Source: a virus
DNA: 37,420 nt
Reading direction: 5' to 3' (one strand)
Virus record (IMG/VR): IMGVR_UViG_3300032053_000226
Coordinates: 1-37,420 of that record
This document shows, piece by piece, positions 1 through 37,420 of this stretch (within the stretch, counting starts at the first letter, position 1; each line of letters opens with the position of its first letter). Both the position numbers and the translations under genes were made by a program. Below the pieces are notes generated by a model, which saw only the letters and a program-made list of their open reading frames with translations, was not told the DNA's origin and searched no databases.

Positions 1-1
1 A

Positions 2-730
2 TCGACAGAATGGATTGCAGCGCTTGACTTGTTTACTGCAAAGGTGACAGCGGCAGAGCGAGAGCGGGCTGGGAGAGTGTGTGATGACGAGGCTCGAATA
101 TTGCAAGCGGAGGTGGGGCGTGCAAATGGATTGGCGGCAGCGTGGAAGCTAACCCATGACGCTGTGCTGCGTAGGCTGGAGGCAGCACCCCAAGCAACAG
201 CACCGAAGCGAATCACCGCGCAGGCGGCAGAGGAAATGGGCGCAAGGGGGGCAAAGCCAACAGAGGCAGAGCGCCTTTTATTTGAGGCGTGGATGAAGGG
301 CCATTGCTGGAAGGTGCAGGGCACTTGGAGTGGCGAGCAGTACATCCACGAGTCCGAAACTAGCGGCATTCCCCACGCAGGGGCAATGAATACCCGCCAG
401 TTGTGGGCAGCATGGCGGGACCGCGCAGCCCTAGCAGCACCCCAAGCACCAGCGCAGCCTGTCGGGACAGTAAGCGAAACATGGGCGCATTGGCCTGAGC
501 GTGGGAACGTACCTGCTGTGGATTGGGCTAATGACACTCCCCCACTAGGCGGAACTAAGCTCTACGCAGTGGCAGCACCCCAAGCACCAGCACCGCTGAC
601 GGGTGAGCAGATGGGCAAGCTGTATCGACAGTCTGCCTTGCAAGATCGAATCATGGTGCGCGGCGATTGGGAGCAAGGTGTACGCGATGGTGAGAAAGCT
701 CACGGGATTACGGGGGAGGCACAGGGATGA
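2..730 (+). CDS. Repeat-containing phage protein, 5' end outside window
   Basis: The frame is open from base 2. The first possible start, TTG at 29, has no convincing ribosome site and falls inside helical-looking sequence, so the gene probably begins upstream and this is its C-terminal 242 residues. Alanine/proline linkers reading AAPQA occur three times and separate short modules. The last module (GEQMGKLYRQSALQDR onward) and the linker layout resemble the modular Ea22/DUF551-like accessory proteins of lambdoid and betaproteobacterial phages. That is resemblance by eye, not a family assignment, and the function is unknown. It overlaps the Lar-like gene by 4 nt (ATGA) and is the first visible member of the early operon. 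Confidence 0.6.
   Translation, partial: STEWIAALDLFTAKVTAAERERAGRVCDDEARILQAEVGRANGLAAAWKLTHDAVLRRLEAAPQATAPKRITAQAAEEMGARGAKPTEAERLLFEAWMKGHCWKVQGTWSGEQYIHESETSGIPHAGAMNTRQLWAAWRDRAALAAPQAPAQPVGTVSETWAHWPERGNVPAVDWANDTPPLGGTKLYAVAAPQAPAPLTGEQMGKLYRQSALQDRIMVRGDWEQGVRDGEKAHGITGEAQG
182..586 (+). repeat. Three in-frame copies of a 15-bp repeat
   Basis: The sequence gcagcaccccaagca occurs exactly at 182-196, 434-448 and 572-586. The spacings (252 and 138 bp) are multiples of three, so each copy encodes AAPQA. An 11-base match recurs at 1737-1747 in another gene. The copies mark linkers between modules and could serve as short homologies for module shuffling. Confidence 0.8.
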
Positions 731-966
731 CCACCGAACTCAAACCATGCCCATTTTGCGGGTCAGATGCAAAGCTTGGATACAACAGCGGCAATGGGGT
801 CTACGTCCAGCGCTGGTGGGCTGCATGCACTGGATGCTGGGCCACGGGGCCGACAGTCGGCGGTAGTTCAAGCTGGTGCACGGTTAAGAAAGAAGACGAT
901 GAAGCCAAGGCTAACGCGATTGCTGAATGGAACAAGAGAAGTAAACCAAAGGGAGAGCAGGGATGA
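727..966 (+). CDS. Lar-like restriction alleviation / zinc-ribbon protein
   Basis: A 79-residue protein opening with LKPCPFCGSDAKL, a second cysteine pair (ACTGC) near residues 33-37 and the ending AIAEWNKR. This is the layout of the Lar restriction-alleviation family: a CPFCG zinc knuckle, a CxxC knuckle and a C-terminal A-x-x-W-N-x-R helix. Rac prophage Lar modulates type I restriction, but most phage members are uncharacterised, so the anti-restriction role is inferred. The ATG overlaps the previous stop (ATGA), and its own stop overlaps the start of a 13-codon frame at 963. Confidence 0.75.
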   Translation: MTTELKPCPFCGSDAKLGYNSGNGVYVQRWWAACTGCWATGPTVGGSSSWCTVKKEDDEAKANAIAEWNKRSKPKGEQG

Positions 967-1004
967 CCAAGATGCCAGAGCCAGCAATGAAGGAGAAGAT
1001 ATGA
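963..1004 (+). CDS. 13-codon micro-ORF bridging two genes
   Basis: The frame reads MTKMPEPAMKEKI and stops. Its ATG overlaps the stop of the Lar-like gene (ATGA at 963-966) and its stop overlaps the ATG of the next gene (ATGA at 1001-1004). It may be a vestige of a deleted gene, or a coupling peptide that delivers ribosomes to 1001. No homologue is recognised, and it could be chance. Confidence 0.3.
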   Translation: MTKMPEPAMKEKI

Positions 1005-1291
1005 ACTACGAAGCAACATTTGTTAAACGACCTGTCCAAGTTCAGGCAGTGCAGTACACCCGCCGATTCGGTTGGCCCGAGTGGTTGCAGGACCAAATAT
1101 CAGCAGGCACCGTAAAGGTGTTTGGTACAGGGAAGTTTGCTGACCCCGCCGAACCTTGCTACTGCATTATTGACACGCTAGAGGGCAAACACCGCTGCGA
1201 CGAAGGCGATTGGATCATCCAAGGCGTGAAGGGCGAGCTGTACCCATGCAAGCCGGATATTTTTGAAATGACCTATGAGCAGATTAAATGA
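1001..1291 (+). CDS. Conserved phage protein with DWIIQGVKGELYPCKPDIF motif
   Basis: A 96-residue protein. The frame is open further upstream, but ATG 1001 follows AGGAG and starts the recognisable domain. The opening (ATFVKRPVQVQAVQY), the phrase GDWIIQGVKGELYPCKPDIF and the ending MTYEQ match a very common small phage protein of unknown function, usually beginning K-x-R-K-P-V-x-x-x-A-x-Q-W. No catalytic residues are evident. The stop overlaps the next start (ATGA at 1288). Confidence 0.75.
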   Translation: MNYEATFVKRPVQVQAVQYTRRFGWPEWLQDQISAGTVKVFGTGKFADPAEPCYCIIDTLEGKHRCDEGDWIIQGVKGELYPCKPDIFEMTYEQIK

Positions 1292-1437
1292 CGAAAGCAC
1301 TAAGACGCATCGGCGTAGTCATAACCGCCGCCTACACATCGCCGTTCTTTCTGTGCGGGTTTGTGTATCAGGTGGCTTGTAACTGGTTTGAGTTCGGACG
1401 CAACAGCGCCGACCGTGCGGGAGATGAATGGATATGA
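1288..1437 (+). CDS. Small single-pass membrane protein
   Basis: A 49-residue protein reading MTKALRRIGVVITAAYTSPF at its start. A basic N-terminus (KALRR) precedes one hydrophobic segment at about residues 9-31, then a charged tail ending AGDEWI. ATGA overlaps at both ends (1288-1291 and 1434-1437) argue that it is a real, translationally coupled gene. Small phage proteins of this layout occur in early accessory regions of proteobacterial phages. Function unknown; superinfection exclusion is one possibility, without direct evidence. Confidence 0.65.
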   Translation: MTKALRRIGVVITAAYTSPFFLCGFVYQVACNWFEFGRNSADRAGDEWI

Positions 1438-1814
1438 CACCACAACAAAAAGCACTGCAAGACGCCGCAACCTCTCTTGAAACAATCAGCAGGCTCGCGG
1501 GGCGATCTCACTATGTTGGCGATGACGGTGAGCGCGTAGAGACTTACATGGAACACTTCGATCAAGTGCGCGGGTATGCAGCTTCTCGCGCATCAGTGGC
1601 CCGTGAAGCGCTGGCAGAGCCACAAGCGCAGAGGAACCTGCCCGACTGCTGGGTAGTCATCAAAGATGGCCGGATCATCGGAACCCACGACGAGCCATGC
1701 CATCATGAGGGGGTACAAGGCGTGCGCTACGTGCCTGCACCCCAAGCCAAGCAAGCAATTGACCATGTTCCTGACGCCAACAAAATGGTGCAAGCGCAGG
1801 GGGTTGTGTTGTGA
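1434..1814 (+). CDS. Hypothetical early protein
   Basis: A 126-residue protein from ATG 1434, which overlaps the previous stop (ATGA). An in-frame ATG at 1428 would add two residues. The N-terminal half is helical and polar (TPQQKALQDAATSLETISRL). The middle carries WVVIKDGRIIGTHDEP, which looks like a small beta unit, followed by a proline/alanine linker containing PAPQA as in the first gene. This matches the modular accessory proteins common in this position, but no function is recognised. The stop overlaps the next start as GTGA. Confidence 0.6.
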   Translation: MTPQQKALQDAATSLETISRLAGRSHYVGDDGERVETYMEHFDQVRGYAASRASVAREALAEPQAQRNLPDCWVVIKDGRIIGTHDEPCHHEGVQGVRYVPAPQAKQAIDHVPDANKMVQAQGVVL

Positions 1815-2125
1815 ACCAAAAGGACCTACAACCGCACGAGGAGAAGATTCTCCTTGCTATGCGTCGCGCGGTCGAGGAGACTGCAGCTAAGTCCGTAGCC
1901 GCGCGGGTGTTGGCCACCGTGGAGAGCGAACTGTTCGAGCGCAAGCTATCGCTGCACAAAGATGCCGAGGTGCGGGCTGCCAACAGGGCGCGCGCTGCCG
2001 CCGAGCGCAAGCTGAAAGAGGTGCAGGCGCAACGCGATAATTGGAGATATCAGGCGAACAAGTACCGTCTTGCTGTGATCGAGTTGAAGTCGAAACCAAA
2101 AGGAGTGATCAATGACCGAACCTAA
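1811..2125 (+). CDS. Coiled-coil hypothetical protein
   Basis: A 104-residue protein starting at GTG 1811, chosen because it forms a GTGA overlap with the preceding stop. Residues 5 to about 95 are almost wholly helical, rich in A, E, K, R and Q, with alanine/arginine stretches such as AEVRAANRARAAAERKL that look like a coiled coil. No domain is recognised. It is probably a small oligomeric early protein. It overlaps the next gene by 14 nt. Confidence 0.55.
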   Translation: MNQKDLQPHEEKILLAMRRAVEETAAKSVAARVLATVESELFERKLSLHKDAEVRAANRARAAAERKLKEVQAQRDNWRYQANKYRLAVIELKSKPKGVINDRT

Positions 2126-2345
2126 GAGCGTGTTCCACTGGCAGGGGCGCCCAAGTATTTTCTCTATGGGCAGGGACCGTGCAGACTTTGTTGGCATCAA
2201 CCACCGACGTGCGATTCGTGCGACGGCCAACGAGAACGTGATGAGCTTGTCCTTTATGGGTGGCTCTGGAGAACCGCCGCCGGGGAAGATGCAGCGGCGG
2301 CGTGATGTGTTGGTAACTGGTGGCGAGCTTGGGGCAAAGAGATGA
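2112..2345 (+). CDS. Hypothetical protein
   Basis: A 77-residue basic protein. ATG 2112 is preceded by AAAAGGAG at a usable distance. The middle contains RADFVGINHRRAIRATANEN, then a Gly/Pro-rich turn (GGSGEPPPGK) and an arginine run (RRR). No family is recognised; the charge would allow nucleic-acid binding, but that is only a possibility. Coupled to the next gene by ATGA at 2342. Confidence 0.5.
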   Translation: MTEPKSVFHWQGRPSIFSMGRDRADFVGINHRRAIRATANENVMSLSFMGGSGEPPPGKMQRRRDVLVTGGELGAKR

Positions 2346-2524
2346 ATGACACGCCCAAACCAAACTTCGCCCTTCTGGACCGGGTTGTGCTCGACAAACT
2401 CGCCAACGAACTGTGGGACAAATTTATAGAGACCCGCGAAGCCAACGAGCAACTTCGCTCTACGAACAAAGACTTATCGGCGCTGCTCCGCAAGCAGTTT
2501 ATGCAAGAGGATGACATGAAATGA
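2342..2524 (+). CDS. Small acidic helical hypothetical protein
   Basis: A 60-residue protein, mostly charged helix (LANELWDKFIETREANEQL), a likely short coiled coil. ATGA overlaps at both ends (2342 and 2521) place it firmly in the operon. The function is not recognised. Confidence 0.55.
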   Translation: MNDTPKPNFALLDRVVLDKLANELWDKFIETREANEQLRSTNKDLSALLRKQFMQEDDMK

Positions 2525-2736
2525 AAGCAAATGACACACAGGTTGGTGGCAACCACTACAAGTCCAAGAAGGTGCAGCCTTGGGAAGCCATGGAGTCCTG
2601 CATGAGCAAGGAGGAGTTTGTGGGTTTCTTGCGCGGCAACGTGATCAAGTACACCATGCGCTGCAACGACAAGGGCGGGCGCCAAGACTTGGAAAAGGCC
2701 CAACACTATCTGACCAAGTTGTTGGAGGTGCTGTGA
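2521..2736 (+). CDS. DUF3310 family protein
   Basis: A 71-residue protein with the DUF3310 signature throughout: QVGGNHYKSKKVQPWEAME near the N-terminus, then FLRGNVIKYTMRCNDKGG and DLEKAQHYLTKLL. The family is widespread in tailed phages, often beside nucleotide or replication genes. T7 gp1.7, a nucleotide kinase, carries a related region, but the catalytic role of stand-alone members is unproven. The stop at 2734-2736 is followed by a second in-frame TGA, and the ATG of the next frame shares its last base (TGATG). Confidence 0.85.
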   Translation: MKANDTQVGGNHYKSKKVQPWEAMESCMSKEEFVGFLRGNVIKYTMRCNDKGGRQDLEKAQHYLTKLLEVL

Positions 2737-2910
2737 TGACCATATTCGGAGCGAAACGAGCGGCGCCTGACCCCTACGCAGGTGAGACAGATACGCAGCG
2801 AGTATGACCAGAAGGGGACTCGGCAGGTGGAACTAGCGGCTAGGCACGGGGTATCGCAACGGGCAATTAGCCTAGTTGTTAGACGCGAAACTTATAAGGA
2901 TATTGTATGA
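2736..2910 (+). CDS. HTH DNA-binding protein with an apparent +1 frameshift
   Basis: ATG 2736 reads MTIFGAKRAAPDPYAG and stops at 2805-2807. In the +1 frame, RRLTPTQVRQIRSEYDQKG continues into ELAARHGVSQRAISLVVRRE, a clear helix-turn-helix of the type in small phage HTH proteins and HNH-enzyme tails. That frame has no ATG; its starts are a weak CTG at 2767 or GTG at 2782. Skipping one base after the CGA codon (about 2759) joins the frames as GAKRRRLTPTQV. The +1 frame ends in an ATGA overlap with the polymerase start at 2907, which supports a real gene. It could be a natural frameshift, a sequencing error, programmed +1 shifting, or a shorter gene starting at GTG 2782. Confidence 0.6.
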
Positions 2911-4754
2911 AACAACTTTTCGTCGACATGGAGACCTACTACGACAAGGACTACTCTTTGTCCAAGATGCAGACTGACGCATACATCAAGGACCCCCGGT
3001 TCCAAGTGATCGGTGTGTCGGTGGCTGTGGACGACAACGAGCCTGTGTGGTATTCGGCGCCTACGACCTTGGAGGTGGCAGGCTGGCTGCACGGTAAATT
3101 CGACTGGGAGAACTCCGCCGTGTGTGCCCACAACGTGCTGTTCGATGGATACATACTGTCATACGTGTTCGGCATCAAGCCCAAGCTGTGGATGGATACC
3201 CTGTCCATGGGGCGGATGATGCGGCCGTACCTGAAGTCGCACTCGTTGGCCAACCTCGCCAAGGAGTACAAGCTGCCCCCCAAGGGCAACGAGGTGCTGA
3301 ACGCTATCGGGCTGCGTAGAGAGCAGATGTGCGAGGAGTTTCTGGACGCGTATGGAGCATATTGCAAGCTGGACACTAAGCTGTGCCGGATGTTGGCCCG
3401 GGCGATGACACCACACGTACCAGCGGTGGAACTCAAGCAGATCGACATGATCGTGCGGATGTTTACTGAGCCGCAGTTCGAGGGCGACGTGGGCATGCTG
3501 GAGAAACAGTATGCGACGGAGGTGCAGCGCAAGATCGACCTCTTGGCGGATGCCACGCTGGACAAGTCGACCATCATGTCCGGCGAGAAGTTTGCAGAGC
3601 ACTTGCGCTCTCTGGGTGTGGAGCCGCCGCGCAAGGTGAGCCCGAAGACCGGCAAGGAGACCTACGCGTTTGCCAAGACCGACAAGGCGTTCATGGCGCT
3701 GGCAGAGATAAGCCCAGAGGTAGAGGCAGCGGCGAACGCGCGTGTGGGTGTGAAGACTACCATCGCAGAGACACGGGTACTGCGACTGAAGGAGATGGCG
3801 GAGCGTGGACGACTACCGGTGTACCTGAACTTCTGGGGCGCCAAGACCACGGGTCGACTGTCCGGGGGTAACCAAATGAACTGGCAGAACATGCCAGCGC
3901 GTGGCCCGTCAGCGGGCATTCGCAACGCCATCATGGCGCCAGAAGGGCATACCATACTGGTGGGGGATTCGTCCAACATCGAGCTGCGCGTGGTGATGGC
4001 CGCGGCACGTCAGGATGATGTGGTTGCCAAGTTGGCGGCAGGGGTGGACTTGTATTGTGACTTCGCGTCGAAGCTGTTCGGGCGGGTGATCACGAAGGCA
4101 GATAAGAAGGAGCGGATGCTCGGCAAGATTGCCATGCTGTCCCTGCAGTACGGTGCGGGCTGGGTGAAGTTCAAGGAGATGGTGCGTATCCAGTCCGGTG
4201 AAATCTTGAGCGACGACACAGCCAAGCGTATCGTGGACTTGTACCGTGATGTGCACGGCATGGTGATGGCACTGCACAACTACTGCAACGACACCATCCT
4301 GTCGGACATTGCACAGGGCTGCAACCTGTTGCCCGTGGATCGCCACGGCTGGGCCATCACTGCGAACGGTGGCTTTGGTGTTGCCGCGCAGCCCGGTGTC
4401 GTGTACCACAACCTGCGCAAAGAGAAAGTGGTGCGAGACGGTCGCGACGAGCTGGCATGGGTCTACACCATGGGCGCGGAGACAGTGAAAATATACGGGG
4501 GAAAATGTGTGGAAAATCTGGGGCAGTACCTTGCTGGCCGCATTGTTATGTGGCAGACTACACGCTTCAACCAGCGATTTCCAGTGGCCCTCTCGGTCCA
4601 CGACGAAGTCGTAGCAGTAGTAAAGAATCAGGACCTCGATGAGGCCCGTGCATATTTAGAGGAATGCTTGTCGCTTGCACCCCCATGGTGTCGCGGGACT
4701 GTCCCGCTGGCATGCGAGACGGGTGTCGGTAAATCTTATGGAGAAGCGAAATGA
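2907..4754 (+). CDS. polA: Family A DNA polymerase with 3'-5' exonuclease domain
   Basis: A 615-residue replicative polymerase. The N-terminal DEDD exonuclease shows D7/E9 (VDMET), D80 (HNVLFDGY) and YxxxD at Y152/D156. The polymerase domain shows TTGRLSGGNQMNWQNMP (314-330), motif A at D354 (GDSSNIELR), motif B R403-xxx-K407 through Y415-G416, and motif C VHDEVV with D566/E567. Both activities look intact; there is no 5' nuclease domain, as in T7-type enzymes. Motif A has Ser-Ser-Asn where Tyr-Ser-Gln is usual, and the F762-equivalent in motif B is Leu411. It opens the replication module, coupled to its neighbours by ATGA overlaps at both ends. Confidence 0.95.
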   Translation: MKQLFVDMETYYDKDYSLSKMQTDAYIKDPRFQVIGVSVAVDDNEPVWYSAPTTLEVAGWLHGKFDWENSAVCAHNVLFDGYILSYVFGIKPKLWMDTLSMGRMMRPYLKSHSLANLAKEYKLPPKGNEVLNAIGLRREQMCEEFLDAYGAYCKLDTKLCRMLARAMTPHVPAVELKQIDMIVRMFTEPQFEGDVGMLEKQYATEVQRKIDLLADATLDKSTIMSGEKFAEHLRSLGVEPPRKVSPKTGKETYAFAKTDKAFMALAEISPEVEAAANARVGVKTTIAETRVLRLKEMAERGRLPVYLNFWGAKTTGRLSGGNQMNWQNMPARGPSAGIRNAIMAPEGHTILVGDSSNIELRVVMAAARQDDVVAKLAAGVDLYCDFASKLFGRVITKADKKERMLGKIAMLSLQYGAGWVKFKEMVRIQSGEILSDDTAKRIVDLYRDVHGMVMALHNYCNDTILSDIAQGCNLLPVDRHGWAITANGGFGVAAQPGVVYHNLRKEKVVRDGRDELAWVYTMGAETVKIYGGKCVENLGQYLAGRIVMWQTTRFNQRFPVALSVHDEVVAVVKNQDLDEARAYLEECLSLAPPWCRGTVPLACETGVGKSYGEAK

Positions 4755-5281
4755 CTATTAAACTGGGTGACGTCAACCTCATGGTTGACTTGGAGACTTT
4801 GGGCAACGGCAGCAATGCTGTGATCCTCTCGTTGGGCGTTGCGCGCTTCGACAAGTACGGTATCAAGGACTCGGTCTATCTGCGCATCGACGAGCAGTCC
4901 TGCGTGAATGCAGGGCTTAGGATGGATGTGTCCACCGTGTTGTGGTGGATGAAGCAAAGCGACGCAGCCCGTGCGGCGTTCGACCAGCCCGGCATCCAGC
5001 TTGCCGACGCGCTTGAGAAGTTTTCGGAGTGGGTCCCAGAGGGTGCATGCGTCTGGGGAAACGGGGCTACGTTCGACAATGTGATCCTGAGCAACGCGTA
5101 CAGAGCTGTTGGTATGCGCCAACCGTGGGACTTCTGGAACGACCGCTGCTACCGCACAGTTAAGAACCTGTACCCCGAAGTGGAGGCGCCGGAGTTCACT
5201 GGGGCCAAGCACAACGCACTGGACGACGCGGTGCACCAAGCCAAACACTTGATCCTGATCGCTGGAGGTAGCTATGAGTAA
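4751..5281 (+). CDS. DexA/Rv2179c-like 3'-5' exonuclease
   Basis: A 176-residue DnaQ-fold nuclease. The DEDDh residues are visible: D13 and E15 (VDLETLG), D109 (WGNGATFDN) and the final HNALDDA with H154 and D159. The length and the phrase STVLWWMKQSDAAR match the phage DexA and Rv2179c-like group, acting on ssDNA or RNA. Since the adjacent polymerase has its own exonuclease, this enzyme more likely trims nucleic acids or degrades host DNA than proofreads. ATGA overlap with the polymerase; it overlaps the next gene by 8 nt. Confidence 0.88.
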   Translation: MTIKLGDVNLMVDLETLGNGSNAVILSLGVARFDKYGIKDSVYLRIDEQSCVNAGLRMDVSTVLWWMKQSDAARAAFDQPGIQLADALEKFSEWVPEGACVWGNGATFDNVILSNAYRAVGMRQPWDFWNDRCYRTVKNLYPEVEAPEFTGAKHNALDDAVHQAKHLILIAGGSYE

Positions 5282-5498
5282 AGATACCGAGCAGTACGTC
5301 GTGGAGTCCCGCGACCAGTTGGTGGCTGCGATCAATGCAGCAGCATGCCCCACGTTCGAGGAGGCGCGGGCAAACCCGGTCACCGTCTCGCTGGGCACTA
5401 CCACATACAAGTTCCGAGAGGGGGTGGCGGAGATACGGGCCAAGGAGATTGTGGCCAACATCCGCAAGGTCACCAAGCGGGCTTTCGAGATTGCGTGA
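5274..5498 (+). CDS. Hypothetical protein
   Basis: A 74-residue acidic-to-neutral protein of mixed alpha/beta character (ATG 5274, 8-nt overlap with the exonuclease). It carries a central PVTVSLGTTTYKF strand pair followed by a helix, GVAEIRAKEIVANIRKVTKR. No family is recognised. The following ATG shares a base with the stop (TGATG at 5496-5500). Confidence 0.5.
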   Translation: MSKDTEQYVVESRDQLVAAINAAACPTFEEARANPVTVSLGTTTYKFREGVAEIRAKEIVANIRKVTKRAFEIA

Positions 5499-5767
5499 TG
5501 TGGAGAACAGCCGCACTCCCCGCACCTGACGTCCGCGCGCTAGGTGTTTTTACTGAGGTCCGCGAACGCCTTGACATCTACGAGTTCGAGGTTGGCATAG
5601 GGATACTCCCCAGCAGTGGGACAGGGAATCAGGACCCCATACGCTTGCGCGTACGCCGACCCAAGGAAAACTACACGCTCGTGGGGGCCAGTCGGCGCGA
5701 AATCATCGAAGACTTGATTACACAACTCAACAATCAACTAGCCGTAGAGGCATTGGAGGGAAGATGA
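5498..5767 (+). CDS. Hypothetical protein
   Basis: An 89-residue protein. The frame extends upstream, but ATG 5498 gives a TGATG junction with the preceding gene and is preferred. It contains beta-rich sequence (YEFEVGIGILPSS, IRLRVRRPKENYTLVG) then a helix (REIIEDLITQLNNQLAVEAL). No domain is recognised. It lies between the exonuclease and the RecB-like nuclease and is coupled to the latter by ATGA at 5764. Confidence 0.5.
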   Translation: MWRTAALPAPDVRALGVFTEVRERLDIYEFEVGIGILPSSGTGNQDPIRLRVRRPKENYTLVGASRREIIEDLITQLNNQLAVEALEGR

Positions 5768-6435
5768 GTAAACCACAACGGCTGTCCTACAGTCGTCTCA
5801 GCCAGTTCGAGAATTGCCCGAAGCAATTCTGGTATCAACACATCGCCCAGATGGTGCAGAACCTCGGCAGTTCCGCCACCGAGTACGGTACTAGGGTGCA
5901 TGAGGCGCTGGAAAATTACGGGCTTGGGAAGCTACCACTGGAGGAGACGGGCGAGGCAAAGGTGTGGGCGCCGCTCGTGGACAAAATTCTGTCCCGCCCC
6001 GGGGGCAAGTACTTCGAGTACGAGATGGCTATCCGCCGGGACCAGACCGTGTGCGGGTGGGAGGCCGAGGATGCGTGGCTGCGGTCGATCGCCGACGTGT
6101 TGATCGTGGACGGTGCCAAGGCATACTGCTTGGACTGGAAGACCGGCAAGAAGCGGGACAACCCCACCCAGATGCAGGTGTTCGCATACATGATCTTCCT
6201 GCACTTCCCAGAGGTGCAAGAGGTGACGACGAGCTTCATCTGGCTGGTAGCAAACGACACGACGGACGCGACGTACCAACGGCGCTACATGTCGTCCCTG
6301 TGGATGAATTTGGAGCCTCGGTTCGTTGCTGTGCAGACGGCTGCGAATACTGGGGTGTTCCCAGCGAAGCCGTCGGGCCTGTGCCCATGGTGCGCTGCGA
6401 AAGACATTTGCCCTGACGCGAGGAAGAAGAAATGA
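5764..6435 (+). CDS. PD-(D/E)XK exonuclease, Cas4/RecB-like
   Basis: A 223-residue nuclease. LSYSRLSQFENCPKQFWY at the N-terminus, GTRVHEALE with H46, D111 (IADVLIVDG), and D124-W-K126 (LDWKTGKK) with Q137 form the RecB-family active site. C18 plus C207, C210 and C216 (LCPWCAAKDIC) reproduce the four-cysteine pattern that holds the iron-sulphur cluster in Cas4 and AddB. The expected activity is ssDNA-end processing in recombination or replication. No CRISPR locus is nearby, so Cas4-like describes the fold. Coupled by ATGA to genes on both sides; the next is another nuclease. Confidence 0.85.
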   Translation: MSKPQRLSYSRLSQFENCPKQFWYQHIAQMVQNLGSSATEYGTRVHEALENYGLGKLPLEETGEAKVWAPLVDKILSRPGGKYFEYEMAIRRDQTVCGWEAEDAWLRSIADVLIVDGAKAYCLDWKTGKKRDNPTQMQVFAYMIFLHFPEVQEVTTSFIWLVANDTTDATYQRRYMSSLWMNLEPRFVAVQTAANTGVFPAKPSGLCPWCAAKDICPDARKKK

Positions 6436-6755
6436 AATCTGAAAAAGACGTGAAGGCCGCGGTCAAGAAGGCACTGGGCAACCCTGTACCCTACCTGTGG
6501 TACTACATGCCCGCAGCCAATGGCTTCGGCACACCCGGTATCCCGGACTTCGTGGGCTGCGCCTATGGGCATATGTTTGCGGTGGAGACCAAGTTCGCTG
6601 GCGGCAAGCGTACTGCGTGGCAGGATAAGCAGGCACTGGCCATCGAAGCCTCTGGCGGCCGGTACTGGCTGATCAGTGAGAAGAATGTAGGGGACTTCCA
6701 AGCAGAGTTCTCGCAGTGGACGCGGGGTGTTGCGGCCTTGCACGGGGTGTCTTGA
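6432..6755 (+). CDS. VRR-NUC domain nuclease
   Basis: A 107-residue protein with the minimal virus-type replication-repair nuclease fold: NGFGTPGIPDFVG with D39, the paired E52-x-K54 (FAVETKF), Q64 (TAWQDKQALA), and a final strand GGRYWLISE. Stand-alone VRR-NUC proteins in phages are structure-specific nucleases, and several related ones cut Holliday junctions or flaps. It is placed between a Cas4-like nuclease and an SNF2 helicase, as is common in phage replication modules. Start by ATGA overlap; the stop gives a TGATG junction. Confidence 0.85.
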   Translation: MKSEKDVKAAVKKALGNPVPYLWYYMPAANGFGTPGIPDFVGCAYGHMFAVETKFAGGKRTAWQDKQALAIEASGGRYWLISEKNVGDFQAEFSQWTRGVAALHGVS

Positions 6756-8311
6756 TGCTCGTAGTCCCATCATCCCGCAAACTGGTTATGGACACACCTA
6801 GCTACGCACAAGTGGCTGCGGTGATCCCCCACGCGAAAGCATTCAGCCACGGGGGGCAGAATCTGTTGGCGCTGCATCACGGTGTAGAGGAGTCGCTGGT
6901 ACTAAAGAACTTCGGGTTCAGCGTACCGGCACCCATACTGTCATACTACGACTGGCCTGCGCGGTTCCCGCCCATGGACCACCAGAAGGAGACAGCGTCT
7001 TTCCTGACCATGAACAAGCGGGCGCTGGTGCTGAACGCACCGGGCACAGGCAAGACAATTAGCTCTATATGGGCTGCGGACTTTTTGATCACTGAGGGTG
7101 TGGCGAAGAAGGTGTTGATTGTGGCGCCGCTGTCTACGCTAACTGTGGTGTGGGCTCGGGAGATTCGACACCATCTACCCCATCGCGGCTTTGTGGTGTT
7201 GACCGGTGCGCCGGAGCGCAAGAAACGACTGATGGAGCAGGCGGGTGTGCAATACTACATCGTGAATCATGACGGCTTCACGCACATGCAGAGCCAGCTC
7301 AAGGATTTCGATGTAGTGATCTATGACGAGGCAACGGCGCTGAAGTCGCCAAGCTCGCAGCGGTACAAGATTTTCTCGAAGTGGATGTCGGCACATGACC
7401 CGTGGCTGTGGTTGCTGACCGGCACACCTATCTCGCAGACCCCTGCGGATGCGTGGACGCTAGCAAGACTGGTGAACTCGCCGAACTGCCCCAAGAGCTA
7501 CACCACGTTCAAAGACATGGTGATGCAGAAGATCACCACGTTCCGGTGGGTATCTAGGCCAGATGCGTTGGAGACATGTAGGAAGATTTTGCAGCCCTCC
7601 ATCCGGTTCTCGCTGGACGAGTGCAAGGATTTGCCGGACACGAATTTTGTAGGTCGCAAGACGGAGTTGACAGCGCAGCAGAAGAAGGCGTTCAAAGAAA
7701 TGCAGGAGAAGGCCGTGACGTTTTTCTCCGGCACGGAAGTCGCAGCGCCCAACGCTGCAGTCGTGCTGGGCAAGATGTTGCAAATCTGCTGCGGTGTTGT
7801 TTATTCGGAGGCAGATCGAATTGAAATTGACGCCAGTGAGAGGTATAATTCACTTACCGAATTGATCGACGAGATCGGCGGCAAAGTGATTGTGTTCTGC
7901 CCGTTACGGGGTGTGCAAGATTGGTTATACGAGTCCCTGCAGAAGGGCGGCTACGATGTAGCGACAGTACATGGCGATGTAGGTAAGGCTGAGAGAAATC
8001 AGATATTTAATGACTTTCAGCACACAGACAGCATTCAGATTTTGTTGGCCCACCCAAAGGTGGCAGCCCACGGTCTGACCCTGACTCGTGCCAAGGACAT
8101 TATCTGGTTTGCGCCTATCTACTCGCTGGAGCAATATGAGCAGGCTTGTGCTAGAATACGCAGGTTGAGCACAGAGGGCAAGACAACGGTGTGGCACATA
8201 TACGCTACGCTGTTTGAGGCCGAGTTGTATCGAAGGTTGCAGCACAAACGCCGTGTGCTCGGCGAGTTCTTGGACTTGGTAAAGGGCATAAATGAAGAAG
8301 GTATTGATTGA
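6755..8311 (+). CDS. SNF2-type superfamily 2 helicase
   Basis: A 518-residue helicase from ATG 6755, which forms TGATG with the upstream stop; in-frame codons upstream are inside the VRR-NUC gene. Motif I is NAPGTGKT (94-101), motif Ia IVAPLSTL, motif II DEAT (191-194), motif III LTGTP (221-225), the second RecA domain has VIVFCPLRG, and motif VI reads QACARIRRL. The DEAT box and TGTP fit the SNF2/RapA-like group, common in phage replication modules with VRR-NUC. Probable role: dsDNA translocation or fork and branch remodelling. From about 7790 the 3' third looks more AT-rich than the rest. Confidence 0.9.
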   Translation: MLVVPSSRKLVMDTPSYAQVAAVIPHAKAFSHGGQNLLALHHGVEESLVLKNFGFSVPAPILSYYDWPARFPPMDHQKETASFLTMNKRALVLNAPGTGKTISSIWAADFLITEGVAKKVLIVAPLSTLTVVWAREIRHHLPHRGFVVLTGAPERKKRLMEQAGVQYYIVNHDGFTHMQSQLKDFDVVIYDEATALKSPSSQRYKIFSKWMSAHDPWLWLLTGTPISQTPADAWTLARLVNSPNCPKSYTTFKDMVMQKITTFRWVSRPDALETCRKILQPSIRFSLDECKDLPDTNFVGRKTELTAQQKKAFKEMQEKAVTFFSGTEVAAPNAAVVLGKMLQICCGVVYSEADRIEIDASERYNSLTELIDEIGGKVIVFCPLRGVQDWLYESLQKGGYDVATVHGDVGKAERNQIFNDFQHTDSIQILLAHPKVAAHGLTLTRAKDIIWFAPIYSLEQYEQACARIRRLSTEGKTTVWHIYATLFEAELYRRLQHKRRVLGEFLDLVKGINEEGID

Positions 8312-8870
8312 CCTGACGGGTAGAGAGTTCGGTATCTTGCGGGTTATATCCAGAGCTAGCAACAGGGGTACAACCACATACTGGCACTGTATATGCAAGT
8401 GCGGGAATACCCCAGATGTTGCATCTGGAAACCTCCTATCCGGCATGTCCAAGTCCTGCGGGTGCTCTCGCACAAAGCATGGACAGTGGAAGCGCAAAGA
8501 GTACGGGCAGTGGCGGTCGATGAGGCAGCGATGCGACAACCCAGAGCACGCGGCGTTCCACAACTATGGGGGCCGGGGGATCGGGTATAGCGCAGAGTGG
8601 AACGACTTCGCTGTTTTCTTAGAAGACATGGGCCCATGCCCAGACGGATTGCAACTCGAACGTGTGGACAACAACCAAGGGTATAGCAGACACAACTGCG
8701 TGTGGGCTACCCGAAAAGAGCAGGCTAACAATAGGAGGACGTCAGTACCGGAAGTGACCAAACAACAGATACGGGCATCTAGCGGGCCCCAAAAAGAAAT
8801 CGCCGAACGGTTCGGTATTTCCCAAGCTAGTGTTAGCCGCATTAAGGCCAGTGTGCAAACCGCGTTATAA
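8292..8870 (+). CDS. HNH homing-type endonuclease with C-terminal HTH
   Basis: A 192-residue protein in three parts. Residues 8-59 form a zinc-binding head (CICKCG at 33-38, SCGC at 55-58) typical of phage HNH enzymes. Residues 90-150 hold the nuclease: NYGGRGIGYSAEW, then LERVDNNQGY, NCVWAT and QANNRR. Residues about 157-187 form a helix-turn-helix (KEIAERFGISQASVSRI). This layout matches free-standing homing endonucleases that invade phage genomes. It starts 20 nt inside the helicase gene, looks more AT-rich than most neighbours, and interrupts an otherwise functional module, all fitting horizontal entry. The target would be the cognate junction in empty relatives. Confidence 0.88.
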   Translation: MKKVLIDLTGREFGILRVISRASNRGTTTYWHCICKCGNTPDVASGNLLSGMSKSCGCSRTKHGQWKRKEYGQWRSMRQRCDNPEHAAFHNYGGRGIGYSAEWNDFAVFLEDMGPCPDGLQLERVDNNQGYSRHNCVWATRKEQANNRRTSVPEVTKQQIRASSGPQKEIAERFGISQASVSRIKASVQTAL

Positions 8871-8881
8871 GGAGAATGGAA

Positions 8882-9274
8882 TTGAATTTTGAACAAGCAG
8901 GCGAAAAATACATCGCCCTTCGCAATGAAGTAGCCCGCATCGAGGGCGAAGCAAAAACCGCAGTGGCGGAGCTGAAGTCCACCATGCAGGACATCGAGAA
9001 CTGGTTCACTATCCGGGCCCAAGAGGAGGGCCTATCCAAGATACCCACTTCGGTCGGTACTGTTTACTGGTCCACACACAACTCAGCCACTGTGGCTGAC
9101 CGCGCAGCGCTCTTTGAGTTCTGCAGTGCAAACAACGCGTGGGACTTGATCGAGTCCCGCGTTTCCAAAACCGCCGTGAAAAGCCATATCGAAGGTCACG
9201 GCGTTCCACCGCCCGGGGTGAATTTCGCCTCCGTGCAAGTGTTCAACCTTCGTAAAACCACCCCCAAGGAGTAA
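8882..9274 (+). CDS. Conserved replication-module protein
   Basis: A 130-residue protein. An ATG at 8876 lies one base after GGAG (8871-8874), too close for initiation, whereas TTG 8882 in the same frame sits 7 nt from it and gives MNFEQAGEKYIALR; TTG is therefore preferred. Residues 1-45 form an amphipathic coiled coil. The C-terminal half (SRVSKTAVKSHIEGHG, PPPGVNFASVQVFNLRK) is a conserved phage block I have seen next to ssDNA-binding and recombination genes, but its biochemical role is not known to me. It lies 7 nt upstream of the probable SSB. Confidence 0.6.
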   Translation: MNFEQAGEKYIALRNEVARIEGEAKTAVAELKSTMQDIENWFTIRAQEEGLSKIPTSVGTVYWSTHNSATVADRAALFEFCSANNAWDLIESRVSKTAVKSHIEGHGVPPPGVNFASVQVFNLRKTTPKE

Positions 9275-9280
9275 GTCTAA

Positions 9281-10231
9281 ATGACTACATCAACCGCAGT
9301 AGCTACCGTACCCGCCCATATTGCCGCCCGCATTGCAGCCCGTCAGGCCGCTGGTGGAGGCAAGTCCGATGCCATGAAAGCCATCATCGGCGACGGCGCC
9401 AGTTTCCCTAAGATCAGTATCCGTGCCGGCCGCTATCGGCTGGTGGAAGACGGCGTTGAGACCCCCGTGGGCATCACGCTGGACGCCATCATCGTAGGAG
9501 TGAACCCCAAGACCTCCAAGGTGTTCTATGCGAAGGCATACGACTCCAGCGCGGACAATGTGCGCCCCGACTGCTTCTCGAACGACGGCATTACCCCTGA
9601 CGCCTCGGTGACAGCGCCGGTGTCCAAGGGATGCGCAGGATGCCACAACAACGTGCTGGGTTCCAAGATTCTGCCATCTGGCGCCAAGTCCAAGATGTGC
9701 GGCGACCAGCGTCATGTGGCTGTGATCGCAGCTGCGGACCCCGGCAAGGTGTATGGCATGACGGTCCCAGTGTCCGGCATGAAGGCGTTGCGCGAGTACT
9801 TCAAGGAGCTGGATAACTTCGGCATCAACCCCGAGGAAGTCATCACCGAGTTGGGCTTCGACGACGCTGCCAGCTTCCCCAAGATCACCTTCAAGCAGAA
9901 GGGCTATGTGCCGGACAAACACATCACGTCGATCGACAAGATCGTCGCGGGTGACGAAGTCAAGGTGGCTGTGCGGGTACTACCGTTTAACGCTGTCAAC
10001 CGTACCGCTATCGCGGCCCCGGCCAACAATGCACAGATCGCCGCACCTGCGGCGGCCCCAGCACCAGTGGCACCTGCAGCAACTCCCTCAGTGGACCCTG
10101 ACTACGACGATACACCCACACCTGAAACGGTAGCGGCTACGGTGACGGATGTGAAGGCGAAGCCTGTGGCGGCCCCCGTAAAAGCCTCGTCGGAACTGGA
10201 GGCCAAGCTCGACAATCTGTTCGGCGAATAG
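9281..10231 (+). CDS. Probable ssDNA-binding protein
   Basis: A 316-residue protein with good SD (AAGGAG) before ATG 9281. Residues 40-240 look beta-rich, with cysteines C98, C118, C121 and C140 (KGCAGC; KMCGDQRH) able to hold zinc, as gp32-type proteins do. An Ala/Pro-rich linker (about 245-300) leads to a short acidic tail ending KLDNLFGE, the hallmark protein-interaction tip of SSBs. Position between helicase and primase-helicase fits. There is no recognised OB-fold signature, so the call rests on architecture and context. A rho-independent hairpin follows within 50 nt. Confidence 0.6.
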   Translation: MTTSTAVATVPAHIAARIAARQAAGGGKSDAMKAIIGDGASFPKISIRAGRYRLVEDGVETPVGITLDAIIVGVNPKTSKVFYAKAYDSSADNVRPDCFSNDGITPDASVTAPVSKGCAGCHNNVLGSKILPSGAKSKMCGDQRHVAVIAAADPGKVYGMTVPVSGMKALREYFKELDNFGINPEEVITELGFDDAASFPKITFKQKGYVPDKHITSIDKIVAGDEVKVAVRVLPFNAVNRTAIAAPANNAQIAAPAAAPAPVAPAATPSVDPDYDDTPTPETVAATVTDVKAKPVAAPVKASSELEAKLDNLFGE

Positions 10232-10254
10232 TAGACTACCGCACCGACAGTGAC

Positions 10255-10280
10255 CCCCAGCATGTGCTGGGGTTTTTCTT
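10255..10280 (+). terminator. Rho-independent terminator after the SSB-like gene
   Basis: A perfect inverted repeat, CCCCAGCA (10255-10262) and TGCTGGGG (10265-10272), is followed directly by TTTTTCTTTCTT. It lies 23 nt after the SSB-like stop and 15 nt before the primase-helicase start. It probably ends or attenuates + strand transcripts so that the SSB-like protein is made in excess. Confidence 0.85.
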
Positions 10281-10294
10281 TCTTAGGGGTATGC

Positions 10295-13258
10295 GTGGAC
10301 ACCAAAACTTTTCTTACTCGTGTATTGTCCCCGTCTGACGAAGTCATCATCTGCACCCACAAACCTGATCCAAGCGGAAAAAACCCCAAGGGGTTCTTCT
10401 GGGATAACGGCTCGTTCGCAGACCTTGACGATGCGGTAGCGGCGATACAGCGGTTCGACAAACAGCCCGACATGACGGTGTATTACTCGGTAGGCAAGTT
10501 CGCCAACCACGGATACACCCACGAGAAGTCGGGGAAACAGAGACACCACAGATACAAGCATCTGGCCACGTCGTTCAAGACGCTGGCGCTGGACCTAGAT
10601 TGCGGCCCTGACAAGCCCTATCTGACTCAGCGGGAGGGGTGGGCAGCTCTACAGGCGGGGCTCAAGGCGATCGGGTTTCCGATGCCCATGGTGGTGGCAT
10701 CCGGCAACGGCATTCACTGCTACTGGCCCCTGACGGTCGGCGTGAAGTCGGAGCACTGGGAGAAGGCGTCCATGGCACTACGCATGGCGCTAGAGGAACA
10801 CAAGGTAGAGATTGACGTCTCCAAGATTCACGACGCGTCGATGGTGCTGCGACCCGTGGGAACTCACCACAAGAAGCAGATGCCGTGGAAAGAAGTCAAG
10901 TGCATGGCGGATTGCCCGGACTACGAGCCCGCAGCCCTGTTTGGGTTGCTCAAGCCGTGGTTCAACAAGATGCCGACAACAGTGACGCGGATGAGTAGGC
11001 CAGCAGGTAGCAAGCGGTCCTCCGTTATGTCGTCACTGCTGGACTCGGGGGATATCGAGCTGGGGGCGGTAGCAGCCAACTGTGCACAAGTGGCAGCGTT
11101 GGTGTCGTCGGGTGGGGTGAACGACGCAGCGGGCAAGCCTGTGGAGTACCCCGTGTGGATTCTGGGGTTGCAACTGGCACGCAAGTGTCTGGACCCCGAG
11201 GCGGCTGTGGTGGCTATGGGCGCCCAGCATCCGAAGTTCGACCTGTCTGAGTCATTGGACAAGATGAATGGGTTCACGGGCGGTGTGCCGTTCTGCTCCA
11301 CGTGGGAGAGCGCATGCAGCTCGGGCTGCGCCGGATGCCCTCGCAAGGGGACCATCACCAATCCGGGACAGCTTAACCGGACTGAGGCGCCCGCGCCGCC
11401 CCCGGGGGTCGACGTCATCGACCTACCAAAGGACTACTTTGTAGACAACGGCAAGGTATGGATCGACGTTGAGAAGGAGATATCTTCCACCGCTGCGGAC
11501 GGCAAGAAGATCAAGAGCACGGTATTGGAGAAAACGCTGGTCTGTCCGCTGGAGATTTATATCACCGGCATCTTCACAGACCACGGCTACTCCAGCACCA
11601 CAGCTACTTTGTATGTGAAATACCCGCTGGGCAACTGGAAAGAGCATGAGATGCCCCTGAGCACGCTTTCCAGCCCCAAAGACCTGCTGGACTACCTGAC
11701 CAACAAGCAGGTGTTTTTTACTTCAACAGCGACGCTAGAGCGCACGAGGACTTACTTTATGAACTACTTAGAAATGGTGCAGCAACAGGCACCGACCGGG
11801 ACAGACTTTGTAGCATTCGGATGGCAGGAAGATGGGTCGTTCCTGTGCGGCGAGACCCTGCTGGGGGCCTCGACAGGCAACGAAGCGCGACGACTCAAGG
11901 GGGCAGCCAAGCACTACGCAGCCAGCATCACCAAGAAAGGCTCCCGCGATGTGTGGGCGGACGCAACCGCGTTGCTGAACACACCAGCGGCTAACAACAT
12001 GGCAACCGCTATTCTGTTGTCGGGCATCGGGATTCTGGGGGATTCGCTGGGCAATGCGTCTTCTGTGATTTCTTTCTTCTCCACAAAGACAACCACCGGG
12101 AAGACCCTGTGCCTGCACGCAGCCAACAGCACCTTCGGTAATCCCAAGGGATTACTCATGCGGGTGCGCGACACCGAGAACGCGATCTACAAGATGCGCG
12201 GTGTGCTCAACCACCTGCCCGGCACGATCGACGAGCTGACAGGTGTGGACCCAGAGCGCGCGGCCTCCATGGCGTACTGCTTCAGCGAAGGGCGCGAGAA
12301 GGTGTCCATGACCCAGACCCGAGACCTGCGCGAGCCGGCCACTTGGGTGGGCCCCACTATGGTGTCATGCAACATCTCGCTGCACGCTAAGTATGCAGAG
12401 GTGATGTCCCAGAACGACCCCGTGCGCGTGCGGACCTTGGAGTTCATTCAGGACGACCAGACGTTCGGCAGCACCGACGGCCGCCAGTTCTTCGACCTGA
12501 TCATGGCCAACTATGGGCACTTCTTACCCGAGGTGACACAGTTCATCATCGACAACGGCGGCGAGCGCGCGGTGGCCCTGAAGGGTGAAGCCGCCTTCGA
12601 GAAAAAGTACACGTTCGTGTTTGCGCAAGAGGAGCGTTTCTTCCGGTCTGCTACCATCGGCGCCTACATTCTGGGCACCATCGGCGTCAAGCTGGGGCTG
12701 ATCAAGTTCAACGTGGACCGCGTCATCAAGCACATCCTCGACCGCGTGGTCGCCCTTCGGTATCAGGCCACCAAGAACAGGCTGGACGCGTTCGACATCA
12801 TTGGCCAGTTCTTGCAGGAGCACAACGAGCGCCTGCTGGTGGCTACAGAGGAGTACATACAGGGCGGTCCAGCCGCTGGCAAGGGCAAGGAAGTGGTGCA
12901 GTACCCGCTGCCGCTGAACGCCGTGGCCCGCATGACAACCGTGTACGATGCGGCTAACCCTGTGCTGCCCGGCAGTCGTATGGCGATCAACTCCGCGGTG
13001 CTCAAGCGCTGGCTGGCCAAGACCAAGGACTCCCTTGAGCGGATCACCTCAGAACTGGATGCAGCAGGTGCCCTGACGCAGAGCGGTGATCACATTCGGG
13101 TGACAATGTATAAGGGCTGCCACGGGTCCAACCCCGGACAAGCCTACTGCATCATGCTGAACATGAACCACCCCCGGTTCTTGGACGCGATCACCACCGT
13201 AAAGTCTTATCAACCCAGCCAAGTAGCCTTGGCCCTAGTAGCAGGAGCAACACCATGA
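10295..13258 (+). CDS. Primase-polymerase fused to DUF927-like helicase ATPase
   Basis: A 987-residue protein. The frame is open from GTG 10250, but that start would place the terminator hairpin inside the coding region; GTG 10295, after AGGGG, is preferred. Residues 1-220 resemble archaeo-eukaryotic primase-polymerases: DLD (D100/D102), SGNGIHCYW (H141), EIDVSK (D174) and RPVGTHHKK (187-194). Cysteines 334, 341, 345 and 348 form a zinc-binding centre. Residues about 560-720 carry an ATPase of DUF927/SF3-like type: STKTTTGKT (596-604) and TIDELTG (D646/E647). It should prime and unwind DNA for the phage polymerase. The C-terminal ~250 residues are unassigned. Coupled by ATGA to the Gp49 gene. 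Confidence 0.8.
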   Translation: MDTKTFLTRVLSPSDEVIICTHKPDPSGKNPKGFFWDNGSFADLDDAVAAIQRFDKQPDMTVYYSVGKFANHGYTHEKSGKQRHHRYKHLATSFKTLALDLDCGPDKPYLTQREGWAALQAGLKAIGFPMPMVVASGNGIHCYWPLTVGVKSEHWEKASMALRMALEEHKVEIDVSKIHDASMVLRPVGTHHKKQMPWKEVKCMADCPDYEPAALFGLLKPWFNKMPTTVTRMSRPAGSKRSSVMSSLLDSGDIELGAVAANCAQVAALVSSGGVNDAAGKPVEYPVWILGLQLARKCLDPEAAVVAMGAQHPKFDLSESLDKMNGFTGGVPFCSTWESACSSGCAGCPRKGTITNPGQLNRTEAPAPPPGVDVIDLPKDYFVDNGKVWIDVEKEISSTAADGKKIKSTVLEKTLVCPLEIYITGIFTDHGYSSTTATLYVKYPLGNWKEHEMPLSTLSSPKDLLDYLTNKQVFFTSTATLERTRTYFMNYLEMVQQQAPTGTDFVAFGWQEDGSFLCGETLLGASTGNEARRLKGAAKHYAASITKKGSRDVWADATALLNTPAANNMATAILLSGIGILGDSLGNASSVISFFSTKTTTGKTLCLHAANSTFGNPKGLLMRVRDTENAIYKMRGVLNHLPGTIDELTGVDPERAASMAYCFSEGREKVSMTQTRDLREPATWVGPTMVSCNISLHAKYAEVMSQNDPVRVRTLEFIQDDQTFGSTDGRQFFDLIMANYGHFLPEVTQFIIDNGGERAVALKGEAAFEKKYTFVFAQEERFFRSATIGAYILGTIGVKLGLIKFNVDRVIKHILDRVVALRYQATKNRLDAFDIIGQFLQEHNERLLVATEEYIQGGPAAGKGKEVVQYPLPLNAVARMTTVYDAANPVLPGSRMAINSAVLKRWLAKTKDSLERITSELDAAGALTQSGDHIRVTMYKGCHGSNPGQAYCIMLNMNHPRFLDAITTVKSYQPSQVALALVAGATP

Positions 13259-13707
13259 ACACGATCGAAGACGAAATCAAGGCCAAGGGCCTGACCGCCC
13301 CGCGCGTTACGCCGGACGACCTTGAGGCGAACATTGCCAGTGAGCATTACTTCACTGCGTATGACGGCCGATACGGCGCAATTCAGAATGGTAGTTATGT
13401 GGGTCGTGAGGTGCCGAAGGCAAACGACGACGATCTGGTGTCACTGGAACTCCTGACCTTCTGCGTTCTGGTGCTGCGCAACGGCTTCACCGCTACCGGG
13501 GAAAGCGCATGCGCCAGCCCGGAGAACTTTGACCCCGAGATTGGTCGCAAGATCGCCCGGGGCAATGCCAAGGAAAAAATCTGGCCTCTGATGGGCTACG
13601 CGCTCAAGGAGCATCTGCACGCCAACGCGGCGCGAAAGGCGCGTGCTGCGCAGTTTGACGCCAGCATTCTGATAAAACCCAGTGAGCAGATCGGCGGTGC
13701 AGCATGA
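13255..13707 (+). CDS. Gp49-family phage protein
   Basis: A 150-residue protein with the distinctive block LLTFCVLVLRNGFTATGESA, CASPENFD, EIGRKIARGNA and KIWPLMGYALKEHL. This identifies the Gp49/66 family found in many proteobacterial phages, where it usually sits near the end of an early operon. The family has no established activity; the Cys residues in TFCVLVL and ACAS are conserved and might matter. SD GCAGGAG and an ATGA overlap set the start at 13255. Followed by a DUF2829 gene, a frequent partner. Confidence 0.85.
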   Translation: MNTIEDEIKAKGLTAPRVTPDDLEANIASEHYFTAYDGRYGAIQNGSYVGREVPKANDDDLVSLELLTFCVLVLRNGFTATGESACASPENFDPEIGRKIARGNAKEKIWPLMGYALKEHLHANAARKARAAQFDASILIKPSEQIGGAA

Positions 13708-13937
13708 ACTTTGGAAACGCACTGGAGGCGGTTAAGCACGGAGAAAAAGCAGCCCGAGCGGGATGGAACGGGAAGGGCATGTGGATCGAACTGCAGCGCC
13801 CGGACTTACACAGCAAGATGACTTTGCCGTATCTGTACCTGAACTACCTGAAGGATTCTGTGAACACCCCCGGGGCCAGAGTTCCGTGGCTTGCGTCCCA
13901 AACAGATATTCTGGCCGAGGACTGGGCCCTGCTCTGA
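13704..13937 (+). CDS. tad2: DUF2829 / Tad2-like anti-Thoeris protein
   Basis: A 77-residue protein matching DUF2829 end to end: MNFGNALEAVKHGEKAARAG, then WNGKGMW (21-27), a short middle with an LPYLYL strand, and PWLASQTDILAEDW (61-74). Tad2, from this family, counters Thoeris defence by sequestering the cyclic ADP-ribose signal, and other members bind further immune nucleotides. Whether this copy does so is inference; many DUF2829 proteins are untested. It is the last gene of the + strand block. ATGA overlap with the Gp49 gene; its stop abuts the stop of the opposing HNH gene with no spacer. Confidence 0.75.
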   Translation: MNFGNALEAVKHGEKAARAGWNGKGMWIELQRPDLHSKMTLPYLYLNYLKDSVNTPGARVPWLASQTDILAEDWALL

Positions 13938-14195
13938 TTACTTCATCCCAGCGTTTTTAGTCCGCGCAAACGAGCGGTTCTGAGACGCTGGGACAGCGCG
14001 CAGATTGGAGGGGGCATTCGTGCCCCCTTTTACTATGGGGCGTGAGTGGTCGACATCCTTGCCGTCACCCTTTTTGACCAGCCCCTTCTTCTCCATCACC
14101 GCGCGGGCAGCATTGCGGGCGGCACGGTTTTTGATTTGCTCCGGCTTTCCTCCATAGTTCTTGTATTCGTCGGCGTAATTTCTTGCGGTTGCCAT
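13938..14195 (-). CDS. Small HNH-like protein
   Basis: An 85-residue basic protein with one half of an HNH-type core: KGDGKDVDHSRPIVKGGTN, SNLRAV and SQNRSFAR. D49-H50, N60, N64 and N73 are the candidate metal and substrate residues. Small proteins with this VDH...GGTN..SNL...S.NRS pattern are common in phages as HNH or HNH-like proteins, but cleavage activity is seldom shown. SD GAGGAG sets ATG 14195, which overlaps the stop of the large LPD38 gene (TGATG). It is the last gene of the late block and its stop abuts the + strand block. Confidence 0.75.
   Translation of the reverse strand: MATARNYADEYKNYGGKPEQIKNRAARNAARAVMEKKGLVKKGDGKDVDHSRPIVKGGTNAPSNLRAVPASQNRSFARTKNAGMK
13946..13993. repeat. 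9-bp inverted repeat at the convergence point
   Basis: TCCCAGCGT at 13946-13954 is matched by ACGCTGGGA at 13985-13993, separated by 30 nt. It lies within the 3' end of the HNH gene, immediately before the terminator. There is no T-tract on either strand, so it is not itself a canonical terminator. Confidence 0.5.
14010..14031 (+). terminator. Rho-independent terminator of the + strand operon, inside an opposing gene
   Basis: GGGGGCA (14010-14016), a TTCG tetraloop, and TGCCCCC (14021-14027) are followed by TTTT. It lies 72 nt after the last + strand stop. On the - strand there is no T-run after the stem, so it acts on rightward transcripts only. The same bases encode residues 55-62 of the HNH-like protein. 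Confidence 0.8.
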
Positions 14196-17100
14196 CAGTC
14201 TTCTCCTCGGGCTTCGTTGATACGTTCGTTGCGGCGGGCCAGCAGCTCGTCGCGCTTCTTGGCGAAAGCTACCCAGTCGGGGTTTTCGTAGCGAGCTTCT
14301 GCCCTGCGTAGTTTAGCAATTTCTTTGTCGAACTCCGCCTTGATGCTTCGGGCAGCGATGGATTGTTGGATGGCTGCGGCGTCCGTGTTGAATGTGTAGA
14401 GCTGGAGGTTCAGGCCGCCCAGCTTGCGCGCGACCTCCAGACTGGACACAGGGTTACCCGCGAGGTCCAGCTCCGCCTTGCCCCGGCCGCCCGCCGCCTT
14501 GGTGGCGACATCCACTGCCCCCGGGGTCCAACCCGGTGTGAAGGTGGCGCCCATGAACTTGGCCCGATCCACCGCGCCTTCCCAGTCGCTGTCCGTGGGC
14601 GGTGATAGTTTCTTGCCGGTGAAGGGGTCGACGCCGCCCACGAGGCCGAGGACAGTGTTGATGAACGGGCCGCCCGGAGTAATGGGCTGTGGCCAGTTGT
14701 TGATGCCCAAGAAGCCTTCTGGCTGTTTATCGAGCCAGTTACCAGTGGGCACGTAAGCGCCGAGCTTGAAGTACACGGGATTCTTCTCGTCGCCCATGAA
14801 GGGTACGCGGATGTAGGCGTGGGGGCCGACGTTCCACAGACGTTCCCGATACTGCTCCGGGCCGCGCTTGCGCAGATCGTCGTCCTCGTCGCCGCTCGTT
14901 GCGGCCTCCAATATGGAGTAGGCCAGCAGCACATTGACCAGCTTCCAAGGCTTGTGCAGAGCTATGTGGCCCAGCACCGGCATGATGGCGTAGGACCATG
15001 ACACGAAGGGCAGCACCGACTGGCGCAGAATCTTCACGGCCTTGGAGTCGATGTCGTAGTCGAGGAACGCGAAGCGCGCGAAGTTGCCCGCCTCCTTGAA
15101 CTCCTCTGGGGTCAGGTAGCTCTTACCCTTGCGCGTGGCGATCTCGCCGGATTTGGACAGGAACGCAGCAAGGCGGAACGCGTTGTCTTCGGCGGCGTAC
15201 ATCGCGACGATGCGATCGTCGACCTTGCCGGCCATGTTCACACCCTCTGTGCCCCACTTCGCCATCTGCTCGGCCTTGGCTTTCTCGATGCCTGCCCACG
15301 CGGTCACCTTGGCGTAGACCCCCGACGGCTCGTTCTGGGACGCAGCGGACTTGTAAGCCTCGTACAGAGACTTCTTGACTTCGGTGCTGGAGAAGTCGCC
15401 CAGCATAGCGCCAGAGTTCATGAACGCGTGCATGAGGCGGCGCTCCTCGGGCTTCATCTTGTTCGGGTTGAGGTTGTACTCGAACAGCAGCCGTGTGGCC
15501 TGTGCCACGGTCGGCATGGGGATGTCGTGCAGCATGGCCAGCGTCAAGTTACTGGCTACGTTGGTGATGTGCGTGCCGGGGTTGTAGACCGTCTTGGCCT
15601 TCTTGAACACCCGCATCGTAGTGTGCAGGGCGGCTACATCGTGCAGCGGGCGGCGGTCGGTCATGTCCTGCACAGCGGCCCAGACGTCAGAGCGTACCAG
15701 CTTCCCTTGGAGGTCGCCGTAGGTGCCCATGGACACTTCGGTGCCGTCGTCGAGGGTATGCGTGCCCCCCTTGGGGATTTGCACCCACTGGTGGCGACTG
15801 CGATAGATACCTTGCAGGCGCCCAGATTTTGCCTCGGGGTCGGACAGGTTGAGCACGGAGTCCGGGGCCACGTCGACCCCCGTAGCCTTGGAGATATCCT
15901 TGACGGAGTCGAACACCACCATGTCAGCATCGCCTGCCTTGGACGCTATTGCGCTGGTCAGGTTGTTCGATGCGTGATTCGCAGCCAGAATGGCCATGGT
16001 GTTGCGCAGGGCGTTGGCGGCCTCGTTGGCTTTGCCGTCCAGCACAGCCTGTTCGGCGCTGCGGTATGCGGTGAACCGCTGGGTGCCCTTGTCCGCGCCG
16101 CGGCCGGTGTGGGTCCAGACGAGGCCATCGCTCTTGAGCACTGTGCCGGCCGGGGGCTTGTCCAGCATGGATTCGTGTATGAATCCGGCGATCTGGGGGT
16201 TTCCATCTGCATCCAATTTGTTAGGCTCCACCAACTGGTAGAACTTGCCATCCGGCACCAGATCGCCGCGCGCATCCAGTGGGGCGTAGATGTTCTCGTT
16301 GAGCTGACTGTCAGTCTTCTGTGAGGCCAGCTCGTTGATCTTGCGAGAACCCAGCGCGCGGCTGGCCACATCGTCGGCGGTCTTGGCGAAGATCATGGAC
16401 TCTGTGAATTTCAGGTCCCGGAAGAAACGCTGTGCCGCCTCGGACTTGAGCCCGGCGACGTACTCGTTGCGGTGGTCCATGACCATGTCCGCCAGCTCGC
16501 GCGCCTCGGCATTACCTTTCAGGGCCGCCTTGTCGCCGTCGAGATACTTCAGGATGTCCAGCACCTCTGCGGAGGGGCGCGAGGCAATCTTGTTGGCCAG
16601 TGCGTCAGTCACGATACCGCTGATCTGCTTCTCACCCTTGTACTGCTGGAACCACTCGCGCATCATGATCGGCACGTTGAAGTTGGCGTTGACGTACCCG
16701 ATGTACTTAGACAGCGCAGGGGACTTGTCTTTCACGAAGTCAGCTACTTTGCCGGCCGCCGCGTTGAATTTCTCAGGCACCTTGTCCCAGCCCATGGCCT
16801 TGAACACATGCTCGGTGATGATGTTGGGCATCAGGTTCTTGGAGAACTTCGTTAGCTCCACAGTCGGCTCTGCGCCGGGCTGGGCAGATATAGATTCAGG
16901 AGTGGAGGACTGGACGGCGGCGTAGAGCACGTCATCTTTCAGTTTTGCACCCTTGCCGGGGGCACGTTCGCCCTTGGCGTCGGCTGCCTCCTCCAACAGC
17001 TTGATGGTGCTATCCAGCACATCGTTGGCTACCGTGTCCCGCACGCCGAGGAAGTTCTGCACCAGCGAGGTGATCCGCTTCCACAGGTCGGACACCGCCC

Positions 17101-20100
17101 CAAGGAACCCGGTCTTGTCGGATGACTTAATCTGGGTCAGGGCAACGTTGAACTCACGCAGGGTAGCGCCGTAGGAGACCAGTTCCAGCACGGCATCCAG
17201 CGGGTTCTTTTTCTCCAGTTTCGCCAGCACGTCATAGACTTCCTGTGCCTTGGGCGAGAGCTTAGACCGGTCGTATGCCAGCACGGTTTTCAGGGACTGC
17301 TTGAGCTTGGTAACGGCGGCGTGGTTGGGGTGCTTGTGCACGTACCACTGCAGTGCTGCGTGCAGTGCCTCGTGGAGGACTACCTCGGGGGAGGAAGTTT
17401 TGGAGATGTAGATGGTGTCCGACTTGGGGTCGTAGTATGGGGAGCCGGAGGTTATGAACTCCAGCTTGGGCATCGTCTTGCCCCCCTTGAGCGCGGTCGC
17501 GATCGCTGAGGACAGGAATGCCTCGAACTGGGTCCCATGGCGGCCGATGTAGTTCAGCACCCCCACGAGGCCGGTGTTCTCTTTCTGGCGGGCGTCGTAC
17601 TTCTCCTGCGACTCCCTGCCCTTGGGGCGGGAGTTCTCGCCCTCGATGGCTGCGCGTTCCAGTGGTTCTGTCTCGACGCCACGCTTCTGGGTCTCCCGGG
17701 AGTTGCGGATTTCCCCGGACCGCACTGCCGCGATGTTCTCGGGGGTGTCCAACACGCCGTCCACATACTCTTTCCACGCCCGACTGAGCATGGTGTCGAT
17801 GGTGGTTTCCTTCTTAGCCTTGTCGACATTCTTTGTGCCGATCGTCTGCACTCGCCCCTTCAATACGGCCACCAGAGCGTTGGCGTTGGGCATGCCCCCG
17901 GCGGCATCCACAAACTCCTTGAGCGCAGACGCAAGGCGCACTTGCACTTCACGTACGTCCTGTGCGGTCTTGGCGCCGACGGCGTTGGCCTGCGTGTTGC
18001 CCGAGGTCTCGCGGGTTTCCCCGGGGCTCTTTTTGAGCAGCGCCTTGGATGCGGTGGGCGTCCGGTTGGAGACGTTGTTGTAGTGGTCCTTGGCCAGCTC
18101 AATAATCTTGTGCGCTGCATCGCGCACCGCGATCATCTGCGCCATGTACTTGTCCTCGGTAGCAGCATCGGGGACCATTGACTTCTCACCGTACGCGCGG
18201 GGCGTAGCTGGCGTGCCGGACTTCGTGAATGGTGCTTTGATCGCCCGCATGATGCCGGACAACACCTGCTTGGGCATGGTGATCTTGCCACGAACGCGAG
18301 CGGGCTGCGAGGATACCGAGGCTTCGAGGTCAGCAAGGATCGTGCCAAGCTCGGAAGTGTCTTTGGAGGACATTGTCCGGGGCGCGGGCTTCGCCCCTTG
18401 TGCTGCGGCCTGCGTTGGCGCCATCTTCTCTGTGATTGCATTGGCGATCTGGGTCTTGGTCATGCGCCCCTTGACCTGCACACCCAGTTCCTGTGCCTTG
18501 AGAGCCAGCTCGGTGCGGGACATAGCGCCCATGTCGGCCGGCGAAAAAGCTCCCGCAGCCGGAGCCGCGGGAGTAACAGGGGGGGCAACCGCAACAGGAG
18601 AACCCTCTGAGGGAGACGGCTCCAGTGTATCACGGCCGGTTACGGCGGCGATGCGTTGCTCGGCGAGGGCTTCCCGACGGGCTTGCTCTGCATCACGGGT
18701 GGCTTGCGCCTGCCCGGCGGCGGCGCGCTGCTCATCCACGGACTGGTATCCGCCCTCAAGCGTCTGCTGCGACTGGGGCATGTTCTGCCATGCCGCACCT
18801 GCCTGCCCTGCGGACACTGGTGCCCCGGGGGCGCCCTGCATGGAGGTTAGGTCGGATGGGCCGTACGCCGACGGGGACATGCCCTGCCACTCCTGCCCGG
18901 CAGTGGTGATGGGGGTGTTTGTGGAGTCGTACCCCATAGGGATGACTGGCTCGTTCGGTATGCTGAGAGTTCCGTTGAACCCCAGTTGGAGCGGCGCCTC
19001 GTACCCCAGCTGTGGGGCGCCAGCGCCCTCAGGCTCTGCGGCGGGGACCTGTGCTGGTGGGGGAGCAATGTCCCGGGGGCGGTTTGCGTAGGCTGCGCCG
19101 GCGCCGAACGGGGCCATGAGCGCGGCCATGCCGAGGCCAGTTTTGAGCCCCTCTACGCCTGCAGCATTGGGGTCTTCGTATGTGAATCCGGCGTCGTTGC
19201 GCACAGCGGTCTGCGCTGCAGCTTGTCCATACTCAGTACCGGCCTGCACTCCGGCGTTGGCCAGCAAGTCAACTGCTACCCGCTTGCCGTACCCCATGGT
19301 GCCGTCTTTGACAAGGCTGGTAAGGGCTCGGCCCGCCCCGGGGAGCAGCCGTGCTGCGGCGGCGTCCGCCAGCGACTCGCCGATACCCTCGACGGAGCCA
19401 GTCTTGATACCAGCGGCCTTGGCCGCCTCCGGCGTGAGCCCCTGCTTGATACCCTGCTGGTATGTGTCCCATGCCTCTGACGAGCCCATGGCGTATCCCG
19501 CGGCCCCAGTGCCCACGATGGGTGCGGCGACAGACGCAGCTCCGGCAGCCGCCGAGACCGGGATGCTGCGGGCGCCCTTGATAAGGGAGCTAGCTACTTC
19601 TCCACGTCCGTAGGTATCTGGCATGGAAGCTGTTCGGTCGTACTCTGTAGCGGCGTCGCCCAGAGACTTCTCCAGCCAAGACCCGGCCGGGGCGTTCATA
19701 GCCGCCGCCTTCACGCCCATGTTCGGGATGTCGCCGATGCCGGCCCACGCTTGGTTGGCAACCTCGCCCGCTGCGGACATAAGGCCGCGGTCAGCAGCCT
19801 CCTTATCCATCCACGCGCGTGCCTCTGCAGCAGTAACCTGATCGAACCCCGGGGGGAGCTTGCCGGAGTTGTCCACGTCGAAGTATCCAGCCTTGGCATA
19901 CTGGTCCATCTCAGACAGGTTAGAGGCGCTGAACTCTTTACCGCCGGAGAACATAGTGTCTGTCTGGGGGTTGTATCCGAGCACGGGGCCACGGGATGCG
20001 CGCGGTGGAGGCGCCATAGCCGCCATAGCGCCTTGGGCTGCTTCGCGGGAGCGCAACAGTGCAGGATCAGCAGTGGGTCCGCGACCTAAGCGAAGCCCAG

Positions 20101-20200
20101 CGGGCTGGGGTAATCCCTGTGGAAGAAATGCCCCTTCGGACTTCTGCCCGCCTACGAGCGCGTCGTCAGCGCGAGAGTTAAAGTCGAACAGATTGCTCAT
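14195..20200 (-). CDS. 2001-residue LPD38-type polyvalent protein with zincin motif
   Basis: The largest gene. Residues 200-370 are Ala/Gly-rich with hydrophobic helices. Residues 380-550 are a Pro/Gln-rich linker. Residues 556-592 form a Rho/SAP-like helical motif (SRTELALKAQELGVQVKG). Residues 880-1080 resemble a metallopeptidase: VVLHEALHAAL with HExxH at 943-947, in a DTIYISKTSSPE context. Near 1720-1850, LPFVSWSYAIMPVLGHI and AYVPTGNWLDKQPEG match the large-polyvalent-protein domain LPD38. Polyvalent proteins are thought to enter the cell with phage DNA and protect it. The position next to internal virion proteins agrees. The peptidase activity and third zinc ligand are unverified. Confidence 0.82.
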   Translation of the reverse strand: MSNLFDFNSRADDALVGGQKSEGAFLPQGLPQPAGLRLGRGPTADPALLRSREAAQGAMAAMAPPPRASRGPVLGYNPQTDTMFSGGKEFSASNLSEMDQYAKAGYFDVDNSGKLPPGFDQVTAAEARAWMDKEAADRGLMSAAGEVANQAWAGIGDIPNMGVKAAAMNAPAGSWLEKSLGDAATEYDRTASMPDTYGRGEVASSLIKGARSIPVSAAAGAASVAAPIVGTGAAGYAMGSSEAWDTYQQGIKQGLTPEAAKAAGIKTGSVEGIGESLADAAAARLLPGAGRALTSLVKDGTMGYGKRVAVDLLANAGVQAGTEYGQAAAQTAVRNDAGFTYEDPNAAGVEGLKTGLGMAALMAPFGAGAAYANRPRDIAPPPAQVPAAEPEGAGAPQLGYEAPLQLGFNGTLSIPNEPVIPMGYDSTNTPITTAGQEWQGMSPSAYGPSDLTSMQGAPGAPVSAGQAGAAWQNMPQSQQTLEGGYQSVDEQRAAAGQAQATRDAEQARREALAEQRIAAVTGRDTLEPSPSEGSPVAVAPPVTPAAPAAGAFSPADMGAMSRTELALKAQELGVQVKGRMTKTQIANAITEKMAPTQAAAQGAKPAPRTMSSKDTSELGTILADLEASVSSQPARVRGKITMPKQVLSGIMRAIKAPFTKSGTPATPRAYGEKSMVPDAATEDKYMAQMIAVRDAAHKIIELAKDHYNNVSNRTPTASKALLKKSPGETRETSGNTQANAVGAKTAQDVREVQVRLASALKEFVDAAGGMPNANALVAVLKGRVQTIGTKNVDKAKKETTIDTMLSRAWKEYVDGVLDTPENIAAVRSGEIRNSRETQKRGVETEPLERAAIEGENSRPKGRESQEKYDARQKENTGLVGVLNYIGRHGTQFEAFLSSAIATALKGGKTMPKLEFITSGSPYYDPKSDTIYISKTSSPEVVLHEALHAALQWYVHKHPNHAAVTKLKQSLKTVLAYDRSKLSPKAQEVYDVLAKLEKKNPLDAVLELVSYGATLREFNVALTQIKSSDKTGFLGAVSDLWKRITSLVQNFLGVRDTVANDVLDSTIKLLEEAADAKGERAPGKGAKLKDDVLYAAVQSSTPESISAQPGAEPTVELTKFSKNLMPNIITEHVFKAMGWDKVPEKFNAAAGKVADFVKDKSPALSKYIGYVNANFNVPIMMREWFQQYKGEKQISGIVTDALANKIASRPSAEVLDILKYLDGDKAALKGNAEARELADMVMDHRNEYVAGLKSEAAQRFFRDLKFTESMIFAKTADDVASRALGSRKINELASQKTDSQLNENIYAPLDARGDLVPDGKFYQLVEPNKLDADGNPQIAGFIHESMLDKPPAGTVLKSDGLVWTHTGRGADKGTQRFTAYRSAEQAVLDGKANEAANALRNTMAILAANHASNNLTSAIASKAGDADMVVFDSVKDISKATGVDVAPDSVLNLSDPEAKSGRLQGIYRSRHQWVQIPKGGTHTLDDGTEVSMGTYGDLQGKLVRSDVWAAVQDMTDRRPLHDVAALHTTMRVFKKAKTVYNPGTHITNVASNLTLAMLHDIPMPTVAQATRLLFEYNLNPNKMKPEERRLMHAFMNSGAMLGDFSSTEVKKSLYEAYKSAASQNEPSGVYAKVTAWAGIEKAKAEQMAKWGTEGVNMAGKVDDRIVAMYAAEDNAFRLAAFLSKSGEIATRKGKSYLTPEEFKEAGNFARFAFLDYDIDSKAVKILRQSVLPFVSWSYAIMPVLGHIALHKPWKLVNVLLAYSILEAATSGDEDDDLRKRGPEQYRERLWNVGPHAYIRVPFMGDEKNPVYFKLGAYVPTGNWLDKQPEGFLGINNWPQPITPGGPFINTVLGLVGGVDPFTGKKLSPPTDSDWEGAVDRAKFMGATFTPGWTPGAVDVATKAAGGRGKAELDLAGNPVSSLEVARKLGGLNLQLYTFNTDAAAIQQSIAARSIKAEFDKEIAKLRRAEARYENPDWVAFAKKRDELLARRNERINEARGED
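18544..18573 (-). terminator. Possible intragenic terminator in the LPD38 gene
   Basis: Read on the - strand, CTCCCGC (18573-18567) pairs with GCGGGAG (18556-18550) across a 10-nt GC-rich loop, then CTTTTT follows. It has the form of a rho-independent terminator but lies within codons for the Ala/Pro linker before residue 556. Translation would normally suppress it. Confidence 0.4.
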
Positions 20201-20241
20201 GGACAGCCCCAGTGTTATCTGAGGCTGATTGTAATATCTAG

Positions 20242-21849
20242 TTAGCGTTCTGGGGTGATGTCGACGAGCGTCGATCCGCCCGGACGGAACTTGTTGCCGG
20301 GGTCGGTTTCCACCCGATACAGGCGGCCGCGGGCAGCGATCAGAGATTTACCATCCCCCATGGGGACCTCTTTGAACTCACCCGGCTTGAACCCAGCCTC
20401 TATCGCGATCTTCTGAATCGCGAGGTTGGACTTCGTTTCCTCGGTGACACGATCCTGCTCGCCCTTGGCGCCTGCAACCATGATCTCGCCCTGTGCCTTG
20501 GCTACGGCTTTCTGCAATTCTGCATTGGCCGCAGCGGCTGCATCACGGGCCTTGGCGCTCAGGAACTGGTATTGCTCCGCAGGAATGCGACCTTCGGCAT
20601 ACAGGTTGAACAGCTCCGCTTCGCGCGACAGGTTCTGCAACACAGCGTACTGTGTACGCATCTTCATGATGGAGGCAGGGTCGCGCGTCGCGTTCGCCAT
20701 CTCTTGGATGTGCGCCATCTCCTGCTGGGCCTGCGTGATCTGCTGTTGGGCGATCTGCATGGTCTGCTCTTTGGTGAACCCACCAGAGGTAGCCTTCGCC
20801 AGCGGAGTGCCCGGTGTAGCGGTCAGGGCGGGCTGGGGCGCCTGTGCAACTTGTGGAGCTGTACCAGTGCCGGCCGTAGTGCCCGCCTCGAACTGGGCCA
20901 TGACTTGGCGCAGACGGGGGATGTCTTGGGGGGACAGGGGCTGGTCGGGGGACACCCCCAGCTGACGCGCCACGTACGATGCGTAGTTCGCAGTGGACCC
21001 GGGGGCATTACCGGGGTCGGCAACGGGGCTCCACTTGCTGACAATGCCTCGAATGGTGTTCAGCCCGTCACGCTGCATGTAGAGGCCCAGCTGGCGATCG
21101 GCTGCGGCGGCACCAGCCTCTGGGGTTTGGAACACGGCAAAGCCGCGGGCATCAGCGACAGCGCCGGGCTGCCCTGCGAACTTCAGATTGCCGGGGTTGT
21201 TGTTGCGCACAGACAGAGGAGCCGGAGCGTTGGCGGCGGCCACGCGCGCATCGTACTGCGCCTGTGGGGTACGCACGGGTGTGCGGGTGTTGTTCTTGGC
21301 TTTTAGCTCGTTGAACGCAGCGACGTTAGTGTCGCCTTGTTGCATGGGGGCGGCCACTGGGTTGCCTGTGGGGGACATCTGCTGTCCCACGCCTTGGTTC
21401 TGCTGGATGAACTTCGTCTCGTCCGGGGTCAGCATCCCGCCCTGTAGCTGGCGGCGGCGCAGATTGGCGAGGCGGTTGACGTCGATCGAAACACCTGCTG
21501 GGGCGTTCGCGGGAACTGGGCGGCCACGCGCTAGGCGCGCGCTCTCGGCGTCAGTCTGGTCGGGGCCAGCGGACACGCTCTCGCGAGGTTTGGCCACAGC
21601 GGGGCGGCCAGCGCCCACAGGCGCTGTTGCAGGGCGAGCTTCGGCGGTAGGGGTTGCGCCAGCGGCGCCCGGGGTCGGCAACGACTCCAAGGTCGGCATG
21701 CGACGGGCGATCTCCGCCTGCTTCATCTTCTCCATGCGCGCCGTCTGCGCCTCTTGGTCAGATATCTTCTGGCGCTGGTCTCCGAGAGCGTTCTGGTCGT
21801 AGAACCGCTCCGCTGTGCGGGCGGTGCCGTATTCGCTCAAGAATCCCAT
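20242..21849 (-). CDS. Internal virion protein with lysozyme-like domain
   Basis: A 535-residue protein. Residues 1-50 are helical. A Pro/Ala-rich linker runs to about 205. A compact domain at 212-321 reads SVRNNNPGNLKFAGQPGA, GFAVFQTPEAGAAA, NTIRGIVSKWSP and NYASYVARQLGV, the pattern of virion-borne peptidoglycan hydrolases (RNNNPGN family). Residues 355-450 form long coiled coil. The likely role is a local opening of the cell wall during DNA ejection, as for the lysozyme parts of other podoviral core proteins. SD TAGGAG precedes ATG 21849. It lies between two other putative ejection proteins. Confidence 0.75.
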   Translation of the reverse strand: MGFLSEYGTARTAERFYDQNALGDQRQKISDQEAQTARMEKMKQAEIARRMPTLESLPTPGAAGATPTAEARPATAPVGAGRPAVAKPRESVSAGPDQTDAESARLARGRPVPANAPAGVSIDVNRLANLRRRQLQGGMLTPDETKFIQQNQGVGQQMSPTGNPVAAPMQQGDTNVAAFNELKAKNNTRTPVRTPQAQYDARVAAANAPAPLSVRNNNPGNLKFAGQPGAVADARGFAVFQTPEAGAAAADRQLGLYMQRDGLNTIRGIVSKWSPVADPGNAPGSTANYASYVARQLGVSPDQPLSPQDIPRLRQVMAQFEAGTTAGTGTAPQVAQAPQPALTATPGTPLAKATSGGFTKEQTMQIAQQQITQAQQEMAHIQEMANATRDPASIMKMRTQYAVLQNLSREAELFNLYAEGRIPAEQYQFLSAKARDAAAAANAELQKAVAKAQGEIMVAGAKGEQDRVTEETKSNLAIQKIAIEAGFKPGEFKEVPMGDGKSLIAARGRLYRVETDPGNKFRPGGSTLVDITPER

Positions 21850-21850
21850 G

Positions 21851-22873
21851 TCATGCTCCTACTTGTTTGTCGGCCTTGTCTTTGGACAGGGCGAATACGT
21901 CGTCCAACAATCCATAGGCCCCAGACGCGGTGCCGGCGCCGTTGTTCCGCACCGCTTGCTCGTACGCGTCATCATATGTGGGCGTGGCGTTGCCAGTGTA
22001 CATGCCAGCGGCGGCTTGCAGCCCTGCACGGCGGCCAGTGGACGCGGTATCGTAGGCTTGGGTGGCGTTGGACACGCCTGCGGTGGAACCGGCCAGCATA
22101 GCACGGCGGTTCTCGGCGGCCTTAGCGGATGTGGACATGCCGCTTGCGTTGTTGCGGTCGATGCCTCGCTTTGTTGCTGCTTGTGTGCTGGCCCATGCGC
22201 GCTGTGCTTGGTTCTGAGGGTCCATGGTGGACATGGTGGTGGCCGTAACTTCGTCAGCCAAAGCGTTCTTCTTGCCCACGATGGCGCGGTTCTCTGCATC
22301 CGCAGCGGAGCGTTGGGTCGCGTAGTCCCGCTGCAAGCCGGCAATTCTGTCGGATTCTTGTGCGCCGAGGTACGCGCTCACAGCTTTACCACCCAGTCGC
22401 AACACATCTTGGTTGTCAGCACCGAACTGGCGCACAGCGCCAAGCGTGGACTTGCCCTTGGAGAATACGGATTCGAGCTGTGACGGGGCGTTCTCCCACG
22501 CGGCGCCGGAGAGTGGACCAGAGCCCATGGAGCCGAAGCTGCCTGTGGCGGTGGACGCTGCGGGGGCTACCGACGAGATCGTCGCCCCGGGGTTGAAGAT
22601 ACCCGTCGCGGATGCGGGAGTAGGCATTGGCGTGTTCAGACGCCCGGTCTCAGAAGCGGGAGAACCCATGGAGTTCGTCACTCCGCTCAAGGCAGTGCCG
22701 GCCAAGTACCCCCCAGTAATGTTGCCGAGGTTGTTCGACCCATACTTGCCTTGGAACCCGCCGGTCAGCCCGCTAGCAATAGCGCCAGCCGTGCCGGGGT
22801 TCGCAACGGCAAAGTCCTTGGCCGCCGAGGCGCCCGTCTTGATCACGTCAAAAATAGTGTCCCACCATGCCAT
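21851..22873 (-). CDS. Putative internal virion (ejection) protein
   Basis: A 340-residue Ala/Gly/Ser-rich protein. The N-terminal part (WWDTIFDVIKTGASAAKDF, then a Gly-rich hydrophobic stretch) could touch membranes. Residues 150-290 are helical and coiled-coil-like (GLQRDYATQRSAADAENRAI, ASTQAATKRGIDRNNASGMS). This composition is typical of podoviral core proteins made before the lysozyme-bearing one, but no named family is recognised. It overlaps neither neighbour; the gaps are 1-2 nt. Confidence 0.55.
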   Translation of the reverse strand: MAWWDTIFDVIKTGASAAKDFAVANPGTAGAIASGLTGGFQGKYGSNNLGNITGGYLAGTALSGVTNSMGSPASETGRLNTPMPTPASATGIFNPGATISSVAPAASTATGSFGSMGSGPLSGAAWENAPSQLESVFSKGKSTLGAVRQFGADNQDVLRLGGKAVSAYLGAQESDRIAGLQRDYATQRSAADAENRAIVGKKNALADEVTATTMSTMDPQNQAQRAWASTQAATKRGIDRNNASGMSTSAKAAENRRAMLAGSTAGVSNATQAYDTASTGRRAGLQAAAGMYTGNATPTYDDAYEQAVRNNGAGTASGAYGLLDDVFALSKDKADKQVGA

Positions 22874-22875
22874 GG

Positions 22876-24339
22876 TTATTCTCCCACCTTTGGAACTTCA
22901 GAGTACCGGCGCAAAAGGGAGTCGAAGAAATCTCGACCTTTGGCATCCACTACGTGTTTAGGTATCACGTACTCTCCGTTGGCGACTTTAACAGGCTGGC
23001 CGGAGGACTCGTTGATCGTACCGATGGAGTCGCTGCGCCCGGTGCCCGGCCCTTGGAGGAACCCGCCGTTGGCCATGCCGTTGGGGTTCTGCATCTGCGC
23101 CTGCGACGTGGGAGGAACTTGGCCGGGGGGTGTTGGTTGGCCTTGACCGGGCATCGCCATGGCACCGCCTGCGCTCTGGCCCAGCGCGCGGGAGATCGCA
23201 AGAATCTTCATGATCACAGACGGGTCGAACGCGGGCGGCAGCGGCGACATACCTTGCTGGGCTACGAACTGGCGCAGTTGTGGGTACAGCTTGGGGTTCT
23301 GCAGGCTCGCTTCGGCGATCTGCCCCATGGTGACTACTTCCTGCTCGGTCAGCTCGCCGGACTGCATCAAAGGTTGCAGGGTCTGCATCACCTGCTGCTG
23401 GAAACGGGGGTCGCGCGACATCTGGTTGACGCGCATGTTGATCATGTCTGGGGAAGCGCCAGCCTCTGGGCCACCGATAGCGCCACCGCCCGCGAAACCC
23501 ATGGCCAGCATGGGGCCGTTCGGCGTCATGGGCCCACCATCAGCGTACCCGGGGATGGACAGGCCGACAGGGCGAGAGAAACCCTCAGACGTAGCCATAC
23601 CGCCGTCAGCAGCCATCATAGACCCGGAGGTAAAACCTGTGTAGGTGTTGGGTGTGCCGGACATCTCTCCGCCACCGCCGCCAGAGTCCCACCCGCCATA
23701 GCCGCTGGAGGATGTACCCAGCTCCACAGGCGGCAGGTCAACGGCGTTGTTCGGGGTCTGGGGGTTGGGGTCCCCCACAACAGTAGTCTCGGGGCGGTTC
23801 AGGTTAAGCCCTTGGATGAACGCACCCATGGGGTCGCCGGACATCCGTGCAGCCGCGTAGGCCCCCGGGGTCTGGTACGGGTCAGCCATCCCATTAGCCT
23901 GTAGTCCGGCAGAGCGGCCTAGCCCGTCTGCCCAGCCCCCTGTAGGGCCGGCGCCGTTGGGGCCATCCACTGCGTTGAACCCTTGATATGCATCGTATGC
24001 ACCTTTGGCCAGCCCATACCCGGGGATGATCGCGCCCGCTAGCGTCTGCACCAGATCACCTGCGGCGCCAGATAGACGTGCTCCCCGCTGATCCAGCGTC
24101 TCTTTGTCCAGAAACGCGATAGTCTCTGGGCTCATGGGGGCGTTCCAGCTGCTCCCCCCACCACTGCTGATTGGCTCTGGCGGCGCACGACGGAGACCGG
24201 CATCCGCTGGTAGTTCCTCCAGAATAGTCGCCGAGGATGGCACTAGGCTGGAGAAATAGTCGACGCCCTGCGCAGCCCGCGCACCGCGACCCGCGCTGTT
24301 GAAGCTGCCCCGTTGGTTGATGTCGTCTAGCAGTGCCAT
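22876..24339 (-). CDS. Putative internal virion or tail-associated protein
   Basis: A 487-residue low-complexity protein rich in Gly, Pro, Met and Ser, with stretches such as SSSGYGGWDSGGGGGEMSG. Residues 280-370 are helical (MINMRVNQMSRDPRFQQQVM, SGELTEQEVVTMGQIAEASL). The C-terminus (NGEYVIPKHVVDAKGRDFFD) is a motif often seen in phage internal-core-like proteins, where a GExVIP phrase is conserved. Function is inferred from position only. SD GAGGAAG gives ATG 24339. Confidence 0.5.
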   Translation of the reverse strand: MALLDDINQRGSFNSAGRGARAAQGVDYFSSLVPSSATILEELPADAGLRRAPPEPISSGGGSSWNAPMSPETIAFLDKETLDQRGARLSGAAGDLVQTLAGAIIPGYGLAKGAYDAYQGFNAVDGPNGAGPTGGWADGLGRSAGLQANGMADPYQTPGAYAAARMSGDPMGAFIQGLNLNRPETTVVGDPNPQTPNNAVDLPPVELGTSSSGYGGWDSGGGGGEMSGTPNTYTGFTSGSMMAADGGMATSEGFSRPVGLSIPGYADGGPMTPNGPMLAMGFAGGGAIGGPEAGASPDMINMRVNQMSRDPRFQQQVMQTLQPLMQSGELTEQEVVTMGQIAEASLQNPKLYPQLRQFVAQQGMSPLPPAFDPSVIMKILAISRALGQSAGGAMAMPGQGQPTPPGQVPPTSQAQMQNPNGMANGGFLQGPGTGRSDSIGTINESSGQPVKVANGEYVIPKHVVDAKGRDFFDSLLRRYSEVPKVGE

Positions 24340-24341
24340 AG

Positions 24342-24677
24342 TTACTTCCTCAGATTTTGGAGGAGCGCGTTAAGCGCATCCTGTATTTTAGCTACGTCAG
24401 CAGCTAGTTGTTGCACATCATTCAAAAGTTTCGTGTAGTCGCCTAGTGTAGGCACATACACTCCAGATATCAGGTAGTTGTCCCCGCGGGCAGTTACCTG
24501 CGTCATGAGCTGAAACTCTTGTGGGACAACCGGGACTGCGTCGTTGGTGATGGCCCGCCCGGGGCCGCGCTGCCCCATCATGATCTCCAAGTTCTCCTTC
24601 ATCGCGGCCAACACGTCGTACTGCCACTGCGGTATCTTCTCGTTGGGTATCGAGGGTATCCCTTGGTATTGGGGCAT
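24342..24677 (-). CDS. Small virion-associated hypothetical protein
   Basis: A 111-residue protein. The frame is open much further upstream within the 678-residue gene, but ATG 24677 overlaps that gene's stop (TGATG) and starts sensible sequence (MPQYQGIPSIPNEKIPQW). The first part is helical, the middle TARGDNYLISGVYVPTLGDY looks beta, and the C-terminus (LNDVQQLAADVAKIQDALNA) is a heptad coiled coil suggesting oligomerisation. Found between a tail structural gene and core-protein genes. Not otherwise recognised. Confidence 0.6.
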   Translation of the reverse strand: MPQYQGIPSIPNEKIPQWQYDVLAAMKENLEIMMGQRGPGRAITNDAVPVVPQEFQLMTQVTARGDNYLISGVYVPTLGDYTKLLNDVQQLAADVAKIQDALNALLQNLRK

Positions 24678-26713
24678 CAGGCGCCTCGCAATCCAGAGAC
24701 GGTCTCGGCCAAGTGGATGGCGCGGACCCGGGCAGTGGTGGCCACCCGCACCTCGAACGTGTCGGCGCGATACCCCGTGGGCAGGCGGAACGGCAGGTCG
24801 TTTGTGATGGTGTTGGAGTAGACAAGCTGCTTGTTCACGAATAGCTGGAATATCGCAGAGAACTCCGTCTCGCGAAGGGGGGTAAGGCGGCTTGTGGCGA
24901 GAGCCAGCTCCCCCACGTCGTCCGCGCACAGATCGCCCCCGATGTTGCCGGTAGCTACAAGGGCAGTGTTCCCCGCGATGATGGTGGCATTCTCTGCAGC
25001 GGCTGTTGCTTCGCCCTCGGGGGTAGAGAAGTCCGCGATAACGCGCGCCGCGCCGAAGTTGATGTACTCCTTGATGGTGAACACCTTGGACTTCCAATCC
25101 AGTGTCGTCGGGCCCACACTCGGCGAGTTCCACAACAGGACTTCCTGCCCGTTAGCATAGTAGAAGCGGTCGGTCGTTGACACGTACCACGCGGCGGTGA
25201 AGACGATGTCGGTCTGCACAAGGTGGCCGCCGACTTGGTCGTTGCGCTCGAAGATGAAGGTGTTGGTGCCGTCAGAGCCGAAGTACCGCCCCCGGTAATA
25301 CTCCCCCGCCAGTGACGCGGGGATGACATCTTGGGCCCAAGTATTCCAGCTGTGGACGTTCTTGGTTAAGTAGTCAGTGCCAATCATTGTCGAGTAGACA
25401 GCTAGTCCGCCAGTAGAGGACCACGCTACGCCGAAGCCGATGTTTATGATGCTGCGCTTGGACAAACAGGGCAGGATGAAGTCAGTCCGTACCAGCGACT
25501 GCGCGCTGGGGTTGTTGCCGGTCAGCACCCATGGAGTCTTCTCAGTCATCACCAGCAGGGTGGTGCCAAAGGCGCCTAGCCCGACGATCGTTGAGTCGAT
25601 CTGTTGGCGATACTTGATCGGCCACGCGTGGGGCTTGCCCGGCTCGCAGAAGCAGACGGTGTTGCCGAAGAACCCGACGATCATCCCGTTGTGGATGGTC
25701 AGCAGCCCTTGCATGTCTGCGTCAGGCTGGTCATAGTCCTCCGATTCGAGAATGGTGTCCGCGTCCAAGGTGCTCACATCCACGTCGTCAACGAAGGAGG
25801 TAGTGCCTAGGGAGACTTCACCAACACGGAAATACTCAGTGCCTGACACGCCCGCCACAGTGCGATAAATCCGCACCTTCATACCGGCGGTCTGGTATCC
25901 AGCGCCATGGGTCCACGAGGCTGGAAGCCCCGTTATCGTGACGGTCTGCCCTTCGCGCACGTAGACCGCCGGGGATGGCTCGGAGGGTACAGACTCCTCC
26001 TCCCATGCAGTGTAGTAGGTGAACACGTAGGTGCGCAGGGAGACAACCCCGGCCAAGTCAACGCGACCCGCCGCATCTGCGGTGGAGGCTTCTGCAGCAC
26101 CGAACGAGAAAAAGCTGAATGTGGTGGCGGTCAGCGCCGTGACAGGGATGTTGGTCAGGTTGTACCCGGTACCGCCAAAACCTGTAGTGGTTACATAGTC
26201 GCCCGTGGTCAGCCCGTGGGCCACAGAGGTGGTGATGGTGGCGGTGCCGCCTGCGTCACGCGTGCGGAACGTGGAGGACTTCTGTGAGAACGTCCCGGCG
26301 GCGGCGGCCGGCACGACTGCGGGCAGGGGTAGCCCGAGGATGTAGCTGGATGTTGGGAACGCGGCCCCTGAGGTGGCCATGGCGTAGTTCGTCACCCGTG
26401 GTAGCCCGTCACCTGTGTAGTAGATGCGCTGGGTGGTGTCGCCCTCGATCTGCGCAGTGGCTACGTCCACATCAGTCGTCCAGTGCAGCCACTTCAGCGA
26501 GCCGTCGCCCGGGTCCGTCATGGGGTAGATGGACCGGATAGGGCCGGACTTGTCGAGCACGGCGGCAAGCTCTGCGCGGCGGTACGGCAGCAGATCGCCC
26601 GAGGACAGGTCTAGGTTAAACGCATACTGCGCCACAGTCTCCGGCAGAAGCTCGGGACTGATCTTGGGTGCTTCCCCGAAGAACTTGGTAATCTTTAGCG
26701 CAGTACCGGGCAC
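24677..26713 (-). CDS. Tail structural (stabilisation-like) protein with FCCH-like domain
   Basis: A 678-residue protein starting at GTG 26713 (SD GGGGGT at -6). It is predominantly beta. The N-terminus (KITKFFGEAPKISPELLPE, then NLDLSSGDLLPYR) matches a common phage structural protein placed after head-tail adaptors, sometimes annotated as DNA-stabilisation or tail-knob protein. Residues about 140-225 (VAHGLTTGDYVTTTGFGGTG, ALTATTFSFFSFG) form an FCCH-like beta domain seen in tail proteins. The bulk resembles a propeller-like tail protein. The exact position in the virion is not determinable here. The stop overlaps the next start. Confidence 0.6.
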   Translation of the reverse strand: MPGTALKITKFFGEAPKISPELLPETVAQYAFNLDLSSGDLLPYRRAELAAVLDKSGPIRSIYPMTDPGDGSLKWLHWTTDVDVATAQIEGDTTQRIYYTGDGLPRVTNYAMATSGAAFPTSSYILGLPLPAVVPAAAAGTFSQKSSTFRTRDAGGTATITTSVAHGLTTGDYVTTTGFGGTGYNLTNIPVTALTATTFSFFSFGAAEASTADAAGRVDLAGVVSLRTYVFTYYTAWEEESVPSEPSPAVYVREGQTVTITGLPASWTHGAGYQTAGMKVRIYRTVAGVSGTEYFRVGEVSLGTTSFVDDVDVSTLDADTILESEDYDQPDADMQGLLTIHNGMIVGFFGNTVCFCEPGKPHAWPIKYRQQIDSTIVGLGAFGTTLLVMTEKTPWVLTGNNPSAQSLVRTDFILPCLSKRSIINIGFGVAWSSTGGLAVYSTMIGTDYLTKNVHSWNTWAQDVIPASLAGEYYRGRYFGSDGTNTFIFERNDQVGGHLVQTDIVFTAAWYVSTTDRFYYANGQEVLLWNSPSVGPTTLDWKSKVFTIKEYINFGAARVIADFSTPEGEATAAAENATIIAGNTALVATGNIGGDLCADDVGELALATSRLTPLRETEFSAIFQLFVNKQLVYSNTITNDLPFRLPTGYRADTFEVRVATTARVRAIHLAETVSGLRGA

Positions 26714-26716
26714 AAA

Positions 26717-26938
26717 TTACCCCCAGTTGCGCTTGGTGGACGACCGGGTGCACTTCACCATGCCGCCGTCCTTGTACCCTGTGGCCTTCTTCTCCTCGCG
26801 GTCCAGTCGTTCTTGGCGCCCCTCAATCTCCTTGGCGGCGGCGTCAACTTGGCCGCCTCCGAACAGCTTATTCCAGACGGAAGTTTTCGTGGCGTTGGGG
26901 GCTGACGCAGGACGTGCGGGCTTGGGGGCTGTGGCCAT
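26717..26938 (-). CDS. Small basic hypothetical protein
   Basis: A 73-residue protein from ATG 26938, preceded by CTGGAG at 7 nt; in-frame codons further upstream lack such a site. It has a Pro/Ala-rich N-terminus, a helix (VDAAAKEIEGRQERLDREEK) and a basic tail ending KDGGMVKCTRSSTKRNWG, the YKDGG-type ending common in small phage virion-associated proteins. It lies 3 nt before the 678-residue tail gene. Function unknown. Confidence 0.6.
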   Translation of the reverse strand: MATAPKPARPASAPNATKTSVWNKLFGGGQVDAAAKEIEGRQERLDREEKKATGYKDGGMVKCTRSSTKRNWG

Positions 26939-27050
26939 AGTGTCTCCAGAGGCGGTAGATGCCGTAAACGGCGAAAATCCACAGTGACGTGCGAAAGAAT
27001 CCCATATTCCACAGGACGAACGGCATGCCAAAATAGAAGTTCGCGGACAT
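26868..27050 (-). CDS. Small membrane protein overlapping the next gene
   Basis: A 60-residue frame from ATG 27050. Residues 5-35 (FYFGMPFVLWNMGFF then SLWIFAVYGIYRLW) make one long or two short hydrophobic segments, followed by a basic hydrophilic tail. It fills the 125-nt gap after the spanin gene and overlaps the next gene by 71 nt in another frame. There is no good SD, which lowers confidence. It could belong to the lysis cassette. Confidence 0.5.
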   Translation of the reverse strand: MSANFYFGMPFVLWNMGFFRTSLWIFAVYGIYRLWRHYGHSPQARTSCVSPQRHENFRLE

Positions 27051-27063
27051 GCGCTGGATTCTA

Positions 27064-27549
27064 CTACTTAGGCCAAGCGTCGACTAGGGTTTTGACGTCG
27101 TTGGCGTGTCCGTCAGCTTTTGCCGCCAAGTCGATATATCGTGCTGTGCACTGGAGGAATAACTCTGGGACGGGATCGGCGTAGTCAAGGCTGGGGGCGA
27201 AGGCAACACCGCTGGCGGTGAGGCGAGGACTGGTGTGGGATTCGAGAGCACTGCGCAGCCGGTCAAGTTCAACCCGAGCAGCGCCAGCATCAGCAAGTAG
27301 AGTACGCTGGCGACTACTCGCAGCCTGCTCCGCCGCTCTCGCTCGCTGCTCGTTTTCCACGAGCTGCTGTACACGGGCTGTGTTGGCCTTGGCAATGGAC
27401 TTTTCAAGTTGGGCGACATAGGTTTTCCCCTTTTCAATTTCGAGGGACAACCCACTGTTGTCCCACTTAAGCTTGCACGATGTTGCAGAGAGTGCGGCGA
27501 CGAGCGCCAGCCACACCCACTTAGGAACCAGATTGAGCAGGGTCAGCAT
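27064..27549 (-). CDS. i-spanin (Rz-like, DUF2514 family)
   Basis: A 161-residue inner-membrane lysis protein. There is a short cytoplasmic N-terminus, a TM segment at about 9-24 (PKWVWLALVAALSATSC), then a long periplasmic coiled coil (EIEKGKTYVAQLEKSIAKAN; QRARAAEQAASSRQRTLLAD), and a C-terminal conserved region (VAFAPSLDYADPVPELFLQC, YIDLAAKADGHAND) typical of DUF2514 Rz analogues. It pairs with the lipoprotein encoded in another frame inside it to fuse inner and outer membranes at the end of infection. This makes the host Gram-negative. Confidence 0.88.
   Translation of the reverse strand: MLTLLNLVPKWVWLALVAALSATSCKLKWDNSGLSLEIEKGKTYVAQLEKSIAKANTARVQQLVENEQRARAAEQAASSRQRTLLADAGAARVELDRLRSALESHTSPRLTASGVAFAPSLDYADPVPELFLQCTARYIDLAAKADGHANDVKTLVDAWPK
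27084..27419 (-). CDS. o-spanin (Rz1-like lipoprotein) embedded in the Rz gene
   Basis: Entirely nested in the i-spanin gene in a different frame. ATG 27419 has AGGGG 8 nt upstream and gives 111 residues. It has an unusually long basic N-region (ERERRSRLR), a hydrophobic segment VVASVLYLLMLALLGLNL, the lipobox LTG-C with Cys55 as lipid site, and a Pro-rich mature part (NPTPVLASPPAVLPSPPALT) as expected for Rz1. A start at ATG 27290 would leave only 10 residues before the lipobox cysteine, probably too few. Nested Rz/Rz1 pairs are well known. Confidence 0.8.
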   Translation of the reverse strand: MSPNLKSPLPRPTQPVYSSSWKTSSERERRSRLRVVASVLYLLMLALLGLNLTGCAVLSNPTPVLASPPAVLPSPPALTTPIPSQSYSSSAQHDISTWRQKLTDTPTTSKP

Positions 27550-27805
27550 TTTCTTTCTCCATCTTGCGGGTCTTGAAGCTGTTGACCACGGCCATCGTTT
27601 TGTCGTAACCAGCGTGGCCGACAGCGAATGTGCCGTACAGAATCCATGCCTCCATGTCGAAGCCCTTGGTGTATGTGTGCCACGCCAGCCAGATGGCGAG
27701 CTGGAAGTGGAAGGTGGTCGCCGCCAGCTTGGTCAGCGAGTAGCTGCCATCCTTGCTGGTGATAAGACCCATGGTGAGGTCGCGGACGAAGCGAATCGGA
27801 TTCAT
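27521..27805 (-). CDS. Small two-pass membrane protein, holin candidate
   Basis: A 94-residue protein from ATG 27805 (AAAGG upstream; overlaps the preceding stop as ATGA). Hydrophobic segments lie at about 26-44 (KLAATTFHFQLAIWLAWHTY) and 52-68 (EAWILYGTFAVGHAGYD), with a charged C-terminal tail. This layout and the place next to the spanins suggest a holin or holin-like regulator. The frame could extend 17 residues upstream, but that would overlap the neighbouring gene further. It overlaps the spanin start by 29 nt. Confidence 0.6.
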   Translation of the reverse strand: MNPIRFVRDLTMGLITSKDGSYSLTKLAATTFHFQLAIWLAWHTYTKGFDMEAWILYGTFAVGHAGYDKTMAVVNSFKTRKMEKENADPAQSGS

Positions 27806-28389
27806 TGGGTGCCTTTCGCGCAGATAGTGACCACACCGGCTGGCCCTCCAGTCCACTGGGCGCGGATATCTGGGCCGCTAGGCAGGCCTCGTGGAGCGTC
27901 AGGCAGGCAGAGAACGCCAACCGTTGCCCGTGGGCCAGCTAGGGCAGTTGCCAGCACGGCGCTTGGCCGGGTAGTGGTGGTGCCGTTGATCTTCACTCGC
28001 CATACCGGAGGCTTGAGGATGTCAGCACGTTCTTTGCAGAGAGCTAAGGCTGCTGCGTCGGGTGGGGCGTCACAGCTCCACGGCAGGTACATCTTTACAG
28101 CAGCCGCGTATGCAGCCTCACGATCCGCAGCAACATAGATGCCTGCAATCACCCCGCCGAACTTGGCCGGGTCGCACACCGCATGGGTGCAGCTCAAGCC
28201 AATGTGAGTGCCATTAGCGCATGGCACATAGAGATGCTTGCCGAGCGTGCCAGTCTCCCAGCGCACAGGGCCGGGTACTACCTCGCACGAACCGGCGCGA
28301 GCAATGGATACGCCTGCGGCTGACCCAAGAGCCATGACGATTAGGCCAATAGCGAAGCGAATCTTGTAGGGAAGCGGCTTGTGAATCAT
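27802..28389 (-). CDS. Exported eight-cysteine protein in lysis cassette
   Basis: A 195-residue protein from ATG 28389, which overlaps the upstream stop as ATGA. The N-terminus (HKPLPYKIRFAIGLIVMALG) followed by ARAGS at 30-34 is a plausible Sec signal with cleavage after ARA. The mature part has eight cysteines (35, 57, 67, 72, 106, 118, 161, 190), an even number consistent with disulphides in the periplasm. No family or catalytic motif is recognised. Its position between a DUF5675 gene and a holin-like gene suggests a role in lysis, envelope interaction or exclusion. It ends in an ATGA overlap. Confidence 0.6.
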   Translation of the reverse strand: MIHKPLPYKIRFAIGLIVMALGSAAGVSIARAGSCEVVPGPVRWETGTLGKHLYVPCANGTHIGLSCTHAVCDPAKFGGVIAGIYVAADREAAYAAAVKMYLPWSCDAPPDAAALALCKERADILKPPVWRVKINGTTTTRPSAVLATALAGPRATVGVLCLPDAPRGLPSGPDIRAQWTGGPAGVVTICAKGTQ

Positions 28390-28817
28390 GGTTTTGGCGG
28401 GAGGATGGTCCAATAGACGGCTGCGCCAGCTTTAAGCATTGGGAGAATGTGAGCTTTAAGCATCGACAGTGCAGGCTGCGAGCGCACGATGCTCTGGGCG
28501 CCAGAGCGGTAGCCGGGAAGCAGGCAGCCCTCCGTATGGGTCGCGTCATTGCCTCCGTGGATGCGGATGTACTTGTAGCCGGGGACGTTGAGCAGGGTCA
28601 GCGTGTCAGGGCCGAATCTGTTGCTGAACGCCGCAGCGATCTTGTACGTGCCGACTGGGATGGCCGTGATGCCAGCCTTTTTCCACTCAGCGACGTGCCG
28701 CCCCTCCACTTCGCGCACCGTGTCTTCAAGGATGTCGCATAGAGCCAAGTTGCCCATACTCAACTTGGAGAGTGTCGTTGGGCCGATGGATGGTTCGCGC
28801 TGTTGCGTAAGTATCAT
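28386..28817 (-). CDS. DUF5675 family protein, possible endolysin
   Basis: A 143-residue protein with the DUF5675 pattern: CDILEDTVRE, IPVGTYKIAAAFSNRFG, then KYIRIHGGND and HTEGCLLPGYR. The H87-x-x-N90 and T95-E-G-C98 pair recalls the H...S-x-G-C core of L,D-transpeptidase-like folds. The domain is common in phages, and its place among holins and spanins, with no classical endolysin in the window, makes it the best endolysin candidate. Enzymatic activity is not established to my knowledge. There is no signal peptide, so export would need the holin. Both ends overlap neighbours by ATGA. Confidence 0.7.
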   Translation of the reverse strand: MILTQQREPSIGPTTLSKLSMGNLALCDILEDTVREVEGRHVAEWKKAGITAIPVGTYKIAAAFSNRFGPDTLTLLNVPGYKYIRIHGGNDATHTEGCLLPGYRSGAQSIVRSQPALSMLKAHILPMLKAGAAVYWTILPPKP

Positions 28818-29218
28818 GTTGGCTCCTTTGCGTCGCTTGCGCGGGTTCGGGTTTCAGGTGTGCGCTCTTCAAGCAGGTCACCCAGCTCGTCCTGCATGTA
28901 GCCGGGCACGGTGATTCCGTGCTCCTTCACAAGCCCCATGAACTGCCTAACCAGCATTTCCGTCCGGGTCAGTTTTGTCTGCTGGCGGTGGAGCTTGGCG
29001 TCCATGATGTGGAACTGCTGGTGTAGTAGCGCGTTGTCTGCCTGCAAGGCTTCGATCTGACTTCGCAGGGTGTCAAATGATGTCTTCTGCGCCGTGCTTA
29101 CGCTCTGCGCGGCCTGCTCGGTGCGGAAGAAGCTGATGGCCTTTTGGAACAGCAGAGCCACCGCGCCTAAGCCGACAGCGCCCCCAAATACCTTTTCTGG
29201 CAATTCCCACTCTGTCAT
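28814..29218 (-). CDS. Membrane-anchored coiled-coil protein
   Basis: A 134-residue protein with one N-terminal hydrophobic segment (VFGGAVGLGAVALLFQKAI, about 10-29). A long coiled coil follows (SFDTLRSQIEALQADNALLH onward, to ~95) and an acidic C-terminal part. Proteins of this form sit in many phage lysis cassettes near holins and may act as holin partners or antiholins; that role is inferred. ATGA overlaps at both ends. Confidence 0.55.
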   Translation of the reverse strand: MTEWELPEKVFGGAVGLGAVALLFQKAISFFRTEQAAQSVSTAQKTSFDTLRSQIEALQADNALLHQQFHIMDAKLHRQQTKLTRTEMLVRQFMGLVKEHGITVPGYMQDELGDLLEERTPETRTRASDAKEPT

Positions 29219-29616
29219 TTCTTGGCTCCGTCAATCGTGTGTGCGCCCACCCAAACTTCGGCAATGACGAGATATATGAGCATTGCGTCTGCCGCGCCCA
29301 TGGGGCGGTTTGGGTTGTCTGCAAAGCTCATGATGGTGAACAGCCAGAGGTACGAACCAACGACAACAATGGTCAAGGCTCCGATCTTGTTGATAGGTCG
29401 AGGCCACTCCGCCACGACCATGAATTTGGCGCAGCCGTAGACAAAGAAGGCAGCACCCCAGACCCATGCGGGGGCCTGCTCAAGCATGCGGTCATAGGCC
29501 CCGTTGTAGGGGTTGGCGAAGAACAGGCCAAACGAAAACAGCAGAGCACAAACCCCGATTGCCATGCGGGTTGACGTGACATCAGCTAGGAATACATCAG
29601 CTAGGCGTCTGGTCAT
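29215..29616 (-). CDS. Four-pass membrane protein, holin-like
   Basis: A 133-residue very hydrophobic protein with about four TM segments: 18-35 (MAIGVCALLFSFGLFFAN), 50-70 (VWGAAFFVYGCAKFMVV), 78-98 (IGALTIVVVGSYLWLF) and 109-127 (DAMLIYLVIAEVWVGA). It is the first multi-pass membrane gene in the lysis region and a candidate holin, together with the 94-residue protein downstream. No named holin class is recognised. ATG 29616 overlaps the stop of the 33-residue frame upstream (ATGA). Confidence 0.6.
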   Translation of the reverse strand: MTRRLADVFLADVTSTRMAIGVCALLFSFGLFFANPYNGAYDRMLEQAPAWVWGAAFFVYGCAKFMVVAEWPRPINKIGALTIVVVGSYLWLFTIMSFADNPNRPMGAADAMLIYLVIAEVWVGAHTIDGAKK

Positions 29617-29714
29617 ATATGAAAACCATCCGGGTCGTAGCGGTCGGTATAGACCTCAATCCAGTTGGCAAGCCGACCACGCCATCCGGGGAGATATGAC
29701 AGAAGGAGGCTCAC
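29613..29714 (-). CDS. 33-residue micro-protein
   Basis: A frame reading MSLLLSYLPGWRGRLANWIE followed by VYTDRYDPDGFHI. Its GTG start overlaps the upstream stop (GTGA at 29714-29711) and its stop overlaps the next ATG (ATGA at 29616-29613), so it exactly fills the gap between the fibre-chaperone-like gene and the membrane protein. This arrangement, repeated through this genome, argues for a translated gene. The N-terminus is mildly hydrophobic, then aromatic and basic/acidic. No homologue is recognised. Confidence 0.55.
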   Translation of the reverse strand: MSLLLSYLPGWRGRLANWIEVYTDRYDPDGFHI

Positions 29715-30160
29715 AGTTGCGCCCTCAGTTGCGCCCTCAGTCTCTTGATGTCTTCGTCGAAAGCCTTAACCGCACGATACCCGTAGTTCGCAGCCAGCAC
29801 CTCTGCCGACGCGTTCAGTTCCATGACGGTAAGCATGAACTCGCGGGGGGCACGGGGCAACATTTGCTCACGCTCTAGGCGTTCTATCTCCGCTTTCGCT
29901 TGCTGTTTAGCGGCTTCCGCTAACATTTCTGCGGGCTTAGGTGTATTGATGATCCGCAGCTCGCCGTCCACCAATTCCTCGGTGACAACGTGCGTGCGCT
30001 CATCCTCGCGGGTGCCAACAGTAACGACTTCAACCAACCCGTGCGCAGCCTTGTCATCAGGCGTGGACAGGTTCAGCCAGTTGCCGGGGTACTGGACACC
30101 GTTGATTTCAAAGGCAGAACCTTCGCGGATATAAGTGTTGGTGGGTTGGTGGTAGAACAT
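29711..30160 (-). CDS. Putative tail-fibre assembly / chaperone-like protein
   Basis: A 149-residue protein with an N-terminal small beta domain (HQPTNTYIREGSAFEINGVQ, then YPGNWLNLSTPDDKAAHGL), a hinge, and a C-terminal helical region (KQQAKAEIERLEREQMLPRA). The two-part layout and position directly downstream of the fibre gene match phage tail-fibre assembly proteins, whose C-terminal helices are needed for fibre trimer folding. Assignment rests on context plus the N-terminal motif. SD AAGGA gives ATG 30160. The 3' end carries a 12-bp tandem repeat. Confidence 0.6.
   Translation of the reverse strand: MFYHQPTNTYIREGSAFEINGVQYPGNWLNLSTPDDKAAHGLVEVVTVGTREDERTHVVTEELVDGELRIINTPKPAEMLAEAAKQQAKAEIERLEREQMLPRAPREFMLTVMELNASAEVLAANYGYRAVKAFDEDIKRLRAQLRAQL
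29714..29741. repeat. 12-bp tandem duplication
   Basis: The unit cagttgcgccct occurs at 29714-29725 and 29726-29737, followed by a partial third copy. It encodes the last residues (RAQLRAQL) of the fibre-chaperone-like protein and looks like recent replication slippage, changing its C-terminus by four residues. Confidence 0.8.
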
Positions 30161-30169
30161 GGTTGATCC

Positions 30170-32251
30170 TTAACGGGCAAGTGCTGATTGAAATGGAGCC
30201 TCGGCTATGGCGTAGAAGATGTAGTTGGTGCCGTTGCCGTTGATGTTTCCGTTTGTGCCACGAGGCTTGAAACCGTTAGACAAGATGTCGAAGTTCCAAA
30301 GTGCATTTACCTGTTCTACAGCACTGTCATTTGCCAGCATTGCATTGTTCGCAACGTTGACTGTCCCGCGTGCTGTGTCAAAGATCATCCAGTTGAATGT
30401 GTCGTTGCTGGACTTCATCATGATCCAACGTGGTCTGAATCCGCAGTAGACGAATGGACCATCTGTAGAGCCGTTGCCTGTGTAGCTGCTGATGCGGGAA
30501 TAGCCGGGGATTTCAGAGAAGCAGTAGGCGACCATGTTGCCGCCGTTGGTTCCAGCGGAATTGCCAAGCGTGATAACGCTAGATGACGGAGCAACGCTAT
30601 TCAAGAACGCAACAGAAGAACCGGGTGCCGCCGTGGTGTTCAGGTACAGTAAGTTGGTCGCCGGAGTTGCGATGTTCTTGTGGTACGTATGCCAGTCGGT
30701 TGCGCCGCTGCGGTTCTTGAAAATAATCATTGCCGGTGCGACACCAAGGCCATGCCCTACCGTTGCACCCGATGTGGTGTTGCCTGTCCAAGTAACGATG
30801 CTGAAACCAGCAACAGGATTAGCACTCACCTGTGCAGAGATAGACCCTGCGGTGTTGGTGACTGCTGCTCCACCCGCTCTCCATAACCAATCAACGTAGG
30901 TGTTTGCGCTGGTATTTATACCCGAGCCCGAAACATCATTGCCCGTTGAGAAGCCCGCAGAATCAAATGATGTCAGAGTATCTGCGAATGTTGCCTCGGC
31001 GTTTGTCGAATTGGATACGAGATATTTGCCCACACCGCTGATTGAATTGTAAAGACCGTGCCACTGCGTTGAATTCCGGTTCTTTACCCACACAAAATCA
31101 GGCCGAAACTGTGCGCCAGTTACTGAGCGGGCAACACCCGATCCGAGGTGTGTCACCACATCAAAATGCAGCTTCGGGTTTGGGATAGGCGCTGCTGGCA
31201 GGTTGCCGGTGTGTAGGGCTTTCTGACCACCTGTGGGACCGGTTGCCTGCCAAGGTCGCTGCCCGAAGTTATAGTCTCCTGACCCAGCAGGGAACGCAGC
31301 AGGAGGTGTCCAAGTTTGTACTGAGCCGCCTCGCTCAAAATACCAAGTACCCGACTCTGGAACTATTGTTGGTAGGTCGGTTGCACCAGAGGCCGTCAGA
31401 TTCCCGTTCGTGAGCGTAGATCGACCTGTGTGGAGTGGATTCAAAGTCGCATAATTCCCACGCTCCCCACCCCCACCACCAAGTGGAACATCAATCATCG
31501 AGTCGTAGGTAACCCCAGCAGTCAGGCTGATATTGTTCGCCGTCCAGTTGTTGCCGTTGCCAGAGCGATCTGCAACCAGCGTTGTGGTGCTGGTGGGGTC
31601 CGAGAAGTCCAAGCGAAAACCGTTGGTGCCGTACGTACCTGTGTACGCTCTAGGCTGCCACATCCCGTTGCTGTCGAACTGACCAAACGAAGTAGGTGTT
31701 AAAGCTTGTCCATCGATGAAGTGAACATCGGACACAAGGCCATCAAAAAACTGCGTACCGCTTCCAAGCTGCCCGATAAAGTGCGCCCGAGGTCCGTTAA
31801 TGGAGGGGTCTATGTTTTGACCGCAAATGGTATTGTTTGCCCACGAAGTAACGCGAACGTTGTTCACGTACAAAATCGTGCGATCTTCCGCTGTCGTATT
31901 TGGAGTGTCGTACACCAGCACGACATGGTAGTGCGCAGAAGGATCACGATAGACCGCCGTGGTAGTTTTCAGTGTGCTTGCAGCGCCGCCAAAAAAATCA
32001 TCGATGTTCAAACGGTCACTGGCATCAAACTCCAAAAATGCGCGGTCGGAACCGGACAGGTAGGGACTGAAAAACGTCTGCCGCCCAAGTGCGCCGCGCT
32101 TCACCCATAGCGATAGCGTGGAGCGACGACGATTCGTTGCGGTAGTGAATGTTCGATTCAGAAACGCCGAAGCACTTGCTCTGAATCTCAAGCTGCGCTG
32201 TAGCTGGTAGCCCGCTGGTGCGGAGCCGAGCAGGACGGGGCTACTTAACAT
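30170..32251 (-). CDS. Tail fibre / receptor-binding protein, lectin-like with three C-terminal repeats
   Basis: A 693-residue protein. Residues about 35-215 look like a LamG/concanavalin-type sandwich (RSTLSLWVKRG, YHVVLVYDTPN, TILYVNNVRV, FDGLVSDVHFIDGQAL). A Gly-rich loop (GGGGGERGN) follows. The C-terminal half has three related units opening FRPDFVWVKNRNSTQW, VAPAMIIFKNRSGATDW and FRPRWIMMKSSNDTFNW, each closing with an aromatic strand (YVDWLWRAGG; MVAYCFSEIPG; YIFYAIAEAP), as in DUF7483-type tail proteins. Probable role: host recognition. It looks more AT-rich than the capsid genes, as is usual for swapped fibres. The start overlaps the upstream gene by 11 nt. Confidence 0.7.
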   Translation of the reverse strand: MLSSPVLLGSAPAGYQLQRSLRFRASASAFLNRTFTTATNRRRSTLSLWVKRGALGRQTFFSPYLSGSDRAFLEFDASDRLNIDDFFGGAASTLKTTTAVYRDPSAHYHVVLVYDTPNTTAEDRTILYVNNVRVTSWANNTICGQNIDPSINGPRAHFIGQLGSGTQFFDGLVSDVHFIDGQALTPTSFGQFDSNGMWQPRAYTGTYGTNGFRLDFSDPTSTTTLVADRSGNGNNWTANNISLTAGVTYDSMIDVPLGGGGGERGNYATLNPLHTGRSTLTNGNLTASGATDLPTIVPESGTWYFERGGSVQTWTPPAAFPAGSGDYNFGQRPWQATGPTGGQKALHTGNLPAAPIPNPKLHFDVVTHLGSGVARSVTGAQFRPDFVWVKNRNSTQWHGLYNSISGVGKYLVSNSTNAEATFADTLTSFDSAGFSTGNDVSGSGINTSANTYVDWLWRAGGAAVTNTAGSISAQVSANPVAGFSIVTWTGNTTSGATVGHGLGVAPAMIIFKNRSGATDWHTYHKNIATPATNLLYLNTTAAPGSSVAFLNSVAPSSSVITLGNSAGTNGGNMVAYCFSEIPGYSRISSYTGNGSTDGPFVYCGFRPRWIMMKSSNDTFNWMIFDTARGTVNVANNAMLANDSAVEQVNALWNFDILSNGFKPRGTNGNINGNGTNYIFYAIAEAPFQSALAR

Positions 32252-32978
32252 CGTTCAGCATCCGGCAGGTGATACGTGTAGCGCTCTCCACTTGGTAGGC
32301 AAGCACGTCGACTGCATTGGCTGTGGTGGTCAAGGTCGGTGCGGTGCCGCCCGGGAATTTCCATGCGGTGTTGTATGCCAGTGTGTAAGGCGTCGCACTC
32401 TGTGTAATGACGATGACACCGCCCTGCCCAGCCACTTGGTTAGTGGGGGCTCCTAGGGTGCGGTTTCCTGCGAGCGTGAGCGTGAAGTTGTTGGCCAGTG
32501 CCAGATCGACGGCAACGGTAGCCGCGTCGGTCAGCGCCACGGGTGCGCCGCGTTGGGCGCGCGTGAACGACTGCGTAACGTCGAGGTCAGCGTACGAGTC
32601 GAGTCCGAGGTTGATCCGGGCGGTCGCGGCGTTGGCCAGATCGGAGAGGTTGTTCGACGCTGCCAACGTGCCAAACAGGGAGTCGGCGATGGCCAGCGCA
32701 TTGAGCCGTAGCGAGACGATGTCCCCGGCGTTCCATGTCTGCGCAGTGGTGTTGTCTTGCGCGCGGACCACGGTGAGGGTGTCCCCACTGCGGGCCGTCA
32801 CCCGGACGATCTCACGTTGTAGGAGTGCGTTTTCCAGAGTCAGGTAAAAATACTGGGCCCCCGCCAGCGCCGGGAACCGCCCGCCCGTCCCGCCCGTGAC
32901 GGATATGGTGGTCGCGACTGCGCTGAAACCCACCGCCACTTGTGAGCGGGCAAAGTTGGTGAATTGGATATTGGGCAT
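32241..32978 (-). CDS. Fibre-like virion protein
   Basis: A 245-residue beta-rich protein. Residues 10-92 (VAVGFSAVATTISVTGGTGG, REIVRVTARSGDTLTVVRAQ, WNAGDIVSLRLNA) form an N-terminal module typical of phage fibre or tail-attachment proteins. SNNLSDLANAATARINLGL is the classical fibre shaft phrase, and the remainder (about 140-235) is a beta C-terminus. It may join the tail to the lectin-like fibre encoded next. SD AGGACC gives ATG 32978. Confidence 0.7.
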   Translation of the reverse strand: MPNIQFTNFARSQVAVGFSAVATTISVTGGTGGRFPALAGAQYFYLTLENALLQREIVRVTARSGDTLTVVRAQDNTTAQTWNAGDIVSLRLNALAIADSLFGTLAASNNLSDLANAATARINLGLDSYADLDVTQSFTRAQRGAPVALTDAATVAVDLALANNFTLTLAGNRTLGAPTNQVAGQGGVIVITQSATPYTLAYNTAWKFPGGTAPTLTTTANAVDVLAYQVESATRITCRMLNDVK

Positions 32979-32986
32979 CTGGGGTC

Positions 32987-33640
32987 CTACGCAAAGGGCC
33001 GCATGCTAACGGCAAGTTCATCGGTGCTGTACTCTTGCTGCGCACGTATGGTAGCTTGTGACAACAAGTAAGTCCACTGTTTACCGTGGTAGTCCGCTAG
33101 CTTGGGGTTGCTCCACGGACGCTCAGGCATGGCCATAAGCTCGTGGATTACCCCATGGAAGACGCAGCGGTGATGCTCACGCTGGAGATACGTCGGCCAC
33201 TCTGCGGCTGTGTCCGTAGGGCGGAGCTGCGCGCGGGCGTAGATTGGGTAGGCTGCGTCCGGCACAGGTGCAAGAAGCGCAATGTCTGGTGTACTACCGG
33301 GCTCATAGTGCACAGGCTCCCCGTCGTCGTCCTGCGGCCAGCTCCGATGCTGCTGGTACATCTTCTGCCGGGTCAGGCGGGTGATATCCCCCTTGGTGCC
33401 ATCAGCGCGAAGCAGGTACAGCGTAGTGGGCTCGATCACCTCGGCGTACGCCTGTGTTGGCACAAGCGCGTAGGAGTACAGTGTGGCACTGGTGGTGATC
33501 AGCGCGACATTGTCCTCCCACACGCGCCCGCGCTGGCATAGGTCGGTGGCAATCTTGCGGATAGTGCTCTCGATGACCAAGCTGGGGCAGCCGGGCAGGA
33601 AGGATGAGATGGACGGGACAACAGCGGCGAACATGGTCAT
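32987..33640 (-). CDS. Head-tail adaptor / tail tubular-like protein
   Basis: A 217-residue protein starting with a helical block (IESTIRKIATDLCQRGRVWE) then beta-rich sequence (YSYALVPTQAYAEVIEPTTL; PIYARAQLRPTD) and a C-terminal helical part with HHRCVFHGVIHELMAMPERPW. This pattern is common in phage proteins encoded downstream of the capsid gene that act as head completion or tail-tube adaptors. The specific family is not certain. ATG 33640 overlaps the previous stop (ATGA). Confidence 0.6.
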   Translation of the reverse strand: MTMFAAVVPSISSFLPGCPSLVIESTIRKIATDLCQRGRVWEDNVALITTSATLYSYALVPTQAYAEVIEPTTLYLLRADGTKGDITRLTRQKMYQQHRSWPQDDDGEPVHYEPGSTPDIALLAPVPDAAYPIYARAQLRPTDTAAEWPTYLQREHHRCVFHGVIHELMAMPERPWSNPKLADYHGKQWTYLLSQATIRAQQEYSTDELAVSMRPFA

Positions 33641-34284
33641 TGGATCACCTCATCTCGGGGCAAAGCTGCGGACGACGTGTCAGTCAGGCGTCGGGCGGTC
33701 AGGCCCGCGGATAGCATGCTGTTGAAGCTGTCTTGGAACATCTTCGCGCGGCCGGATTCCACGTTCTCCGCGTCGATCGACTCCATGATCCACACAGAGC
33801 CATCTGTCACCGTGGGTTTGTATGCGTCCTGCAGTGGGACGATGTCGTCGAGTGCTAGGGTGGCAGGGCTACGGGCGTAGGAAATGGTGAGCGCTAGCCC
33901 TGCGGTAGCGGCCGGAGCCACATAGAACCGGTTCTGGTCGCGAGGGTAGCGCATCCAGTTGATCGCCGGGCCGGGGGGCAGCGTCTCCCATGTGGGGATC
34001 ATCATGTCCAGCACGTCTTGGGACACCTCTTTGACCGCGGCGCCAGTGTTGTTCCCCAGCACGTCCATGATGCGTAGAGAGTCGACGGGCGCCGTCTGCA
34101 GTCCACCCGCTGTGCAGGAGATGGTAGCTATCGTGGTGAACAGGTCTGGGCGGAGGATAGCCATGCGGCTGATCACTTGGTTGATCTTGCGGATCATGGA
34201 AGCGTCGGAGTACCGGTAGGGCACCATGGTGTCGGAAATCTGGTCCCGAACCTCCAGCAGCACGTCAGCGATGGTGAAGCTCAT
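33637..34284 (-). CDS. Phage adaptor protein (DUF6682-like)
   Basis: A 215-residue protein opening SFTIADVLLEVRDQISDTMV, then YRYSDASMIRKINQVISRMA, a helical N-terminus of the gp4/gp6-like adaptor type. Residues 55-150 are beta-rich (PVDSLRIMDVLGNN, NWMRYPRDQNRFYVAP) and the C-terminus is helical (AKMFQDSFNSMLSAGL). It should form part of the ring joining portal to tail. It precedes a second adaptor-like gene, coupled by ATGA, and overlaps the upstream small gene by 4 nt. Confidence 0.65.
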   Translation of the reverse strand: MSFTIADVLLEVRDQISDTMVPYRYSDASMIRKINQVISRMAILRPDLFTTIATISCTAGGLQTAPVDSLRIMDVLGNNTGAAVKEVSQDVLDMMIPTWETLPPGPAINWMRYPRDQNRFYVAPAATAGLALTISYARSPATLALDDIVPLQDAYKPTVTDGSVWIMESIDAENVESGRAKMFQDSFNSMLSAGLTARRLTDTSSAALPRDEVIQ

Positions 34285-34496
34285 GGCAAGTTGCGGCTAG
34301 CGTCTGCGGACACCGCCTCGTCATCCACAGCGGGGGCGACCGACTTTGATTTCTTCGCCTTCGGAGCGGGCGCTGGCTCCTCAATCACACGGGACTCAAC
34401 GTCGATGACTTCTTCGAAGTCGGGGCGATTGGCGTACGCCAGTTGGTATATGTGCAGGATACCTGTTGGGATGTGTCGTAGCAGGCGATCGGCCAT
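34281..34496 (-). CDS. Small late protein
   Basis: A 71-residue protein from ATG 34496, which lies 6 nt after GGAG; a TTG four codons upstream would overlap that site. Residues 1-25 (MADRLLRHIPTGILHIYQLA) are helical, then a charged Pro/Lys/Ala tail (EPAPAPKAKKSKS). It lies directly after the terminator that follows the decoration-like gene, so it may be made at a lower level. Function unknown. ATGA overlap with the adaptor gene. Confidence 0.55.
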   Translation of the reverse strand: MADRLLRHIPTGILHIYQLAYANRPDFEEVIDVESRVIEEPAPAPKAKKSKSVAPAVDDEAVSADASRNLP

Positions 34497-34506
34497 GGCG
34501 GTCTCC

Positions 34507-34537
34507 AAAAGAAAAGGGGCACCCGAAAGTGCCCCTT
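34507..34537 (-). terminator. Rho-independent terminator after the decoration-like gene
   Basis: On the - strand AAGGGGCAC (34537-34529) pairs with GTGCCCCTT (34522-34514) across a 6-nt loop, TTTCGG, followed by TTCTTTT. It lies 23 nt after the stop of the 155-residue gene and just before the next SD. It would raise capsid and decoration transcript levels relative to the adaptor and tail genes. Confidence 0.85.
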
Positions 34538-34559
34538 ATTCTACGCTCAAAACTACTGG

Positions 34560-35027
34560 TTAGGTAGCCTGTGCAGCTTCAAGGAAGCGGCCGAACACGC
34601 GGACGCGGTAGCGACCAGTGCCGGCGCCAACGGTGCCGAACTGAACTTTGATGAAGTTCGAAGCGCCTCCGCTGATCACCGAGTTGGCGGCGGTTGCCAG
34701 CTGCACAGATCGTGTGCCGGCTGCGGCTGCGCCGTTGAACGCGGTCAGGCCAGTGACAGCCGTACCGGCGGCGGCGGCGGCGCCCAAGGTAACCGCAAGG
34801 GTCACAGTGGCCGTACCGGGGCGGACCACGGTTACCGCCGCGCCGTCGATCACCACGCCTGCGAGAGCGGGGATTTCGAAGAGGTCCACAGTGTCCGTAG
34901 CAATGGTAGAACGCTTGGCACCGTCGAAGTCGTACTCGACGTAGAACGGGCCGGGTGTGCCTTCGGCGTCGGCTGCTGCGGGGCTGATACCCGCGGAGCG
35001 CAGTTGCGCAATGGTGTAGTTTGGCAT
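34560..35027 (-). CDS. Putative capsid decoration / head protein
   Basis: A 155-residue protein. A helical start (TIAQLRSAGISPAAADAEG) is followed by a long beta- and Ala-rich body (VTVVRPGTATVTLAVTLGAA; ASNFIKVQFGTVGAGTGRYR). It is encoded 25 nt downstream of the major capsid gene, has a strong SD (TAGGAG) and is followed by a terminator, all signs of high expression. A head-decoration or head-fibre role fits but is inferred; no family is recognised. Confidence 0.55.
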   Translation of the reverse strand: MPNYTIAQLRSAGISPAAADAEGTPGPFYVEYDFDGAKRSTIATDTVDLFEIPALAGVVIDGAAVTVVRPGTATVTLAVTLGAAAAAGTAVTGLTAFNGAAAAGTRSVQLATAANSVISGGASNFIKVQFGTVGAGTGRYRVRVFGRFLEAAQAT

Positions 35028-35052
35028 GGTGTAATACTCCTAGAGTTTCGGG

Positions 35053-35973
35053 TTACTGGCGGACGTACAAGCGGGTCAGGGCTTCGCCCTTAACCACTTT
35101 GTAGCCATACACTTGCAGACCGCGGACGATGTTTCCGAAGGTGGATTCGGCACGCAAGCTCTCCATCTCAGTCATCTGGGATGCAAAAGTCAGGCCCATC
35201 TTGTGACCCCCAATGACGCTGAAGCAGCGGTTGGATGTGTCGATCACGTTGTTCAAGTTGTGGCTTGTGTACAGCGTGAAGCGGTCGATCATGCCCAAAC
35301 GGCCGTTGCGCATCACGGAGAGGCTGTCACCAGTCAGGGAGGCGTCTTTCAGATCGGACTTCTTGATCATACCAGCCATCCAAGCAGGGATAATCAGGAA
35401 ACGACCAGACTCGGGTGCGTTGGCTTCATCCAACACAGTGCCAGCGTCGACGATCAAGTCGAGCACGTTGGTCTTGGTGACCTGCACTGGTGCACCGGTA
35501 GCACCCAAGTTGATGCTCTGGCTAATACGGCCAGCAGTAACGCCTTGGTTGGTCGCAGCGATGTCGGGGATGATGCCAGTCAGGACCTTGGGGTCGATGG
35601 CCAACTTCATCTTTTCAGATGCGTCTTTGGACCAAGCATCCATCAGGCTGATGTCCGACTGAACCTTGTCCACGTCGTCTTCGATACAGGCAAAGTACTC
35701 GCCTTGGTCGATTTCGAGCGTGATTTTTGGCTTGTCGGGGCGCTCCACGGTCAGGTTCATACCCTTGGCATAGGGGCGAACTGTGATTTCAGGGGTCAGA
35801 CGAATCTGAACCTTGTCACCGTGGGACTTGATCTCGCCTTCGTAGTCTGTGTTGGAGATCGCTGCGAGCACGGTGGCGTCGTAGAAGTTCTCAACCAGTT
35901 TGGAAGACCAGATTTCTGGGATAAAGTTACCGGAGTAGTTTGCACCACCGGCGGCTACGGCAAAGGCTGGCAT
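35053..35973 (-). CDS. Major capsid protein
   Basis: A 306-residue protein with recognisable phage coat phrases: NFIPEIWSSKLVENFYDATV at the N-terminus, KVQIRLTPEITVRPYAKGMN, TLEIDQGEYFACIEDDVDKV, GRFLIIPAWMAGMIKKSDL, and RFTLYTSHNLNNV with a C-terminal FGNIVRGLQVYGYKVV. This matches the HK97-fold capsid proteins of many short-tailed phages (P22-like or N4-like side of the family). It is flanked by scaffold upstream and a decoration-like gene downstream. SD AAGAGGT precedes ATG 35973. Confidence 0.88.
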   Translation of the reverse strand: MPAFAVAAGGANYSGNFIPEIWSSKLVENFYDATVLAAISNTDYEGEIKSHGDKVQIRLTPEITVRPYAKGMNLTVERPDKPKITLEIDQGEYFACIEDDVDKVQSDISLMDAWSKDASEKMKLAIDPKVLTGIIPDIAATNQGVTAGRISQSINLGATGAPVQVTKTNVLDLIVDAGTVLDEANAPESGRFLIIPAWMAGMIKKSDLKDASLTGDSLSVMRNGRLGMIDRFTLYTSHNLNNVIDTSNRCFSVIGGHKMGLTFASQMTEMESLRAESTFGNIVRGLQVYGYKVVKGEALTRLYVRQ

Positions 35974-35994
35974 GGTATTACCTCTTAGAAAGTG

Positions 35995-37005
35995 TTAAGC
36001 GGCGTTCTGGGCAATGCGTCCAGAACGTTGGGCATCGAAAATGTCGCGCTCAATGGCCTGTGCTTCGGCTTCGCGCCCACGATACTTGCCGTGCAACTTC
36101 TCCGCGTAGAAGCGCGAGATGTCTTGAGGCGTGTAGGTCTTCTCGGCCTTCTGAGTTGGCGCTGCGGATGCGGCTGATGCGCGTCCGGGGGCTACCATCT
36201 TTTCCAGATTCGAAGTCGCGGTGGTCTGCTTCGCAACAGGTTGTGGCGTCTCGGTTACTCCAGCGTCGCGCTTCCACGCTTGAAAAATGCTCACAACGCG
36301 GTTGAGGTCGAGGGTCTGCTCTGCGTCGGCCAGATAGGTTTGGCGGGTAATACCCGTCATGGCATCTGGTGTCAGCAACCAGTCGTGGAATCTAGGGTCA
36401 CCGTTGACCTGTCCCCAGTCTGGTACAGCGCGTGTCAGGGCGGTCGTAAACGACTGCTCTGCTGTCACTTGCTGGTTAGCCGCCACACGCTGTACGACAG
36501 GAGCAATACCTTGGAGCTGTTCCAAACGACGGTTCAGGTCGTGGACTGCTTGTGCCAGCGGCGCTACTTCTTCCCGAGTGACACGGCGCGCGAAGTCGAT
36601 CATCTCTGATCCATACTCCTTGACGTCGTTCTCATTCAGAAGCTGCGCCGGTTGTGCCTGCTGACGCGGCGCGGGGGCCGCCTGCAGGGTGGACACTAGC
36701 TGCTCAAGGGTGGCGACACGCTGCTCGGCTTCGGAGAGCTTGCGGTTAACCGCGTTCACGATGCCTTGCTGTGACCGCCAGCGCTGTGCGTAGGTGGGGC
36801 TGTTCTCGTCCTCCGCCGGAGTGGCAGGAGTTTCTTGCGGACGCACTTCTTCGGCGGGCGTGGCGGCTTGCGCTACAGGCTCCTGTGTGGAACCTTCGGC
36901 GGCGTTGGCTTCGGCAGGGTCAGCGTCGGTTTTTTGGCCGTAGTGCTGCTCTATGATGGCTTTTGCGTCGTCGACTTGCTTTTGGATTTGTGCGGGGAGT
37001 GTCAT
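35995..37005 (-). CDS. Capsid scaffolding protein
   Basis: A 336-residue acidic, Glu/Gln/Ala-rich protein. Residues 20-65 are a disordered Pro/Glu/Thr linker. Residues 85-115 form a coiled coil (RKLSEAEQRVATLEQLVSTL). Residues 130-250 are helical (EEVAPLAQAVHDLNRRLEQL) and the C-terminus (RFYAEKLHGKYRGREAEAQA) is basic, as expected for binding capsid. Such proteins guide prohead assembly and leave before or during DNA packaging. It is immediately upstream of the capsid gene. Confidence 0.8.
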   Translation of the reverse strand: MTLPAQIQKQVDDAKAIIEQHYGQKTDADPAEANAAEGSTQEPVAQAATPAEEVRPQETPATPAEDENSPTYAQRWRSQQGIVNAVNRKLSEAEQRVATLEQLVSTLQAAPAPRQQAQPAQLLNENDVKEYGSEMIDFARRVTREEVAPLAQAVHDLNRRLEQLQGIAPVVQRVAANQQVTAEQSFTTALTRAVPDWGQVNGDPRFHDWLLTPDAMTGITRQTYLADAEQTLDLNRVVSIFQAWKRDAGVTETPQPVAKQTTATSNLEKMVAPGRASAASAAPTQKAEKTYTPQDISRFYAEKLHGKYRGREAEAQAIERDIFDAQRSGRIAQNAA

Positions 37006-37033
37006 TTTGTATCCTTGCTAACTCGCTAAGGGG

Positions 37034-37225
37034 TCAAGGCCGTAACTGCTGCAGGAGTTCTGTCAGCATCTGCACCCGGCCTTTAAGGGTGCTGAATTGG
37101 TCTGGGCTGGTAGTTGCCAGTCTCTCCAGCTCGGCCTGTCTCCGTGTCACGAGGAGTTCGACAAACTTTACGTTGTGCCGGCCCACTTGCGCCATGAGGG
37201 AGAGGTCGTCTTCAGAGGCTTGCAT
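37034..37225 (-). CDS. Small conserved late protein
   Basis: A 63-residue helical protein (LSLMAQVGRHNVKFVELLVT, then RQAELERLATTSPDQFSTLK), a likely short coiled coil. Small proteins of this kind often lie between portal-region and scaffold genes in podoviruses; no function is known to me. Gaps of 9 and 28 nt separate it from neighbours. Confidence 0.55.
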   Translation of the reverse strand: MQASEDDLSLMAQVGRHNVKFVELLVTRRQAELERLATTSPDQFSTLKGRVQMLTELLQQLRP

Positions 37226-37234
37226 ACAACCAGT

Positions 37235-37420
37235 TTAGGAACCCTTGATCACCAAGAAGGTGTAGGTTCCGGCGGTCGGTGTGAGGGCGCCTGCGGTTGG
37301 GTTCACGAACATGCAACGCAGGGTATTCGCGGCAGAGACTTCGGCTTGTACCAGAGCCACCGCGTTGGTAATGGGGTTGGACAGGATCGCCACCTGATCA
37401 CCGACGTTGAGGCCGGCGAC
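37235..37420 (-). CDS. Virion-associated protein, 5' end outside window
   Basis: The last 61 codons of a gene entering from beyond 37420, ending at TAA 37235-37237. The readable part, VAGLNVGDQVAILSNPITNA, ALVQAEVSAANTLRCMFVNP, AGALTPTAGTYTFLVIKGS, is beta-rich and resembles small structural proteins encoded between portal and scaffold in podoviruses. The rest of the protein, and presumably portal and terminase genes, lie outside. Confidence 0.6.
   Translation of the reverse strand, partial: VAGLNVGDQVAILSNPITNAVALVQAEVSAANTLRCMFVNPTAGALTPTAGTYTFLVIKGS

Follow-up and report, generated by a model that had tools for sequence, protein, structure and literature searches.

A candidate transcription terminator in the codons of a facing gene, where two phage operons meet tail-to-tail without a spacer

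The space between convergent genes is enriched in intrinsic terminators (PMC7566282; TransTermHP, PMC1852404), and transcript 3' ends inside neighbouring genes, excludons included, have also been described (PMC7154746). The candidate terminator reported here shares with such intrinsic terminators a GC-rich stem and a stable tetraloop at a tail-to-tail operon boundary, with a short candidate U-tract. However, those terminators normally lie in an intergenic spacer and are often bidirectional, whereas at this locus the spacer is zero, and the signal is written in codons of the facing gene and points in one direction only. As in excludons and overlapping convergent transcripts (PMC7154746), the predicted 3' end falls within the coding sequence of the convergent neighbour. 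By contrast, these were described in bacterial chromosomes, with long overlaps or read-through, while the present case concerns a compact phage with a predicted overlap of about 94 nt. A search of one open-access literature collection returned no description of terminators in facing-gene codons at zero-spacer phage junctions.

The window, i.e. the whole stretch of DNA analysed, is a virus record of 37,420 nt (Table 1). According to the annotation of its genes, the plus strand up to 13937 carries replication functions, and those minus-strand genes from 13938 onwards that could be annotated code for virion proteins. A sequence-only reading of this locus had described two convergent gene blocks with zero spacer, which is borne out, the stop codons of the Tad2-like and HNH-like genes abutting directly. 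The Tad2-like product is a probable counter-defence protein; in one relative (L101), the corresponding gene is fused behind a gp49_66-like domain. The facing 85-aa HNH-like protein belongs to phrog_4590, with a profile match at E=2.2e-20 and the DH...GG.N...N signature in the alignment (GDGKDVDH...GG.N...NRSF), and like this family it ends its operon after a giant gene. Unlike the family, it carries A61-P62, which correspond to the second arm of the hairpin. None of the scanned parts of the giant gene matched a Pfam or PHROG family, and the gene represents a clade marker among the relatives.

Table 1. Genes and structural features of the window around the operon junction
Feature	Coordinates	Strand	Remarks
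Replication genes		+	DNA polymerase A, exonucleases, SNF2-type helicase, DUF927/primase-like (1002 aa), gp49_66-like, Tad2-like
Tad2-like gene	13704-13937	+	PF11195, E=7e-24; last gene of replication operon
Stop-stop junction	13935-13940		TGA/TTA; spacer 0 nt between Tad2-like and HNH-like genes
HNH-like gene	13938-14195	-	phrog_4590, 85 aa, HNH-like DH...N motif; last gene of virion operon
Inverted repeat, 48 nt	13946-13957 / 13982-13993 (arms)	both	With inner stem; last codons of HNH-like gene
GC-rich hairpin	14010-14027	+	GGGGGCA-TTCG-TGCCCCC; antisense to codons G57-P62 of HNH-like gene
Short U-tract	14028-14034	+	TTTTACT; antisense to V55-K56 codons GTA AAA
Terminator-like hairpin	14038-14071	+	Weaker, backup; with TTTT
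Giant gene	14195-20200	-	~2000 aa; just upstream of HNH-like gene, virion operon

The same reading had placed a terminator hairpin inside the opposing minus-strand gene. The coordinates, sequence, reading frame and codons that it gave for 14010-14031 all proved correct on re-check, and the placement is confirmed, termination itself being predicted. The stem comprises 7 perfect base pairs, 6 of them G-C, closed by a TTCG loop (core dG -13.2 kcal/mol), and further A-U and G-U pairs can lengthen it into the T-run, the 51-nt stretch with its G-U extension reaching a dG of -20. Hairpin and TTTT sit 73-94 nt beyond the Tad2-like stop, and on the coding strand residues K56-P62 are specified by AAA GGG GGC ACG AAT GCC CCC. 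The GC-rich stem and short loop are those of a Rho-independent terminator, and the U-tract holds four contiguous T (tail score 3.42). The hairpin is absent from the list of a stricter scan, apparently because the G-U stem extension uses up the T's. On the minus strand, its tail is TCCAATCTG, without a U-tract, and no terminator was detected within about 640 nt of the junction, relaxed thresholds included, the only weak ones appearing from 13294 down; a bidirectional terminator was therefore rejected. No described RNA family was found in the window at gathering threshold. The hairpin had further been presented as the only convincing plus-strand terminator, which does not hold: it is the best near the junction, and a higher score is obtained at 10255-10272. 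This latter structure (CCCCAGC-ATGT-GCTGGGG-TTTTTCTTTCTT), the strongest plus-strand terminator-like hairpin of the window, lies where the DUF927 primase gene begins, midway through the replication operon. Another good terminator-like hairpin, AGGGGCACTTTCGGGTGCCCCT-TTTCTTTT, lies on the minus strand at 34515-34536, in the gap between two late genes.

Sites were scored by hairpin energy plus T-tail score. With 23.5, the 14010 hairpin is the fourth-best site of the window and the second-best of the plus strand. This score is ordinary for a GC-rich 37-kb sequence, and in dinucleotide shuffles of the whole window (n=20) the top-scoring site was in most cases at least as good. Since most shuffled windows hold an equally good site somewhere, the hairpin is notable by its position alone. 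Under a synonymous null (4000 draws), in which the protein was fixed and codons were resampled at their frequencies in the window, an equal or better antisense terminator arose anywhere in the HNH-like gene in 19% of draws (P=0.19) and no further than 150 nt from the Tad2-like stop in 1.6% (P=0.016), while a terminator scoring at least 20 arose at the exact 14010 site in 0.18% (P=0.0018), values that are suggestive but not decisive because the site was chosen post hoc. Three minority codons come together there (AAA 0.23, GGG 0.21 and AAT 0.17 in the window's codon usage), and selection of the codon choice for RNA is weakly supported.

The sequence-only reading had attached meaning to the overlap of the hairpin with a conserved GGTN motif. 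The hairpin does coincide with the codons of V-K-G-G-T-N-A-P (residues 55-62), but GGTN is not a motif of the family. In a protein alignment of 80 relatives and the window, GG57-58 is (nearly) invariant, the nearest relatives mostly have G in place of T59 and more distant ones differ at N60, while A61-P62 is not conserved and is essentially private to the window, P62 being found elsewhere only in L044. At the homologous site, L101 keeps the stem without a U-tract, L099 has a partial stem, and L137/L007, with a protein up to 87% identical, have none. The combination of hairpin and U-tract is therefore missing in the nearest relatives, and the 14010 hairpin is lineage-specific. GGTN-specific selection is unsupported, and a dual constraint on this motif is rejected as stated, with GG alone conserved, the A-P arm free to vary and the homologous site devoid of hairpin plus U-tract.

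A test proposed along with that claim, namely whether constraint is higher in convergent copies alone, gave a negative result for the HNH-like gene and this strand. Across 183 distinct junctions of the gene family (73 convergent and 110 co-directional), cluster-weighted fractions of antisense terminators scoring at least 20 were, for the 0-80, 80-160 and 160-260 nt bins, 0%, 5.4% and 14.7% in convergent loci (nulls 1.6%, 1.8% and 12.7%) and 1.3%, 0% and 21.6% in co-directional ones (nulls 1.2%, 1.1% and 10.4%). Strong antisense terminators in this gene were thus not clearly commoner in convergent than in co-directional junctions (n=183); the 80-160 nt bin, home of the window's hairpin, is slightly raised in convergent loci (z 1.5), with very few clusters. 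Without a clear convergent excess or conservation at the homologous site, the dual selection (protein and RNA) put forward for the 14010 site is not supported. A conserved antisense terminator at KNRAARNAAR (L101, L053, L376), an alternative hairpin of the nearest relatives, was also considered and set aside: its frequency in co-directional relatives is equal or higher, and it is therefore coding-driven.

A degenerate search of IMG/VR for K-G-G-T-N-A-P codons returned 120 stretches, mostly from other families and from apparently noncoding terminators. The identical 18-mer GGGGGCACGAATGCCCCC occurs in 7 other viral contigs (L435, L461, L462, L471, L511, L531 and L535), where it lies outside plausible coding frames, with in-frame stops around most copies. 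On the terminating strand it is followed by a run of T6-7 in most of these contigs, slightly interrupted in L471 and L531, which gives the same hairpin the look of a standard terminator at apparently noncoding sites. By resemblance, these contigs provide the best single argument that the window's hairpin probably works as a terminator. No exact copy of the hairpin was present among 269 relatives searched.

The abutting stops are themselves a recurrent feature. The spacer is exactly 0 nt in 62 of the 73 distinct convergent junctions of the HNH-like family, and the opposing genes come from eleven or more unrelated families. Nine of these show zero spacing, the others being primase-like genes at -4 or -23 and one family at +1. 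With the same (crude) gene caller, zero spacing was found in 0/32 of the other convergent pairs in the fetched loci. Stop-stop overlaps of 1-3 nt being impossible, zero is the closest approach short of a 4-nt overlap, and extreme compaction is therefore the simplest explanation; it must, however, have recurred with different neighbours, unless exchange breakpoints sit at the stops. The HNH-like stop looks like a gene-exchange boundary. Small opposing genes abut it at 0 nt in L099, L101, L105, L106, L112, L022, L053 and L264, and zero-spacer junctions often carry the palindrome GAAGTAA/TTACTTC.

On the other strand, the RNA of the HNH-like strand past its stop contains terminator-like hairpins within 160 nt in 37% of 35 sequence clusters, against a null of 7% with the codon usage of the locus (z 7.5) or 11% with the facing genes' own usage (z 5.5), a statistic that is supportive rather than final, given the phylogenetic clustering of the relatives and a home-made scoring scheme. 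In the 0-80, 80-160, 160-320 and 320-640 nt bins, the fractions were 18.5%, 23.3%, 15.2% and 20.2% (nulls 2.5%, 4.6%, 3.9% and 11.6%), the excess falling to null level beyond 640 nt. The opposing gene met most often (MPFTSEKQARTMRAAA...) reached p<0.05 in 24 of 43 HNH-convergent copies, versus 1 of 19 co-directional copies from the same protein family. In its A-R-T-M-R-A copies two synonymous positions mostly remain paired, a compensatory GCT/CGA change in L389 and G-U intermediates included, and at least two copies break the pairing; A-N-L-M-R-A copies lose that hairpin, and most scoring copies use another one, 11-36 nt past the junction. Late-strand hairpins in opposing-gene codons exceed synonymous expectation, with the strongest statistical backing, in L346 and L385 (both +107..139), L306 (+14..36) and L393 (+66..95). 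The window itself has no late-strand terminator of this kind. The wider principle, that at zero-spacer junctions the facing gene's codons harbour terminators, thus gains support on the other strand and in other genes of the relatives.

We consider, with a probability of about 0.6, that the plus-strand replication operon ends at 14010-14031 in a canonical Rho-independent terminator, lineage-specific and built from the GG codons and the variable A-P codons. Host RNA polymerase would leave the Tad2-like gene and terminate at about 14031, and because the operons meet without a spacer, the terminator has to lie inside the facing gene. The early mRNA would then carry a tail of about 94 nt antisense to the last third of the HNH-like mRNA, an overlap already claimed from the sequence and expected from this geometry. 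One stem arm would derive from the invariant Gly-Gly codons and the other from the variable Ala-Pro codons, with AAA, GGG and AAT completing stem and U-tract. The perfect stem, UUCG loop and TTTT, the first rank among plus-strand candidates near the junction, the partition of replication (DNA polymerase A, helicase, primase) and virion genes between opposite strands, and the other-strand terminators of relatives, far above the synonymous null in facing genes, argue for this reading; against it stand the gene-wide P=0.19, the short U-tract TTTTACT and the lack of conservation and of a clear convergent excess. Alternatively, a palindrome-prone G-G-T-N-A-P run (GGN GGN ... GCN CCN) in a GC-rich gene may fold by coding coincidence, plus-strand transcription ending by collision, Rho or read-through. 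The frequency of equal hairpins under synonymous recoding, the scores of shuffled windows, the unconserved site, antisense hairpins of the family that are no commoner in convergent contexts and the coding-driven KNRAARNAAR hairpins are all in line with such a coincidence. It would nonetheless require the three minority codons at once, with a hairpin falling where the operon end needs a terminator (the P=0.016 within 150 nt) and recurring identically, with its U-tract, outside plausible coding frames in other viruses; we regard it as unlikely, although not negligible. Taken alone, the window's case is that of a plausible, ordinary terminator in an awkward place.

Two further explanations concern the early mRNA. 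The 48-nt repeat at 13946-13993, directly past the Tad2-like stop and unmentioned in the sequence-only reading, could be a functional RNA element protecting or pausing its 3' end, the 14010 hairpin being merely a part of it. As plus-strand RNA it folds at -28.6 kcal/mol, and on both strands it is stronger than 99.7% of synonymous recodings (P=0.003). Over the final 60 nt of the HNH-like gene, the antisense strand moreover folds more strongly in convergent relatives (26 clusters, z -1.0+/-0.24) than in their co-directional counterparts (76 clusters, z -0.18+/-0.12), both groups being phylogenetically clustered. However, the repeat has no T-run on either side, and hence no U-tract after it, is not conserved, and L099 and L101 fold differently there, which makes this element improbable. 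We find still harder to credit an excludon-like control, whereby the early transcript would overlap the late HNH-like mRNA, the terminator would set the antisense dose and late expression would be delayed. The overlap of about 94 nt is given by the geometry, and regulatory overlapping convergent transcripts are known in bacteria (PMC7154746), but the last gene of a long late operon is a poor position for a timing switch and the overlap has no conserved feature except its zero spacing; a regulatory role of the antisense tail is unsupported.

Beyond the preferred reading of the 14010 hairpin as a terminator, we tentatively suggest that the clade keeps its operons tail-to-tail without any spacer through repeated replacement of the facing gene, each newcomer evolving synonymous codons that carry the other operon's terminator. 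Dual coding would thus recur at a boundary of gene exchange, and the window's hairpin would be one instance of it, on the early strand. This clade-level pattern is a more interesting lead than the modest case of the window. If zero-spacer junctions force terminators into facing codons, they would offer a natural and testable system in which the same DNA specifies a protein and, on the opposite strand, an RNA stop signal, and real signals in compact phages would be missed by terminator predictors confined to intergenic DNA, as well as by codon-usage analyses blind to the antisense strand. In one relative whose junction has a 231-nt spacer (L086), a canonical terminator (GGGGAGCC...GGACTCCCC-TTTTTT) lies inside the spacer, +10..39 past the HNH-like stop, which is the arrangement expected where room exists.
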